A program made the position numbers and the translations under genes. The notes beneath the pieces are model-generated. The model made no database searches and had not been told where the DNA came from. It saw nothing but the letters and a program-made list of their open reading frames with translations. DNA of 64,000 nucleotides from Anadara kagoshimensis (lineage: Eukaryota > Mollusca > Bivalvia > Arcoida > Arcidae), in contig CM037860.1 in assembly GCA_021292105.1 (NCBI GenBank), forward strand, positions 10,868,698 through 10,932,697, given 5' to 3'. Within the stretch, counting starts at the first letter, position 1. The number at the start of each line of letters is the position of its first letter. Shown here in pieces: positions 1 through 64,000 of this stretch.

Positions 1-133
1 ATGAATACTGCAAGCGTAGACTTAAGCTTATCAAGGCCCTCAGTGTTTTATGGTCGCCATCAAAATATTGTTGATAAGTATGATGTCTCTGTATCTAAAA
101 TTATCTTGAATATATTTTCTGTCACGTAATTCT
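1..133 (+). pseudogene. Penelope-like RT fragment, C-terminal end (copy P1)
   Basis: The plus strand reads LIKALSVFYGRHQNIVDKYD and then VSVSKIILNIFSV before a stop. This matches the end of the reading frame in the copy at 5940-6326 (FYGRHHSIVDKFDVSVSR). The copy enters from outside the window, so only the last ~45 residues are seen. The family has an RT with Penelope-type spacing, judged from motifs in the copy at 18.7-31.5 kb. It is a decayed repeat, not a host gene. Confidence 0.6.
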
Positions 134-2750
134 ATGCTTCTTTCATTGATTCTTTCTATTATTATTTTTATATCACACGTGACGAGTGAAGCTTATATGT
201 AAAAGTCACACAATGATATGAAATACACAATAAAGAATGGACAAAAAGTCACGAAACGAGCTTTTACAGGCTGTCAAGTAAATGTTAATAATTGTCTCAA
301 ACATTTACGACAAATCACGAAATAGAATTATCAATCTTTGACTAATTATTCCAACGATCGCTAAGCAAAACACCTATATAGTCTAACATAACAACATAAT
401 TCTCTGAATTCTAAAATGAAGAATATATTTTCCTGAAATATTTAAATATATTATAGCAAAACATCCGATTTTAAAAATGACTTTTAACAAACGCTTAAGT
501 TTGGTAATGGCGTTACAGGCCTATTCAAGATACTTTTACTGGAAGTGGGCAATACTGTAATGGTAAAATCGAGATGAAAACCGAGATAAAAACCGATCTT
601 TGTAAAGCGAAATGACAAACATCTTTTACTACCATATGCCACGAGTGAAACAAAAGCTGTGAGTTTTAAACCGATGGTTATGGTCACTTTACCACATGGA
701 CCGGAACCGGGACCGGGACCGGCTATTTGCAAATACGAAGATAAAAAGAGTAAAGGAATTTTAACTATGCAAGTCCTATAGGTTCATTTTTTGTGTGAAG
801 GTAAATAAAGCGACCAGCGAGTATATGGATTCAATAGAAAAACAATTATAATAATTTGTAATAATAACACATCCTAGGACAGCATTTTAGTACGTTTTAG
901 TTAAAAAAAGCATATAATTTTACTCTCACGGTACATACAAGAACATATATAGTGTTCAAGTGTGACATAAAGATACCAACATCGAAACAAAGAAACATAC
1001 AAAGTTTCACAGACTTTACCTTTTTGAAAAGTTTACGTTCGTATATATAATTGAATCTTATAACATTCAATAAAGGCAAAACAAAACAATGAAGCCCCGA
1101 AATAAATGGGTCTAACTTGAGTCTGCCAGTCTAATTGCAGCTCCAACATTTCAAATTTTCAAAAATCAATTTCCAGACAAGGAAGATGTAGATTGTGTTG
1201 CGATGTACAAAGTTCGACAATACTCAACTTTTGAGGGATGAAATCGCAAGGAAGAGAAGGTGAACTCGCCAATCAAATACTCCCAAAGTCCATAAACAAC
1301 TATAATACAAACATGCCCAAGGTACACGAAGGACACGTAACCACAATATCTACAGCTAAGACAGATACTCTGTTATTACATGTACATGTGTGTATTTAAA
1401 CTGTATTTTAACTACATGTATATAAATACATAAAGATGACTAGCAAACAATGGGATATAAGTGAGTAAATTTGCTTTATTGGCCACCTGGCTTCATTGTG
1501 CTTTTGTTAAACTGCAAGAAGAATATTTAATCACACAAGATAAAATACCAGCTGACAGAGATATAATCTTAAGCGATTCTTTAGTGTCATGTAACATAAT
1601 AATTACAGTACATGTGTGCTGAAAATTAAACCCTTATAGCTAAAAGACATCAAATGATTTTGATACCAGATACACATGTATAACTCAACCATTCTTTTAT
1701 ATAGAGCTGAAGTCTGTTAAACCTCTAATATATTCATTTTTACAAGGTCCTCTTTTAATTTAATCTGATAAACTGAACGAAATATAGACCAACTTTTTAA
1801 TATTAGGTGATAGATTATCGTAACATAAAAAGGTTACATTAAGAATGGTAATGACAAGACAAGTATCAAAAATCTATTATGCTATATTAATGTTGTTGTC
1901 ACATATATTTCTTTATATAGTCCCAGCTTTATTGTACTCCAGCCGTGTTATGCAACCACGCCCAATTTTACTATTCAGAACAGAAAAGATAGCAATCACA
2001 AATACTTGACCTCCAATGAGAAAATGTTTCAGTTTTTGTAAATGTTTACAAGGTCCTTTAATACAGTATTCACTTTAATGGTGATATGTTTTATACGTTC
2101 TTTTATAGCTTAAATTAGATTAAATGTGTGTAATTATTTTTATTTTTTAATTCAAATATTTACAAAACAAAAATAGAAAATAATCTCTAAACTGTTAATC
2201 CTTAAAGAGAAGAAAAAAATATTTTCCATTAAATTATTTACAGAACAAAAATAGAAATTAACCCCTAAACTAATAATAACTGTATATCAAAAGACAAATT
2301 AATAAATCTAAAGCGCTAATTCCCTTTTTATCTCAATTTATATTTCAGTGTGTAAACATGAAACATTTTAACAATGTCGAATGATAAAATATTTGATCAA
2401 AATTATTTTTTGAGTTTATATAAATTAATCATTTTCAAATGATTGAGCGTAATCTATAAATTTTAAACGCCCACTACTATAAACGTAACAATAATTGTCA
2501 AATATAAAATATTAAACTCATTGCCATATCATGTATTAAGTTACGGATCGAAGTAATATAATTTAAACATTAAACAGAATTACATCGTAGTTATGTATTG
2601 ACTATCTATAGGCGGATAGAATCACTTTATTCGACTGTTATATATGCTTTGTACATTGATATGATTGTGATACTATATGCCTCATTCTTGTCTTATAATG
2701 AAACGTTCTTTATTACGAAATAAGGAATATAGAAATCGGACAGCCCAATA
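134..2750. other. No gene recognised
   Basis: AT-rich DNA with only short open frames. The minus-strand frame at 484-732 begins with a Gly/Pro run from a GGGACC-like simple repeat and resembles no known family. No RNA gene was seen. Confidence 0.6.
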
Positions 2751-2754
2751 GTAC

Positions 2755-3625
2755 TATAACCACATCACTGGACCTTAACCCCTTCAATTTTAAAATCACA
2801 ATCCAAGACACAAAATTAAACATTTCAAAATTGGAAAATTTAGAGAACCATGTGACCTTCCACCCGGAAATGACGATGTGTGCTCCGGAAGGGTAATACC
2901 TTTTGTTAACCTAATTACAACTTGACACGGCCACGTTTGATATCAAACTTGACTATGGGAAACATGGAACTGTGAGACAGGTAATATATCCAAGATATTT
3001 GAATACTAAGACATTATACTTGTCAACCATATTGTGATGACGGCCCTAAAACTTTAGAGGACCTTGATAACCCTAGGCTTGCAGTCAACAATTTATTTGT
3101 AATAAATTTAGACTCAGAGCGCAATACTTTTGTATTGTCAAAAATGTTCTATTGTCTAAATTTGCTGTTAGTTTAAATCTGAAAATCTCAAAAACTAAGA
3201 TATAATCCCGCATGCAAAGTATTCCCTCAGCTAAGTTTTTATGAATATAGTTTGGTCCTTTGGATATTTTTAACCCCTTGAATAAATTTTGGTTTCATAA
3301 TTTATCTCCAAGCACTAAGGAATTGTATTCATTCCGAAACGACCGCCTTATACTGTAAAATTAAAACTGGTATAATATATTATACGTAATTTGCTACGTT
3401 GCATTAAGGTCACGTAGTTGGACTATTATAGCGTATTAACTGTGACACAACTACATCAAGAATGGGAGCAGGTATATTGATTCATAGAAAAGGAAAGTTG
3501 AAAATAAAGAATCAAAGTCATCACGTTTACATATAGCTTTCTGAAACAGAACTTGAAGAGTTGGTCGTATCTAGAATAGATGGCATTAACATAATTTTCA
3601 AATTTAGGATATGTAAGCAACGGTG
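2755..3625 (-). mobile_element. Penelope-like repeat, decayed copy P2
   Basis: The copy shares its terminal block with the other copies: a CACAATCC tract, then a G+C-richer stretch containing GTGCTCCGGAAGGGTAA. Its diverged coding end follows, with sequence equivalent to 'gatgacggcc...aaaactt' and 'ccttgataa.cctaggcttg' in the 5.9-kb copy. Sense is the minus strand, with the terminal block 3' of the RT remnant. It is strongly diverged and no intact frame remains. Confidence 0.5.
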
Positions 3626-3889
3626 CACAGTTTCGTTCATTGCTATATCGATTGTTTGTTGGATAATTAATTATAAACTATATCACCAAACACACATTTG
3701 TAATCATGAATTAAAAACATATGTAGTTCCAATGTGTTTGGATTAATCTTGTCTTTCCTTTTTGGTTGTTTTATTATTTACTTGTTTAGTTTTCCTGATT
3801 GCGTTAGTTATTGCCAAGTACGTGATTTTCAGTTGTCTTATTGTAAAATAAAATTGACAAAATTAATGTTAATTAGCTCCACCAAACAC

Positions 3890-4745
3890 AATTAACCACA
3901 ACTATAAACATCCATGTTTCACTCACAATCCCAAGAGCTAAATAAAACTTTCGAAAATTGGCAAATTAAAACACGTGAACTTTAATCAGGGAATCCGGGT
4001 CAGGTTCTGAACTTTAATCAGGGAATCCAGGTCAGGTTCTGAACTTTAATCAGGGAATCCAGGTCAGGTTCTGAACTTTAATCGGGGAATCCAGTTCAGG
4101 TTCTGAACTTTAATCAGGGAATCCAGGTCTGGTTCTGAACTTTAATCGGGGAATCAAGGTCAGGTTCTGAACTTTAATCAGGGAATCCAGGTCAGGTTCT
4201 GAACTTTAATCAGGGATCCAGGTCAGGTTCTGAACTTTAATCAGGGAATCCAGGTCAGGTTCTGAACTTTAATCGGGGAATCCAGGTCAGGTTCTGAACT
4301 TTAATCAGGGAATCCAGGTCAGGTTCTGAACTTTAATCAGGGAATCCAGGTCAGGTTCTGAACTTTAATCGGGGAATCCAGGTCAGGTTCTGAACTTTAA
4401 TCGGGGAATCCAGGTCAGGATCTGAACTTTAATCGGGGAATCCAGGTCAGGTTCTGAACTTTAATCGGGGAATCCAGGTCAGGTTCTCCAAAAAGGTAAG
4501 CACCTCATGTCTAACTAGCTAACCTAGAATAAAGAACAATGAAAACGTCACATATATCAGGGATAATTTAAAATTCAGAGACATTATGCTTATCAATAAT
4601 ATTGTGATTACCCTAGGCTTGTAATATCCCTAAGTCAACAATTTATTTAGCTTCCTTTGTTGTTATAGCTCCCCGTAGTGGGAACAAGCGCAACCATTGG
4701 CGTATTAACTTTGAAAACAAATTCGCAAACGGAACTTGAATCATT
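3890..4745 (-). mobile_element. Penelope-like repeat, decayed copy P3, expanded by a minisatellite
   Basis: The family terminal block opens with CACAATCCCAAGAGC near 3922. It closes with AGGTAAGCACCTCATGTC near 4494 and resumes with the RT-end remnant (ccctaggcttgtaat near 4612). A 32-bp tandem array has grown inside the terminal block, between CACGTGAACTT and the AGGTAAGCACCTC motif. Those two motifs are only about 50 bp apart in the copy at 5.8 kb. Confidence 0.5.
3977..4488. repeat. Minisatellite, 32-bp unit, about 16 copies
   Basis: The unit begins GAACTTTAATCAGGGAATCC and continues AGGTCAGGTTCT. About 16 head-to-tail copies run with few differences: mainly A/G at one site (CAGGG versus CGGGG), one copy one base short near 4215, and a few single substitutions. 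Low divergence means recent expansion or ongoing homogenisation. No spacers separate the units, so it is not a CRISPR array. Confidence 0.95.
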
Positions 4746-5735
4746 AAGTATCGCTGTATCGGTACTATTATCCTTTTTTAAACCTTTATCTCCAATATGT
4801 ATTTTATGTTAATTCTGAAATATTCCGTACCATATGCAAAACATGTATCAAAGGCGTCTTATAAGTCAAAATGTCATGTCATGTTGTATTAATTTTGCTT
4901 GTGTTATATTATAAACAATAGACACAATAATAAACAATTTTAATACATTATATTAATCAAAATTTCTGCATATAATATCGTATCAATTAAGAAAACTTAC
5001 AACATATCGTTTGCGTAAAACAGAAAATAAAGATCGACTCTTTATAAAAAAAAGTACGCTTACTAAATACATTCTTTAAAATCAGGCATGTTTGAACTGG
5101 AAGAATGTGTCCAATATCACTTCCCGAGACTTTAATCGTTTAGGATGGAAATTATTACTAATTTTCTTTATTGCATAGCTGTCTTCATATTCTATCTTCT
5201 CTGCTATTCTGAAATCGACAGAGGTCAATGTCCTATGAATGTAAAACAATTATTGTCTCTAATGTGAAATAATTCCAACAATGTTATGCTTAAATCAAGT
5301 TTGTAATCTTTATTATAATCTGCATTATGATTGTTGAACTGAAACAGTTTTCTGTCTACAGGCTTTTGGAGATATTTATCTAAAAATGAATCCATGAAAT
5401 CTCCAAATGTAGATGATTGATCACCTTCATAAAATATTAAAATTAAATATAAAAATGGAGAGTTTAATATTGTAGTCTGTAATAATTTACGAGACATACT
5501 TTCAGACCAGTGTGTTTAAGGGTCAAGTGTTCTACGACAAGTTGGACGGTTTGAATATAATGTACCCGTTTTTCACCTATACCACCGGATACCATTTTTG
5601 CATTATAAACAGTGTCTTTTCAATGTCTGGACATTTTTAATCAAAAGTCCTGAGTATTTGTCAATCTTGCCTAGTTTTCCGTTGTTCTGTTTTGACTGTT
5701 GCTATTGTTAGTTGTGCGTTTTTCACCTATTGATG
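4746..5735. other. No gene recognised
   Basis: AT-rich. The longest frame is 90 codons on the minus strand (5225-5497); it begins MSRKLLQTTILNSPFLY and resembles nothing I know. No splice-site or domain support. Confidence 0.5.
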
Positions 5736-5739
5736 TATC

Positions 5740-6480
5740 TATCAAAAACAAACATACTTATCCATTTCCGAATCACAATCCAGAAGCAAAGTAAAAACTT
5801 TGGAACTGACAAGTTAGGTTAGACACGTGAACTTCCACCAGGGAAGTGAGGCCGGGTGCTCCGGAAGGGTAAGCACCTCCTGTTTAGCTAGCTACACCCG
5901 TCACGTGTGTAATCAAAATTGTGTGAAAGGAACATGGAACTATGAGACGTCAAATATATCCAAGGCAATCCTGGACACAGAGACATCAAACTTATCAACA
6001 ATACTGTGATGACGGCCATAAAACTTTTTGAGGGCCTTGATAAGCCTAGGCTTGCAATATTCCTGAGTCAACAATTTATTTGCAAGCAGCCTACTTCGTT
6101 GTACAAAGTCCCTGTAGTGGGAACAAGCTCTACCATAGCGTATTAATTGGGAAACAAATACACCATAAGCAGGAGAAGCAGGTATATTGCTGCATAAAAA
6201 AGGAAAGTTGACAATAGAAAAATTGAAGTCATCACGTTTGTCATAAAGTTTCAAATGTAGCCTTTCTTGTGCGTCATAATTCAGGTATAAGTCTAAATAT
6301 GAAGCAGAACTTGAGGAATCAGTCATGTCTTTTATTTCAAGCTCACTAGGATAGATGACATTTACATAGTCTCCAAATTTAAGATTGTTAAGAGACAGAA
6401 CGTCATCTATGTATCTGTATGTTGAGTTGAATTAAGAAACGGATAATGGATAAGTATGTTTGTTTTTGATTACAATTACT
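5740..6480 (-). mobile_element. Penelope-like repeat, best-preserved 3' end (copy P4)
   Basis: The copy carries the terminal block (GAACTTCCACCAGGGAAGTG, then GTGCTCCGGAAGGGTAAGC) at about 5827-5878, followed on the minus strand by the C-terminal RT-protein frame (5940-6326). It is bounded by the same ~24-bp sequence in opposite orientations: ACAAACATACTTATCCAT near 5748 and ATGGATAAGTATGTTTGT near 6449. Inverted copies of one terminus at both ends are unusual for an ordinary LINE. Confidence 0.6.
5940..6326 (-). pseudogene. C-terminal 128 codons of a Penelope-like reverse transcriptase
   Basis: The open frame contains SASYLDLYLNYDAQERLHLK, LYDKRDDFNFSIVNFPFLC, SNIPASPAYGVFVSQLIRY and FYGRHHSIVDKFDVSVSR. 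The order 'YLDL - short strand - LYDKRDDFNF' resembles the post-catalytic part of Penelope-type RTs, where the family shows FLD..v...G.l.T.lY.K..D. The catalytic palm motifs are not in this piece. A repeated RT protein with this ending is, from memory, common in invertebrate and fish genomes. It is partial and probably not translated as a host gene. Clade assignment is inference. Confidence 0.6.
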
Positions 6481-6869
6481 TATTGTGATATACCAAAGGC
6501 TTTTGATCGTTTCTGGTATGGAGGACTTTGTGTACGTTTTGAAACTATAAAATTAACGATATTATATGCATTTGATATTCAAACTTTCATATAGATAACA
6601 GAAAGCCGTGCTTTATGTGTGAAGTAAGAACTATAGATCATATTTTACAATGACATCTTCGCTTACAACGATACAATGTACTTTCATGCCTTCCACAATC
6701 AAGCTATTTTCCGATTAATATAAAATCTACAGTTGCTATTACTGCATATAAATCTAAATTTAAATCCTATGTTTGCACAAAACTAACAAATTCTAGCGTT
6801 TAGAATTGTGTTAGTCAGTCGAGTTTAGTTGTTGCAAAATTCTTCGAGCAATCGTCTTTACCACTTTAT

Positions 6870-7215
6870 TGAGAACGATCAATCAGACTCATGGTGTTTT
6901 TGTACATGAACTTGCCTTTATTAAAATACATTTTCTTTACTACGTTGGTAAGTACACTGTCGCTGTATCCAAAATTACCTTTGATACATTTGGCTTCCCA
7001 TCGTTACATGTTCTTTTCACTCTCAATTATGATTTACTAGTATCACTTACGAGTGTTGCTAGATAAACAATAAGTTTTTATCCTTCCGGAACACCCGGTT
7101 TCATTTTTGCAGTAGAAGATCACGTGTGTAACTTTCTTTGTTATTTTTTAAAGTTTTTATTTTGCTTTTTGTGATTTTCATTTGAACATGAATTTTTATG
7201 TTTATGGTTGGAATT
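6870..7215 (+). mobile_element. Penelope-like repeat, decayed copy P5 (plus sense)
   Basis: Plus-strand residues HGVFVHELAFIK and then YYVGKYTVAVSKITFDTF align with GVFVSQLIRY and FYGRHHSIVDKFDVSVSRIA of the 5.9-kb copy. The family terminal block follows in the same orientation (CCTTCCGGAACACCC near 7082, then ATTGTGATTTGAACAT). It is internally deleted between the two protein blocks. Confidence 0.5.
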
Positions 7216-7305
7216 GTGATTTGAACATAAATCTGATTGTTCACAGTTATTTACATGATTTGTACGTTCCTTTGTTGATTGTACTTTATAAGTAGTACAT
7301 TCTTA

Positions 7306-7775
7306 TTTTTATCTAACATTAGACTAGTTTTTCTGTCTGTATTTGATGAAATACAAGTTTTATCGAACACGTATGATACAGAATCTTGTATCACCACACT
7401 GTGGTGATACAACATTGGCGGTAAAGTACACGTGCACTTCTCATTGTGACGTCATTGGAGAATCTCCGATTTGTCAAATGTAAACAATGACGTCATTACT
7501 ACAAAACATGCAATAACATAGTTCAGTGGTTTTCTGCGGTAAAATGTATTTTTTCACATAAAGTATTGGGTTTTTTATTATTTTAATGACCTAATAGGAA
7601 ATGTTAGATAAAAATATCATATACACAGTGTGTATGTACAACCCTTCGTATCAGGTCTCGTCCTTTTTTCGTAGCTGTATCACTACTCGTCGCGCAAGCG
7701 CGACTCGTAGTGATACGGCTACGAAAAAAGGACGAGACCTGATACTGAGGGTTGTACATACACACTGTGTATATA
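7306..7775. repeat. Fold-back repeat with a 154-bp near-perfect palindrome
   Basis: A long palindrome is centred at 7696/7697 in CGCGCAAGCGCG; its arms are 7620-7695 and 7698-7773 with only a few mismatches. Upstream there is a perfect 27-bp palindrome (7386-7412, arm TTGTATCACCACA), and TATTTTTATCTAACATT (7306-7322) is inverted at 7598-7614. The GTATCAC motif recurs in both palindromes. No transposase frame is present. It looks like a non-autonomous fold-back element. Confidence 0.75.
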
Positions 7776-7829
7776 ATATGTATGTATCATCATCACTACA
7801 GATACAGCACTGGTGTCTTTATCTTTAAT

Positions 7830-10800
7830 ATATGTGATGTGTTTGTTTATGTCCTATTTTTGGAATTGTCATTCAATAATACATTTTTTCGTGTTGTTCG
7901 CCGACATAAGTGGAGCCTCAAATAGACAACATATTTAGCCTATTCATATTCAAATTCCTCTTGTTCATCCAAAATAGAAAACACTTCAAGGACTGATTGT
8001 AAAGAACGATCAAATTGAGAAGTTTACGTGACAATGTGGACTTTATGAAGCCTCATCCTCTTCTTCATATTCATCCAAAAATAGAAAACACTTCAAGGAC
8101 TTGACTGTATCGAACAACCAAATGGAGCAATTAATGTGATATGCGGAATTTATTATGCACTCAATATGTAAAGAAAGCAATATCGTCCTCATCTATTATT
8201 ACAATATACATACTGCTATTTAATTTATATTCATTGTATTTTTCACCCAACCGTACGCGATACAGTAAAACATAAATTCAAGTGACAACATGACAAATAT
8301 GATTGGCAATGATCTATTTAGTTAACTACACACGATAAGTCCTGTCAACGGAAATAATCTAATTTTACTGCGGTTTGTGCATGAAGTTTAAAGAAAAAAA
8401 ACTAACTAGATAAAATCGTCACATAGCATCTTTATCCAAAAAATAATATATTTTCTCGTGAATACGGGGGTTAATAATCTCCACCCAAAGTTTATCTGTA
8501 TTGGTTACAGGGCGTGAAGGTGTACACTTATAAAACACATTTTTATAGAGATTTGACCCTTCATTTGGTACATGTTTTATTGTTCACTCTAAAAGAGAAA
8601 AGAAATATGTATGCATTTGACCTTGTGATTTAAATGTGGTATATAACGAGTAATTTATCTTGTAATAATAGTCACGACGGATAAAAAAACGACGGAAGTT
8701 CAAAATATTTTATCTTGAAAATTGTCATTCACAGCAGAATAGAAAGAAAAATGCGTTTTCTTTTGGCAGTGAGCTGTTTAATAGGAAAGCTAACTTACTT
8801 ATCTTTTTGATAAGTAATAATAAAAGCATGCATTTTATGTTTTTTCCTTCGGTCTGTTAATGATTTTGAAATAGAGATAACTGATTGGGATTTTAAATTC
8901 ATTGGTATGCCTACACCAATATGCGTACTATGCATGACAATATACGTAACATTGGCCATATCTGTCATTTTGAAACAAAACATTCTAAATCTAGTAACAA
9001 AAATATCGTCCAGAACAATAGTTCCTGTGATGGTCCCGATTTATCCACCCAGGAAGTCATTTATCATTTATAATTAAATAACACCCAAAACCGGATTTTA
9101 GAATCAAATTTTAAAATTTAATTACTACTATCCGTCTTTATCTACATTGTTTATTTATATTGTAAATGTTCAGCTGTCGGAAGTAGGAAGTCTTGTTTTC
9201 TGACAACTCTTTCAAGGTTATTCCGTGCTCTAAGAAATTCGTAACCGCTGGCACTAATAAGCTGTGGTTTTTTTCTATTTTCTTGGTTTGTTTCATTAAA
9301 TTACACGTGTTCTTTCGTGTTTTGGGATCCGAGTTGGAGATGTTTATTAGTTTTTTTAAGATAAAGATGATCTTCGTGTAAATTGTCTCTAGACATATTT
9401 TGTTGACACTTCTATCTACCAGCAATATGAAATACATGTACATGTAATTCGAAAATTTGGAAGATAGAAGAAAACGTCCTACGGTCTGCGAATCGCGTTT
9501 GTAAGTTTGACTTGAAATTATTATCGTCTATTATTTCAGTTCTAACGCTAATTGAATCAAATTGATGCATGTATTATTACGATTAGACTTTAGTAAAAAT
9601 GACTGTAAGATTTAAAACTACTTTCCTTATTCTACATCATCAATTCAGCTGCTTGGGTGAACTGCAAGTTCTGTTTCTAGTCAAGCTGGGTCGATTGATT
9701 GCCACGTTGCTTTTGTCTACTTCAGTTTGTAAGATCTCGGATATGTATGTTAGAGTGCCTGGTAGCAATATTGGCTATGGAAACATCCGGATCTTACTTT
9801 CCGTCTGATACTTTTCCGAAGAATAGACTAATAGATGATACCCAGAGGTTTGATAAGTTCCCATACCTTCTTACATGTTTGACTTTATCTTGCTTATCTG
9901 CATTTTTACCAATTTCCATATTGATTTTAAATTAAAGTATTTGCTTTTACTGTTATTTTAATTGTAGTATCATTTTTAATCTATGCACTGGGGCTAACCA
10001 TTTTACAATGTGATCAATAACTCTTTACGTTTGAGCGGGAATTTGTAGTTGAATGTTTACGTTGTACCAGGATAACGTCATTTTTAAGGTCAAGTGGTAC
10101 AAATGAACGCTAACATTACGCACGGCGCGTACAAATCTACATGTATGCTCTCTGATTGTATTATTCTAACTCCTTATTTAAAGTAACTGTAATATTTTTT
10201 GATAAAATATTTACAGGAAACAAAATGCATTATGTCTATCAATTAAAGATTAAATGAAAATATACAAGAAAAGTATCATAAATATAGTACACGAATAAAT
10301 TCAACAGATACCAATGATTCACGAAGAATTTCCTTTGATACTTTCCATTGATAAAGACGTTTTTCACAAAATGTAACTGATGATATCTTTTTTAACAGTG
10401 CTTCGATTTTCAAAATTCTTTCAGATTTTAAAAAATTAGAATTTGTATATTTTGTTCATACACTATGACTTTTAGAATATACTTGCAATTACGTCATGAA
10501 AATTTATACTGAAATAAGGGATGTTCTCATTAATGACACACGGAATTTCTGAATGACGTGTTTTCGAGTTCGGTAGTTTTTAATCACTTTTCTGGCCAAG
10601 TAAAAGTTTTCGAATATAATGATTTTTTTCCACTCCAGTCAAGATTGTGTCTCAATACTGGTAGTTCAAAATATAAAAATCTTTTAAATATTTCAAATGA
10701 AGTCGTTAATAATATTTCCCCGACTCTGACGGGCCCTTCTCCGTGCATTGTTAAGTGTCATCATTGACTCTCATTTCGGATGATAAGGCTTTGTGTTTCT

Positions 10801-12640
10801 GTTATTCCGCAGTAATAATGTTTCTTTATATCATTATTTCTGTAATTTAAGTGACCAGGAATACAAAATAATCTAATTTATAAAGTAATTTGTATACAAA
10901 TCATTACAGCAAGACGCATAAATACAACACTCCTAGTTTACGGCACCATTACGTTAAAGTTCGCAAGTTTGCCGATTCTTTTACAATATCGTCAAAAATC
11001 ATAGTTATTGCTAATTTTGGTCATATTTTCGCATCAGATTACGCCCTTGAAGTTTTATAGCGAAAAATCGAGCAAGGGGACATATGTTTTTCTTTACATT
11101 TTCAGAAAATTCAAATTTTAAACTACATTTTGTTAGTTTTTCAAAAATTTGTAGGACAAACTGTTATTTTCTACACTTTTTCAAATTTTCCAGTGCCTGA
11201 AAAATAGCGATTTCCTATTTATCCTATGTTAAAATTCTCAGATTTGTTACATTTTTACGCTTTATAGCTAAACAAGTAAAAATATTTTTTGCATTTTTAG
11301 ATGCGCCTCAAAAAGATTTACAAGTATGAAAAAAATCAGAAACTTGTAGGATAGTGCCCATTTGAATCACTTGGCCTTAACTTGTACATTCACTTTTCAC
11401 ATCTACTAAGGCCGATGTACTTTAACGTTTTCGTAAATGTTTCGGCTTCTTACGCTTTTTTAATTTTAAAAACAGTATACACCCGATTGTATCTTTACAT
11501 ATTAAGTCAGTAATGTCCAAAAACACCTTTTAGCTATTGCATAAATTACTTAAATTGTAAAAGGATATCTAAAAAACTATCAAATTCTAAATGTTTTCAT
11601 ATTTCAAACTTTGGAAAACTATCAAATTTTGAAGGTTTACCTTACCGATTTCAAATGTTTTTCATACTGATATAAATATCAAGCCATTAAGGAGATATTA
11701 AATTGCATATTTTCTATTGTGAAGACACTTACGTACGTTGCGTGTGTCCGATGTTATCGCCAAGTTTAAATGGGGTATTGAAACTAGAGGGCGGAGCAAA
11801 CAGGGGCACGATCCAAACATCAAAGGGAGGTATTTAGTTAACTTCGACCTCTGTTATTACAAATCAGAAGATCTGAAACTGTCGAAATCCTAACAGATAA
11901 TGAATTAATCTTGTCAGGGGGATTTAAGATTATCTCCTGTGTGTTATTGATACCCCATTAAGATTAATGAACCAAATAGTGTTAACTATATAATGTAAAC
12001 GCTTCCAGTGACTCAGGAAATTTTGAAGAACTTAAAACTACGAGGTAGTGGCGCCGATGTGTATAAATTATGATATCTTTTCAAATAAATCTTTAAACTA
12101 GAATATATATGACTATTTTTAATTTATATCAATACTAATGATTGCCATCGTGTAGTACGATTTCATTTACAGATAATGAATAATAAATAATAAAATTGTA
12201 GTACCAAAGTTACTGATGGTTGACAGTTTTCTACGTCGTCAAGCATAGTGGTCTTTACGGGTCAGGAGCAAACTTTATACCTCCACCAAGAAAGCAAAAA
12301 TAAAAAAGCGTAATATACAAATCTACCATATCAAATGATCACTTAGCAGTGAAACAGATAAAGTAACTATTAATAATATAATTGTACTTACCTATTCTTT
12401 CTTGTATATTATTATTTGTATCATTGTCAAATGTTATAAGTATTTATTTAAAAAAAAAAAACTTTAAAAGACCATGACATTGGATAGATAACCGAAAGTA
12501 TTGGTTCCTGATTATGTAAAGATTTTTGGAAATAATATAGACAAAGACAGCAAAATATTATATATGTGACAGTCAGAAGAACTACCATAAATTATGTACC
12601 TTACATTAAAATGTTGCTTTGACTAAAAAAAACCAATCTA
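7830..12640. other. No gene recognised
   Basis: 4.8 kb of AT-rich sequence. Open frames on both strands (for example 9138-9443 minus, 9599-9935 plus) are short, low in complexity and carry no recognisable domain. No RNA gene or clear transposon end was seen. Confidence 0.55.
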
Positions 12641-12840
12641 TTAAGAACGTTTCTTAGAAGTTTTGAAAAATGAAGGGGAGTTAAAGAAAAGATATCTATT
12701 TGATATCATAATAAGAAGACACAATAAATGGATAATCGTTAAGGAGAACAGTTTTATCTTAAAATAACAATGTTATAGAAAGACAAAGCGAGATAACTAA
12801 ATGAAGATTTCTGATGTGAAACGTTTATAATATATCGCCT

Positions 12841-12864
12841 TGTTTTTTTTTTTTTGTTTTTTTT

Positions 12865-12901
<37 letters not shown>

Positions 12902-12902
12902 C
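12841..12902. repeat. Poly-T tract inside tandem copy 1
   Basis: About 60 bases of nearly pure T, broken by a few G. It is absent from copies 2 and 3 of the tandem unit at the same place. The Phe-rich and Lys-rich open frames over it are translations of the homopolymer, not genes. Confidence 0.9.
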
Positions 12903-15900
12903 CTCCACTTTCATACCTTTTCTTATCAAAATCTAACAATAAATACAATTTAAGAAATGTTTATGCCAAATCAAGATATGGACAAGACACCGTGTACATA
13001 ACCATTTGTTCAGGTGTAGCCTTGATCCGAGATTCTACTGGTATGCGATTGAAGTACATTGTTTTCATAATACTGCGTTTTTACTGCCGAGCCATAACCA
13101 TAATATCGTTTAAAGAGAAAATTGGTACTCTAATAATAAAGTATACAATTAAATTCCATCTTTTGTTTTGCGGAATATGTGCAAGAGATTTTATTTCCTA
13201 ACCTCGTTATTTTCGTATGTGACATATTGCAATTGACCAAATATTCACGTCGCCGTAATTAAATATCTGCAAATGAAGCGTTTTCGTTGTAATTGTTCTG
13301 AAAAAAAAACAAGATCACGGGAATATAAAGAATGTTTCAAAAGCGAACCATATATTGTCGTCAACGAATACATAGCGTAAATTTAAGATCACAATGACAC
13401 CCCCTAGTGTCCTGTTCGCTTTACCACAATCAAAATGAACTTTGTCGAAACTGTTTAAGACACAAGGTCGTGAAAATAGATTCAAAGTACAGCCCTAGAT
13501 TATCGATATTCCAGCTCCAGCATAGTTACCAGCCACGCAGAAATGGAGAGCATCAGTGGTAATGAACAAAATAACAAGCAAGATACGAAGTACGTACTAG
13601 TAAACACCTGTACAGTAAAAATTAATATTTTCACGCGGAAAATCGTGTTTAGTGGTATGTGGTTTTTGTAGACGGGGTAGTATAGACGTATATTACATGT
13701 ACATCAAACATATGATTATATTTCACGTATTTTAGAATTGCAATGAATAGAGCTGATTCGATTCAGTTGGAGATTAATGGTAAAACAAGCCCATTAACGT
13801 TTTCATGCAGGCTAAAAGAGGCTACTTAAACTGTTCTAAAGGCACATGTTCCGTCTTTGGAAAAAGAGGCGCAACTCTTATATAATTCATATAAACAGAA
13901 AATGGTATCGAAACTTTCAAGTTATTTCCCTAACTACTTCGATAAACAATCATTTACACATAATTATCTACGGTAACAGGTGTCTTTGATTTGATGATAA
14001 TGCTACCAGTAAATTGTTTGTTTATGCTCAATACAACTATCCAATTATAATGCTGGGTTCTACATGTAAAAGAACAGTAATGACGGGTAAAATAATTGGA
14101 ATGTTAAGACGTTAATAAGTTTATTCAGTCATAACATCAAAACGCTCTGTACTTTTTATAATGCGCGTGAAGAAAATTAAACTTTTTTAAAAATAACACA
14201 AATGTAGCTGCAACGTACGTTCGAGATAAACGATCCATAATCTGACCCCTGGACCCTTATTCAGCTGATTAGAGTAGTTCACTATGCTATGGTAGCAAAG
14301 GTCGTAAATACAGAGATGCCTAATCTTTCACTTAGGGACAGAATTCAAGAATTACAAATGATTCTGTTGAAGAGTATGCTAGAGTTTTGGCTAAATTATA
14401 CGCAAGCTATTTGGAACGTTTCTGAGAATCTTTGAAAAATTAAGGGGAGATAAAGAAAAAATATGTCCTACTTGATATCATAACAAGATGGAAGACACAA
14501 TAAATGGATAATTGTTAAAGAGAACAGTTTTACCTTAAAATAACAATGTTATAGAAGGACAAAGCGAGATAACTAAATTGAGATATCTGATGTGAAACGT
14601 TTATATATCGCCGTGCATTTTGTTGTTAAACACTTTCGTACGTTTCCTTACGCTGTTGTCAAATTTCATATCAAAATCTAGCAATAAATGTTAATGCCAA
14701 ATCAAGACATAAAACACCGTGTACATAACCATTTGTTCAGGTGTAGCCTTGATCCGAGATTATACTGGTATGCGATTGAAGTACATTGTTTTCACTGTGT
14801 TGCGTTTTTACTGCCGAGCCATAATATTATTTAAAAAAAAAATTGATACTTTTATAAAGTTTTGCGGAATCTCAAGTATTTCTATGTGCAAGAGGTTTTA
14901 TTTCCTAACCTCGTTATTTTGATATTCGATATTGCAATTGACCAAATATTCACGTCGCCGTGTTTAAAATATCTGCAAATGCAGCGCTTTCATTGTAATT
15001 GTTCTGGAAAAAATTACAAGATCACGGGAATAAACAGAGTGGTTTAAAAGCGAAGTATATATTTTCATCAAAGAATAAATGGCGTAATTTAAGATCACAA
15101 TGGCATTCCCTCTTGTCCTGGTCGCTTTACCACAATCACAACGAACGTTGCCGAAAATGTTCAAGACACATGGTCGAAAAAAAGATTCAAAGTACAGACC
15201 GATATTATCGATATTCCAGCATAGTTGTTCATAGTTACCACGCAGAAATGGAGAGCATCAGTTGTAATGAACAAAATAACAAGCAAGATACGAAGTACGT
15301 TCTAGTAATATTTTCACGCGGAAAATCGTGCAAAGTGGTATGTGTTTTTGTAGACGGGGTAGTATAGACGTATATTACATGTACATCAAACAAATGATTA
15401 TATTTCACGTATTTTAAAATTGCAATGAATAGAGCAGATTCGATTCAGGGAGAAATCCATGGCAAAATAAGCACATTGACGTTTTCATGCAGACTAAAAG
15501 AGGCTACTTAAACTGTTCTAAAGGCACATTTCCGTCCTTGGAAAAAGAGGCACAACTCTTATAAGAGTTATAAACAGAAAATGGTATCGAAACTTTCAAT
15601 TATTTCCCATGAAAAACTACTTCGATAAACAATCATTTACACGTACTTATCTACGGTGACAGGTGTCTTTGATTTGATGATAATGCTACCAGTAAATTGT
15701 TTGTTCATGTTCAATACAACTATCCAATTATAAGAAAGCACTAATGACGGATGTCTAAATATCAAATAATTGGAATGTTAAGACGTTAATAAGTTTATTC
15801 AGTCATAACATGAAAAACGCTCTGTACATTTCATAATGCGCGTGAAGAAAATTAAACTTTATTAAAAATAACACAAACGTACGTGCGAGATAAACGATCC

Positions 15901-16745
15901 ATAATCTGACCTGGACCCTCATCCAGCTGATTAGAGTAGTTCACTATGCTATGGTAGCAAAGGTCCTAAATACTGAGATGCTTAATCTTTCACTTGGGGA
16001 CAGAATTCAAGAATTATAAATGATTCTGTCGAAGAGTATGCTAGTGGTTTGGCTAAATTAGACGCAAGCTATTTGGAACGTTTCAGAGAATCTTTGAAAA
16101 ATTAAGGGCAGTTAAAGAAAAAATATGTCCTACTTGATATCATAACAAGATGGAAGACACAATAAATGGATAATTGTTAAAGAGAACAGTTTTACCTTAA
16201 AATAACAAATAAAAATAGAGAGACAAAGCGAGATAACTAAATGGAGATTTCTAATGTGAAACGTTTATATAATGCCTTGTATTTTGTTGTACAACACTTT
16301 CGTACGTTTCCCTCACGCTGTTGTCAAATTTCATATCAAAATCTAACAATAAATACAATTTAAGAAATGTTAATGCCAAATCAAGATATAAATAAGACAA
16401 CGTGTACATAACCATTTGTTCATGTGTAGCCTTGATCCGAGATTATACTTGTATGCGATTGAAGTACATTGTTTTCACTGTGTTGCGTTTTTACTGCCGA
16501 GCCATAATATGATTTAAAGAGACAAATGGTACTCTAATAAAGTATACAATAAAATTCCGTCTTTTTGTTTTGCGGAATTCCAAGTATCTCTATGTGCAAG
16601 AGGTTTTATTTCTTAACCTCGTTATTTTGGTATTCGATATTGCAATTGACCAAATATTCACGTCGCCGCATTTACAATATCTGCAAATGCAGCGTTTTCA
16701 TTGTAATTGATATGAAAAAATGCAAGGTCGTGGGAATATAAACAG

Positions 16746-17168
16746 TAAAGTAGCGTGCATATAAGCCAATAACCATATGCTTGCAGACTTTTTTAAAATG
16801 TTTAGATTTTGAAGTATGTATAGAGAAGAAATGTTTGCAACATCTTATCAACTCCAACATCTAATGAAGTTCCGACATAGTCGTTATAATTACGACACTT
16901 TATGAAGTCTTGACGTTGCTATAAAGGGTTCTAAAAATCAGCTTATCGGAACGTAACACACAAACGTTTTTCCACCTAAATCACTGTGTCCTTGTCTGAA
17001 TAAGAACGGACAAATACCAAATTCTCTTTTAGCTCATGTAAATATTGTTTAAGAATGCTCCATTTTCCAGGTGAGCATGCATCCAGATTCCATAGCGTGG
17101 ACGTATGATGTTTTTGGCGCCAGGTTTGCACATTCATTCTTTTCTTGCAACGCCACTGAATGGTTAAA
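16746..17168 (-). other. Insertion unique to tandem copy 3, with a 65-codon frame
   Basis: Copies 1 and 2 run directly from 'gggaataTAAA' into the 'ccatatattgtc'-like block; copy 3 is interrupted there by ~420 bp. The insert holds a minus-strand frame (16976-17173) with TWRQKHHTSTLWNLDACSPG followed by KWSILKQYLHELKENLVF. The compositional mix (W, C, H) looks more protein-like than neighbouring frames, but I do not recognise the family. It could be a fragment of a mobile-element protein. Confidence 0.4.
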
Positions 17169-18190
17169 ACCAACCATATAGTGTCATCAAAGAATACATG
17201 GCGTAATTTTATTTAAATAAATGTATGATCGCAATGACACTCTCTCTTGTCCTGATCGCCAGTTTACCACAATCACAATGAACGTTGACGAAAATGTTCA
17301 AGACACATGATCGTGAAAATAGATTCAAAGTACAGCCAGATAATATCAATATTCCAGCATAGAACTTTACCACGCAGAAATGGAGAGCATCAGTGGCAAT
17401 GAACAAATCGCAAGCAAAATACGAAGTACTGAGTAAACACGTGTAAAAGTTAATATTTTCACGCGGAAAATCGAGCGTAGTGGGGTGTGTTTTTGGAGTC
17501 GGGGTAGAATAGACGAATATTACATGTACATCAAACACATGCTCTCATTTCATGTCATGTGTTTAAGAACTGCAATGAATAGAGCAGATTCGATTCAGTT
17601 AGTTCGTGTTCAAATAAGCATAACGTATTCGCGCCAGCTAAAAGATTTCTAAAAGCAAACGATCGGTCTTTGGAACAAGAGGCACAACTCTTATATAATA
17701 CATATAAACAGAAAATGGTATCGAAACTTTCAAGTTATTTCCCATGAACAATTACTTGGATAAACAGTCATTTACACGTACATGTACTTGTCTACTATTT
17801 TATGTTTATTTAGGGAATAGCTTGTGTTTTAATAAGTTTATTGAGTCATACATGAAAACCGCTCTGCATATTTGATAATGTGCGTGAAGAAAATTAACTT
17901 TTTAAAAATAACACCAATGAAGCTGCCACGTGAGAGATGAACGATGAATATTCTGACCCTTGGATCCATGGCCAGCTGATCGGAGTAGTGCACGGCGTTG
18001 CTATGGTTGCCTGATTTTATTGGAGTATAACGTGGAAAATGAGCACGTGCATTTACGTTGTGTTGACATTGCAGTGTCATATAACAGAATTTAGAAATTA
18101 AATTATTTGTTGATAGATTTCCATAATTTGCTACTTTAACTGTACTTTCAATAATAATATTAAAGGACCAAGTAGATCTAGTGAGCAAGA

Positions 18191-18715
18191 AATAGCGTCA
18201 ATGATATGGTAACTGTTAGTTAACGGACCTTAACCATTGTAGAGTAGACTTTAGTTGAAATTAAAATGAGAATAACTGGATAAGAAAACTAGATATTGCT
18301 TCACCATATGGAACCAATGACAAGATTGTAATTTCAAGCCCAGGCTGTAATGTTATATGTAAATGTCATACACTTGTTCAACAAAACTGTATGCGACAAC
18401 ATCGACGTTTCGCAACAAACCGAAGATCCGGGAATTTAGTTTTTCTAATATTTTACCATTACAGAAATCTTTCGGATTATTCTTTATTCTCTGCCACTTT
18501 CCCGTCTTAGGCAGTTACAATTAATGCATTTGTAAAACAACTATAGATTCCAATACACTAGAATACAAACTTGGCGCTATCGTCGTTAACAAATTACATG
18601 TATTTAAACCTGTTCGGGAAAACGATAAAAAAACGATGATCGACGCCAATTGATATCATAAATTACACTATGCTAGCAAGGGCATAGATCTCTATGCTAT
18701 AAATATTTCTACTAT
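18191..18715. other. No gene recognised
   Basis: Spacer between the tandem array and the Penelope-like fragment. No frame of note. Confidence 0.5.
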
Positions 18716-18719
18716 TCTT

Positions 18720-19537
18720 CTAAATAAACAAGTACAGCCTACTAGTATTTAAAGCTCCTGCTTTTATCAAATATAGCTCGCCACCTCCAGTTTCCTACTC
18801 CTACAATAAAGTCATTGCATCCAAAATATTTAATTCAAAACAAACATTGCCGTGTTTGAACTTTCATAATTTTACTACACCTACCTGCTCTTGCTCGTCT
18901 TCTCCCCATGCTATATTTGGTGATCTCAACATTAAAAACAATTAAGATGTCTACTTTCAAAAGGTACTAAATAAGATAGAGCTTGCTAAAGGTTGTACGG
19001 TCTTGCATATTAAAACAAGGATTGACAAACTTAGTGTTATGAGTTCTAAACCCTCTTCTATAATTAGGGACTCGGAGGTCTCGCATATAAACACAAGTAT
19101 GTTGTTGTATCAGCTTTCAACAACATTATTCTCCTTTGTAAGAGATTCTACCTTGAATGTCTTATAAAGGAACTTGGTTAAGATAGTATATCAGATAATC
19201 CTACTATACTAGAGTTTTACCAAAGATGGAGTTCTTTCCAACCATGGTAAAGTATTCGAGTCTTTCGATATCAATCCTAAAGAGGAAGAACTCGACTTTC
19301 CTTGGATTCCTTAACTTCACAAAAATCCATACAAGCAAAGATGTATAACATGTTCCTCTAAATGCACTACTAAATTAATATCAGTAATTCTAATACAAAT
19401 TTTGATAGTCGTCAAAAATTTCTTTAGTCGTATTTAGATAAAGTCAATTCTGGCATCAACCAATCATCTGAAATGTGGATTCTAAACATTTTTTTAAAAA
19501 ATTACTTGAACATCTTGCTTATAATTCTCATATCGTG
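18720..19537 (+). pseudogene. Penelope-like element, upstream half (copy P6, first segment)
   Basis: In the plus frames I read FNFHNFTTPTCSCS-like residues, HGKVFESFDINPKEEELDFP, LHKNPYKQRC and CSSKCTTKLIS, then NSGINQSSEMWILN. These match, from memory, the upstream part of the same RT protein whose C-terminus is at 5940-6326 (family pattern: KNPYKQRF.aGSSKCTTK, then SGvNQMWILKNSK). The reading stops at 19537, where a DNA element begins. The protein resumes at 30925. Decayed, with several disruptions. Confidence 0.6.
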
Positions 19538-21310
19538 TTACCCCAGATTTACCCAAAGTGTACAAGCAATTAAATTGCCAATGAATAGAAATTGACAACA
19601 TAATTGCTTCTTCCTTAGGTAGTGTTGTTATTAGTTAATCCTCTTATTTATGAATTTAATAGACAGATGGATTGTTAGTCATAGAGTCAATTGACCAGTT
19701 GAATTATCAGTTAAATTATAAACTTGTTTGCTAAATTATTTTTGAAACTACATCTCAGATTTGTGATTTTGATTTTCCACTGATGCTGCATACTGGTCTG
19801 CAAATACACATGCACTGAATTAATAAGATGTTTTATTTCACAGAAAAATACTTGCATATATTACACCTTCAATACTAGTTTAGATTTACAAAAGTTTTTC
19901 ATAATGCCGGCTGCTTAAAAATAGCAGTTTTCCAGGGTTGTTTTTTTTTTCAAAACGCTCACAGATATTGAATTGATATTTGGTATGTGAATTGTTCATC
20001 ATGTAGTAATTATGAACTTGCAACTCGACTTGTGCACCCTGGTGTTCATTCATTTTTTATTGTTGAATTATATTTTTATTATTAAAATTTGCAAATTATT
20101 CATGTTAGGCAACTTCCAATTTTTCAGTATCACACTTGTGATAAATAAACATTGTGATGTAATAAGTAAAGAGAACATAAAGCAAACTGAAATTGTTGGT
20201 CAAGATTGATGGGGAAAACAAATGTTAAGAATTCTATTTAGGTGTATAGTACAAAATGTACTTATTAGTTACTTATTATTAGCTATTACAGGTAGTTCTT
20301 TTATTTTTGAAAAATCAGCAAAATCATTTTAAGGAAAGCACTTTTTATAAACATGATAGAGATTTTTCACCGTTTGGATTACACTTTAATGCACAAATAA
20401 TTTCATCACCCCACATATATTTATTCAGGTGGTATTGTCATCAAAAAAATAATGACATTGATTTGTCATTAGTGATTTGCTATACATCTATAGGTATTCA
20501 TAAACTGAACCACTAAATAATGTGACCAAAATGAATTGCAAGTCCCAGACAAGAATGTGTGACTTTTGATTCACAAAATGTAGAATATAAATCATATTCA
20601 ATTATTTATGCATGCTCTGTTAACAGTTTTGTTGTGTTAGCACACATAAATACCACATACTGCCGAACCAGTCTCATTCAGTTTGTTACGGTAACAGCAC
20701 AACCTTCCCCTGCTACTGCTGAGCACATGATTTGAGTTGACCCGAGAGATAAAATACAGCAGGACCCAGTAGTTCAAAGCTTGATTAGTTTAATCATTGA
20801 TTTGGTTGAATCTTTATTCATTTTCAACATTTCAACATTGAGGTCACAATATATCTGCAAATATGATTAAATTAATCAGGCTTCAAACAACTGACCCCAG
20901 ATTAGAAACTCAAAATAAAGTTGTATCTGAAAACAACCAGATCCACCACTTTAAATAAAGTAAAAAATGGTGTCCGACAGCTTATAGTGTGGTTAAAGTA
21001 CTTTCTGTTGTTTTATGATATTTCCATGTTCCTTGCAAATATATAAACATCAAAATTTTTAACCAAATTGTTTAACAGAGTTTTAATAGGCCCCAGGAGT
21101 GGGGATGATTGCAGGACCTGAATATTCAAATGATTCTACTGATCATTCTCAATAAGAAAAACACCAATACACCCCCCCCCATTAATCCAGTGCATACATA
21201 TGTATTTGCAGACCAGTATGCAGAATCAGTGGAAAATCAAAATCACAATCAGAGATGTAGTTTCAAAATTAATTTAGCAAACAAGTTTATAATTTAACTG
21301 ATAAATCAAC
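19538..21310. mobile_element. Non-autonomous DNA element with ~290-bp TIRs (left part)
   Basis: The left arm (about 19538-19828) begins TTACCCCAGATTTACC. Its reverse complement appears in two pieces, 21180-21310 and 30756-30924, because LINE A has inserted into the right arm. The internal ~1.35 kb has no transposase frame. It interrupts the Penelope-like RT between the MWILN block and the FDFST block. Without the LINEs the element is ~1.95 kb. No target duplication is obvious, so the superfamily is unassigned. Confidence 0.75.
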
Positions 21311-22010
21311 CCTATTGTCGATTAAGATGGCGGCAGGTAAAGAACGGAGCTCACACCGTTCTACAAATCAGGCGGAAAATGAAGTGTAAAGCAGCTTTAA
21401 AAAACCACCAAAGTTGGTATATCATGTATATTATGGAAAATAATGGAAAATAGTGTATTTTCTGATGGGACTACGCCTAAACCAGCAAAACGAAAGAAAA
21501 GAAAAAGGAGTAAACAAGATAAACAGGAAAACACAAAGGAGGGTGTTCACCGGGGTGAGCAAAATATAAACATGAACATTAATAACAGTTCCCCGTCACA
21601 ATACACTCAACTTTCAACACCAGTGCAATTATCACAAGACTTTAATTCTCCACAAAGTATGGCTGCAGCACCTATGCAACCAATGCACCATATGCAAAAT
21701 AATCAAAGTTATCAATATATGTCGCCATGCCCTTCAGGTAACCCCAATATTGGACAAGCTACGCCTCAGTGGGTTACGGAGCTGTTTTCACGCATGGAGT
21801 TTATGACTAATAAACTTTCTACACTAGACTCTATTCAGGAAACTTTGACCACTGTTAAATCTCAATTAAATTCTGTTAAGGAAGAAACTGTCCGACTTGA
21901 TAAGCGAATTAATGACATGGAAAACAATATGGAGAAAATGGGTAATTTTTTCGATGACCAGAAACAATCAATTAACGGATTAAACAAAACAATCACTAAC
22001 ATTTCTAAAG
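21311..22010 (+). mobile_element. LINE A, 5' segment
   Basis: LINE A is a non-LTR retrotransposon in two segments, 21311-22010 and 26672-30743. The whole insertion is flanked by a perfect 12-bp target duplication, TGATAAATCAAC (21299-21310 and 30744-30755). This segment holds the 5' leader (ATTAAGATGGCGGC) and the first 188 codons of ORF1. It is broken by LINE B at an AACATTTC target. A is more damaged than B, as its older position predicts. Confidence 0.9.
21443..22009 (+). pseudogene. LINE A ORF1, N-terminal part
   Basis: The frame starts MENSVFSDGTTPKPAKRKKR: a basic, disordered, Gln/Asn/Met-rich N-terminus. A heptad-like coiled-coil stretch follows (LDSIQETLTTVKSQLNSVKE, then FFDDQKQSINGLNKTITNIS). 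This layout matches L1-type ORF1p: disordered N-terminus, coiled coil, then RRM. The frame runs into LINE B and shows an artificial end at 22054. The native continuation (NISKSLNVQSADM) is at 26672. Confidence 0.8.
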
Positions 22011-22081
22011 AAAGATGGCGGTCAGAGGTGGAAGCTTGTTCTCACCGGCTGTGAAAATAAGTAAATAACTGTGTTTTTAAG

Positions 22082-23193
22082 ATGAGTGGAGCATCGAAAA
22101 CTGGTAATCTTGTACCTAATAATCCAGTCGATACAACAGAACAACAACCAAAGAAGAGAAGACGACAAAAAAGTAAGAATAACAAAAATACCTCGGACAA
22201 AGACAATAAGAAAATTCCAACCAGTACCCCATTAAGGGATCACAAAAATATGAACACTGATTCGTTATCTCAAATCTCATTTATGAGTCAATTATCTCAG
22301 GACACCGAAATGTCACAGCATTTAATGAACTCTCCAAATCCTCCAATACAGATGCAGAACATGCAGAATGCTCAACCGAATATGTGCACATACCCTCAAG
22401 GTACCCCAAATATACAATCTATGGCTAGTCACGGACAGTTCACACCACCCTGGGCTATACAGCTGTTCAATCAAGTGGAAAATATAAACAAAAAACTCAC
22501 TACCCTAGACGAAAATACAGTACCGTAAACAATATTAAATGCCAGATAAGTGCTGTTGAGACCGAAACGAAGCGGTTAGACACTAAAATTAAAGAAATTG
22601 AAAAATCCTCTAGTGCAATTAGTGGCTTCTTTGATGATCAGAAAAAATCGGTAGATAATTTAAATAACACAATGAAAGATATCTCCAAACGATTGAATAG
22701 CCAGTCTGCTAGTGTAGATAAAGCGGTAAGTGACATGAAGACTGAAAATGAAAGATTGAAAGAAGGTATATTGGACTTGCAGATGAGGTCCATGAGGGAT
22801 AATTTGCTGTTTTTCAACTTAGATGAAACTCCGATGGAAGACTGCGTTTTGAAAATAAAGGAATTTTGCAATAAAGAACTAGAAATTGATAATGTGGCCG
22901 ATATGAGGATTGATCGAGCTCACAGACTGGGGCCCAAACGGGATAATAAGCCAAGACCGATAGTGGTCAAGTTTAACTTTTATGAAGATAGAGAGAGGGT
23001 ACGGAAAATTGGAAAGGATAAGCTGAAAGGGAAGAAATATAGAATAGCCCAACAAGTTCCGAGAGAAATAAGGGAGAAAAGGAAAGCTCTACAGCCAATC
23101 TATGAAGATCTTATGCAGAAAGGAAAGAAACCGTATTTCAAAGGAGAGAAGTTGTTTGTGAATGGCAAGGAATACACCAACGGACGTAGATAG
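22082..23193 (+). pseudogene. LINE B ORF1 (L1-type RNA-binding protein), one frameshift
   Basis: It begins MSGASKTGNLVPNNP with a basic KKRRRQKSKNNK tract. The coiled-coil region runs through LFNQVENINKKLTTLDEN and, in the +2 frame, KDISKRLNSQSASVDKAVSD. An RRM-like block follows: RSMRDNLLFFNLDE, MRIDRAHRLGPKRDNKPRPI, then VVKFNFYEDRERV. This is the transposase-22/L1 ORF1p signature that binds RNA in the ribonucleoprotein particle. The frame shifts once near 22519 (DENTV to NNIKCQISAVE). It ends at a TAG (23191-23193) with ORF2 continuing in the same frame. Confidence 0.85.
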
Positions 23194-26100
23194 GAAAGCG
23201 GAGAATCGATAAGATGTGTATCGTGGAATATCAACGGACTTCGGAAAAAATGTACAGACAGTGATTTTGTATGCTATGTTAATAATTTTGATTTCCTTTT
23301 CTTAACAGAAACCTGGCTACGGAAAGATGAGACTATAAATATTGAAGGTTTTGAACCAATCTCGTATGTGAATAGAGTAGACAATATAGGTAGAAGAAAT
23401 GAAGGCGGATTGTGTGTGTATTGTAAACCAGCATTACGTAAAGGGGTTTCTGCCGAAAAAGAAATACAAAATGGTTTAGTTGTCGTTAAGTTAGATAATT
23501 TAGTTGATGTGTTTATATGTTTATGTTATATTCCACATATTAAGTCAGGATATTACAGGCGTGTTGATTTTGATTTTTTTTATGAATTAACTGATATTTG
23601 TAGTGAATTTGAATACAAAGGTAATCTTTTTATTACAGGTGATTTCAACGGCAGAGTTAGTAATGAAAATGACTTTATAGACATTAATAATTTAGTTGAG
23701 TATTTAGATGTTGCTCAGGTTGAACAGCAAATTGACATTCCGATAAAAAATTCTATGGACAAAGTATTGAACGCATTTGGCAAGAATATTATCAATATGT
23801 GTAAAACAACTGGTATATCTATTGTAAACGGTCGCTTACATAATGATAAAGTTGGTAAGTTCACATTTTGCAATGAAAATGGAAGCAGTTTAATTGATTA
23901 TCTGCTTACTTTCCCAAAGTGTTTTAACATAATGAATTATTTTGATATCTTAGATTATAATGAATTTTCTGACCACGCACCACTTGCTTTTAATATAGCG
24001 TCGCATATGACAGACTACACAAATGACTTTAAAACCGGTCGGAAGATGCACTGGAATACAGATAAAGATGATACATATAAACAATATATATCAGACGTGA
24101 TACCTGAAATGATAGAATTAGTGAACGGTTTAGGTGATTCTAAAGATTTAAATTCATGTGTCTCTCAAATAACTGAACTAATTTATTCAAAATGTTTTAG
24201 TGTGTATGGCAAAGAATATACGATTCTGACATATAAACTCGACCAGGCATAATGAGTGGTTTGATAAAAAGTGCCGTATCCAAAGAGCGCGCTTTAATGC
24301 TGCACGTAATGAATTTAATAGAAACCCAAGTGATATGAATAGAACAGCATTTGTAACAGAACGGAACTCGTACAATAGAATTAAAAGATCGGCTAAGTTC
24401 AAGTATATGCGAAAGAAAAGTGATGATTTACATAAACTTTCCAAAACTGATCCGCGAAAATTCTGGAGAACCGTAAAACCGAATTCTAAAAAGTCTTGTC
24501 CAGTGGAACTTAATGATTTTTTTAATCACTATAAAAGTGTTTTTGGCGAACAGCAAAGTGATTTAGATAATATTGTTGAAAATTTATTTAATGATTCATC
24601 GAACTTAGTTTGTATAGAGGAATTGGACACACAGTTTACCGAAGATGAAGTTTTGAATTCAATAAAAAGATTGAAACATGGAAAGAGTACCGGTATTGAT
24701 GAACTATCAGCAGAAATGTTTATCACTGTTGCCGAACTTTTATCTCCAGTTCTATGTAAATTATTTAATTATATCTTAACAACTACTGAATTTCCTGAAT
24801 CCTGGACTACTGGAATTGTTGTACCAGTACCCAAAAAAGGATGTTCATCTGATCCCAACGACTACAGACCCATAACGTTAGTCAGTGTTTTCTCTAAAAT
24901 ATTTACAACTATGATCAATGAAAGGTTGTTAAAATGGGCTGAATCATCAAATCTGTTAAATGATAACCAATTTGGATTTCGACCCGGAAAATCTACAGTC
25001 GACGCGATATTTACACTTAATGGAATAATTTCAAATACTCTCAATGAAAAGGACAAACTTTTTTGTGCATTTGTTGATTTCCGCAAAGCCTTCGATCGGA
25101 TAGATAGGCGATTTCTTTGGTATAAACTGATGAAAATGGGCTGTAGCAGTAGCATGTTAAACATGCTAAAATCTATTTATCATAAAGTTAATATTGTTAT
25201 TCGCTCTGGTGGACAGTTTTCAGATTCTTTCCAAAATTTCACTGGTGTTAAACAAGGAGAACCACTTTCACCACTATTGTTTCTCTTTTTTATTAATGAT
25301 ATAGTAGACGATTTACGTTCAGATAACTACAACGACATCATTGACATTAATGGATATTTAATTTATTTGCTTTTATTTGCGGATGATACAGTGCTTTTCG
25401 CTAAGTCTCCAGATGTTTTACAGACACTTTTGAATAAATTACATACTTATTGTCATAAATGGTATATCGAGGTGAATGTGGAAAAAACAAAAACTGTCGT
25501 ATTTCATAGGGGAAGAAGAAAATTTGACTACTCGTGGAAATTTGGAGATTACTGCTTAGAAAATGTCGACTCTTACGTCTATCTCGGAATGACTTTTCAC
25601 AGAAATGGTAAATTTAATATTACACAAAGAAAACTCTCGGAACAGGGATCTCGAGCTCTATATAGTCTTTTAAATATCTACAGGAATTATATGATGTCCG
25701 TGAAACAGAAATGTGAACTATTTGATTCCATGTGTCAGTCCGTCATATGCTACGCCTCTGAAATATGGGGTTTCCATAAAGCGCCCGATATTGATATCAT
25801 ACACAATAAATTTTGTAGACATATTCTTAAAACAAGTAAATCTACTCCGATTGATTCTATGCTTGGAGACCTTGGTAGATACCCTTTATACATTAAACGT
25901 TACGAACGTATTTTAAAATATTGGTTAAAAATTTTAACAAATAACGATACTGTCATATTTAAAGTTTATAACATGTTGTTATATGACGCCAATAATGGCA
26001 AGATAAATTGGGTATCAAATGTTAAAGATCTTGTGTGTAATCTTGGTTTTGGAAATTATTGGTACAGCCAAAACCCTAATGTTATTAATTGTAATTTATT

Positions 26101-26554
26101 AATACAAAGGTTATATGACCAATTTATACAACAATGGTATGAATCCATTCATAGTAAATCTAAATTATCTTTATATAAAAATGTTAAATCTGCTTTTCAG
26201 TTTGAATCTTATTTAGATAGTTTATGTTCTAATTACTTATCACTCATATTTCAGCTTAGATCTGGCTCTTTAAAACTAAATATTGAAATTGGTAGATACA
26301 GAAACATTCCTAGAAATCAAAGACTTTGTACTTGTTGTAATTTACACATGTTAGAAGATGAATATCATTTCCTTTTAGTTTGCCCCGCCTACAGAAATTT
26401 AAGATTAAAATATTTACCACGGTATTATAATCATTGGCCAAATTTATCAAAAATGTATTATCTTATTAGTTCTAATTCAAACACTCTGTTGTTATGTTTA
26501 GCAAAATACTTGTATAATGCAACTAGATTAAGAAAACAGATTTGTAATATGTAG
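23194..26554 (+). pseudogene. LINE B ORF2 (endonuclease-reverse transcriptase), one frameshift
   Basis: It opens in frame with ORF1 right after its stop, with no ATG before the endonuclease motif IRCVSWNINGLRK (23212). APE endonuclease marks are WNING, LTETWL, ITGDFNGRV and a late SDHAPL. A frameshift near 24220 leads into an uninterrupted frame to 26554. That frame has the RT fingers (KSTGIDELSAEMF), PVPKKG, DPNDYRPITLVSVFSKIF, QFGFRPGKST, FVDFRKAFDRIDR, GVKQGEPLSPLLF and the catalytic FADDTVLF. Near the C-terminus is a zinc-knuckle-like CTCCNLHMLEDEYHFLLVCP. No RNase H domain is seen. Confidence 0.9.
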
Positions 26555-26671
26555 TATTTTTATTGTTAATTAGGTTTATAATTTTGTTGTATTCTGCCGC
26601 TATCAATATATGTACTTATGTTGTTGTGCTATAAGCTGTACTGCTTTTTATGCAATAAAGAGTATATATAT

Positions 26672-27193
26672 AACATTTCAAAAAGTTTAAATGTCCAATC
26701 CGCTGATATGGATAAAGCACTTAAGACATTGGCTGATGAAAATGAACAATTAAAACAGAGCGTTACCGATTTACAAATGAGATCCATGAGAGATAACCTC
26801 TTGTTTTTCAATATAGAGGAAAATATCAACGAAAACTGTGTTGATAAGGTGCTCCAATTCTGTGAACATGAGCTTGGTATTGCAGATGCAACACGTAATA
26901 TTAAACTGGACCGTGCGCACCGTCTTGGAAAGAAAAGCGAGACCAAAACTCGACCAATTGTCGCGAAGTTTAATTACTATGGAGATCGCGAAAATGTCTA
27001 CAGTGCTAAAAGCAAGTTAAAGGGGAAAAAGTATGGTATCGCACAACAACTACCGATGGATGTGAGGAATAAACGCAAAGTTTTACAACCCGTTTTTGAC
27101 GAGCTTACAAGTAAAGGCAAAAAACCATACTTCAAAGGAGACAAATTATATCTCAACGGCAAAGAATACAGGGCGCCAATATCACCGAAATAA
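26672..27193 (+). pseudogene. LINE A ORF1, C-terminal RRM part
   Basis: It contains RSMRDNLLFFNIEENINENC, IKLDRAHRLGKKSETKTRPI, VAKFNYYGDRENV and GKKPYFKGDKLYLNGKEY, near-identical in layout to LINE B ORF1. It is the direct continuation of 21443-22009. The stop is TAA at 27191-27193, and ORF2 follows in the same frame without an ATG, as in LINE B. Confidence 0.85.
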
Positions 27194-30100
27194 CATAAAC
27201 GCGGGAAATACATTGACATTTTAACTTGGAACATTAATGGGTTATATAGTAAAATTAATGATGCTGACTTTATCAATTTCGTAAACGGATACGATCTAAT
27301 TCTATTTACGGAAACAAGATTAAACAACAGGGACAATGTAGAATTAAAGGGGTTCGATTTATTAGAACTACTTAACCGTACAGTTAATGTTGGAAGACGC
27401 AGTGAAGGCGGTCTTGGTGTGTTTTGTAAAGGTAACATTAGCAAAGGTATACATATTGAAAAAAAATCACAGAATGGACTCCTTGTCTTAAAATTAGATA
27501 GAATATTTTTTAATTTTGAAAACGATCTATATATTTGTTTGGTATATATACCACATGTGAATTCAGAATATCATAAAACTGTTGATTTTGACTTTTTTCA
27601 AGAATTAGTTGATATTACCGGTGAGTATGAGAGTAAAGGTGATTTCTTTATTACAGGTGATTTTAATAGTAGAATAGGTTTATCTGATGATTATGTTAGT
27701 GACAATAATTTAGATAGGTTTATAGACACGGTTCCTGAACAAGAGGATATACAACTACCAAAAAGACAATCAAGAGACAAAGTTTAATGTGTTTGGTAAA
27801 AAACTACTTGACTTGTGTAAAACTACAGGATTGAAAGTTATAAATGGTCGTATATCTAATGATGTTGTTGGTAAATTTACTTTTTGTAATGAAATAGGTC
27901 GAAGTACTATTGATTATTTTCTGTCTTTTCCTCAGAAATTTAGTTTAGTTAAAAAATTTGATGTATTACAATTTAATGAATTTTCTGACCATGCGCCAGT
28001 TTTATGTTCATTTCAGTTTGATAGTACAGAGCCGGACATTGAATACAAGAGATCACACAGCTACATACAATGGAACAGCTACAAAGAGAACATATATGTA
28101 GACGCTATAAATGAAGTGATGCCAAATTTGATGGAGTTAGTCAACGATCTTGGAACTTCAACGGATGTTGATCAGTGTGTTAATAAGATAAGTGAAATAA
28201 TCTATACTAAAGCATATAGAGTGTTTGGTAAAGAGTCAAAGGGGTATAACACATCAAATAATGTTAAACAGAACGAATGGTTTGATTCGAAGTGTCATAT
28301 ATATAGAAAATGTTTTAATTCTTGTAGAAATGACTTTTATAGAGATGGAAGTGATGGTAATAAACTCCGTTTATTTACAGGCGCGTAATGCATATAATAA
28401 GGTAAAACGATCGGCGAAAATGAACTTCAACGTAAAAAAGGTGAAGAGTTACGAACTCTTGCTAAGACAGACCCAAAAAAGTTTTGGAAATCAATTAAAC
28501 CGAAATCTAGAAACGAATGTCCGGTGCCTTTGGGTGATTTTTTCACGAATTTTAAAAACGTATTTGGAGAGGATCTTCCAGACCTTAGTGACGATATTCA
28601 GAATTTATTAAATGAAACTATTTGTGTTAAAGATATTGAGGAACTTGATAAACCTTTCAGTGTAGAAGAAGTCATTAACATCATTAAGAAATTAAAACGC
28701 AACAAAAGTTCTGGGATAGATAATATACTTAGTGAAATGTTTTTACCTATTAATAAACTTATTGCACCAGTAGTTTGTGTGTTATTTAACTATATGTTTA
28801 CTAAGTGTGAATTTCCACAGTTATGGACCAATGGAATTGTGGTTCCTGTTCCTAAAAAGGGGGATAAAAGTGACCCGAACAATTACAGACCAATAACCTT
28901 GGTCAGTGTATTTTCTAAAATTTTTACATCCCTAATTAACGATCGTCTGCTTACATGGGCAGAAAAGTGTAATGTGTTGAGTGATTCTCAGTTTGGTTTT
29001 AGACCAGGACGATCAACTATTGATGCTATATTTATTTTACACGGGATCATCACGCATACTTTACAGAATAAAGAAAAACTATATTGTTCTTTTATAGACT
29101 TTAGAAAGGCCTTTGATAAAGTAGATAGGCGGTTTTTATGGTACAAACTAGCAAAAACTGGATGTAGTGGTCGCATGTTAGATATGATAAAACAGATTTA
29201 TAAACAATTAATATTTGTATTCGCTCAAATGGAATTTACTCAGAAACATTTGAAAATTATTGTGGTGTCAAACAAGGTGAACCGCTGTCGCCTCTTATGT
29301 TTTTGATATTTCTTAATGACATAGCTGATGATTTGTGTACGGATTCTAGTAGCAGCGTGGACGTCAATGGTTTGCTTCTATATATAATCTTATTCGCTGA
29401 TGATACCGTCTTATTTTCCAAACACCACAAGGTTTACAGGAACTTTTGAATAAACTTTATACATACTGCAAGAAATGGTGTATAGACGTTAATATCGACA
29501 AAAGTAAAGTGGTTATATTCCAAACGGTTACAAAAATGTTAATTTAATTGGGTTTACGGACAACAAAAATTGGAAATCTGTGACAAATATGTTTATCTGG
29601 TGTATTGTTACATAAAAACGGGAATTCAACCATACCCAGAAACGACTATCAGAACAAGGTTCAAATTCGTTGTATAATCTCATGAGGATCTCCAAAGACG
29701 TGCACCTCTCTGTAAAGGACACCTGTGATCTCTTTGATTCAATGTGCGGGTCTGTACTATCATATGCCTCTGAAATATGGGGATTTGATAAAGGTAAAGA
29801 TATAGAGCTTATCCATAATAAATATTGTAGATATATTTTAAATGTTAACAGGTCTACTCCAGTTGAGGCCATGCTTGGGGAACTTGGTCGTATGCCATTA
29901 CACATTAAACGTAAAGAACGCATACTCAAGTACTGGTTGAAAATTTTGCAAAATCATAATAATATTTTATTTAATATATATTTAATGTTGCTTTCAGACG
30001 CTAACAATGGCAAGACTAATTGGGTGTCAAATATAAGAAGTCTTATATTTGATCTAGGTTTCCCTAATTTATGGTATAACCAGTTTTATATTTCTATTGA

Positions 30101-30571
30101 CTATAAAATGTTAAGACAACGGTTACATGACCAATATCTACAGCAGTGGTATAATTCCATTAATACTATAATATCTAAGCTTACATTTTATAAAATCTAC
30201 AAAAGAGACCTGCAGTTTGAATCTTACTTAGATTGTTTAAACAAGCATTTTTCAAACTTATTGTCGAAATTAAGATGTGGTAGTCTCAAGTTATGTGTAG
30301 AGACTGGTAGATACTCTAATACACCTCGTCATTTAAGAATCTGTCAGTGTTGTGAATGCGTGTAGTAGAGGACGAATACCACTTTGTTCTGGTATGTCCA
30401 GCATATAGGCAAATAAGGTTAAAATTTTTACCATCTTATTATAATCACTGGCCAAATATTCACAAATTCTGTAATATTATTAGCAGTCAGTCTAAAACTT
30501 TATTATTAAAACTTGCTAAATATTTATATAATGCTTGGATTGCAAGAAGTCATATTCTTGATATCAGCTAA
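27194..30571 (+). pseudogene. LINE A ORF2 (endonuclease-reverse transcriptase), multiply frameshifted
   Basis: The endonuclease begins with YIDILTWNINGLYSKINDAD, in frame with ORF1, and stays open to 27787. It then shifts several times (breaks near 27785, 28380, 29210, 29430-29640 and 30350). Recognisable pieces are ITGDFNSRI, SDHAPVL, PVPKKGDKSDPNNYRPITL, QFGFRPGRST, FIDFRKAFDKVDR, FADDTVLF, and a final EDEYHFVLVCPAYRQIRLKF. The order equals LINE B ORF2. It cannot make a functional enzyme. Confidence 0.85.
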
Positions 30572-30755
30572 TACTTTTATTATGATTTATTATTCTTAAT
30601 TTCATTATTATTATTATTATTATTATGTTCAATATAGATACTGTATTTCCTGCCAGCCATCAAGTATTATTATATAATATTGCTATGTGGCTACAAGCCT
30701 GTATAAATGCTTAATGCCAATAAAGATTATATATATTAAAAATTGATAAATCAAC

Positions 30756-30924
30756 TGGTCAATTGACTCTCTGACTAACAATTCATCTGTCCATTAAATT
30801 CATAAATAAGAGGATTAACTTATAACAACACTACCTAAGGAAGAAGCAATTATGTTGTCAATTTCTATTCATTGGCAATTCAACTGTTTGTATCTTAAGT
30901 AACTTTTGGTAAATCTGGGGTAAA
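30756..30924. mobile_element. Long-TIR DNA element, outer part of right arm
   Basis: The sequence CTGGTCAATTGACTC through GGTAAATCTGGGGTAA is the reverse complement of about 19538-19716. It was separated from the inner part of the arm (21180-21310) by LINE A. The element ends at GGGGTAA (30924), and the Penelope-like frame resumes at once. Confidence 0.75.
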
Positions 30925-31505
30925 GCCTTTGATTTTTCTACAATTTAAACCACTATCCCTCATTCTAATATCACTTGTCATTCTTTTACCAAAAGGGCAA
31001 GCCAAGACACAAATATCAAGTTCTGAACAGGGTTTCTGATTATTTTGTCAATATCATACGGATTCCAAATAAAAAAGGCTACATTTGATGCTGTATCTCT
31101 GCATGTCAAAACGTGATGACTTCCAATTTTACATTTGTTTCACAATAAATACGCTATGGTAGAGCTTGTTCGCACAACGGAAACTTATTATATACAAGGA
31201 AGCAAGCAGCGTGCAAAAAAATAGTTGAACCAAGAGGCTTATCATGACACTCAAAAAGTTTAATAGTGGTGTCTTAATATTGTGACAAGCATGACGTCAT
31301 CATGTCCATGATTACCTTGTATTTCACTATCAATTTTGATTACACGCGTGCTATGTGCAACTAGCTAACAGGAAGTCGTTACCCTTCCGGAGCACACGGC
31401 CTCACTTCCCTTGGGGAAGTTCGCTTCTTTAACTTAATTTGTCAGTTTCAAAGTTTTTAACTTTGCTTTGGGATTGTGATTTGAACATGGATTGGTATGT
31501 CAAAA
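30925..31505 (+). pseudogene. Penelope-like element, downstream half (copy P6, second segment)
   Basis: It opens AFDFSTI and then TTIPHSNITCH, the RT motif expected after the upstream half ending at 19537 (family pattern: KTFDFSTLYTTIPH). Later the plus strand gives TRYGRAC-like residues (tacgctatggtagagcttgttc near 31150), the RY.RAC block of the family. The family terminal block then appears: CCTTCCGGAGCACACGGCC near 31384 and ATTGTGATTTGAACATGGAT. An internal deletion lies between. This fixes the element as one plus-sense copy split by the nested insertions. Confidence 0.65.
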
Positions 31506-32369
31506 ATACTATTTTATTCCTTGTGAATCTTTCGAATTTTCACACAGCATTTCTTTCACCAGGATGTCAAATGTTTTGAATTGCATAGATATGTTATAAA
31601 AGCACATCTGAGGGCAGCAAGATTGATATTCATGTCGACCAACATTAGAGATTTGATTTCATGGAATGTCGAGGCATCGTTAATCTGGAACAAGTTCAGT
31701 ACATATGTCTGAATGCCAGTCAAATATAAATACTTCGTGTCTCTAAAATATATCCATTTTGTCGGCTCACGATTTTCGAGTCCCATCCACAATTTTACTT
31801 GCCATCATCTTCAGGTTAAATTGCAGATATGTACACTTCAAAATTATGCGATGCGATATATATTTGTACTTACAATTGGGGACCATAATTGTATTAATCC
31901 TACCCCATTTCAACTCTTATCCAAAAGGTTTATAAATACAACTTTCTACCAATTTACGCTATCTTAAAGAATGTGCCCCAACCGAATAATTGCTAACTCC
32001 ACATTACAGGGCGAATCTCAACAACTGATTAAACCCTTTATCCTTCACCTGATCAGACATCTCTCAAATGATAAAAGGAACCCAAAATAACAGAACCCCC
32101 CCCCCCCCCCCCCCCCCCCCCAACTAATTAAACATCAAACCTGAACCCCAACATCCAGTGAAAACCACAAATGATTTAATACCCTAGACTTAAACATCAA
32201 TCTCAACCTTACAGCCTGAATCCTAACAGAACTAAACCTGGCATGGGGAGGCAGGGGCGAAAGCCAAGAATAGAGCTGAATTGTGAGATCTTGTGTTGAC
32301 CTTATGCTAAATCAGGAGCGAAGAGGGTGTATAGTAGGCAAGTAGTGAACCCCCAACATCCATTTTACA
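31506..32369. other. No gene recognised; poly-C tract
   Basis: AT-rich spacer with a run of about 25 C near 32097-32121. Nothing else supported. Confidence 0.55.
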
Positions 32370-32570
32370 TAGTACACCCCAAAGAATCTATCAATTTTGG
32401 CTACATGTGACAGGTGTAGCTAGCTAAACACAGGGTCCTTCTGGAGCACCAAGCCTCACTTCGGAAGTTCCCTGGTGGAAGTTTAAATGTTTAACCTAAT
32501 GTGCCAAAGTTTTTACTTTGCTCAAATATTGTGATTCAGACATGGATAAGTATGTCCGTTTTTGATTATA
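32370..32570 (+). mobile_element. Penelope-like repeat, terminal block only (copy P7)
   Basis: The terminal block is present in plus-sense orientation: GTGTAGCTAGCTAAAC, TCTGGAGCACCAAGCCTCAC, GTTCCCTGGTGGAAGTTTAA and ATGGATAAGTATGTCCGT. It starts only ~90 bp downstream of RPS20. Confidence 0.5.
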
Positions 32571-32660
32571 TTCTACTCCAAACAAAAACATATCATTTAA
32601 TTTATGCTGACTTGTTTATTTTGTAAACTGTTTTAACTTTACATGTAAATGTCATGTTGT

Positions 32661-36373
<3,713 letters not shown>

Positions 36374-36376
<3 letters not shown>

Positions 36377-36483
36377 TTTGTTTGTTTTAGCTGGCCGACT
36401 TAACCAAAAGAAAGAGTTTTTGATCAGCGGTGAGCCAGAATCTTCCTTTTACCACGAGGGATCGACGAGAAAGAGGACGAATC
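36374..36483 (-). CDS. RPS20: Candidate RPS20 first exon (5' TOP-like leader plus ATG)
   Basis: On the minus strand a pyrimidine run (CCTCTTTCTCG near 36480) is followed by a short leader and AAACAAACAAAATG directly before GTATTC, a possible donor. RPS20 in animals tends to have a tiny coding first exon, and 5' pyrimidine tracts mark ribosomal-protein mRNAs. A competing ATG|GTAAAT lies near 34846 without a pyrimidine leader. Cap-proximal position is inferred. Confidence 0.3.
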
Positions 36484-36495
36484 TATCTTTCTGGG
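36388..36495 (+). CDS. Possible host exon of unknown gene
   Basis: The segment is bounded by TTTTAG and CAG|GTAAAT. One frame is open throughout: GRLNQKKEFLISGEPESSFY and then HEGSTRKRTNLSFWAG. It overlaps the candidate RPS20 leader on the other strand, so one of the two readings is probably wrong. I do not recognise the protein and find no partner exon. Confidence 0.2.
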
Positions 36496-37494
36496 CAGGT
36501 AAATCAACTATGTATGGAATTGTTTAAATTGTTAAAATGTGGCATACTGTTTGTAATTATAAGGTATTTATTTCTATAAATACGATTTATATTAATGAAA
36601 CAGGAAATCAAAATAAAAAATATCCAAACAGTTAAATAAATAAACTGTGTTTTTTTTTATTAAATTTGAATCACCTATTTCAATAATAGAATTACCCACT
36701 TCATTTCCGTTTGTTTCCCTCAGACCAGACCCGCACTATTTTTTCTATGACTATATTTTGTCCATTTAAAATAATAAATATGACGATTGTGATATTTTTA
36801 AATCAAACACGAACTGAGTTTATATAAAAAAAAACATTATTTTTTTCTATAACTTACCGGCAGTGACGTAAAGTGACACTTCCACGTTTGTAACAAAAAT
36901 GGCGACTGTGGTGAGCAACATAATTTTCAGAGGCGTTACGGTAAACACATAATGTGCACAATTTCTTTGCAAACTTGATTGAATGGTTTTACTTTTGTGA
37001 AATAGCGATTTAGTGACAACCCCATTTTCATTGCCCATAGAGTCAATACGCTATATTTGCTGTAGTGTACAAAGAAAATGTTGCACGTCACCGACACCGG
37101 TACCCGATGTTGTGGGGGTATCCTCGATCGTCCGTGATTCGAGACTCTAAAAGAAAACGAACTAAATTTGCTAACGCAACAAGAATTTCAAAGCTGAAAA
37201 ATAGACAACTGATTTTTCTGGATAGTTTCACAGTAAATACCTAAATTTTGTCTTTAATGCATGAAATCGTCACTGCAGAGACGATACTCGCGTATAATAA
37301 CTGAAAACAAAAATGGCCTCGAATCTTAGGACGCTCTCGATTTTAGGACGGTCGAAAGTGAAAGTGTGACGCCTACTTCTTGTAAATCGTAAAAGAAAAA
37401 GGGCATGCTTTCCTTCTTAAGCAGTATAAGGTGTAAACAGTGCTTACTCGGTATTGAACTTTGGGGTCTAGTTAGACAAGTTAATTCAGCCCCC

Positions 37495-37985
37495 CTCCAA
37501 CACTACAGTAGACTAGTCTAATCATAATTTGGGGTATGGAGTCGCTGCTGTACCATGTGATGCCCTCATGTGTATTATGTGGGTTGATTTCCAGTGGGAT
37601 TCGCTGCTGTATCACATGATCAATACCTTTTAATGTTTGTGTGAACATTTTCGAAAGTAAACATGACAGATTCCCTTTATGCAATGGGGTTCGTCGCAGT
37701 ACCACATGATCAATACCTCTTAATGTTTGTGCGGAACATTTTGAAACACGTCAACGTTACAAATTCCCGGAATAATGTCGTTTTTACGGGAAAGCATCAT
37801 ATTGTGTGATTCCATGTCCGTTGGAAACAAGCATTTCACAGATATGTTAGAAGGTATTACGTGGTACAGCGGCGAACCCAATTGCATATCCATTGGAAAT
37901 AAGTGTTCCTCATTAATGTTAGAGGGTATCACTTGGTACAGCGGCGAACCCCAATCCATTCTCGGTTCCGGACATCCTGGCATTT
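37495..37985. repeat. Diverged repeats, inverted about 37.77 kb, encoding GITWYSGEP-like motifs
   Basis: The motif GGGTTCGTCGCAGTACCACA (37688) and related copies near 37540 and 37598 run in one orientation. Two copies near 37860 and 37930 (ACGTGGTACAGCGGCGAACC) run in the other. Read in the appropriate strand, the units give LEGITWYSGEP or EGITWYSSDS. Open frames exist on both strands (37775-38080 plus; 37720-38043 and 37481-37705 minus). I cannot name the family. It may be an expanded non-coding repeat rather than an exon. Confidence 0.45.
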
Positions 37986-38597
37986 CAGGTAAAGATGTTA
38001 TGGATCGCCTTAGATACGGTGACAACATACTGTTATATAGCATAGTAAATAAGAGAAATGTACTTTATTTTAGTCTTTAAGCTATTTTCATCAAATTTGT
38101 AGTCAAGTCTATTGTTAACATTGTCATATGGATGGAATGATTTCAAAAATTATTTTATATGTAAATTCAAGAACAGATCTGTCTGTTCATAATGGTCATG
38201 AACTTGGTCATATTTTCTCTTCTCTTTTTTTTTTTTGTGTAAATGACACGAGAAACTTAAAAAGTAAAATAATCATTTTGAGATTTTTAAATGATTAAAA
38301 CTGAATTACAAAATAAATAGTGACATTTAATTTTAATTAATTTCCTACCGGCGATCACTCGGTCCATCACTAAATACATTAAAGACATTAATTCAAAGCA
38401 GCAAAATTTTAAATATTATATAAACGTACTTATTCGATTGCAGTAGCGCCTACCTACAAAAGTACAAAGTGTTAATTTCTCCATAGTGGAGCCTTAAACT
38501 CCATAGTGTTATTCCGAATTCCATAGAGTCCATTTTCTCGCGAAGAATCTCTTAATTACCGGTATGTGAGAATCGGATGTAAATTCTAATTTTAATA

Positions 38598-39759
38598 CTG
38601 TGAATTCATTAATTTTCGTGGTGTTCGAATTTTCGTTGTTTTCTTGGATACCCTGAGCCACGAATTTACATGTCAACGAATATATATATACAGTAGAACT
38701 TCGATGGCTCGAAGTCCATGAGACTTTGGCCAAGTATTCGAGCCACCGGGGGGTTCGAGCGACCGAACATAAAGAGGCGATCTTCATTAGATTTAGGTTT
38801 CAGTCACTTTACTTTAAAAATATTTAAAATTCACGATGATATCTCGAAGTTTTCAAACTTCATTTGTAAATAAAATGTTGAACTTTGAACGGCAAATCTA
38901 TCGATATCGACAGTTCATTTGAATTAAATAAATTTGATTAAAAGTAAAAGTTAATAACAACTGACCATATAAAATAAACTTACTTTATTATCGCTATAAT
39001 ACAGAGCACATGGTATTGCCGGTTATTAATAATCACCGGAACTACCGGCAATACACATTGCCATGCGCATTCCAATGAAATGTAAATAACAGAATCTGAA
39101 TATTCTATGATGAAGTAAAAAGTCACTCATCTGGCATGGACTCAGGTGTTTTACCGATCAAGCACCAGCGGGTCGTAATCGGATTAAGAGATTACTGAAC
39201 TGATCACGGTTAATTACTAATCTTGAGTAACACTCCATGTTCCAGACGAGTTATTTCGTTTCGCTCTATTACTTTCAGTGAACTTTGTATCATGGCTTCA
39301 GCTTGTGTTTTGTTTACAAGGACTGGCCACATGTCATTCTGATAAAATTGTATTCGAGCGAAAGAAGTTGAATTTTCACGAAATTTACACCTTCGAGAAA
39401 TATTTATTTGATCGGAAACCAGTTAAATCTGGAGTCAACTTGGTTCAATGAATGAGGTCATTTTTTATTCTACCTTTACGTAAATATCTATGAAGAAATT
39501 GATTTAATTTTTTCCCGGGTGCCTGATTATCAGCTCACCTTAATGATTAATTTCGATTAACTTCTGCGTAAAACTGATTTTTACTCACCTGTTTACATGT
39601 ATGTAGAGTCGTCAACGGTTCGCCGATCTTCAAAGGAAGTTACGGACAATAGAAGAAGATATTAACAGGTGCCTTATCCACGAATTTATCATCCCACGAA
39701 ATGGTATTTTTTCTCAGAACCATGAAAATTGGAGCCCACGAAATTAAATGGATTCACAG
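38598..39759. mobile_element. Mariner-like MITE, 1.16 kb, TA target
   Basis: The TIRs are CTGTGAATTCATTAATTTTC at the left and, inverted, CTGTGAATCCATTTAATTTC at the right (39759), each followed by GTGG. Both ends abut TA (38596-38597 and 39760-39761), as expected for Tc1/mariner. No transposase frame. A second repeat is inserted or embedded from 38692 (CAGTAGAACTTCGATGGCTC). Confidence 0.75.
38692..38770. mobile_element. Pogo-like terminus inside the MITE
   Basis: CAGTAGAACTTCGATGGCTC resembles pogo/Tigger termini (CAGTAGA..CTCG). It lies just after a TATATATA run, and the GTTCGAGCGACCGAAC tract follows. The other end was not located. Confidence 0.35.
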
Positions 39760-40275
39760 TAAATTGAGGTCATATATATATAAATATATTGTGAAAAACA
39801 TAAAAGAATGTTTTATTCCAAGTTTTTTTTTAGTTGGTGTTACATGGATCCCTGAGTGTTTTAACCGATATTGGTTTTTATGTAATTTAAAATACACCTA
39901 AATAGAGACAATTTCTTAGTTATTATAATTTTGAATTATTTATAAGTTTTAAATTTCAAAAATGTTTTATGACGATATCATTCATTCATTGAAATATTGA
40001 AATTGGAGTTATAGCAGGATGAGAAGAATTGAAGATACAAAGGTACCACTAAATTACAATTTCATCCATATTTTACTGACCAGAAACACACAATAGGAAA
40101 AATATATGAAATAATTAGGTAATATAAATACTAATAATTCAATACGGTAATATTTTTTAAAAAATGTTAGGAACAAATTCAAAGAATGTTCCCCATGCTC
40201 CGTGGTCATTTTATTATACTTTAATTTTATCCCGACTGAATCGCCAAAAATACAGCTTATAAATTTAATATTTTT

Positions 40276-41681
40276 GACTTTTTGATAAAGGATGATTCCC
40301 AAAACGCCGAGCTATCCGCCTATAGGAATAAATACGCAAGGAACTAGGTTTCACCCTTTTTGAGCCTCTATAGGCGTCATTACTTGAGGCCAAATATAAA
40401 TAAATCTCTGTGTAAATATATACTTTGCATCTGTAAAACATTTTTCTTTTTATAATGACGTGTGTAGAAGCTAACTTTACTGATTGGTTCGCTTTCTTTT
40501 TTATTTCAATGCTGTTATTCGCACCAAAGTGAATTACTGAAAATTACTGAAGCTTTTATATTTTGTCCAGATAAATGATTACAGTATTTGCGAATACCAG
40601 ATGGTGCAAGGATTCCTTATTTGACGAAAATGTCTATTCTTGCCTTAATTAGTGCAAGTCTCGTAAGGAAACTTTTTCTTTGAAAACAAAGCAAATGGCA
40701 TTTGATTTACCGCAACTCAAAATGAGTAGGTCTACACATTCAGATTTAAAGTCTATTGGAGGAACCACAGGCTCATGATCTTCAATCTTGCCAAGCTAGT
40801 GATATTTATCACATTTTAAACCTACCCCGACTTTTCATCTAAGGCCTTTTTACGTGCGACGATTGCACTTAGAACAGTAATGTTTTGGCATTTCGTTTAC
40901 TAGTATGTGTTCATCGTTCGGGAAACACACGGGAAATGACACGTGGCCTGAAACTGGACTGTAATATCGTTGTATATATTGTATGTATAAAGCAAATGTA
41001 TGTGCATGTCTTTATTTTTATTATGTTATTTGTGGCAGAAATAAATGTTATTGCATCTAAATTCCAACACATAATAAGATAAAAGAAAAAATTAGAGCCA
41101 TACAATATACATTTTATTAAAATGATTTAAGATAAAAATAAAATGGCACTTTGGGTTTTCGAACCCACAACATAAGACATAAAAGTCCCGACATATATCC
41201 ACTACACCACGCAGGCAATTGTTGACAATGAGAGTTTATTAATATCAAGTACGAGTATAGTATGGTATAGAAAGAGGTTATATTGGGGTAACTCTCTAAA
41301 CATTGATTTTTACAAAATTCACTATCAGCGCATATCTCTCCATTAACCATACTTTGCATATCTAACAATAAAATAAGGTAGTTTTTGTATTCAAAATATC
41401 TTTAATGGAGAGGCATGCGCTCTATATGTATTTATTAAAAAACGTGTTGATTTTCACTGACTTGTACCATGTTTGTATAGAGTTATACGGAGACTTGACC
41501 AATGGGTTGCATGTGTTAAACATATAATGCATTATTTTATTGAGATTTTTACCATAGAAACTTTTACAAAATGATAGTAGCTTTAGGTTTTTTCACTATA
41601 AATACGTCTATAACATACTTTTAAATTTGGAATCCTATAGGCGGATAGCTCGGCGTTTTGAGAATCATCCTTTTGAAAGTC
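40276..41681. mobile_element. Inverted-repeat element with ~48-bp arms
   Basis: The left arm (40276-40325) ends CGAGCTATCCGCCTATAGG. The right arm (41634-41681) begins CCTATAGGCGGATAGCTCGG and continues GCGTTTTGAGAATCATCC. The arms differ at only a few positions. The 1.3-kb interior has no transposase, but holds a tRNA-like SINE head near 41.2 kb. It is presumed a non-autonomous DNA element; target duplication is not clear. Confidence 0.65.
41105..41215 (-). mobile_element. tRNA-derived SINE fragment
   Basis: On the minus strand, TGCGTGGTGTAGTGGATATA (box A-like) is followed by GTGGGTTCGAAAACCC (box B-like). The spacing is that of a tRNA, but the arms do not pair into a clean cloverleaf, so I call it a SINE head rather than a tRNA gene. 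Confidence 0.5.
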
Positions 41682-42117
41682 TCTAATCATTTATTAAAGT
41701 CATTAAATTTTTTGTGGAAACTTTCAAGTCATATAACCTTGTCAAACATAACTTATATTCCATTTTTTAATGTTGGTCTGTACGAATAACTATATAAATC
41801 TATAGTATCTAAGGGGTTAGTGTCACCGTTTCCAAGGTGTCTTAAGTCGCCATCTTCACCTATGATGTCACACCGAAACCAAGAATTGATATGGAATTGA
41901 ATAAGATGACTGTAAAAATGATGTTAGTCTGGGAATTTGCATAGTTAACATTTTCCAAAACATTCCTTGCAAATGTTAAGAAGTATTTTTCATGTGATGC
42001 AGCGATCAATCCCATTTCCATCAAGTAAGGGAACAATGTCATTAACTATTTACTTATTTATTGATTGGGTATTCAAGAAAATTATGCATAAATTCATTAT
42101 GATAATTCACTGTCACA

Positions 42118-42366
42118 GAATGGGCTCTAGGTGGCAGAGTGGTCTAAAGCAGACAGATCACAGTGCCTTTCAGGCTCCAAGATCCCAATTCGGCAAATCC
42201 TAGCATGAAAAAATTTGTCAGTTTATTTACCAAAGGTTGATGATTTTCTGTGTACTCAGGTTTCCTCCACCATCCCAGAACTGACCACCTCAACTTCAGT
42301 GAAAGAATCTTGACTGTGCATAAAATACCATTACTCCACTTTAACACAGTAACGCCAAATTGTCGC
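42118..42366 (+). mobile_element. tRNA-derived SINE, interrupted by a hAT element
   Basis: The head GCTCTAGGTGGCAGAGTGGT resembles a tRNA-Leu/Ser box A. CAATTCGGCAAATCC follows, then a body with TTTGTCAGTTTATTTACC and CCCAGAACTGACC. The tail motif AGTGAAAGAATCTTGACTG is shared with the copies at 43.6, 60.2 and 62.1 kb. The hAT element at 42372 sits immediately downstream. Confidence 0.65.
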
Positions 42367-42371
42367 CAATG

Positions 42372-43132
42372 CAGGGCTCCAAGTAGCGAGTAAATTACTC
42401 GCATATGCGACTAACAATCAGACATGGCTAGTAAATTTCTGATGTACTCGCCAAACGGCGATCAATAAATACAGAGGCAGCGACCGAAAATTTATTTTTT
42501 GTACTGAAAAGATCGTTTTATAACCAGGAGATAATCATGTAAACAATGTAATTTGGCACACCTCGGCCGCTAGTGTTGTATACCGTTTCTTTATAGCCCC
42601 TGCTCATATACACAGAAACCCTGTCTGTGTCATGCAGGTGACACAAACGCTTGTAACTTATGATAATCCTTGGCGAAACGAGCCAGCGGGACACAGGGGA
42701 AATTGTCCTCATACGGTTTCGGCACACTATCCATTCCGAAATCAAATTGTGTTGCTAATAATGAACAACAAACGCCCACTGCCGCATTAAGCGAGCTTAA
42801 GTTTTGAATGAATTTTCTATGTTGTATGTAAAGAATGCGCAAATGTTTTGTAAAATTTGTGAAAGTGCCCTGGAACTTGCTGGTAAAACGGACTTTGTCA
42901 ATAGTGGGTCAACATCATTCAAAAAAGAAAATCTTGTGGCACATGGCAAAAATTTTTAAAATACGTGTAGTTTTAAAAATTCAGATTTTTTGTATCATTG
43001 CATGATCATGGCAAACTTTTGTTTTGGCGACCAAAATATTCAACCCTGGCTAGTAAATTTTGGCTTTGACTAGTAAAAATAAAACATGGTAGCCAGAAGG
43101 CTAGTGAAAACCAAATTCTACTTGGAGTCCTG
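42372..43132 (+). mobile_element. hAT-type element, 761 bp, with zinc-finger remnant
   Basis: The TIRs are CAGGGCTCCAAGTAG and, inverted at the right end, CAGGACTCCAAGTAG (one mismatch in 15). The flanks are CAATG on both sides (42367-42371 and 43133-43137). Subterminal GGCTAGTAAATTT repeats occur near both ends. A 38-codon frame inside keeps a zinc-finger motif, so it is an internally deleted relative of an autonomous hAT. Confidence 0.8.
42843..42959 (+). pseudogene. TTF/BED-like zinc-finger remnant of a hAT transposase
   Basis: The frame reads MFCKICESALELAGKTDFVN and then SGSTSFKKENLVAHGKNF. The pattern C-x2-C, then a G.TSFK..NL..H block, is the N-terminal DNA-binding finger found in many animal hAT transposases and their domesticated relatives. 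The downstream catalytic domain is absent, so it is a stub of the transposase. Its orientation gives the sense of the element. Confidence 0.6.
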
Positions 43133-43574
43133 CAATGGTACAAGCTAGTAATGAGAAATCTGATTCAACAAGAGACAGGTTGCACTGCACACGTTATGTG
43201 GAACAAATTCCTTTCAATTCATGCAATAAATGGGGGTAGTTTTTACTTATTGTTTGAATTAGAGTTGTAACAATATACTGGTACTGGTAGAACTGATTCA
43301 GTTGGTTTCCAATCAATGGCAGGAACACAGGTTTCAAGTATCCTAAGATGTAATGCATAAAAATGTCCAAAAAGAATCCAATTTCTTTATCAGTTTGTGC
43401 CAAAATCAACATTTTTAGAACACTTGACTGATGGTGTTATAATAATCTGAATGGTGTGTCATCAAGGACTTAAATTGTTAATGTTCATGTTTGTACAAGA
43501 TGGATTTGAACTTTATGTCGATTCAGCCATAGTCAACCTTATTTATAAAAAAGAAAACACTCACCTACCTTGTA

Positions 43575-43686
43575 CGCACAGGCAAAATTTCTGCACCTTC
43601 GCATGTAGCTGACGACGTCTCGATATAAGTGAAATATTCTTGACTGGGACGTTAAACACCATTACTCAACTCAACTCAACTCACCT
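43575..43686 (+). mobile_element. SINE tail fragment
   Basis: It contains TCTCGATATAAGTGAAATAT, TCTTGACTGGGACGTTAAAC, and the tail CACCATTACTCAACTCAACT. The same tail occurs at 60.4 and 62.3 kb. The tRNA head is missing. Confidence 0.65.
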
Positions 43687-43962
43687 ACCTTGTAATTTAA
43701 TAACTACTTGTGAGTTTTATTGAGATAAGTACAGTTTCTTAAAAAGATTTTGCATTCTGTTTGGACATCTTTTAGAAAGAGTAAAAATTTGTGTTGTCCT
43801 TCATATTCTGGAACTTATTACATGTATGTGTCTACCAGTCTGTAAATTTCTGCAATTTCATACTTGGTAATACCTTTATATACAGTAACTGTCTTAACAA
43901 GGTAATAGAAACACTTTTAATCACTCGATGTAAATTTTTATTTGTAGGGGGCCTATAGCAGG

Positions 43963-44082
43963 ATGAAGAAATCTAAGATATCACTGATGCTTTTGTTGAT
44001 GTACATAAATGGATGTTTTAGTTTTTATGTACCTGGTGTAGCACCTGTGGAATTCAAGAAAGGAGATCCAGTTGAAGTAAAG
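43963..44082 (+). CDS. TM9SF4: TM9SF4 coding exon 1
   Basis: Start codon and signal peptide [20 protein letters not shown], then [20 protein letters not shown]. The donor is AAG|GTATAA; it ends in phase 0. An acceptor-like TTTGTAG at 43941-43947 sits just upstream of the ATG. Confidence 0.93.
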
Positions 44083-47000
44083 GTATAAGAGAAGTTTAAT
44101 CCTGATATTTTTTTATACATTGAATGCTTGCTATTTATTGCAGCATCTAAACTTAATTTCAAGCTGGACAGTAATGAAGAAACTTTCCTCGGCTCAAAAA
44201 ATAATTCTGACAATATTGAATATTATAAATTTATTAATGTCAATTTTGTAAAAACTGAATCAAATGGACCATCATTAAGTATAACTATACTTTTACCTTT
44301 ATTTTAAATCTAAATTAGTATGATATCACTTTTGCACTTAATTTTGTATTTTCTTACAGATCATTAACAGTAAAATAAACTACATGTACATGGAAATTTA
44401 CAAACAGAATTAACAAAACTAAAAATAAATAGAATTGGTACTGCTGTACCACTAAGAACATTTTCAAACAGTTTGGACTTTATGTGTAGGAAATTAGAAA
44501 ATAGAAAACAGTAAAAGGTAGCTTTTTTTGCAACCCAAATTGTGAACTCAGATGTTCAAATGCTGCACATTTTAAATATTAATGATTTTCTTATCCCTCT
44601 TGTTTTTGGACTGGCTACTCCAAACGTTAAAATTGCTTGAACACACTGATCTAAACCAGGTCTCCTGGTTTTCATAGCCTATAAAGACCTCACGTGCTAG
44701 GTGGCGGTGGCCTAATGTATAAGATGTTGGTCTACAAATCCAAGGTCTCTCACTGCTGTGAGTTCAAGTCCTGCTCAGACCACATGTGGGAAAGTGAATT
44801 TTCCTTGACATTGGCCTTTACTGGTTCAACGGGGGTCAGTATAATGTGACTGGGGAGTGGTACGCTTGTCTGCGGCATACTGATTCGATGAGGTAGCACC
44901 TTAAAATTGCCCTGAGTGCACACTGGTACAAGGCAGACCATACAACACACTGGCACTTCAAATGCATACCCAAACTTGTTCATAATTAATCCATAGAGAT
45001 TAATAAAAGAGTTCTCGTCACGATTAGCTGAAAAATTGATGCATCGTTAAGCAATATTCAACCAACCAACCAACCTCACATGCTAAATTCTGGACAAGCA
45101 AGCTAGATTAATATAAATATAGTAAACCAGTAATTTGTTTCTAAATTGCTGTAAAATATATATATATGGTTTATTGTAAACACTATTTTCTCAGCAGTTC
45201 TTTATTATTTTTTCTGTAGCAAATTATATATTTTTTGTTTTTATTATTTACAGGCAGTTAAAATGGAAAGTGTAAAGACTCAGTTGCCATATGAATATTA
45301 TTCTCTACCATTTTGTCAACCTATAAATGGATTTGTGTATAAAGCTGAAAATCTAGGTAATTTATTATTGAATCATGTGAATGTTTGTGTTGGTATTGGT
45401 AATCTTTGAACGTTTTCTCTGAAAATAAGTTTTAAATCTGTAAATTAAAGGCTAGGGCTCAGATAAAGTTTTTATAGCAGCTTGGCACTGTGCCAAGTAA
45501 CCACGTGTAATGTACTCGGCACCAAGTAGTTTTCACTTCGCACAAAAGAGTGAGCGACTGAATGTAGTACAATTGATGGCTGTTGAGTGTAATACTAATT
45601 GCATTAAATTTCATTAAAACAAGTAAGAGACAAATGGTAATGTAGAGAATCTTTGCGAAAATTACATCCAGAACCAGTTCTCTTGAAAAGCTTAGATTTC
45701 TTATCAGCCATAGAGAGATATTCCCGACAATATTTACAATACATGGTGTCGTCTGCTACCTCAACCCACAGATATTTTTTGTACCATTCTTTATTAAAAT
45801 GTCTTATTAAAGCAGACGCTAACAGCGTCAGCTTTATTGCGATCAGAAAGATTTGACCGGAAGAAAAACATCAGCGCCATTTTTCCACTATCGGCAAAAA
45901 TGTGTGTAAGTTTGCACACGGCACTGTACTTCACAGAAAGACACTGACGTTCGTTATACTCGATGAAATAAAAAAAATAATAACGTAAATTCCATATAGA
46001 ATCTATGAAATACATCTACCATTTGTTTTAAATGAATAATAATTTTAAGGTCTTACAATCAATTATTATAAAAGACACCACAGGACGCAAAGTTCCGGGA
46101 ATTCCCATTGTACATGCATATATAATTAGGCAATGGATTTGATTGGTCAGTGGGCGGAACATTCACTTTCAGATTCATATTGTACTACACGTTAATGGCT
46201 ACTAAAGCATATAGATGTAATAACTAAAAAGAATTTTTAGTGGTTAAATAAAATTAATTTCACGTCGTCCGTTTATAAAATATTGAGTAGATCTAGAAGA
46301 TCTTAGGATGGTTAAACTAGCCCGTATGTAAACAAATATAATTTTTACATCGGCAATCTTTAATGTAACTGTTGTTTTTCCCCCTTTACATCAATTGAAA
46401 ATTATGGCCGAGTTGAGCATCATAATCGGGATTTCAGTTTAAAATTTATCCGGGACAATTAGAAATTTCATCAGTGCATGTTAATGCACGCAATGAAATT
46501 AAGATTTCATGAGCAAACCGGAATAAGATATAATCATGTTTATCATTTTTCAGATAATTTCTTTACGATCTGATTGGATAATAAGGTCCTTGTAAATACC
46601 GATATTACAATTTTACAAGGGTGATAAATAATTTACTCGGGTAATAAATAAAAATTACACGGGTAATAAGAAAGAGTGAATAGAGCGGTAATGGCCGCCA
46701 CTATACAGTTAAACAGAGTAAAATTTACGCTTAGTTTGTAAGTATCAATCAAATTGACACATGATGTATATTTCATTGTGTATTATCTTAATATTCTAGT
46801 TAAATTTTGCGCTCTCAATTTCCGATATTATCAATAAATTGAACTCGACATCGCTTACTCCTGGTAACCGATACACGGCGAAAGGGTAACTTTCAAGGGT
46901 AATTCTCACTAAATTTACATTCTAATTTGAGTCCGACCTGTACATGTGGAGGGCCTCCAAGTGCTTTAAATGCCGGCACCGATGATGGTAGTTGCCATGT

Positions 47001-48159
47001 GTGGTGACACTTCAACCGAACCAAACTCATCTTGAAAAAGCTTGAAAATTAATGTTTAAAGATATTCCATGTCATATTCCTTCAAATTGAATATTGTTTC
47101 CACATCCCCAAGTTAAAATCGCCGATAACGGACATGTACATATGCATGCTGATCAATGCTAGTATCACCGATGTAAACAAAATATTTAAAAAAACACTTT
47201 GGCAATTGTTTTCATATTATATTTTTAATCATGATTCATTCCATTGTGAAAAAACGAACTTTAAAAAAATTAAATAACACAGCACAAATAATTGATGTGA
47301 GACGTTCTGACCCCTGAAACCAGCTGATGGGAGTAAAAGTAGTTCACGGTCGGCGTTGCTATGGTTGCGTTATTTTATTGGAGTATAACATGAAAAACGA
47401 GCGCGTACACTTGCACTGTGTTTGTATCACAGCCTGATGTAACAGAATTTAGAAATTAAATTATTCGTTGTTAATTTTTTCATTAAAATTGTTATTTTAT
47501 GTTCATTGATAAAGAAAACATAAACCTTATTTTACAAATATACGGTTTTCGGGTTTCTTTTTATTGTAATTTTTTTTCATCTACAAAATTTTGAAAAAAT
47601 AAGTCTGAATAAAATGAGGCTGCGCCTCAGGAAATAAGAAATTCAGAAAGGTTGTAAAATTCCATATCACCTGCCTAAAAACCAGATAACTAATAATATT
47701 CCCACGGAATCGTACAAATAAGCCAACTTCAAAGTAAACATTACTACGTCATAGATATGACGTCAATGTTTCGTCATTATTCCTAAATGGCGAAGTACGC
47801 CACTAAAAATAATTAGTCGAATCCTAATTATAACTATATATGAAATTTAATTTCTTTAATTTCATTAAACGAAAATATAATAAATTATTCTGCACTGTCC
47901 TGAACAATTCTAGTCGAAAAATGTTAAACGTCCGAAAAACTAAAGTTTATAGTCTTGAATTTAAGAAGTCCTATATAAATCAGGAAATACTGATATCAAG
48001 AAACAGTCCTTGCCAGATCAGTCCGCCCTACCACCATCTGACCTTCTATTTCTTTCTTCCTACAATAAATAAAAGGGAAGAAATGTGGTTAAAAGAAATG
48101 CATACAATGTATACAAAATTTACACATTATAACATACAATGTATATACAATGTTTTTTG

Positions 48160-48209
<50 letters not shown>

Positions 48210-51200
48210 TGATTTATTTATTTATTTATTTATTTATTTATTTTTTTAATTTATTATTGTTATTAAGTTACACGTGATCATCTACAGATTCAACCAAATA
48301 ACGTGTAATACAGTATTGTCTTGTTCTGGGAGGGAAACTAGGGTGTGATTATATCTTATTCCGGTTTGCTCATGAAATCTTAATTTCATTGCGTGCATTA
48401 ACATGCACTGATGAAATTTCTAATTTCATTTCGCAAACCTTCATAAGATATAATCATGTATGTTCAAAGTTAAAAGACAATACTTTATTTTGAAATTGGT
48501 TCTCATGATGAGACTGCTGAGTATTTCTTAAATAGTGTCTTTTGAAAGTGGTATCACTGGACCAGTTTCCCATTTGCAAAATCTCGATACAAGATAAACC
48601 TTTAGCTCTAGCCTTTGATGTGGACGCCCCGCGAGTAGAATGAGCCTTAAACTCACTAGTATCTATACCTGCCGCTTCTAAAAGCTTGACTAACCATCCT
48701 GCGATAGAGCACGGTACCACAGGCTTATGTGGCTCCACATAGCTTAATAGCAACTGGTTACGGGGTGAATCCATGCGGCACCTCCATTGTCTTGTTCTCT
48801 CTAAATATTATTTTAAACAGAGAACTACACAAAGGCGTTGGTCATTATCTTATTCTTGAAAAGTCAGAACTAAAGGAGATTGACCAACTTTACGTGACTT
48901 TGTAAGTCTGCTCAAGGTAAATGAAACATCATTATCATTGAGAACCATGTATCTTATATCAAGGGCACATAACTCTGATGACCTTCCAGCCAATGTCAAA
49001 GCTAAAAGCATTGACAGTTTAAAAGATAACATTTTATCTGAAAGGCTCTCGTTAGATCCCATCGAAATTATATAATTCAAAACTGTATCAACCTCCCACA
49101 TAGTTTTATACCTCGGAGCTGGAGGATTAGCATTGAAACACGCTCTCAGAGTGCCCCTAACCATAGGATGTTGACCAGCTTTGTAACCATCTATGATTTC
49201 ATGATACGCCGAAATTGACGATCGACGAGAATTAATGGTCCGGTAACTGTCACCTTTATAATGACAGCTAGATAGATAATTGACAATTTCTACCACAGGG
49301 GCTTGAAATGGATTAATTTGTCGTGGAACACACCAACCACGCCACTGTTTCCAACAGCTGTTGTAAGATTTGTTTGTTCCTTGCCGCTTTGTGTGAACTG
49401 ATAATAATTCGGCAGCTTGTTCAGAAACACCTCTCTCAATATTGCGTTTCCGGAGATTTTCCAAGCCGCTAGCCGAAAGCTCGCCTGGTTCATGAGAGGA
49501 TGGGTCCCTCTCGACTGGGATGTTATCAGATCCTTGAAAGGGGGTAGCAGAATCGGTAAATCTACCAGGAGACTCATTAATTGTGGAAACCAAGGTTGTG
49601 TCTGCCAAGGTGGTGCAATTAAGACCACTGTAGCCCTTTCCTCTATTACCTTCTGTAGACACCTCGGTATCATACAAAAGGGAGGGAAGAGATAAAGACC
49701 TGTCCCCTTCCAAGACATTTGAAAAGCATCTACTGCTTGAGCGTAAGGATCTGGGTGCCAGCTCACATAATCCGGGAGTTGTGCATTGTGACGACTGGCA
49801 AACAAATCCAACTCGAACGGGCCCCATGTCAGATTTATCGACTCGAACACGGACCTCTTCAGCTGCCAATCGCTGTTGTCCGTGTAATTTCTGGACTGCC
49901 AGTCGGCATCTGCGTTCAAAAGACCCGGGACATATTCTGCGGTCAAATTATTTCTCTCTCGAGGCAGAATTCCATTAATGTTTTGGTCAAAATCACCAGT
50001 TGACGGGATTCGTACCCCCCATTTTTTGGATATGCGCTAAAGCCGTCTTGTTGTCCACACGTAGATGGACGTGGCATTTCATGCGAGTCTTTGCGAGACT
50101 CCTCACAGCAAACAGAGCTGCTTTTAATTCCAACACATTTATATGCTCTAATTTCTCTGCCTCTGTCCAGAGACCTTGGATTTTCACATTGCCCCATGCC
50201 GCACCCCAACCCGATTTTGAGGCATCGGTGTGAATTATCATATCTGGATTGGAAATTATCATGGATTTCCCATTCCAGTCCTTCATTTGGAAAATCCACC
50301 ACCGAAGTTCGGTCACACAGTCCGCTGTCAGACATATCTTTGTCTGATAAGACTTGTATTCCAGCAGGCCCTTTATTTGAGACATCTGCAGGTGTCGGTA
50401 ATGGAGTGGGACAGGTGCTATTGCTTGCATGAAGAAGTCATGTGACCTAGAATTTCCGCTAACTCGCGGACACTGGCCGATTTCTTCATTGTCAATGGTT
50501 TGCATTTGTGTATAATTACAAACTTCACGTTGTTACACAATTTAGAGCATTTTCATTGGTTGTCGTCTTGCAAAAACACGGTGTTATTTTCCAATAACAA
50601 CGTTTTCTACCGGAACTACTTTGGGCCTGTTTCGGGGATTACCCATCTCTGAACAGCCATTTTAAGATTGTAAACAAACGGGGAGGTCGGGAACGATTTC
50701 ACATAGAAACATTAAAATACTTTGATCTTTTTACAAATTCAAATTTTAAAAAATTAATTCAAAGATGTTCTGATTAATTTTCACCGATATTTTTAATAAT
50801 TTACATTTAAGATTGTACATTTATAAAAATTTATGTTTTTCAAAATCGACATTTTTTCGTCACCGAGCATTTTACGTGTCTATGGACTACAAAGTATAAG
50901 CAATATGACACGCACCATGGTATTCTCGGATGCCAAACCTCAGTGCGGGGTGTTTTGTTTGAAATTCATCACATGCGCATCCTTTTGAAAGCAAAGACAT
51001 TTTATTTCCCCCAGACAATGTATAGCCGGGGATCAGGATAAATATTTTGAAGAATGCAATGCCAGTGTGCAAATAAGATGGTTGATTATGAACTGGATCT
51101 TGATGATAATGACAGAGATAGGCCTGCCAATAATAATTTAATAAAATTGATAACATACTATATTCCAGTCTAATGTTCACCCGTACCGCTTGTTTACCTT

Positions 51201-54200
51201 CTCAAAATGTCCCGGATCAGCTCATACAGCTACCACCGGTGACAGAATCCCTCATCTCACATCCATTCCATAGGTGGTAAAACATTGATTCATCCAAGAA
51301 AACATTAATTCCATGTCAATAGTTGGTTTCAGGGTTTGTTTAACACACCGTTCATTCAACCAATGCAGTTTTTCTTATGTAATGGGTAAAATCAAAATGT
51401 AAACACGCCTGTCCTACAAACGTTTGGCCGTCACGTATGACGTTGTTCAAAGTGTTGTTTGTTTTCATGATTGCGAGACATAATATAATCCCTTTTTGTC
51501 AATGAATTTAAATGTAACATAATTTATATGTTGACTGAAAATAACTAAAGAATGAATAAAAAGATATAAATTCAATACTATTTCAGCTTTTTTATCGGAT
51601 ATTTTATCGTTTCATAAAGATGTCATTTATTGTATCACTACGCAGTTCAGCCTTGTAACGTCGATTTTCTGAAAATCAGCTGCTCAGTTCGGAAATGTAG
51701 GTCAGCTTTAAAACTTAAATTTCGGGTTGGTTTGTAATTATAAGAATTGAATTGCACTTTTTACGTTGTTATCGGGGTGTAACAACGTGAAAATTATCAC
51801 AAATTGTGTAAAACCGCTGCGCTACGCTACGCGGTTTTACGCATAATTTGTGATAATTTTCACGTTGTTACACCCCGATAACAACGTAAAAAGTGCAATT
51901 CAATTCTTAAATAATGTTCGTTATCTTGTGTCCCGGCAGTGATATTGTCATCTTGACTGAATCTATGACATAGCCTAGAAATTCTAGATTTTGAGTTGGT
52001 ACGCAAACTGACTTTTTCCAATTGATAAGAAAACCTAGGTTTTCCAATAGCCATCTGAGATGCTAGATCCTTGGTCAGTTCCGATTTTGACTGATTCAGA
52101 AGTAACATGTCGTCTAGATAAATGATCATTCTCACGCCTAGACGTCGGAGAAACGCCACCACGGGCTTCATTAATTTGGTGAAATAAAGTGGAGATGGGG
52201 CTAACCCAAAAGCCATTGTCTGGAATTCCAGTAGTCTCCCTTTCCATAGGAACCTCAGAAACTTTCTGTGTTCCCTGTGGATAGGAACTGCGAGATACGC
52301 ATCTTTCAAATCCACCTTCACCATGAAGTCGCCCGCTTGAACAAGCGATTTCAGGGACACAATGCCCTCCATTTTGAAATGTTGATAATTTATGAAAGTA
52401 TTTAGTTTTTTCAAATTTATTACAGGTCTCTGACCCCCATCTTTCTTTGGCACAAGAAAGATTGGGCTCAGAAATTGACCGGTACATGGAGTTACCTCCC
52501 TTACCACACATTTCTGTAATAATGATTCTATTTCTGAATCTATCATGAGTGCAGCATTTCCACTTAGGGTTTGTGCTGTAGCAAAGTTCTGAAATGGAAC
52601 TTTTTGAAATGGAATCTTCATTCCCATTACTATTTGCAAAATAAATTTGTCCTCGGTCAGAATTGTCCAGTTTTGATAAAAATGTTGAATTCGACCGCCT
52701 AGAGGAAACGTTGTGCCTGGAGATTTTAGACCGAGGTCTACCAGACCTTTGTGAATCAGACATACGTCTAGAAAAGGTGGTATTTCTGTGTCTAATGTAC
52801 ACATTTTTGTGTTCAGTGGAAATGCTGCACCCTGTGACAGATTTTTCTCTAAATCTAAGTTTAGGTTTTCTGACACAGAATGATATGAGCTTACCGCCTG
52901 TTCTCTTCTGTGGTCCAGAACTGGTTCTGGGTCCTCTAGAGAATGTAACCTTCCGGTCCGCCCCTCCAGCTCTTCGAGTTGCGGACCCCTTGAGAAAGGG
53001 AGTGGTGGAACTGCCTTTGAAGGTCTTAGATTTCCAAGTTTTTCTCTCTTTCTTAGGACCAAGCTCATCGGCTATCTTTTTGGACGATTTCTTTATATTA
53101 GCCGCCTTATACAGTACCCTGTAAAAGCTATTTCCAAAAAGATCAGTATCTAAAATAGACAATTTACTCTCATTTGACTTAATGAGAAATCTGGATTTTT
53201 TAATATCTTTTGTAAGATTGTATAAAATGTTCATACGTCTGTGAAAGTTTGTTGTAGTGAATGTTTGTCCCAATAAAGTTGTGGACTTTTCAATTAAATT
53301 TAAGCATTCAAACAAATCCAGGTGGTCATCTGTGACCCGGCCTGATCTTATAGAGTCCAGGTCCATCCACAATTTGCTCAAAGGACCCATAACAGATGCT
53401 ATTCTGCTCTGTATTTGGGCCAAATTATCATCATATGGCTTACCATAAGACCGCTTTGCAGCCTCGAATATATCGGGCACATATCCGTCTACACTGGGCG
53501 ACAGTAAATTTACATTTTCCGGAACTGGGAAAAAATCCAAGATCTTTTCCTTTAGTACTTTATCCGGGATAAACTTTGTGAACTTACGATTGATATACTC
53601 TTTCATGTCATCTGGTAAAACCACTCTGACAAGAGTCAGTTTCTTCAATATCAAACCTTGAGTAGCCAGATTCGTTTGACGAGTTCACACCGGGTCCGGT
53701 AGCATTATTGTCCGGAATAGAGTTAGGTGGTTTATCTGCCAGAACACTGGCAGTGACTTCAACAGAGCTACTTGATTCGCTCTCTCCATCAGAATCAGTG
53801 TCCTGATCTGAATCACTTTCAGAATCCGAAGATGAATTTTCTCTGAATTTCTGTCTCTTACTCTTAGATGGTGATGCATTCCCATCATCAGTTTTGCGTT
53901 TACCACCGTTAGGGGTACTTGTGTCCCCTAAATTTACCTCCTCAGCTACAGCAGGAGGGTTATCTCCGCTACCCTGCCTGACATAAACGTCGGAGGGTTT
54001 TGCGGTTGCCATCATGTCCAAATATAAAAAATATAGCAGAAATATAAAATATTTCTGCACGATATAAAACTAAAATCAAACGTGGATTGATAATAAAATC
54101 ACTCAAACACGTTGGATAAAGATAGGCTTACGACGACAACACGTCTGAATAGTACAAAGCCATGAGGAATAATGACGAAACATTGACGTCATATCTATGA

Positions 54201-55698
54201 CGTAGTAATGTTTACTTTGAAGTTGGCTTATTTGAACGATTCCGTGGGAATATACATGATAATATCTTATGGAGGTTTGCGAAATGAAATCGGGGATATT
54301 GTGTGAAAATTCAGGACATAATTTTCACCACTTTACGAGAAGCAAAAATTTTAATTAGCGTGTATCAGCATTAATCGTTCATAACGCCATGTTAAAATGA
54401 ATAAAAATGAAACTTCATCAATTAATAATAAAACTTAAAAGTTAAAACTATTCTAGTGTAGATTACAGTTCAATCTGAATGCAAATTTTATATAGCGACC
54501 ACCCGTGTCTACAACATGCAGTCACTTTTAAATGCCATCCTCGGGAACACAAAAATTATTGAATAAGTGTAAAAACAGTTTCAATCCACAAATAGTTTCA
54601 ATCCACGTGTGTCATGATAAACTTGCACAGAAAAATGGAAAGTCCGAGATTGTGGTATCCTTACCTTAAAAATCCCGGTGGTCACTTGATAATAATAATT
54701 AATCCATGAATTAGAAGCTGATGTTAATAAAATCCTCACTCTGAATAAATAACACTTTTACACACTATGTCAACTATAAATAGAACAGTGTCTGGTGATT
54801 TTTTTCACCTTTCAGTGGGGCACACAGCGGGAGTAAATTACCTGGACATTTAAAATCGGTAAAATAAAATTATCCAACCACCTAATAATATTTAAATTCA
54901 AAGTAATTTTATTGCAGCAGAGGATAATGTTGGACATTTCAGTTATCCAAATAATAATAAATTTATTATCAATTAATCATATTAAGAAATATTGCCCCCT
55001 TTTGTACACCATTCTTGTCAACAAACTGTTACCTGGACAACTTCTGTTATTGGGAGATGCAAATTGTTAGCTTAGGGGCGATAAGATGTGTCAGAATGGT
55101 TTATAGCAATTCAGGCTTTTGAAGCTCACTTGGTCAATTTATATGAATTCCACAATAATTTTAACTACATTTAAATTAACACTAAAACAAAGATTTAATT
55201 TTTTAATTTTGTTTTATTTTTTTCTCTTCAAATTAATTGTGAATATAGTGAATTAAATTAATGACTTAAACATTGGAAAGGAAAACAAGTTTATGTGTCA
55301 AATGCAAATAAAGGGAAGTAGCTGGTCATGATGAAGGTTTTTTATATGATGATGACATTGTTGATGATGTTGTGGCATGATGATCTGATGAAAATACTGA
55401 TAATAGTGGTGACATTCAGTTCTGCTGATGATGATGACGATGATAATGCTGATGATGTCACCATGATGTCAGATGATGATAAGACATTAGGAGCTATGAT
55501 GATGATGTTGATGATGATGGTGGTTGTGACACTAGTTCCGTTGATGCCGATAATGATGATTGTGAAGATGATGACAATGGTGGAGGTGATAACATTAAGT
55601 TCTGCTGCTGCCAATATGATGATGATGACGATGTGACATAAGCTATGATGATGCTGATTATGATGATGATTATGGTGACATAAGTTCTGTTCCTGCCC

Positions 55699-55729
<31 letters not shown>

Positions 55730-56200
55730 GTAACCACGTAAATAATGTGACACATGTTCTACTGCTGCTGCTGATGATGATCATGGCGATGATGAAGATG
55801 TTAATGATGGTGGTGATAACATCTGCTTCTGATGATTATGATGATGATGATGATGTCACAATGTTGATGATGATGATATGATATGAAGAGTTGTGATGAT
55901 GATGTTGTGATATGAGGAGTGATGATGATGATGAGGAGGAGGATAACTTCACAATGTTGATGATGTGACATGATAAGTTATGATGATGATGGTGATGATG
56001 ATGATAATGATGCTAGTGATGACATCTGATGATGATGATGATGATGGTGATGTCACAATGTTCATTTTGATGTGACATGATGGTGATGATGCGACATGAT
56101 GATGATGATGATTATGTGACATGATGATGATGATGATAATGATGATGACGTAACATGATGATAATGATGATTCGACATGATGATGATGATGATTTGTGAC

Positions 56201-56247
<47 letters not shown>

Positions 56248-59200
56248 AAGACAAGATGATGATGTAACCAGTTAATGATGCGGCAAGGAGATTTATGATG
56301 ACTGGTGGTAGTGGTGGTGAAATGAGTCCTACTGTTGCTGCAGCTGATAATGATGATTCATGGTGATGGTGATGTGGCATGAGAATTTGTGATGATGTTA
56401 ATAAAAATCAGACCAGAAAATTGAAGTTTAGATCATTTGCATTAGAACCAAAATCAGATTTCTTTGTTACTTAAATTTAATTAAAATGACAGACGACATA
56501 AGACAATGCATGTGAGGAATTAGATGTATTGTAAACTGAATTGTTTAAAGTATATGAATGTTTTATAGCAAAGCGTTAATTGACATTTCTTCTCACTGTA
56601 TTGACTAGAAATTCAAATCCAGGGATTTTTATTCTCTTGAAAGTTTTGTTTCCTTACTGTCCCAAGGATGTTAAACAATATATATATTTATTTTTTGTGT
56701 GTATGTTAATTTTCCCATCAGTTCAATATTGAATTAAATAAAATGGATTGAATACACAATTACCAATCATTTCTTTTCAGTAATGAGGTTCTTTGCAATC
56801 AATGAGCCGTCTGCTTTCAGTACTTTCAGTACTTTGATTTTTTTCTTTGTTTTTGTTTTCTCAGTACGAGGTTTTTTAAATTCAACCACATTTTCTTTAT
56901 CTTTCTGGTCATCGTCGGATCGTTTGTCTTCACTTTTTTTTAAATAATTAGTGATGGACTTCTGAGCCATGTTGTTGTGAACTAAGCGCACTTTCAACAT
57001 GGGAAATAGCAGTGTTTTACAACATCTCTGCGGTGCTTCAATAACATGGTCATGTAGTTGGAAGTTAACAAGTGTTTGATTAAAAAAAATCTTATGCATA
57101 TTGATACAAAACGAGATGAAAACAAACCGATTTAAGCATTGTTTAAATTTTATTTTGTGTATATCGGACATTTACCGCTGCATTTCTGTTTTAGCAACAC
57201 TTTATTAGGATCATGGATGATTTCTTATGGATAATTTTCTCGGCACCGGGCCGTGTGAGAATGAACTCTCCGTTCGTCACTAAGACGTTTTAATTCGGTC
57301 AGGACGAGTTGCCGAGTACTTTATCTGAGCCCTGAAGGCTCTGAAAAAATAAGGTTTTGAAAACTTTTAAGTGTCACATTTCCCATTATGTCATTTAAAA
57401 TTGGTGCTGTATTTTGTAAACATTTGAAAAAACAAAGTTCAAGTTGGTAAACATTTGGTTTTATGAATATAGTCAGTGGTCTCCTTTTACTTGGTGTTAG
57501 AATAAATGCAGGCAGCAAAGTATATTTATTATAAACAAGATCATGTATAAAAAGTAGTTTGCATTTAAATTTTTCAGGAGAAGTATTAAGAGGTGACAGA
57601 ATTGTAAATACTCCATATGAGGTAACTAATATTAGAGAAATATATACAAATGTATATACAATATATCTTTCGTGTACTGATATAGTCCTGGATCTCATCA
57701 GAATATTGAAAGACGCAGTCAGGATGCACTAATTTAAATCTGTAAGAGATGGAAATGCAATATTTCTTGGGGCACATGAATGATACTTCTAAAGATATTT
57801 GCATGATGGCGTAGGCAAAAGGTAAAAGCTCACTCAAAATCTGATGTCTGAGGGATTTGGGTAAATAACCTCTTCTTGATTTTGTAATGGTGGATTCTTA
57901 ATGTTTAAATGTTTATTTAGACTCTGAAATTTGTATACATTTTATGATAAAATCATTATTTTTTTGTAGTTAACTATGGATGATGACAGAGCTTGTACAG
58001 TCCTGTGTGACTCCAAAAAAGTCACTGCTGCACAAGGCAAAAGAATAGCAGAGATGATAAAGCAAGCTTATTATGTACACTTGTAAGTTTATTATAGCTC
58101 TAAGAATGAAGTTAAGGGGGCATACAGGAGTCATCTATTATGTCTGTCAATTCTCCTACTGTTTGATGGTCCCAATGTCATCTCAGTGCCATAACTTCAA
58201 CATCTACTTTCATCTGGATGGAATTTGATCAAACTTGACACAAGTTACCAACATTAGATAATGTATCACATACCAAATTTAGGTATGTACCAGTACCCCC
58301 TGTAGTGGATGTCAAGGGGTGAGGTATTTGTCTCTCAAGTAACTGCTTTAGTATATTATATATGTTATCAATTGAAAAAGTGGCTGAATGATTAAGACTT
58401 TAGCATTAAGCCTATGACATGCTATTGCTGTGGTGGTCTTTGTAGGTTATTCACAATCTGGTGATAATGTATACAACACGTTTATTTCAATATCAGGGTT
58501 GTTGTAACAAATAAAGTGTGAATGGACATGATTTTATATAAAGAGCAATATGCTATAATTACCTGTTTGTCTGATTTAATTCACCAGTGTTTATAAATGC
58601 TCTGTCATCTGATCAGATCGAGAACAACCATATATGTATATTTTGAAATGCAACGTTAATTTCAAAGTATTTGCTATGAATTCAAAAGATATGTTATCAC
58701 TAACCAATGGATTAGCTGTCAGAAAGTTAATCAGATTTGTAGTTAGCAAGATTTATCTTTCTTTGAACAAACAACTTGATATGTATTATGTAAATATGAA
58801 AAACAGACCAAAAAATAGTATTACAATTACTAGTACTTGTATTTATCTGTTGTTTTAGACTAGTGGACAACTTGCCTTGTGCAACAAAATTTGAATTGTT
58901 GGAGACTGGGGAAGCTCAATATGAACATGGTTATAAACTAGGATTTGAAAAAAATAATGTAGTAAGTATCGTAATCCATTTGATATTCAGCAAGTTGACA
59001 TAAGTTCGGGTTGTTGAATTACTTCAGCAAGACTTTTTCATGTCAATGATTAAAGTACAGTTACTAGACACTAGTGTTATGTATTGTAACAAATGAAACA
59101 AGTTTTCTTGTAACTGATTTCATTTGAACGGTATTAGCAGAATATGCAAAATTTTGATCATAAAAGACTTTCTGATGCCGATTCAGTAAATAAAACTGAA

Positions 59201-62200
59201 TTTGATGTGGAAAGTTCCTAAATGAAGGGGACTAAAAGATCACATTTTTGCAAGTTGAGCATTATAGGCCCTTTTGGGCATCTTATCATTGATTATTTTA
59301 AATTCATATTTACAATCAGGTTGAGATGGTGAGAAATTTAATTACAGTTACCAGTAGCTGATTTATTGATTTACCCTTTTTATGATCTTTTACAGGCATA
59401 TTTGAACAATCATCTGAAACTTATACTAAAACATCACACAGAGGATGGGTATGTACATGATGCAAAATTTGTACATTAATAAGGTTACATGTCTGAAAAG
59501 CTATCATCTTAAAACTTTATTTCCAAATGATAATTATATATTTACATGTAATTAAGTTTTATTGTATAATCACCCCAAAAATCCGTACAATAAAACCATG
59601 TAATAAAAATCATATTATATGCATGTAATATAACTCATGTTTCCTTGGTTAGTGACATCATACAATTGTTGTAGCATATTATAACATCATATGTTAGATA
59701 TATATTTTCAGTTGAAAATCTTCCATTGCTATATTTTGAAATTTTGACATTTTACCTTAATTTTCAATAAACACACAATGTGATTTACAATTCAAAACTT
59801 CTTTGCTTGTTTTATTACAGTTTGTCTTTATAAAATGAATGACAAAGGATTAAATGCACTTCATACAAAATTAAAACAAAATTAAAATAAAATTAACCAT
59901 TAAAAAGCACATGTATTATTTTCTAATAGAAGACACTGCAAATTGGTTTGACATATTGTATATGTATTATTGTACAAAGTAAGGATGGCTATTTGGAGAA
60001 GAAACTCAATTTACAGGAATGAATTGAACATATTTCCTTAATAGAATTATTTATATTTTATATTTCAGAGTTAATCACAGAGTTGTAGGATTTGAAGTGG
60101 AACCTAAAAGGTAAAAATTTATTTAAATGTTATTTTATAGTTTTAGACATGTGGTAGATTCAAATTGCATTGGATATATTATATTGCTTGCAACTCTTAT
60201 AATAATGTCTTTGAGCATTTTGTTAGTGGGAGGTGTTGGGCTCGATCCCTGGCTGGGTCTGGCCCAAGACTGACTGTTCTTTCACCAAGCACTCTGTATT
60301 ACAATATGAAAGTTGCAGTTTTTTCTGATAGGAACTTGAAAAAAACGAGGTCCCGTGTCATGGTAGGCGTGGCTCAATAAAGAACCCTGCTATATAATGC
60401 CATCAGTGCAACCCACAAAATTTCTTCACCTTCGCTTATACCTAGGGACGCCTTGACATAAGTGAAATATTCTTGACAAGGATGTTAAACACTATAACTC
60501 AACTCAACTCGCTTTGTAAAAGAAATGTTTATCAAATTTATGTTGCAGTGTTAAATATGGTGAACTTGAAGTGAAAGAAGGGAAATGTTCACCGAAGACA
60601 AAGGATCGTCCAGCACAACCTCAGGCTATCAGTGAACAAGGTATCATTTTATTTATAATAAACATTTATATACACATAGTTTTATTTATTGTGTATACTA
60701 AGAATTACTTGAAGTTGCTCTACTCTTCTGATTTAGCTCACTTTTTTAATGGTCATATACATTTTGTACATGTAAGATGATGGCATAAAAAAGGGATGTA
60801 ATTGTAAGATTGTATACATATCATTGTATGTCTTTTAATCTTAAATACTTACTTTACCACTTTGCATCAAAGCCTTGTTCTTCAGTCGACAATGGCGCAA
60901 ACCCTCCACCGGCTGCTGCCATTGTTGTTATGATGTCTTGTCCTTTCAATTCTTCCTCCTTTTTTGGAAGCACCATTAACCCGAGTGAATAAAGTAGCTT
61001 CTTCTCAGATCTTACATAATCAAAATTGAATCCAAGGAAGATAAGCAATCTCCGGTCAAATTTTTCAATCAACTTTTCTTGCACTTGCCATGTCATTACA
61101 TTGTTTAATTTGATCATGTGACAACTTTTAGCCCAATGAAAGTTCATGAAAAATATTTTATAATAAATACAAATATACAAAATGAACTTAATTAATTTTA
61201 CAAAATAATAAATATTCAAGTTCTTTATTTGCTCAACACCACTGGAGCTGGTGCATTAGGTTGAACATTGTACATTGTATAGCATTAATATGAACATTGA
61301 CCAATAAGTTTTCAAACAGACTAGTCTATATATCAATTTTAGCAAGGAGAGGCATTATATCTGAAGTTATCCTTATGTTTTACAGGCGAAACAGAAATTC
61401 TATTTACATATGAAGTGTTGTGGGTTAAAAGTGACCTGAAATGGGCATCCAGATGGGATACATATTTGACTATGAGTGATGTACAGATCCATTGGTTCTC
61501 TATAATTAACTCAGTGGTTGTAGTTATATTTTTATCAGGTAAGAAGCTTAAGATGTTGTACAGTTATAATGAATGATCTTATACCCAGGGTAAAATCTTG
61601 ATCAGGCCCTTGTTGTACTGACCCCAAAACAATAAATCTGTGCAATAAAACACTTGTGTGGACCAATAACCTGGTCAATCTATTTATTTTGAGTTTTGAT
61701 TAAATGTAGTACTACATCATTCATATCTTTTATTTTTTCTTTCCTGACAAATAAAATGCTTCTTGTTATAATATTTTTACCAATGTTTTAAAACAGACAA
61801 TAAGTTTTTTCTGGATGGCACACTGTATACCACATCTGTACAAAAACAAACAAAGTACCTTACTCTTAGGGTTATTTCAGAGGCCAATGTTCAAGTTTTT
61901 GGTTTTTAGCATTTTGTTGTACTTGTATTGTGTTTGAGTTGTAATATACTGATGATATTTATTGTTTTCCTTTACTGTTGTGTAGATAAATGTACATCTT
62001 TAGATCGGTTTTGTTAACCTTTGCCTGTTATTATCTCTAATTAATACCAAAAAAAAACACAACACTTTGATATGTTTATATGATTGCAACTATATTTCTT
62101 TTAGTGATAAATTTTAACTAAACCACTACATATTTGTTGGTTGTTGGCTTGGTATGTAGGAGGTCGTTGGTTCAATTCTGGTCATGGTCAGACCAAGACT

Positions 62201-63967
62201 GTTTAGAAATGAAAGTTAGGGGTCCTTTAGATAAGACCATATCAACTGATGTTGTGGCAGACAAGGCATGTTAAAGACATTGCCCTGATTGCTCTGGAAA
62301 TTTTGCCACCTCACCTTTAACTGGTGACGTCTTGATATGAGTGAAATATTCTTGACTGGTAAATAAAACCCCATCATCATCAATCTTAAAACAAGTGCAT
62401 GGTATTTTGTATCTCACTATCTGTATAACATGTTAAAACTTAAGAAAGTAAAAGGTTACCTATAGTGTTAACATCAGTAACTGGCTAAGATCTAGTAAGT
62501 GAGGTTAAACTTGTTCCGTGTTCATACTCTTACTAAACATGAATTTCTCCTGTTTATTGAAGGTATTCTTACAATGATCATGGTGAGAACACTGAGGAAG
62601 GACATTGCTAGATATAATAGAGATGAAGATATTGTGAGTACTATTTCATTCAAGTACAATGTAATTCATGTACAATGTGATAATCCATAATGACTGTTAG
62701 GTAATTAAACTGAATCTTAGGGGAAAAACTTGCCATATTATTGCCTAGTATATTAAACATACCAAATGGATTTAACAGATTTGCACAAATGTTATGTAGA
62801 CCACAAGTAAAATTGCATTTTAATTAATTACTTTGTTAAACTGATGTAATGGTAATGGCAATTGAAGATTCCCAATGTAATGGTCTTTTGAAGTTTTCAA
62901 TGTAATTGACCTAATATCTGGCATATACGTACATGTACATCAGTAACATGAATGATTCTAAATATAGTCCTTTTCTTCTATACTTCCTAAGTCAAACTTT
63001 ACACCCATGTAGATGTTTACCACATAATAGCGAAACTGCACATAATGGAGTTGAAATTCCAGTTTTCTCTTAAGTACTGTAATAAAGTCAGCACCAATTT
63101 TTAAAAGAGATATTTAATGCAAAAGGTTCATTTTATTGCTAACAGTTATGATTATTTCATTTGTAGGAAGAGACACTTGAAGAAACGGGCTGGAAACTAG
63201 TCCATGGAGATGTATTCAGACCCCCAAAACATACAAAATTGTTAGCATCTCTTATAGGTGCTGGACTACAGATCTTCTTCATGGCATTGATCATTATATG
63301 TGAGTTTCTGTGAATTTTTGTCTTTGGTTGTATGGCAGGCAGATTATGTTTTGTGAATAAGTGTTGTTTATTTGTAATTACATTTTGTGTAATGGTTATT
63401 ATGAGGTGTTTGATTAAAAGAAGTGGAGTTGAGTTTAGTAATGGTGCTTCTTCCCCAGTAAAATTTTTTCACTTTTCTAAAAGCAGTCAGTTCTGGAATG
63501 TTAGAGGATTTTGGAATAATGGAGAAAACCACCAACCACATACAAACTGACAAACTTTCTAAGATATGTATAAGTGGGATTTGAATCTTAGGCAATGAGA
63601 GATGCTGTGATTGTAAGCTTTCTCTTTAGGCCACCACATAGCCCTTGATTAGAAGAGATGGACAAAGCTTGAATAAATTACTGAAAACTGTGAATAAAAA
63701 TCAGTTGGTTGTACGTATCAAAAATATTTTTGACTACATTCTGTATATTAGTTTTATTCTTATACTGTACATGTATATGGAGACATCTAGACAACCTTCT
63801 GTTAAATAATTAATCTGAAATAAGGCCTTTAATCAGTTTTATGTTTTTAACTACATACATATACATATTTCATTGTTGTTTCCAGTTTTCGCCATGTTGG
63901 GTATGTTATCTCCAGCATCAAGAGGGGCACTGATGACAGCAGCTATCTTCCTGTTTGTGTTTATGGG
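43963..63967 (+). CDS. TM9SF4: Transmembrane 9 superfamily member 4, N-terminal half
   Basis: A nonaspanin family membrane protein of the Golgi/endosomal system. Twelve coding exons with GT/AG borders and compatible phases encode about 369 residues of an expected ~640; the rest lies beyond the window. The protein opens with a signal peptide ([20 protein letters not shown]) and the mature start [11 protein letters not shown]. The luminal hallmark [15 protein letters not shown] follows. The first membrane segment ([19 protein letters not shown]) is followed by [11 protein letters not shown] and [30 protein letters not shown] then leads into later membrane segments. These blocks match TM9SF4 rather than TM9SF2, whose N-terminal domain is longer and has different cysteines. 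Exons: 43963-44082, 45254-45356, 57578-57621, 57970-58082, 58859-58961, 59396-59448, 60069-60110, 60549-60640, 61386-61538, 62563-62633, 63167-63299, 63886-63967. Intron 2 is 12.2 kb of layered mobile elements. A TTTGTAG before the first coding exon suggests an upstream non-coding exon. Confidence 0.96.
44696..45075 (+). mobile_element. tRNA-derived SINE in TM9SF4 intron 1
   Basis: The head GGCGGTGGCCTAATGTATAA (box A) is followed by GTGAGTTCAAGTCC (box B). The ~250-bp body ends in GATGCATCGTTAAGCAATAT and a (CAAC)n tail. It is a different family from the SINEs whose tails carry AGTGAAATATTCTTGAC. Confidence 0.75.
45254..45356 (+). CDS. TM9SF4: TM9SF4 exon 2
   Basis: [20 protein letters not shown] and [15 protein letters not shown]. 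The acceptor is TTTACAG, the donor CTAG|GTAA; phase 1 out. Confidence 0.97.
45470..46455. other. hAT block left interior, no recognised gene
   Basis: Only short frames on either strand (45653-45856 plus, 45794-46015 minus). No conserved transposase motif could be read. Confidence 0.4.
47270..47480 (+). repeat. Dispersed copy of the tail of the 1.7-kb tandem unit
   Basis: The stretch from GACGTTCTGACCCCTGAAAC-like sequence through TTGGAGTATAACATGAAAAA to AACAGAATTTAGAAATTAAA aligns with 17895-18115, the end of tandem copy 3, in the same orientation. This shows the tandem unit contains a mobile or dispersed component. Confidence 0.7.
48160..48250. repeat. (ATT)n then (TTTA)n microsatellite
   Basis: A run of about 16 ATT units followed by about 8 TTTA units. 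It lies just inside the right end of the inverted-repeat unit. Confidence 0.95.
48454..49560 (-). pseudogene. DIRS tyrosine recombinase region
   Basis: An N-terminal SAM-like part ([20 protein letters not shown]) leads to [11 protein letters not shown] (first arginine box). [11 protein letters not shown] (HxxR) and [11 protein letters not shown] (nucleophile tyrosine) follow. These are the integrating-enzyme motifs of DIRS elements in place of a DDE integrase. Fossil. Confidence 0.9.
49560..50505 (-). pseudogene. DIRS RNase H and trailing domain
   Basis: [16 protein letters not shown] and [13 protein letters not shown] are RNase H marks. The trailing region has [20 protein letters not shown] and [16 protein letters not shown], a block that accompanies RNase H in DIRS elements. 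Fossil. Confidence 0.85.
50510..51909. mobile_element. Fold-back element inserted in the DIRS fossil
   Basis: 1.4 kb separates the RT and RNase H regions. Its right end is a 169-bp palindrome (51741-51909; outer arms TAAGAATTGAATTGCAC / GTGCAATTCAATTCTTA; tip GCTACGCTACGC). The left end repeats CACGTTGTTACAC from the palindrome in the same orientation. No transposase frame. The architecture parallels the element at 7.3-7.8 kb. Confidence 0.7.
51950..52720 (-). pseudogene. DIRS reverse transcriptase region
   Basis: Readable motifs are [60 protein letters not shown] and YLDDMLLL. They are typical of the DIRS/Ty3-side RT. Fossil. Confidence 0.9.
53110..54045 (-). pseudogene. DIRS gag-like region
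   Basis: The acidic/serine-rich leader ([18 protein letters not shown]) is preceded by a basic GGKRKTDDG stretch. A helical region follows, with [20 protein letters not shown] and [19 protein letters not shown]. The layout is typical for the first product of DIRS elements. Fossil. Confidence 0.7.
54291..55320. other. No gene recognised
   Basis: AT-rich filler of the hAT block between the DIRS fossil and the GAT microsatellite. No frame or repeat end identified. Confidence 0.45.
55325..56385. repeat. ~1-kb degenerate (GAT)n microsatellite
   Basis: Mostly ATG/GAT triplets with interruptions, the purest run being near 56196-56247. A loose higher-order pattern repeats (gatgatg, then gtgacat/gtcacaa, then aagttctgctgctg). 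His-, Met- and Ser-rich open frames on both strands are consequences of the triplet repeat. Confidence 0.95.
56767..56970 (-). CDS. Possible first exon of a hAT-type transposase
   Basis: The frame reads [20 protein letters not shown], then [20 protein letters not shown] and [24 protein letters not shown] fits a PCNA-interacting (PIP) box, Q-x-x-I-x-x-[FY]-x. Some animal hAT transposases begin with a similar motif before a basic, disordered stretch. It lies ~350 bp inside the right TIR and reads inward, as expected. No catalytic motifs follow. It could instead be an unrelated host fragment. Confidence 0.35.
   Translation of the reverse strand: MAQKSITNYLKKSEDKRSDDDQKDKENVVEFKKPRTEKTKTKKKIKVLKVLKADGSLIAKNLITEKK
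57578..57621 (+). CDS. TM9SF4: TM9SF4 exon 3
   Basis: A 44-base exon encoding [15 protein letters not shown]. The acceptor is TTTTCAG, the donor GAG|GTAACT. It begins only 244 bases after the right end of the hAT block that fills intron 2. Confidence 0.95.
57970..58082 (+). CDS. TM9SF4: TM9SF4 exon 4
   Basis: [20 protein letters not shown] and then [18 protein letters not shown]. Luminal domain with the C..LC motif. Phase 2 out (TT|GTAAG). Confidence 0.96.
58859..58961 (+). CDS. TM9SF4: TM9SF4 exon 5
   Basis: [20 protein letters not shown] and then [14 protein letters not shown]. Matches the DNLP.AT..E and YEHGY.LG family blocks. Donor GTAAGT. Confidence 0.96.
59396..59448 (+). CDS. TM9SF4: TM9SF4 exon 6
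   Basis: [18 protein letters not shown]. The LNNHL..IL..H block corresponds to LHNHLSFILYYH in vertebrate TM9SF4. Phase 2 out. Confidence 0.93.
60069..60110 (+). CDS. TM9SF4: TM9SF4 exon 7
   Basis: A 42-base exon encoding [13 protein letters not shown], equal to the YRVVRFEV.P block of the family. The acceptor is TATTTCAG, the donor AAAG|GTAAAA. Confidence 0.93.
60195..60515 (+). mobile_element. tRNA-derived SINE in TM9SF4 intron 7
   Basis: Box B-like GGGCTCGATCCCTGG is followed by a ~200-bp body. The tail is CATAAGTGAAATATTCTTGA, then a stretch with GTTAAACACTATAACTCAAC. It lies only ~35 bp before exon 8. Confidence 0.7.
60549..60640 (+). CDS. TM9SF4: TM9SF4 exon 8
   Basis: [20 protein letters not shown] and then [11 protein letters not shown]. 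The variable luminal stretch before the first membrane segment. The acceptor is TTGCAG, the donor CAAG|GTATCA. Confidence 0.93.
60854..61096 (-). CDS. Possible nested small gene or exon, unknown product
   Basis: The minus strand of TM9SF4 intron 8 holds an 80-codon frame: [80 protein letters not shown]. The composition is protein-like, unlike the AT-driven frames around it, and it ends cleanly at TAA. The upstream AT-rich extension of the frame is probably not coding. I do not recognise the family. It could be the last exon of an antisense gene, a nested single-exon gene, or a retrocopy fragment. Confidence 0.35.
   Translation of the reverse strand: MTWQVQEKLIEKFDRRLLIFLGFNFDYVRSEKKLLYSLGLMVLPKKEEELKGQDIITTMAAAGGGFAPLSTEEQGFDAKW
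61386..61538 (+). CDS. TM9SF4: TM9SF4 exon 9
   Basis: [40 protein letters not shown], then [12 protein letters not shown]. Includes the strongly conserved [10 protein letters not shown] and the first membrane segment. Confidence 0.98.
62125..62390 (+). mobile_element. tRNA-derived SINE in TM9SF4 intron 9
   Basis: Box B-like TTGGTTCAATTCTGG near 62168 is followed by a body with AGACCAAGACTG. The tail is GATATGAGTGAAATATTCTT, then GACTGGTAAATAAAACCCCA. Same family as the copy at 60.2 kb. Confidence 0.7.
62563..62633 (+). CDS. TM9SF4: TM9SF4 exon 10
   Basis: [20 protein letters not shown] and DEDI. Cytosolic loop after the first membrane segment. The donor is ATT|GTGAGT. Confidence 0.97.
63167..63299 (+). 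CDS. TM9SF4: TM9SF4 exon 11
   Basis: [40 protein letters not shown], then LIII. Second membrane segment. The acceptor is TTTGTAG, the donor T|GTGAGT. Confidence 0.98.
63385..63650 (-). mobile_element. tRNA-derived SINE, minus strand, TM9SF4 intron 11
   Basis: On the minus strand, GTGGTGGCCTAAAGAGAAAG (box A-like), AAGATTCAAATCCC (box B), TTTGTCAGTTTGTATGTGGT and CCAGAACTGACTGC line up with the SINE at 42118-42366. The two are divergent copies of one family. Confidence 0.6.
63886..63967 (+). CDS. TM9SF4: TM9SF4 exon 12
   Basis: [20 protein letters not shown] and FLFVFMG. The donor GTATGT at 63968 shows that the gene continues past the window. Confidence 0.97.
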
Positions 63968-64000
63968 GTATGTACATGTATAACAGAATTACACCTGACA

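Follow-up and report, generated by a model that had tools for sequence, protein, structure and literature searches.

Elements inserted into one another raise the question of how far visible layering can be read as an order of events. This question is posed by a locus in the 64,000-nucleotide stretch of the Anadara kagoshimensis genome analysed here (hereafter the window; assembly GCA_021292105.1, contig CM037860.1, positions 10,868,698 to 10,932,697), for which the original prediction described a Penelope-like element broken by a DNA element with long inverted repeats, itself broken by a LINE (LINE A) that is interrupted by a second one (LINE B). Judged by its sequence, the locus is such a four-level nest. 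In silico excision from the inside out, which had been proposed as a check, gave a continuous lower layer at each step, and all three joins were backed by relatives in the same genome that lack the interruption. All features below are on the forward strand unless stated otherwise.

Structure of the nested locus

The uppermost layer, LINE B, occupies 22010..26671 (4,662 bp) and is of full length, with an ORF1 broken by a frameshift, an endonuclease (Exo_endo_phos, 3.5e-08) and a reverse transcriptase (RVT_1, 2.2e-39); three other full-length copies match it at 98.7-98.9%. It splits the ORF1 of LINE A and is flanked by AACATTTCTAAA at 21998..22009 and AACATTTCAAAA at 26672..26683, which agree in 11/12 positions, exactly the 12-bp duplication with one mismatch that had been described. 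The right-hand version of this target sequence is the one carried by both uninterrupted LINE A copies. When LINE B is left in place, the match of LINE A to its relatives splits at 22009/26671, while after its excision LINE A aligns end to end with the copies on C17 (99.2%, 4,759 columns) and C3 (98.8%, 4,763 columns).

LINE A itself consists of a 5′ part at 21323..22009, holding the start of the element and of ORF1, and a 3′ part at 26672..30743 with the rest of ORF1, the endonuclease, the reverse transcriptase (RVT_1, E 4.7e-19 on 28401-29306) and an AT-rich tail. The perfect 12-bp duplication claimed for its insertion into the right inverted repeat of the DNA element was recovered, as TGATAAATCAAC at 21299..21310 and at 30744..30755 (12/12), and the same sequence is present once at the corresponding place in an uninterrupted copy of the DNA element (C4:16752541 / L066). 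Between the left duplication and the element lie 9-12 extra nucleotides (21311..21322) that are absent from other copies, the other 5′ complete copies starting to match at query base 10 (C17) or 13 (C3, C8).

The DNA element is divided into a left part at 19541..21298, with the left inverted repeat at 19541-19824 and the right one starting at 21181, and a right part at 30744..30920 that contains the rest of the right inverted repeat, within which one copy of the LINE A target duplication lies. After excision of LINE A, the 1,935-bp element aligns in one piece with the C4:16752541 copy (1,977 columns, 96.5% with gaps; 99.06% over 1,924 ungapped sites). Its inverted termini were found as predicted, with TTACCCCAGATTTACC at 19538 (forward strand) and 30908-30923 (reverse strand) and at no other window site at up to 1 mismatch (0.00 in shuffles), and the two repeats can be aligned with each other along 284 and 295 bp. 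The proposed start of the repeat at TTA had to be abandoned, since full-length copies and an empty site identify TA as duplicated target, so that the element proper reads CCCC...GGGG. Among 31 element loci examined, 12 rows were full length and represented 11 distinct places; at 10 of these 11 the element lies between TTA and TAA, and in the remaining one (L026) the alignment stops two bases before the left end. Furthermore, the tandem neighbour at L024 is an empty site, matching at 66/66 positions with the TA collapsed. The flanking TA is thus a 2-bp target duplication within a TTAA target. The Penelope site of the window by itself leaves the TA duplication undecided: against L070/L071/L075, keeping both TA copies scores highest (121/131/120), compared with 116/123/112 for the collapsed TA, 114/124/113 for the right-hand TA only and 102/112/101 with neither TTA nor TAA.

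The lowest, Penelope-like layer extends over about 18663-31500 and lacks some stretches, the reverse transcriptase core included, that its relatives possess. The left part (18663..19540) comprises a CxC-like stretch and the reverse transcriptase to just before AFDFST and ends with one TA target copy (19539-19540); the right part (30921..31500) starts with the other (30921-30922) and is internally deleted. Window positions 18663-18973 and 18987-19528 match L075, the best matches of the left part reaching 77% over about 540 nt (40 scored of 2,237 first-look candidates), while the right part (40 scored of 6,570 first-look candidates) matches L070, L071 and L075 with jumps. Once the DNA element is excised, the join aligns in one piece with the same three loci (75-76% with gaps; 592/700 ungapped columns for L071). 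In regard to the described break of the reading frame after MWILN and its resumption at AFDFST, continuity of the layer was upheld and a common frame after excision was not: the MWILN codons, from 19473, and those of AFDFST, from 30925, are in different frames although the excised 11,382 bp are a multiple of 3, owing to small indels that immediately precede the insertion.

Origin of the nest

The nest very probably arose as an old Penelope-like copy received three insertions in succession. According to this scenario, the Penelope-like copy would have decayed first, and a non-autonomous 1.9-kb inverted-repeat DNA element would then have entered its reverse transcriptase region at a TTAA site with duplication of TA, presumably by cut-and-paste with a transposase supplied from elsewhere. 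Subsequently, full-length LINE A would have inserted into the right inverted repeat of this element, duplicating 12 bp and gaining 9-12 extra nucleotides at its 5′ end, presumably by target-primed reverse transcription, as is expected from its family. In the last step, the related full-length LINE B would have inserted into LINE A ORF1 in the same orientation, again with a 12-bp duplication. The original prediction considered the order of the four insertions unambiguous, which holds for the order of the layers and is too strong for the order of arrival at the locus, because a cut-and-paste element could in principle carry a nested LINE, and so could a LINE RNA. No second composite was present among the copies read, which makes the simple stepwise order of arrival much the likeliest, and we infer that the insertions took place one by one at the locus itself, in that order.

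Alternatively, the DNA element could have taken up LINE A at another site, alone or together with LINE B, and have moved into the Penelope copy as a composite of 11 kb; the arrival order would then differ from that of the layers. The intact ends of the element would suit such a history, and its closest aligned relative (99.06%) is found about 5.9 Mb from it on the chromosome that carries the nest, but contains no LINE A. The 5′ part of LINE A has 8 matches besides the window; in the two of these 8 that were read (L072 and L073) the flanks hold no element sequence, with one 19-nt match at chance level, and 11 kb would be an uncommonly large cargo for a non-autonomous element of 1.9 kb. We therefore regard this history as very improbable.

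Even less credible is a joint movement of both LINEs as one long RNA, transcribed from a LINE A already holding LINE B. It would agree with the mismatch in the LINE B duplication beside a perfect LINE A duplication, and with the larger number of private substitutions in LINE B. However, LINE A is absent from the flanks of the remaining three full-length copies of LINE B (across all flanks tested, only chance-level matches of 17-29 nt were found), neither of the two LINE A copies read is interrupted, and the substitution excess of LINE B must largely predate its insertion either way. The least credible explanation is a wrong joining of repeat pieces in the one assembly from which the nest is known, since misjoins would not be expected to yield target duplications of 12/12 and 11/12 and joins exact to the base, and the window contains no N, even though a cluster of indels in LINE A resembles a patch of low consensus quality (9 of its 13 private indel events, as against 5 private substitutions in all, fall between 28254 and 29622).

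Divergence and relative age

The three upper layers are young, with about 0.1-0.5% private substitutions, and the Penelope copy is old; owing to their youth, the upper layers may be polymorphic in the population. LINE B carries 19 private substitutions and LINE A 5 (two-sided binomial p 0.004), the reverse of the naive expectation, since LINE B interrupts LINE A. As the 5 private substitutions of LINE A bound the time of either event, the excess in LINE B is largely older than its insertion. Divergence from relatives was for this reason rejected as a measure of insertion age, and the proposal that divergence ages contradicting the nesting would refute it is invalid, as raw divergences of the two LINEs do contradict an order that is physically clear. 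The locus illustrates a pitfall: family divergence would order LINE A and LINE B wrongly.

Comparison with known systems

The lowest layer is perhaps a Penelope-like element of the Naiad group. Its reverse transcriptase, which by its motifs may belong to the Penelope/telomerase branch, represents a family with thousands of first-look candidates. A CxC motif before the reverse transcriptase, a feature of the Naiad group, occurs as TCSCSSS in the window (frame 0) and in L075; the group name itself is our presumption from sequence likeness. Upstream of L070 stands another 3′ end of the family, reminiscent of partial tandem copies. The layer differs from such elements in that inspection by eye of the three translated copies read (L070 with L074, L071 and L075) revealed no GIY-YIG endonuclease, C- or N-terminal, the upstream parts of L074 and L075 included, and that the 559-aa L070 ORF gave no profile match to one. 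That ORF matches RVT_1 weakly (E 6.9e-05, below the RVT_1 cut-off) and no solved structure at E up to 1, and a comparison of 11,054 bases from four Penelope loci with Rfam yielded no hit at E up to 0.1.

The second layer shares with TA-duplicating DNA transposons the TA duplication, and terminal inverted repeats of nearly 300 bp, and it has 1,048 first-look candidates (40 scored). It departs from them in that all 10 places resolved to the first base have TTAA as target, and in that no transposase was seen in the window copy, whose longest open stretch is 77 aa. It is a non-autonomous element, Tc1/mariner-like by its duplication only.

Layers 3 and 4 are LINEs, probably L1-like: both have ORF1 followed by endonuclease and reverse transcriptase domains, are flanked by target duplications and have no LTR, and the best solved relative of the LINE B reverse transcriptase is the LINE-1 ORF2 protein (8sxt, E 3.8e-33). 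The ORF1 pieces gave no Pfam match above cut-off, and unlike L1 the elements end in an AT-rich tail and not in poly(A), in the window and in most copies read. Their 5′ ends are the part most worth following. The YY1-like AAGATGGCG starts both LINEs and, among 20 related copies tested, the 7 nearest ones, and the motif AAGATGGCGG matches at 21324..21333 (LINE A) and 22012..22021 (LINE B), 2 matches in the window against 0.01 expected. A YY1 motif has been described for human L1 at nt 9-20 (PMC11602158), and the literature surveyed by title describes no such start in mollusc LINEs. It is conceivable, at somewhat less than even chances, that the clade of LINEs A and B, like human L1, uses a putative YY1-type promoter located right at the start of the element, which would set the transcription start and hence the 5′ end and would represent an ancient shared or a convergent LINE promoter design.

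As a whole, the nest is clean, yet of an ordinary and already known kind. As in nested-transposon chronologies (interruption analysis, REANNOTATE and TinT; PMC2517846, PMC2672092, PMC3014933), the order of the layers is read from which element interrupts which, here at a single locus. It could serve as a clean teaching case, because each join is open to verification within the same genome, for layers 2 and 3 against copies that lack the interruption and for layer 1 against relatives that run on without a break.

Results

The nest is genuine and well formed, and it is made of known kinds of element. In comparisons of the window (C4:10868698-10932697) against the genome (1.115 Gb in 36 contigs), in-silico excision of its innermost layer, LINE B (22010-26671, 4,662 bp), restores a continuous LINE A of 4,759 bp that aligns in one piece to the uninterrupted LINE A copies C17 (99.2%) and C3 (98.8%), while with LINE B left in place the match breaks at 22009 and picks up again at 26671. 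The original prediction of a 12-bp LINE B target duplication carrying one mismatch is borne out, with 11 of 12 bases agreeing between the two copies. This target is present once in C17 and C3, and since both match the window's right-hand duplicate, it is probably the left-hand copy that acquired the mismatch. Three other full-length LINE B copies are 98.7-98.9% identical, and their flanks gave only chance-level matches to LINE A or DNA element sequence. The two LINEs are related but belong to separate families, sharing ~65% of their DNA in the best-aligning 3.2 kb, 64% in a further 555 nt, and 49% of the ORF1 protein.

LINE A, in turn, was expected to split the right inverted repeat of a DNA element with a perfect 12-bp duplication, and it does so 177 bp from the end of that repeat, the target being single at the corresponding place in L066, an uninterrupted element copy (C4:16752541). 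Removal of LINE A restores a continuous element of 1,935 bp, which aligns unbroken to L066 with a gap-free identity of 99.06% over 1,924 sites (93.0-95.5% for the other ten aligned copies). This closest aligned relative lies on the same chromosome, ~5.9 Mb off. At the 5′ junction of LINE A (21311-21322), 9-12 nt lie outside the target duplication and are absent from other copies. Compared with its relatives, the window's LINE A holds 13 private indel events, found in this copy alone, versus 5 private substitutions. Nine of the 13 events are 1-bp indels clustered at 28254-29622, where substitutions are few (p 0.03 in a test counting gap bases, 9/16, and not events). This stretch suggests a low-quality assembly patch with consensus errors, in which case the frame breaks seen in LINE A may be spurious.

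The DNA element carries the terminal motif TTACCCCAGATTTACC once per end in inverted orientation, as predicted, with no further match in the window at up to 1 mismatch. Among 31 element loci examined, 12 full-length rows represent 11 distinct places, and 10 of these 11 read TTA/CCCC...GGGG/TAA; at the eleventh, L026, the alignment is two bases short on the left. At locus L024 the element sits within one of two tandem 66-bp units, and its flanks joined with a single TA reproduce the neighbouring unit (66/66). By these places and this empty unit, the target is TTAA and the duplication TA, and the window site is so read as ...GTGTTAAAGCC... At the window's Penelope site the TA-collapsed join was not favoured, the join keeping both TAs scoring higher against the relatives L070, L071 and L075. 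Further small indels lie beside the join in the window copy, and the TA claim therefore rests on other element copies. After excision of the element, the Penelope stretch aligns across the join in one piece with all three relatives (75.4%, 75.7% and 75.1%, respectively, gaps counted), and 592 of 700 ungapped columns are identical to L071. The reverse transcriptase frame was thought to break after MWILN and resume at AFDFST; the join is real, but the two stretches lie in different frames even after excision.

This outermost layer is presumably Penelope-like, a label given from sequence motifs. The ORF of L070 matches RVT_1 weakly and a CxC-like stretch is present; no GIY-YIG domain was recognised by eye in the three Penelope-like copies read, and the loci scanned gave no match to RNA families. 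First-look searches put the family's candidates in the thousands, and each search scored 40 of them. The copy in the window is, by its sequence, an old and damaged one; ~15% of ungapped sites differ from L071, frameshifts occur, and stretches including the RT core are missing relative to L070. A second Penelope-like 3′ fragment (5737-6432, minus strand) is 99.0% identical to L070 over 697 nt, which suggests recent activity of the L070 subfamily. An extra fragment of the Penelope-like 3′ end, 75% identical to L070, lies immediately right of the nest (32392-32567). Elsewhere in the window, a DIRS-like retrotransposon (47659-54290, minus strand) holds RVT_1, a Dam-type methyltransferase and 126-nt inverted repeats that are 85% identical; the stretch 48850-49947 may code for a tyrosine recombinase, for which a Pfam search gave no match.

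Discussion

In regard to the claimed unambiguous order of four insertions, the order of the layers is clear, while that of their arrival is very likely but not strictly proven. Divergence ages, proposed as a test of the nesting order, fail as such. LINE A is interrupted by LINE B and must be at least as old at this locus, yet it shows fewer private substitutions (5 in 4,724 ungapped columns, 0.11%, against 19/4,623, 0.41%; p 0.004, two-sided binomial with round lengths of 4,740 and 4,680). The LINE B changes likely come mostly from its source lineage, before the jump, and the LINE A count is likely low because a very close sibling, C17 (3 private substitutions), is among the copies sampled. 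Private divergence thus sets no more than an upper limit to the age of an insertion. The DNA element has 10 private substitutions in 1,924 sites (0.52%), its nearest copy 6, with 2 unresolved. The 0.11% of LINE A bounds the insertion of both LINEs, and the three upper layers are all young.

Both LINEs also carry the YY1-like motif AAGATGGCGG within 3 nt of their start, the 9-12 extra nt of LINE A set aside (21324-21333 in LINE A, 22012-22021 in LINE B), these being the window's 2 matches versus 0.01 expected. From 111 matches to the LINE B ORF1, upstream stretches were taken for 20, picked for near-full ORF1 matches. All seven copies with ORF1 identity of at least 47% (L076-L082) hold AAGATGGCG followed by A or G close to or at the 5′ end, 108-232 nt upstream of the ORF1 match start. 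Three of them (L078, L080 and L081), whose likeness starts 2 nt ahead of the motif, form one family, as they have the bases after it in common. Among the 13 copies with ORF1 identity of 39% or less, the AACATGGCG form is found in 2 (L086, L092), 1 (L088) shows AANATGGC matches of other forms only, and ten have no AANATGGC on the sense strand, in stretches that may stop short of the true 5′ end. Across the 20 stretches, AAGATGGCGG has 5 sense-strand matches and none on the opposite strand, and 200 Markov shuffles gave none either. In human L1, a YY1 site at nt 9-20 is described as governing where transcription starts (PMC11602158). The AAGATGGCG motif of LINE A, LINE B and their relatives may be regarded as a candidate YY1 binding site.
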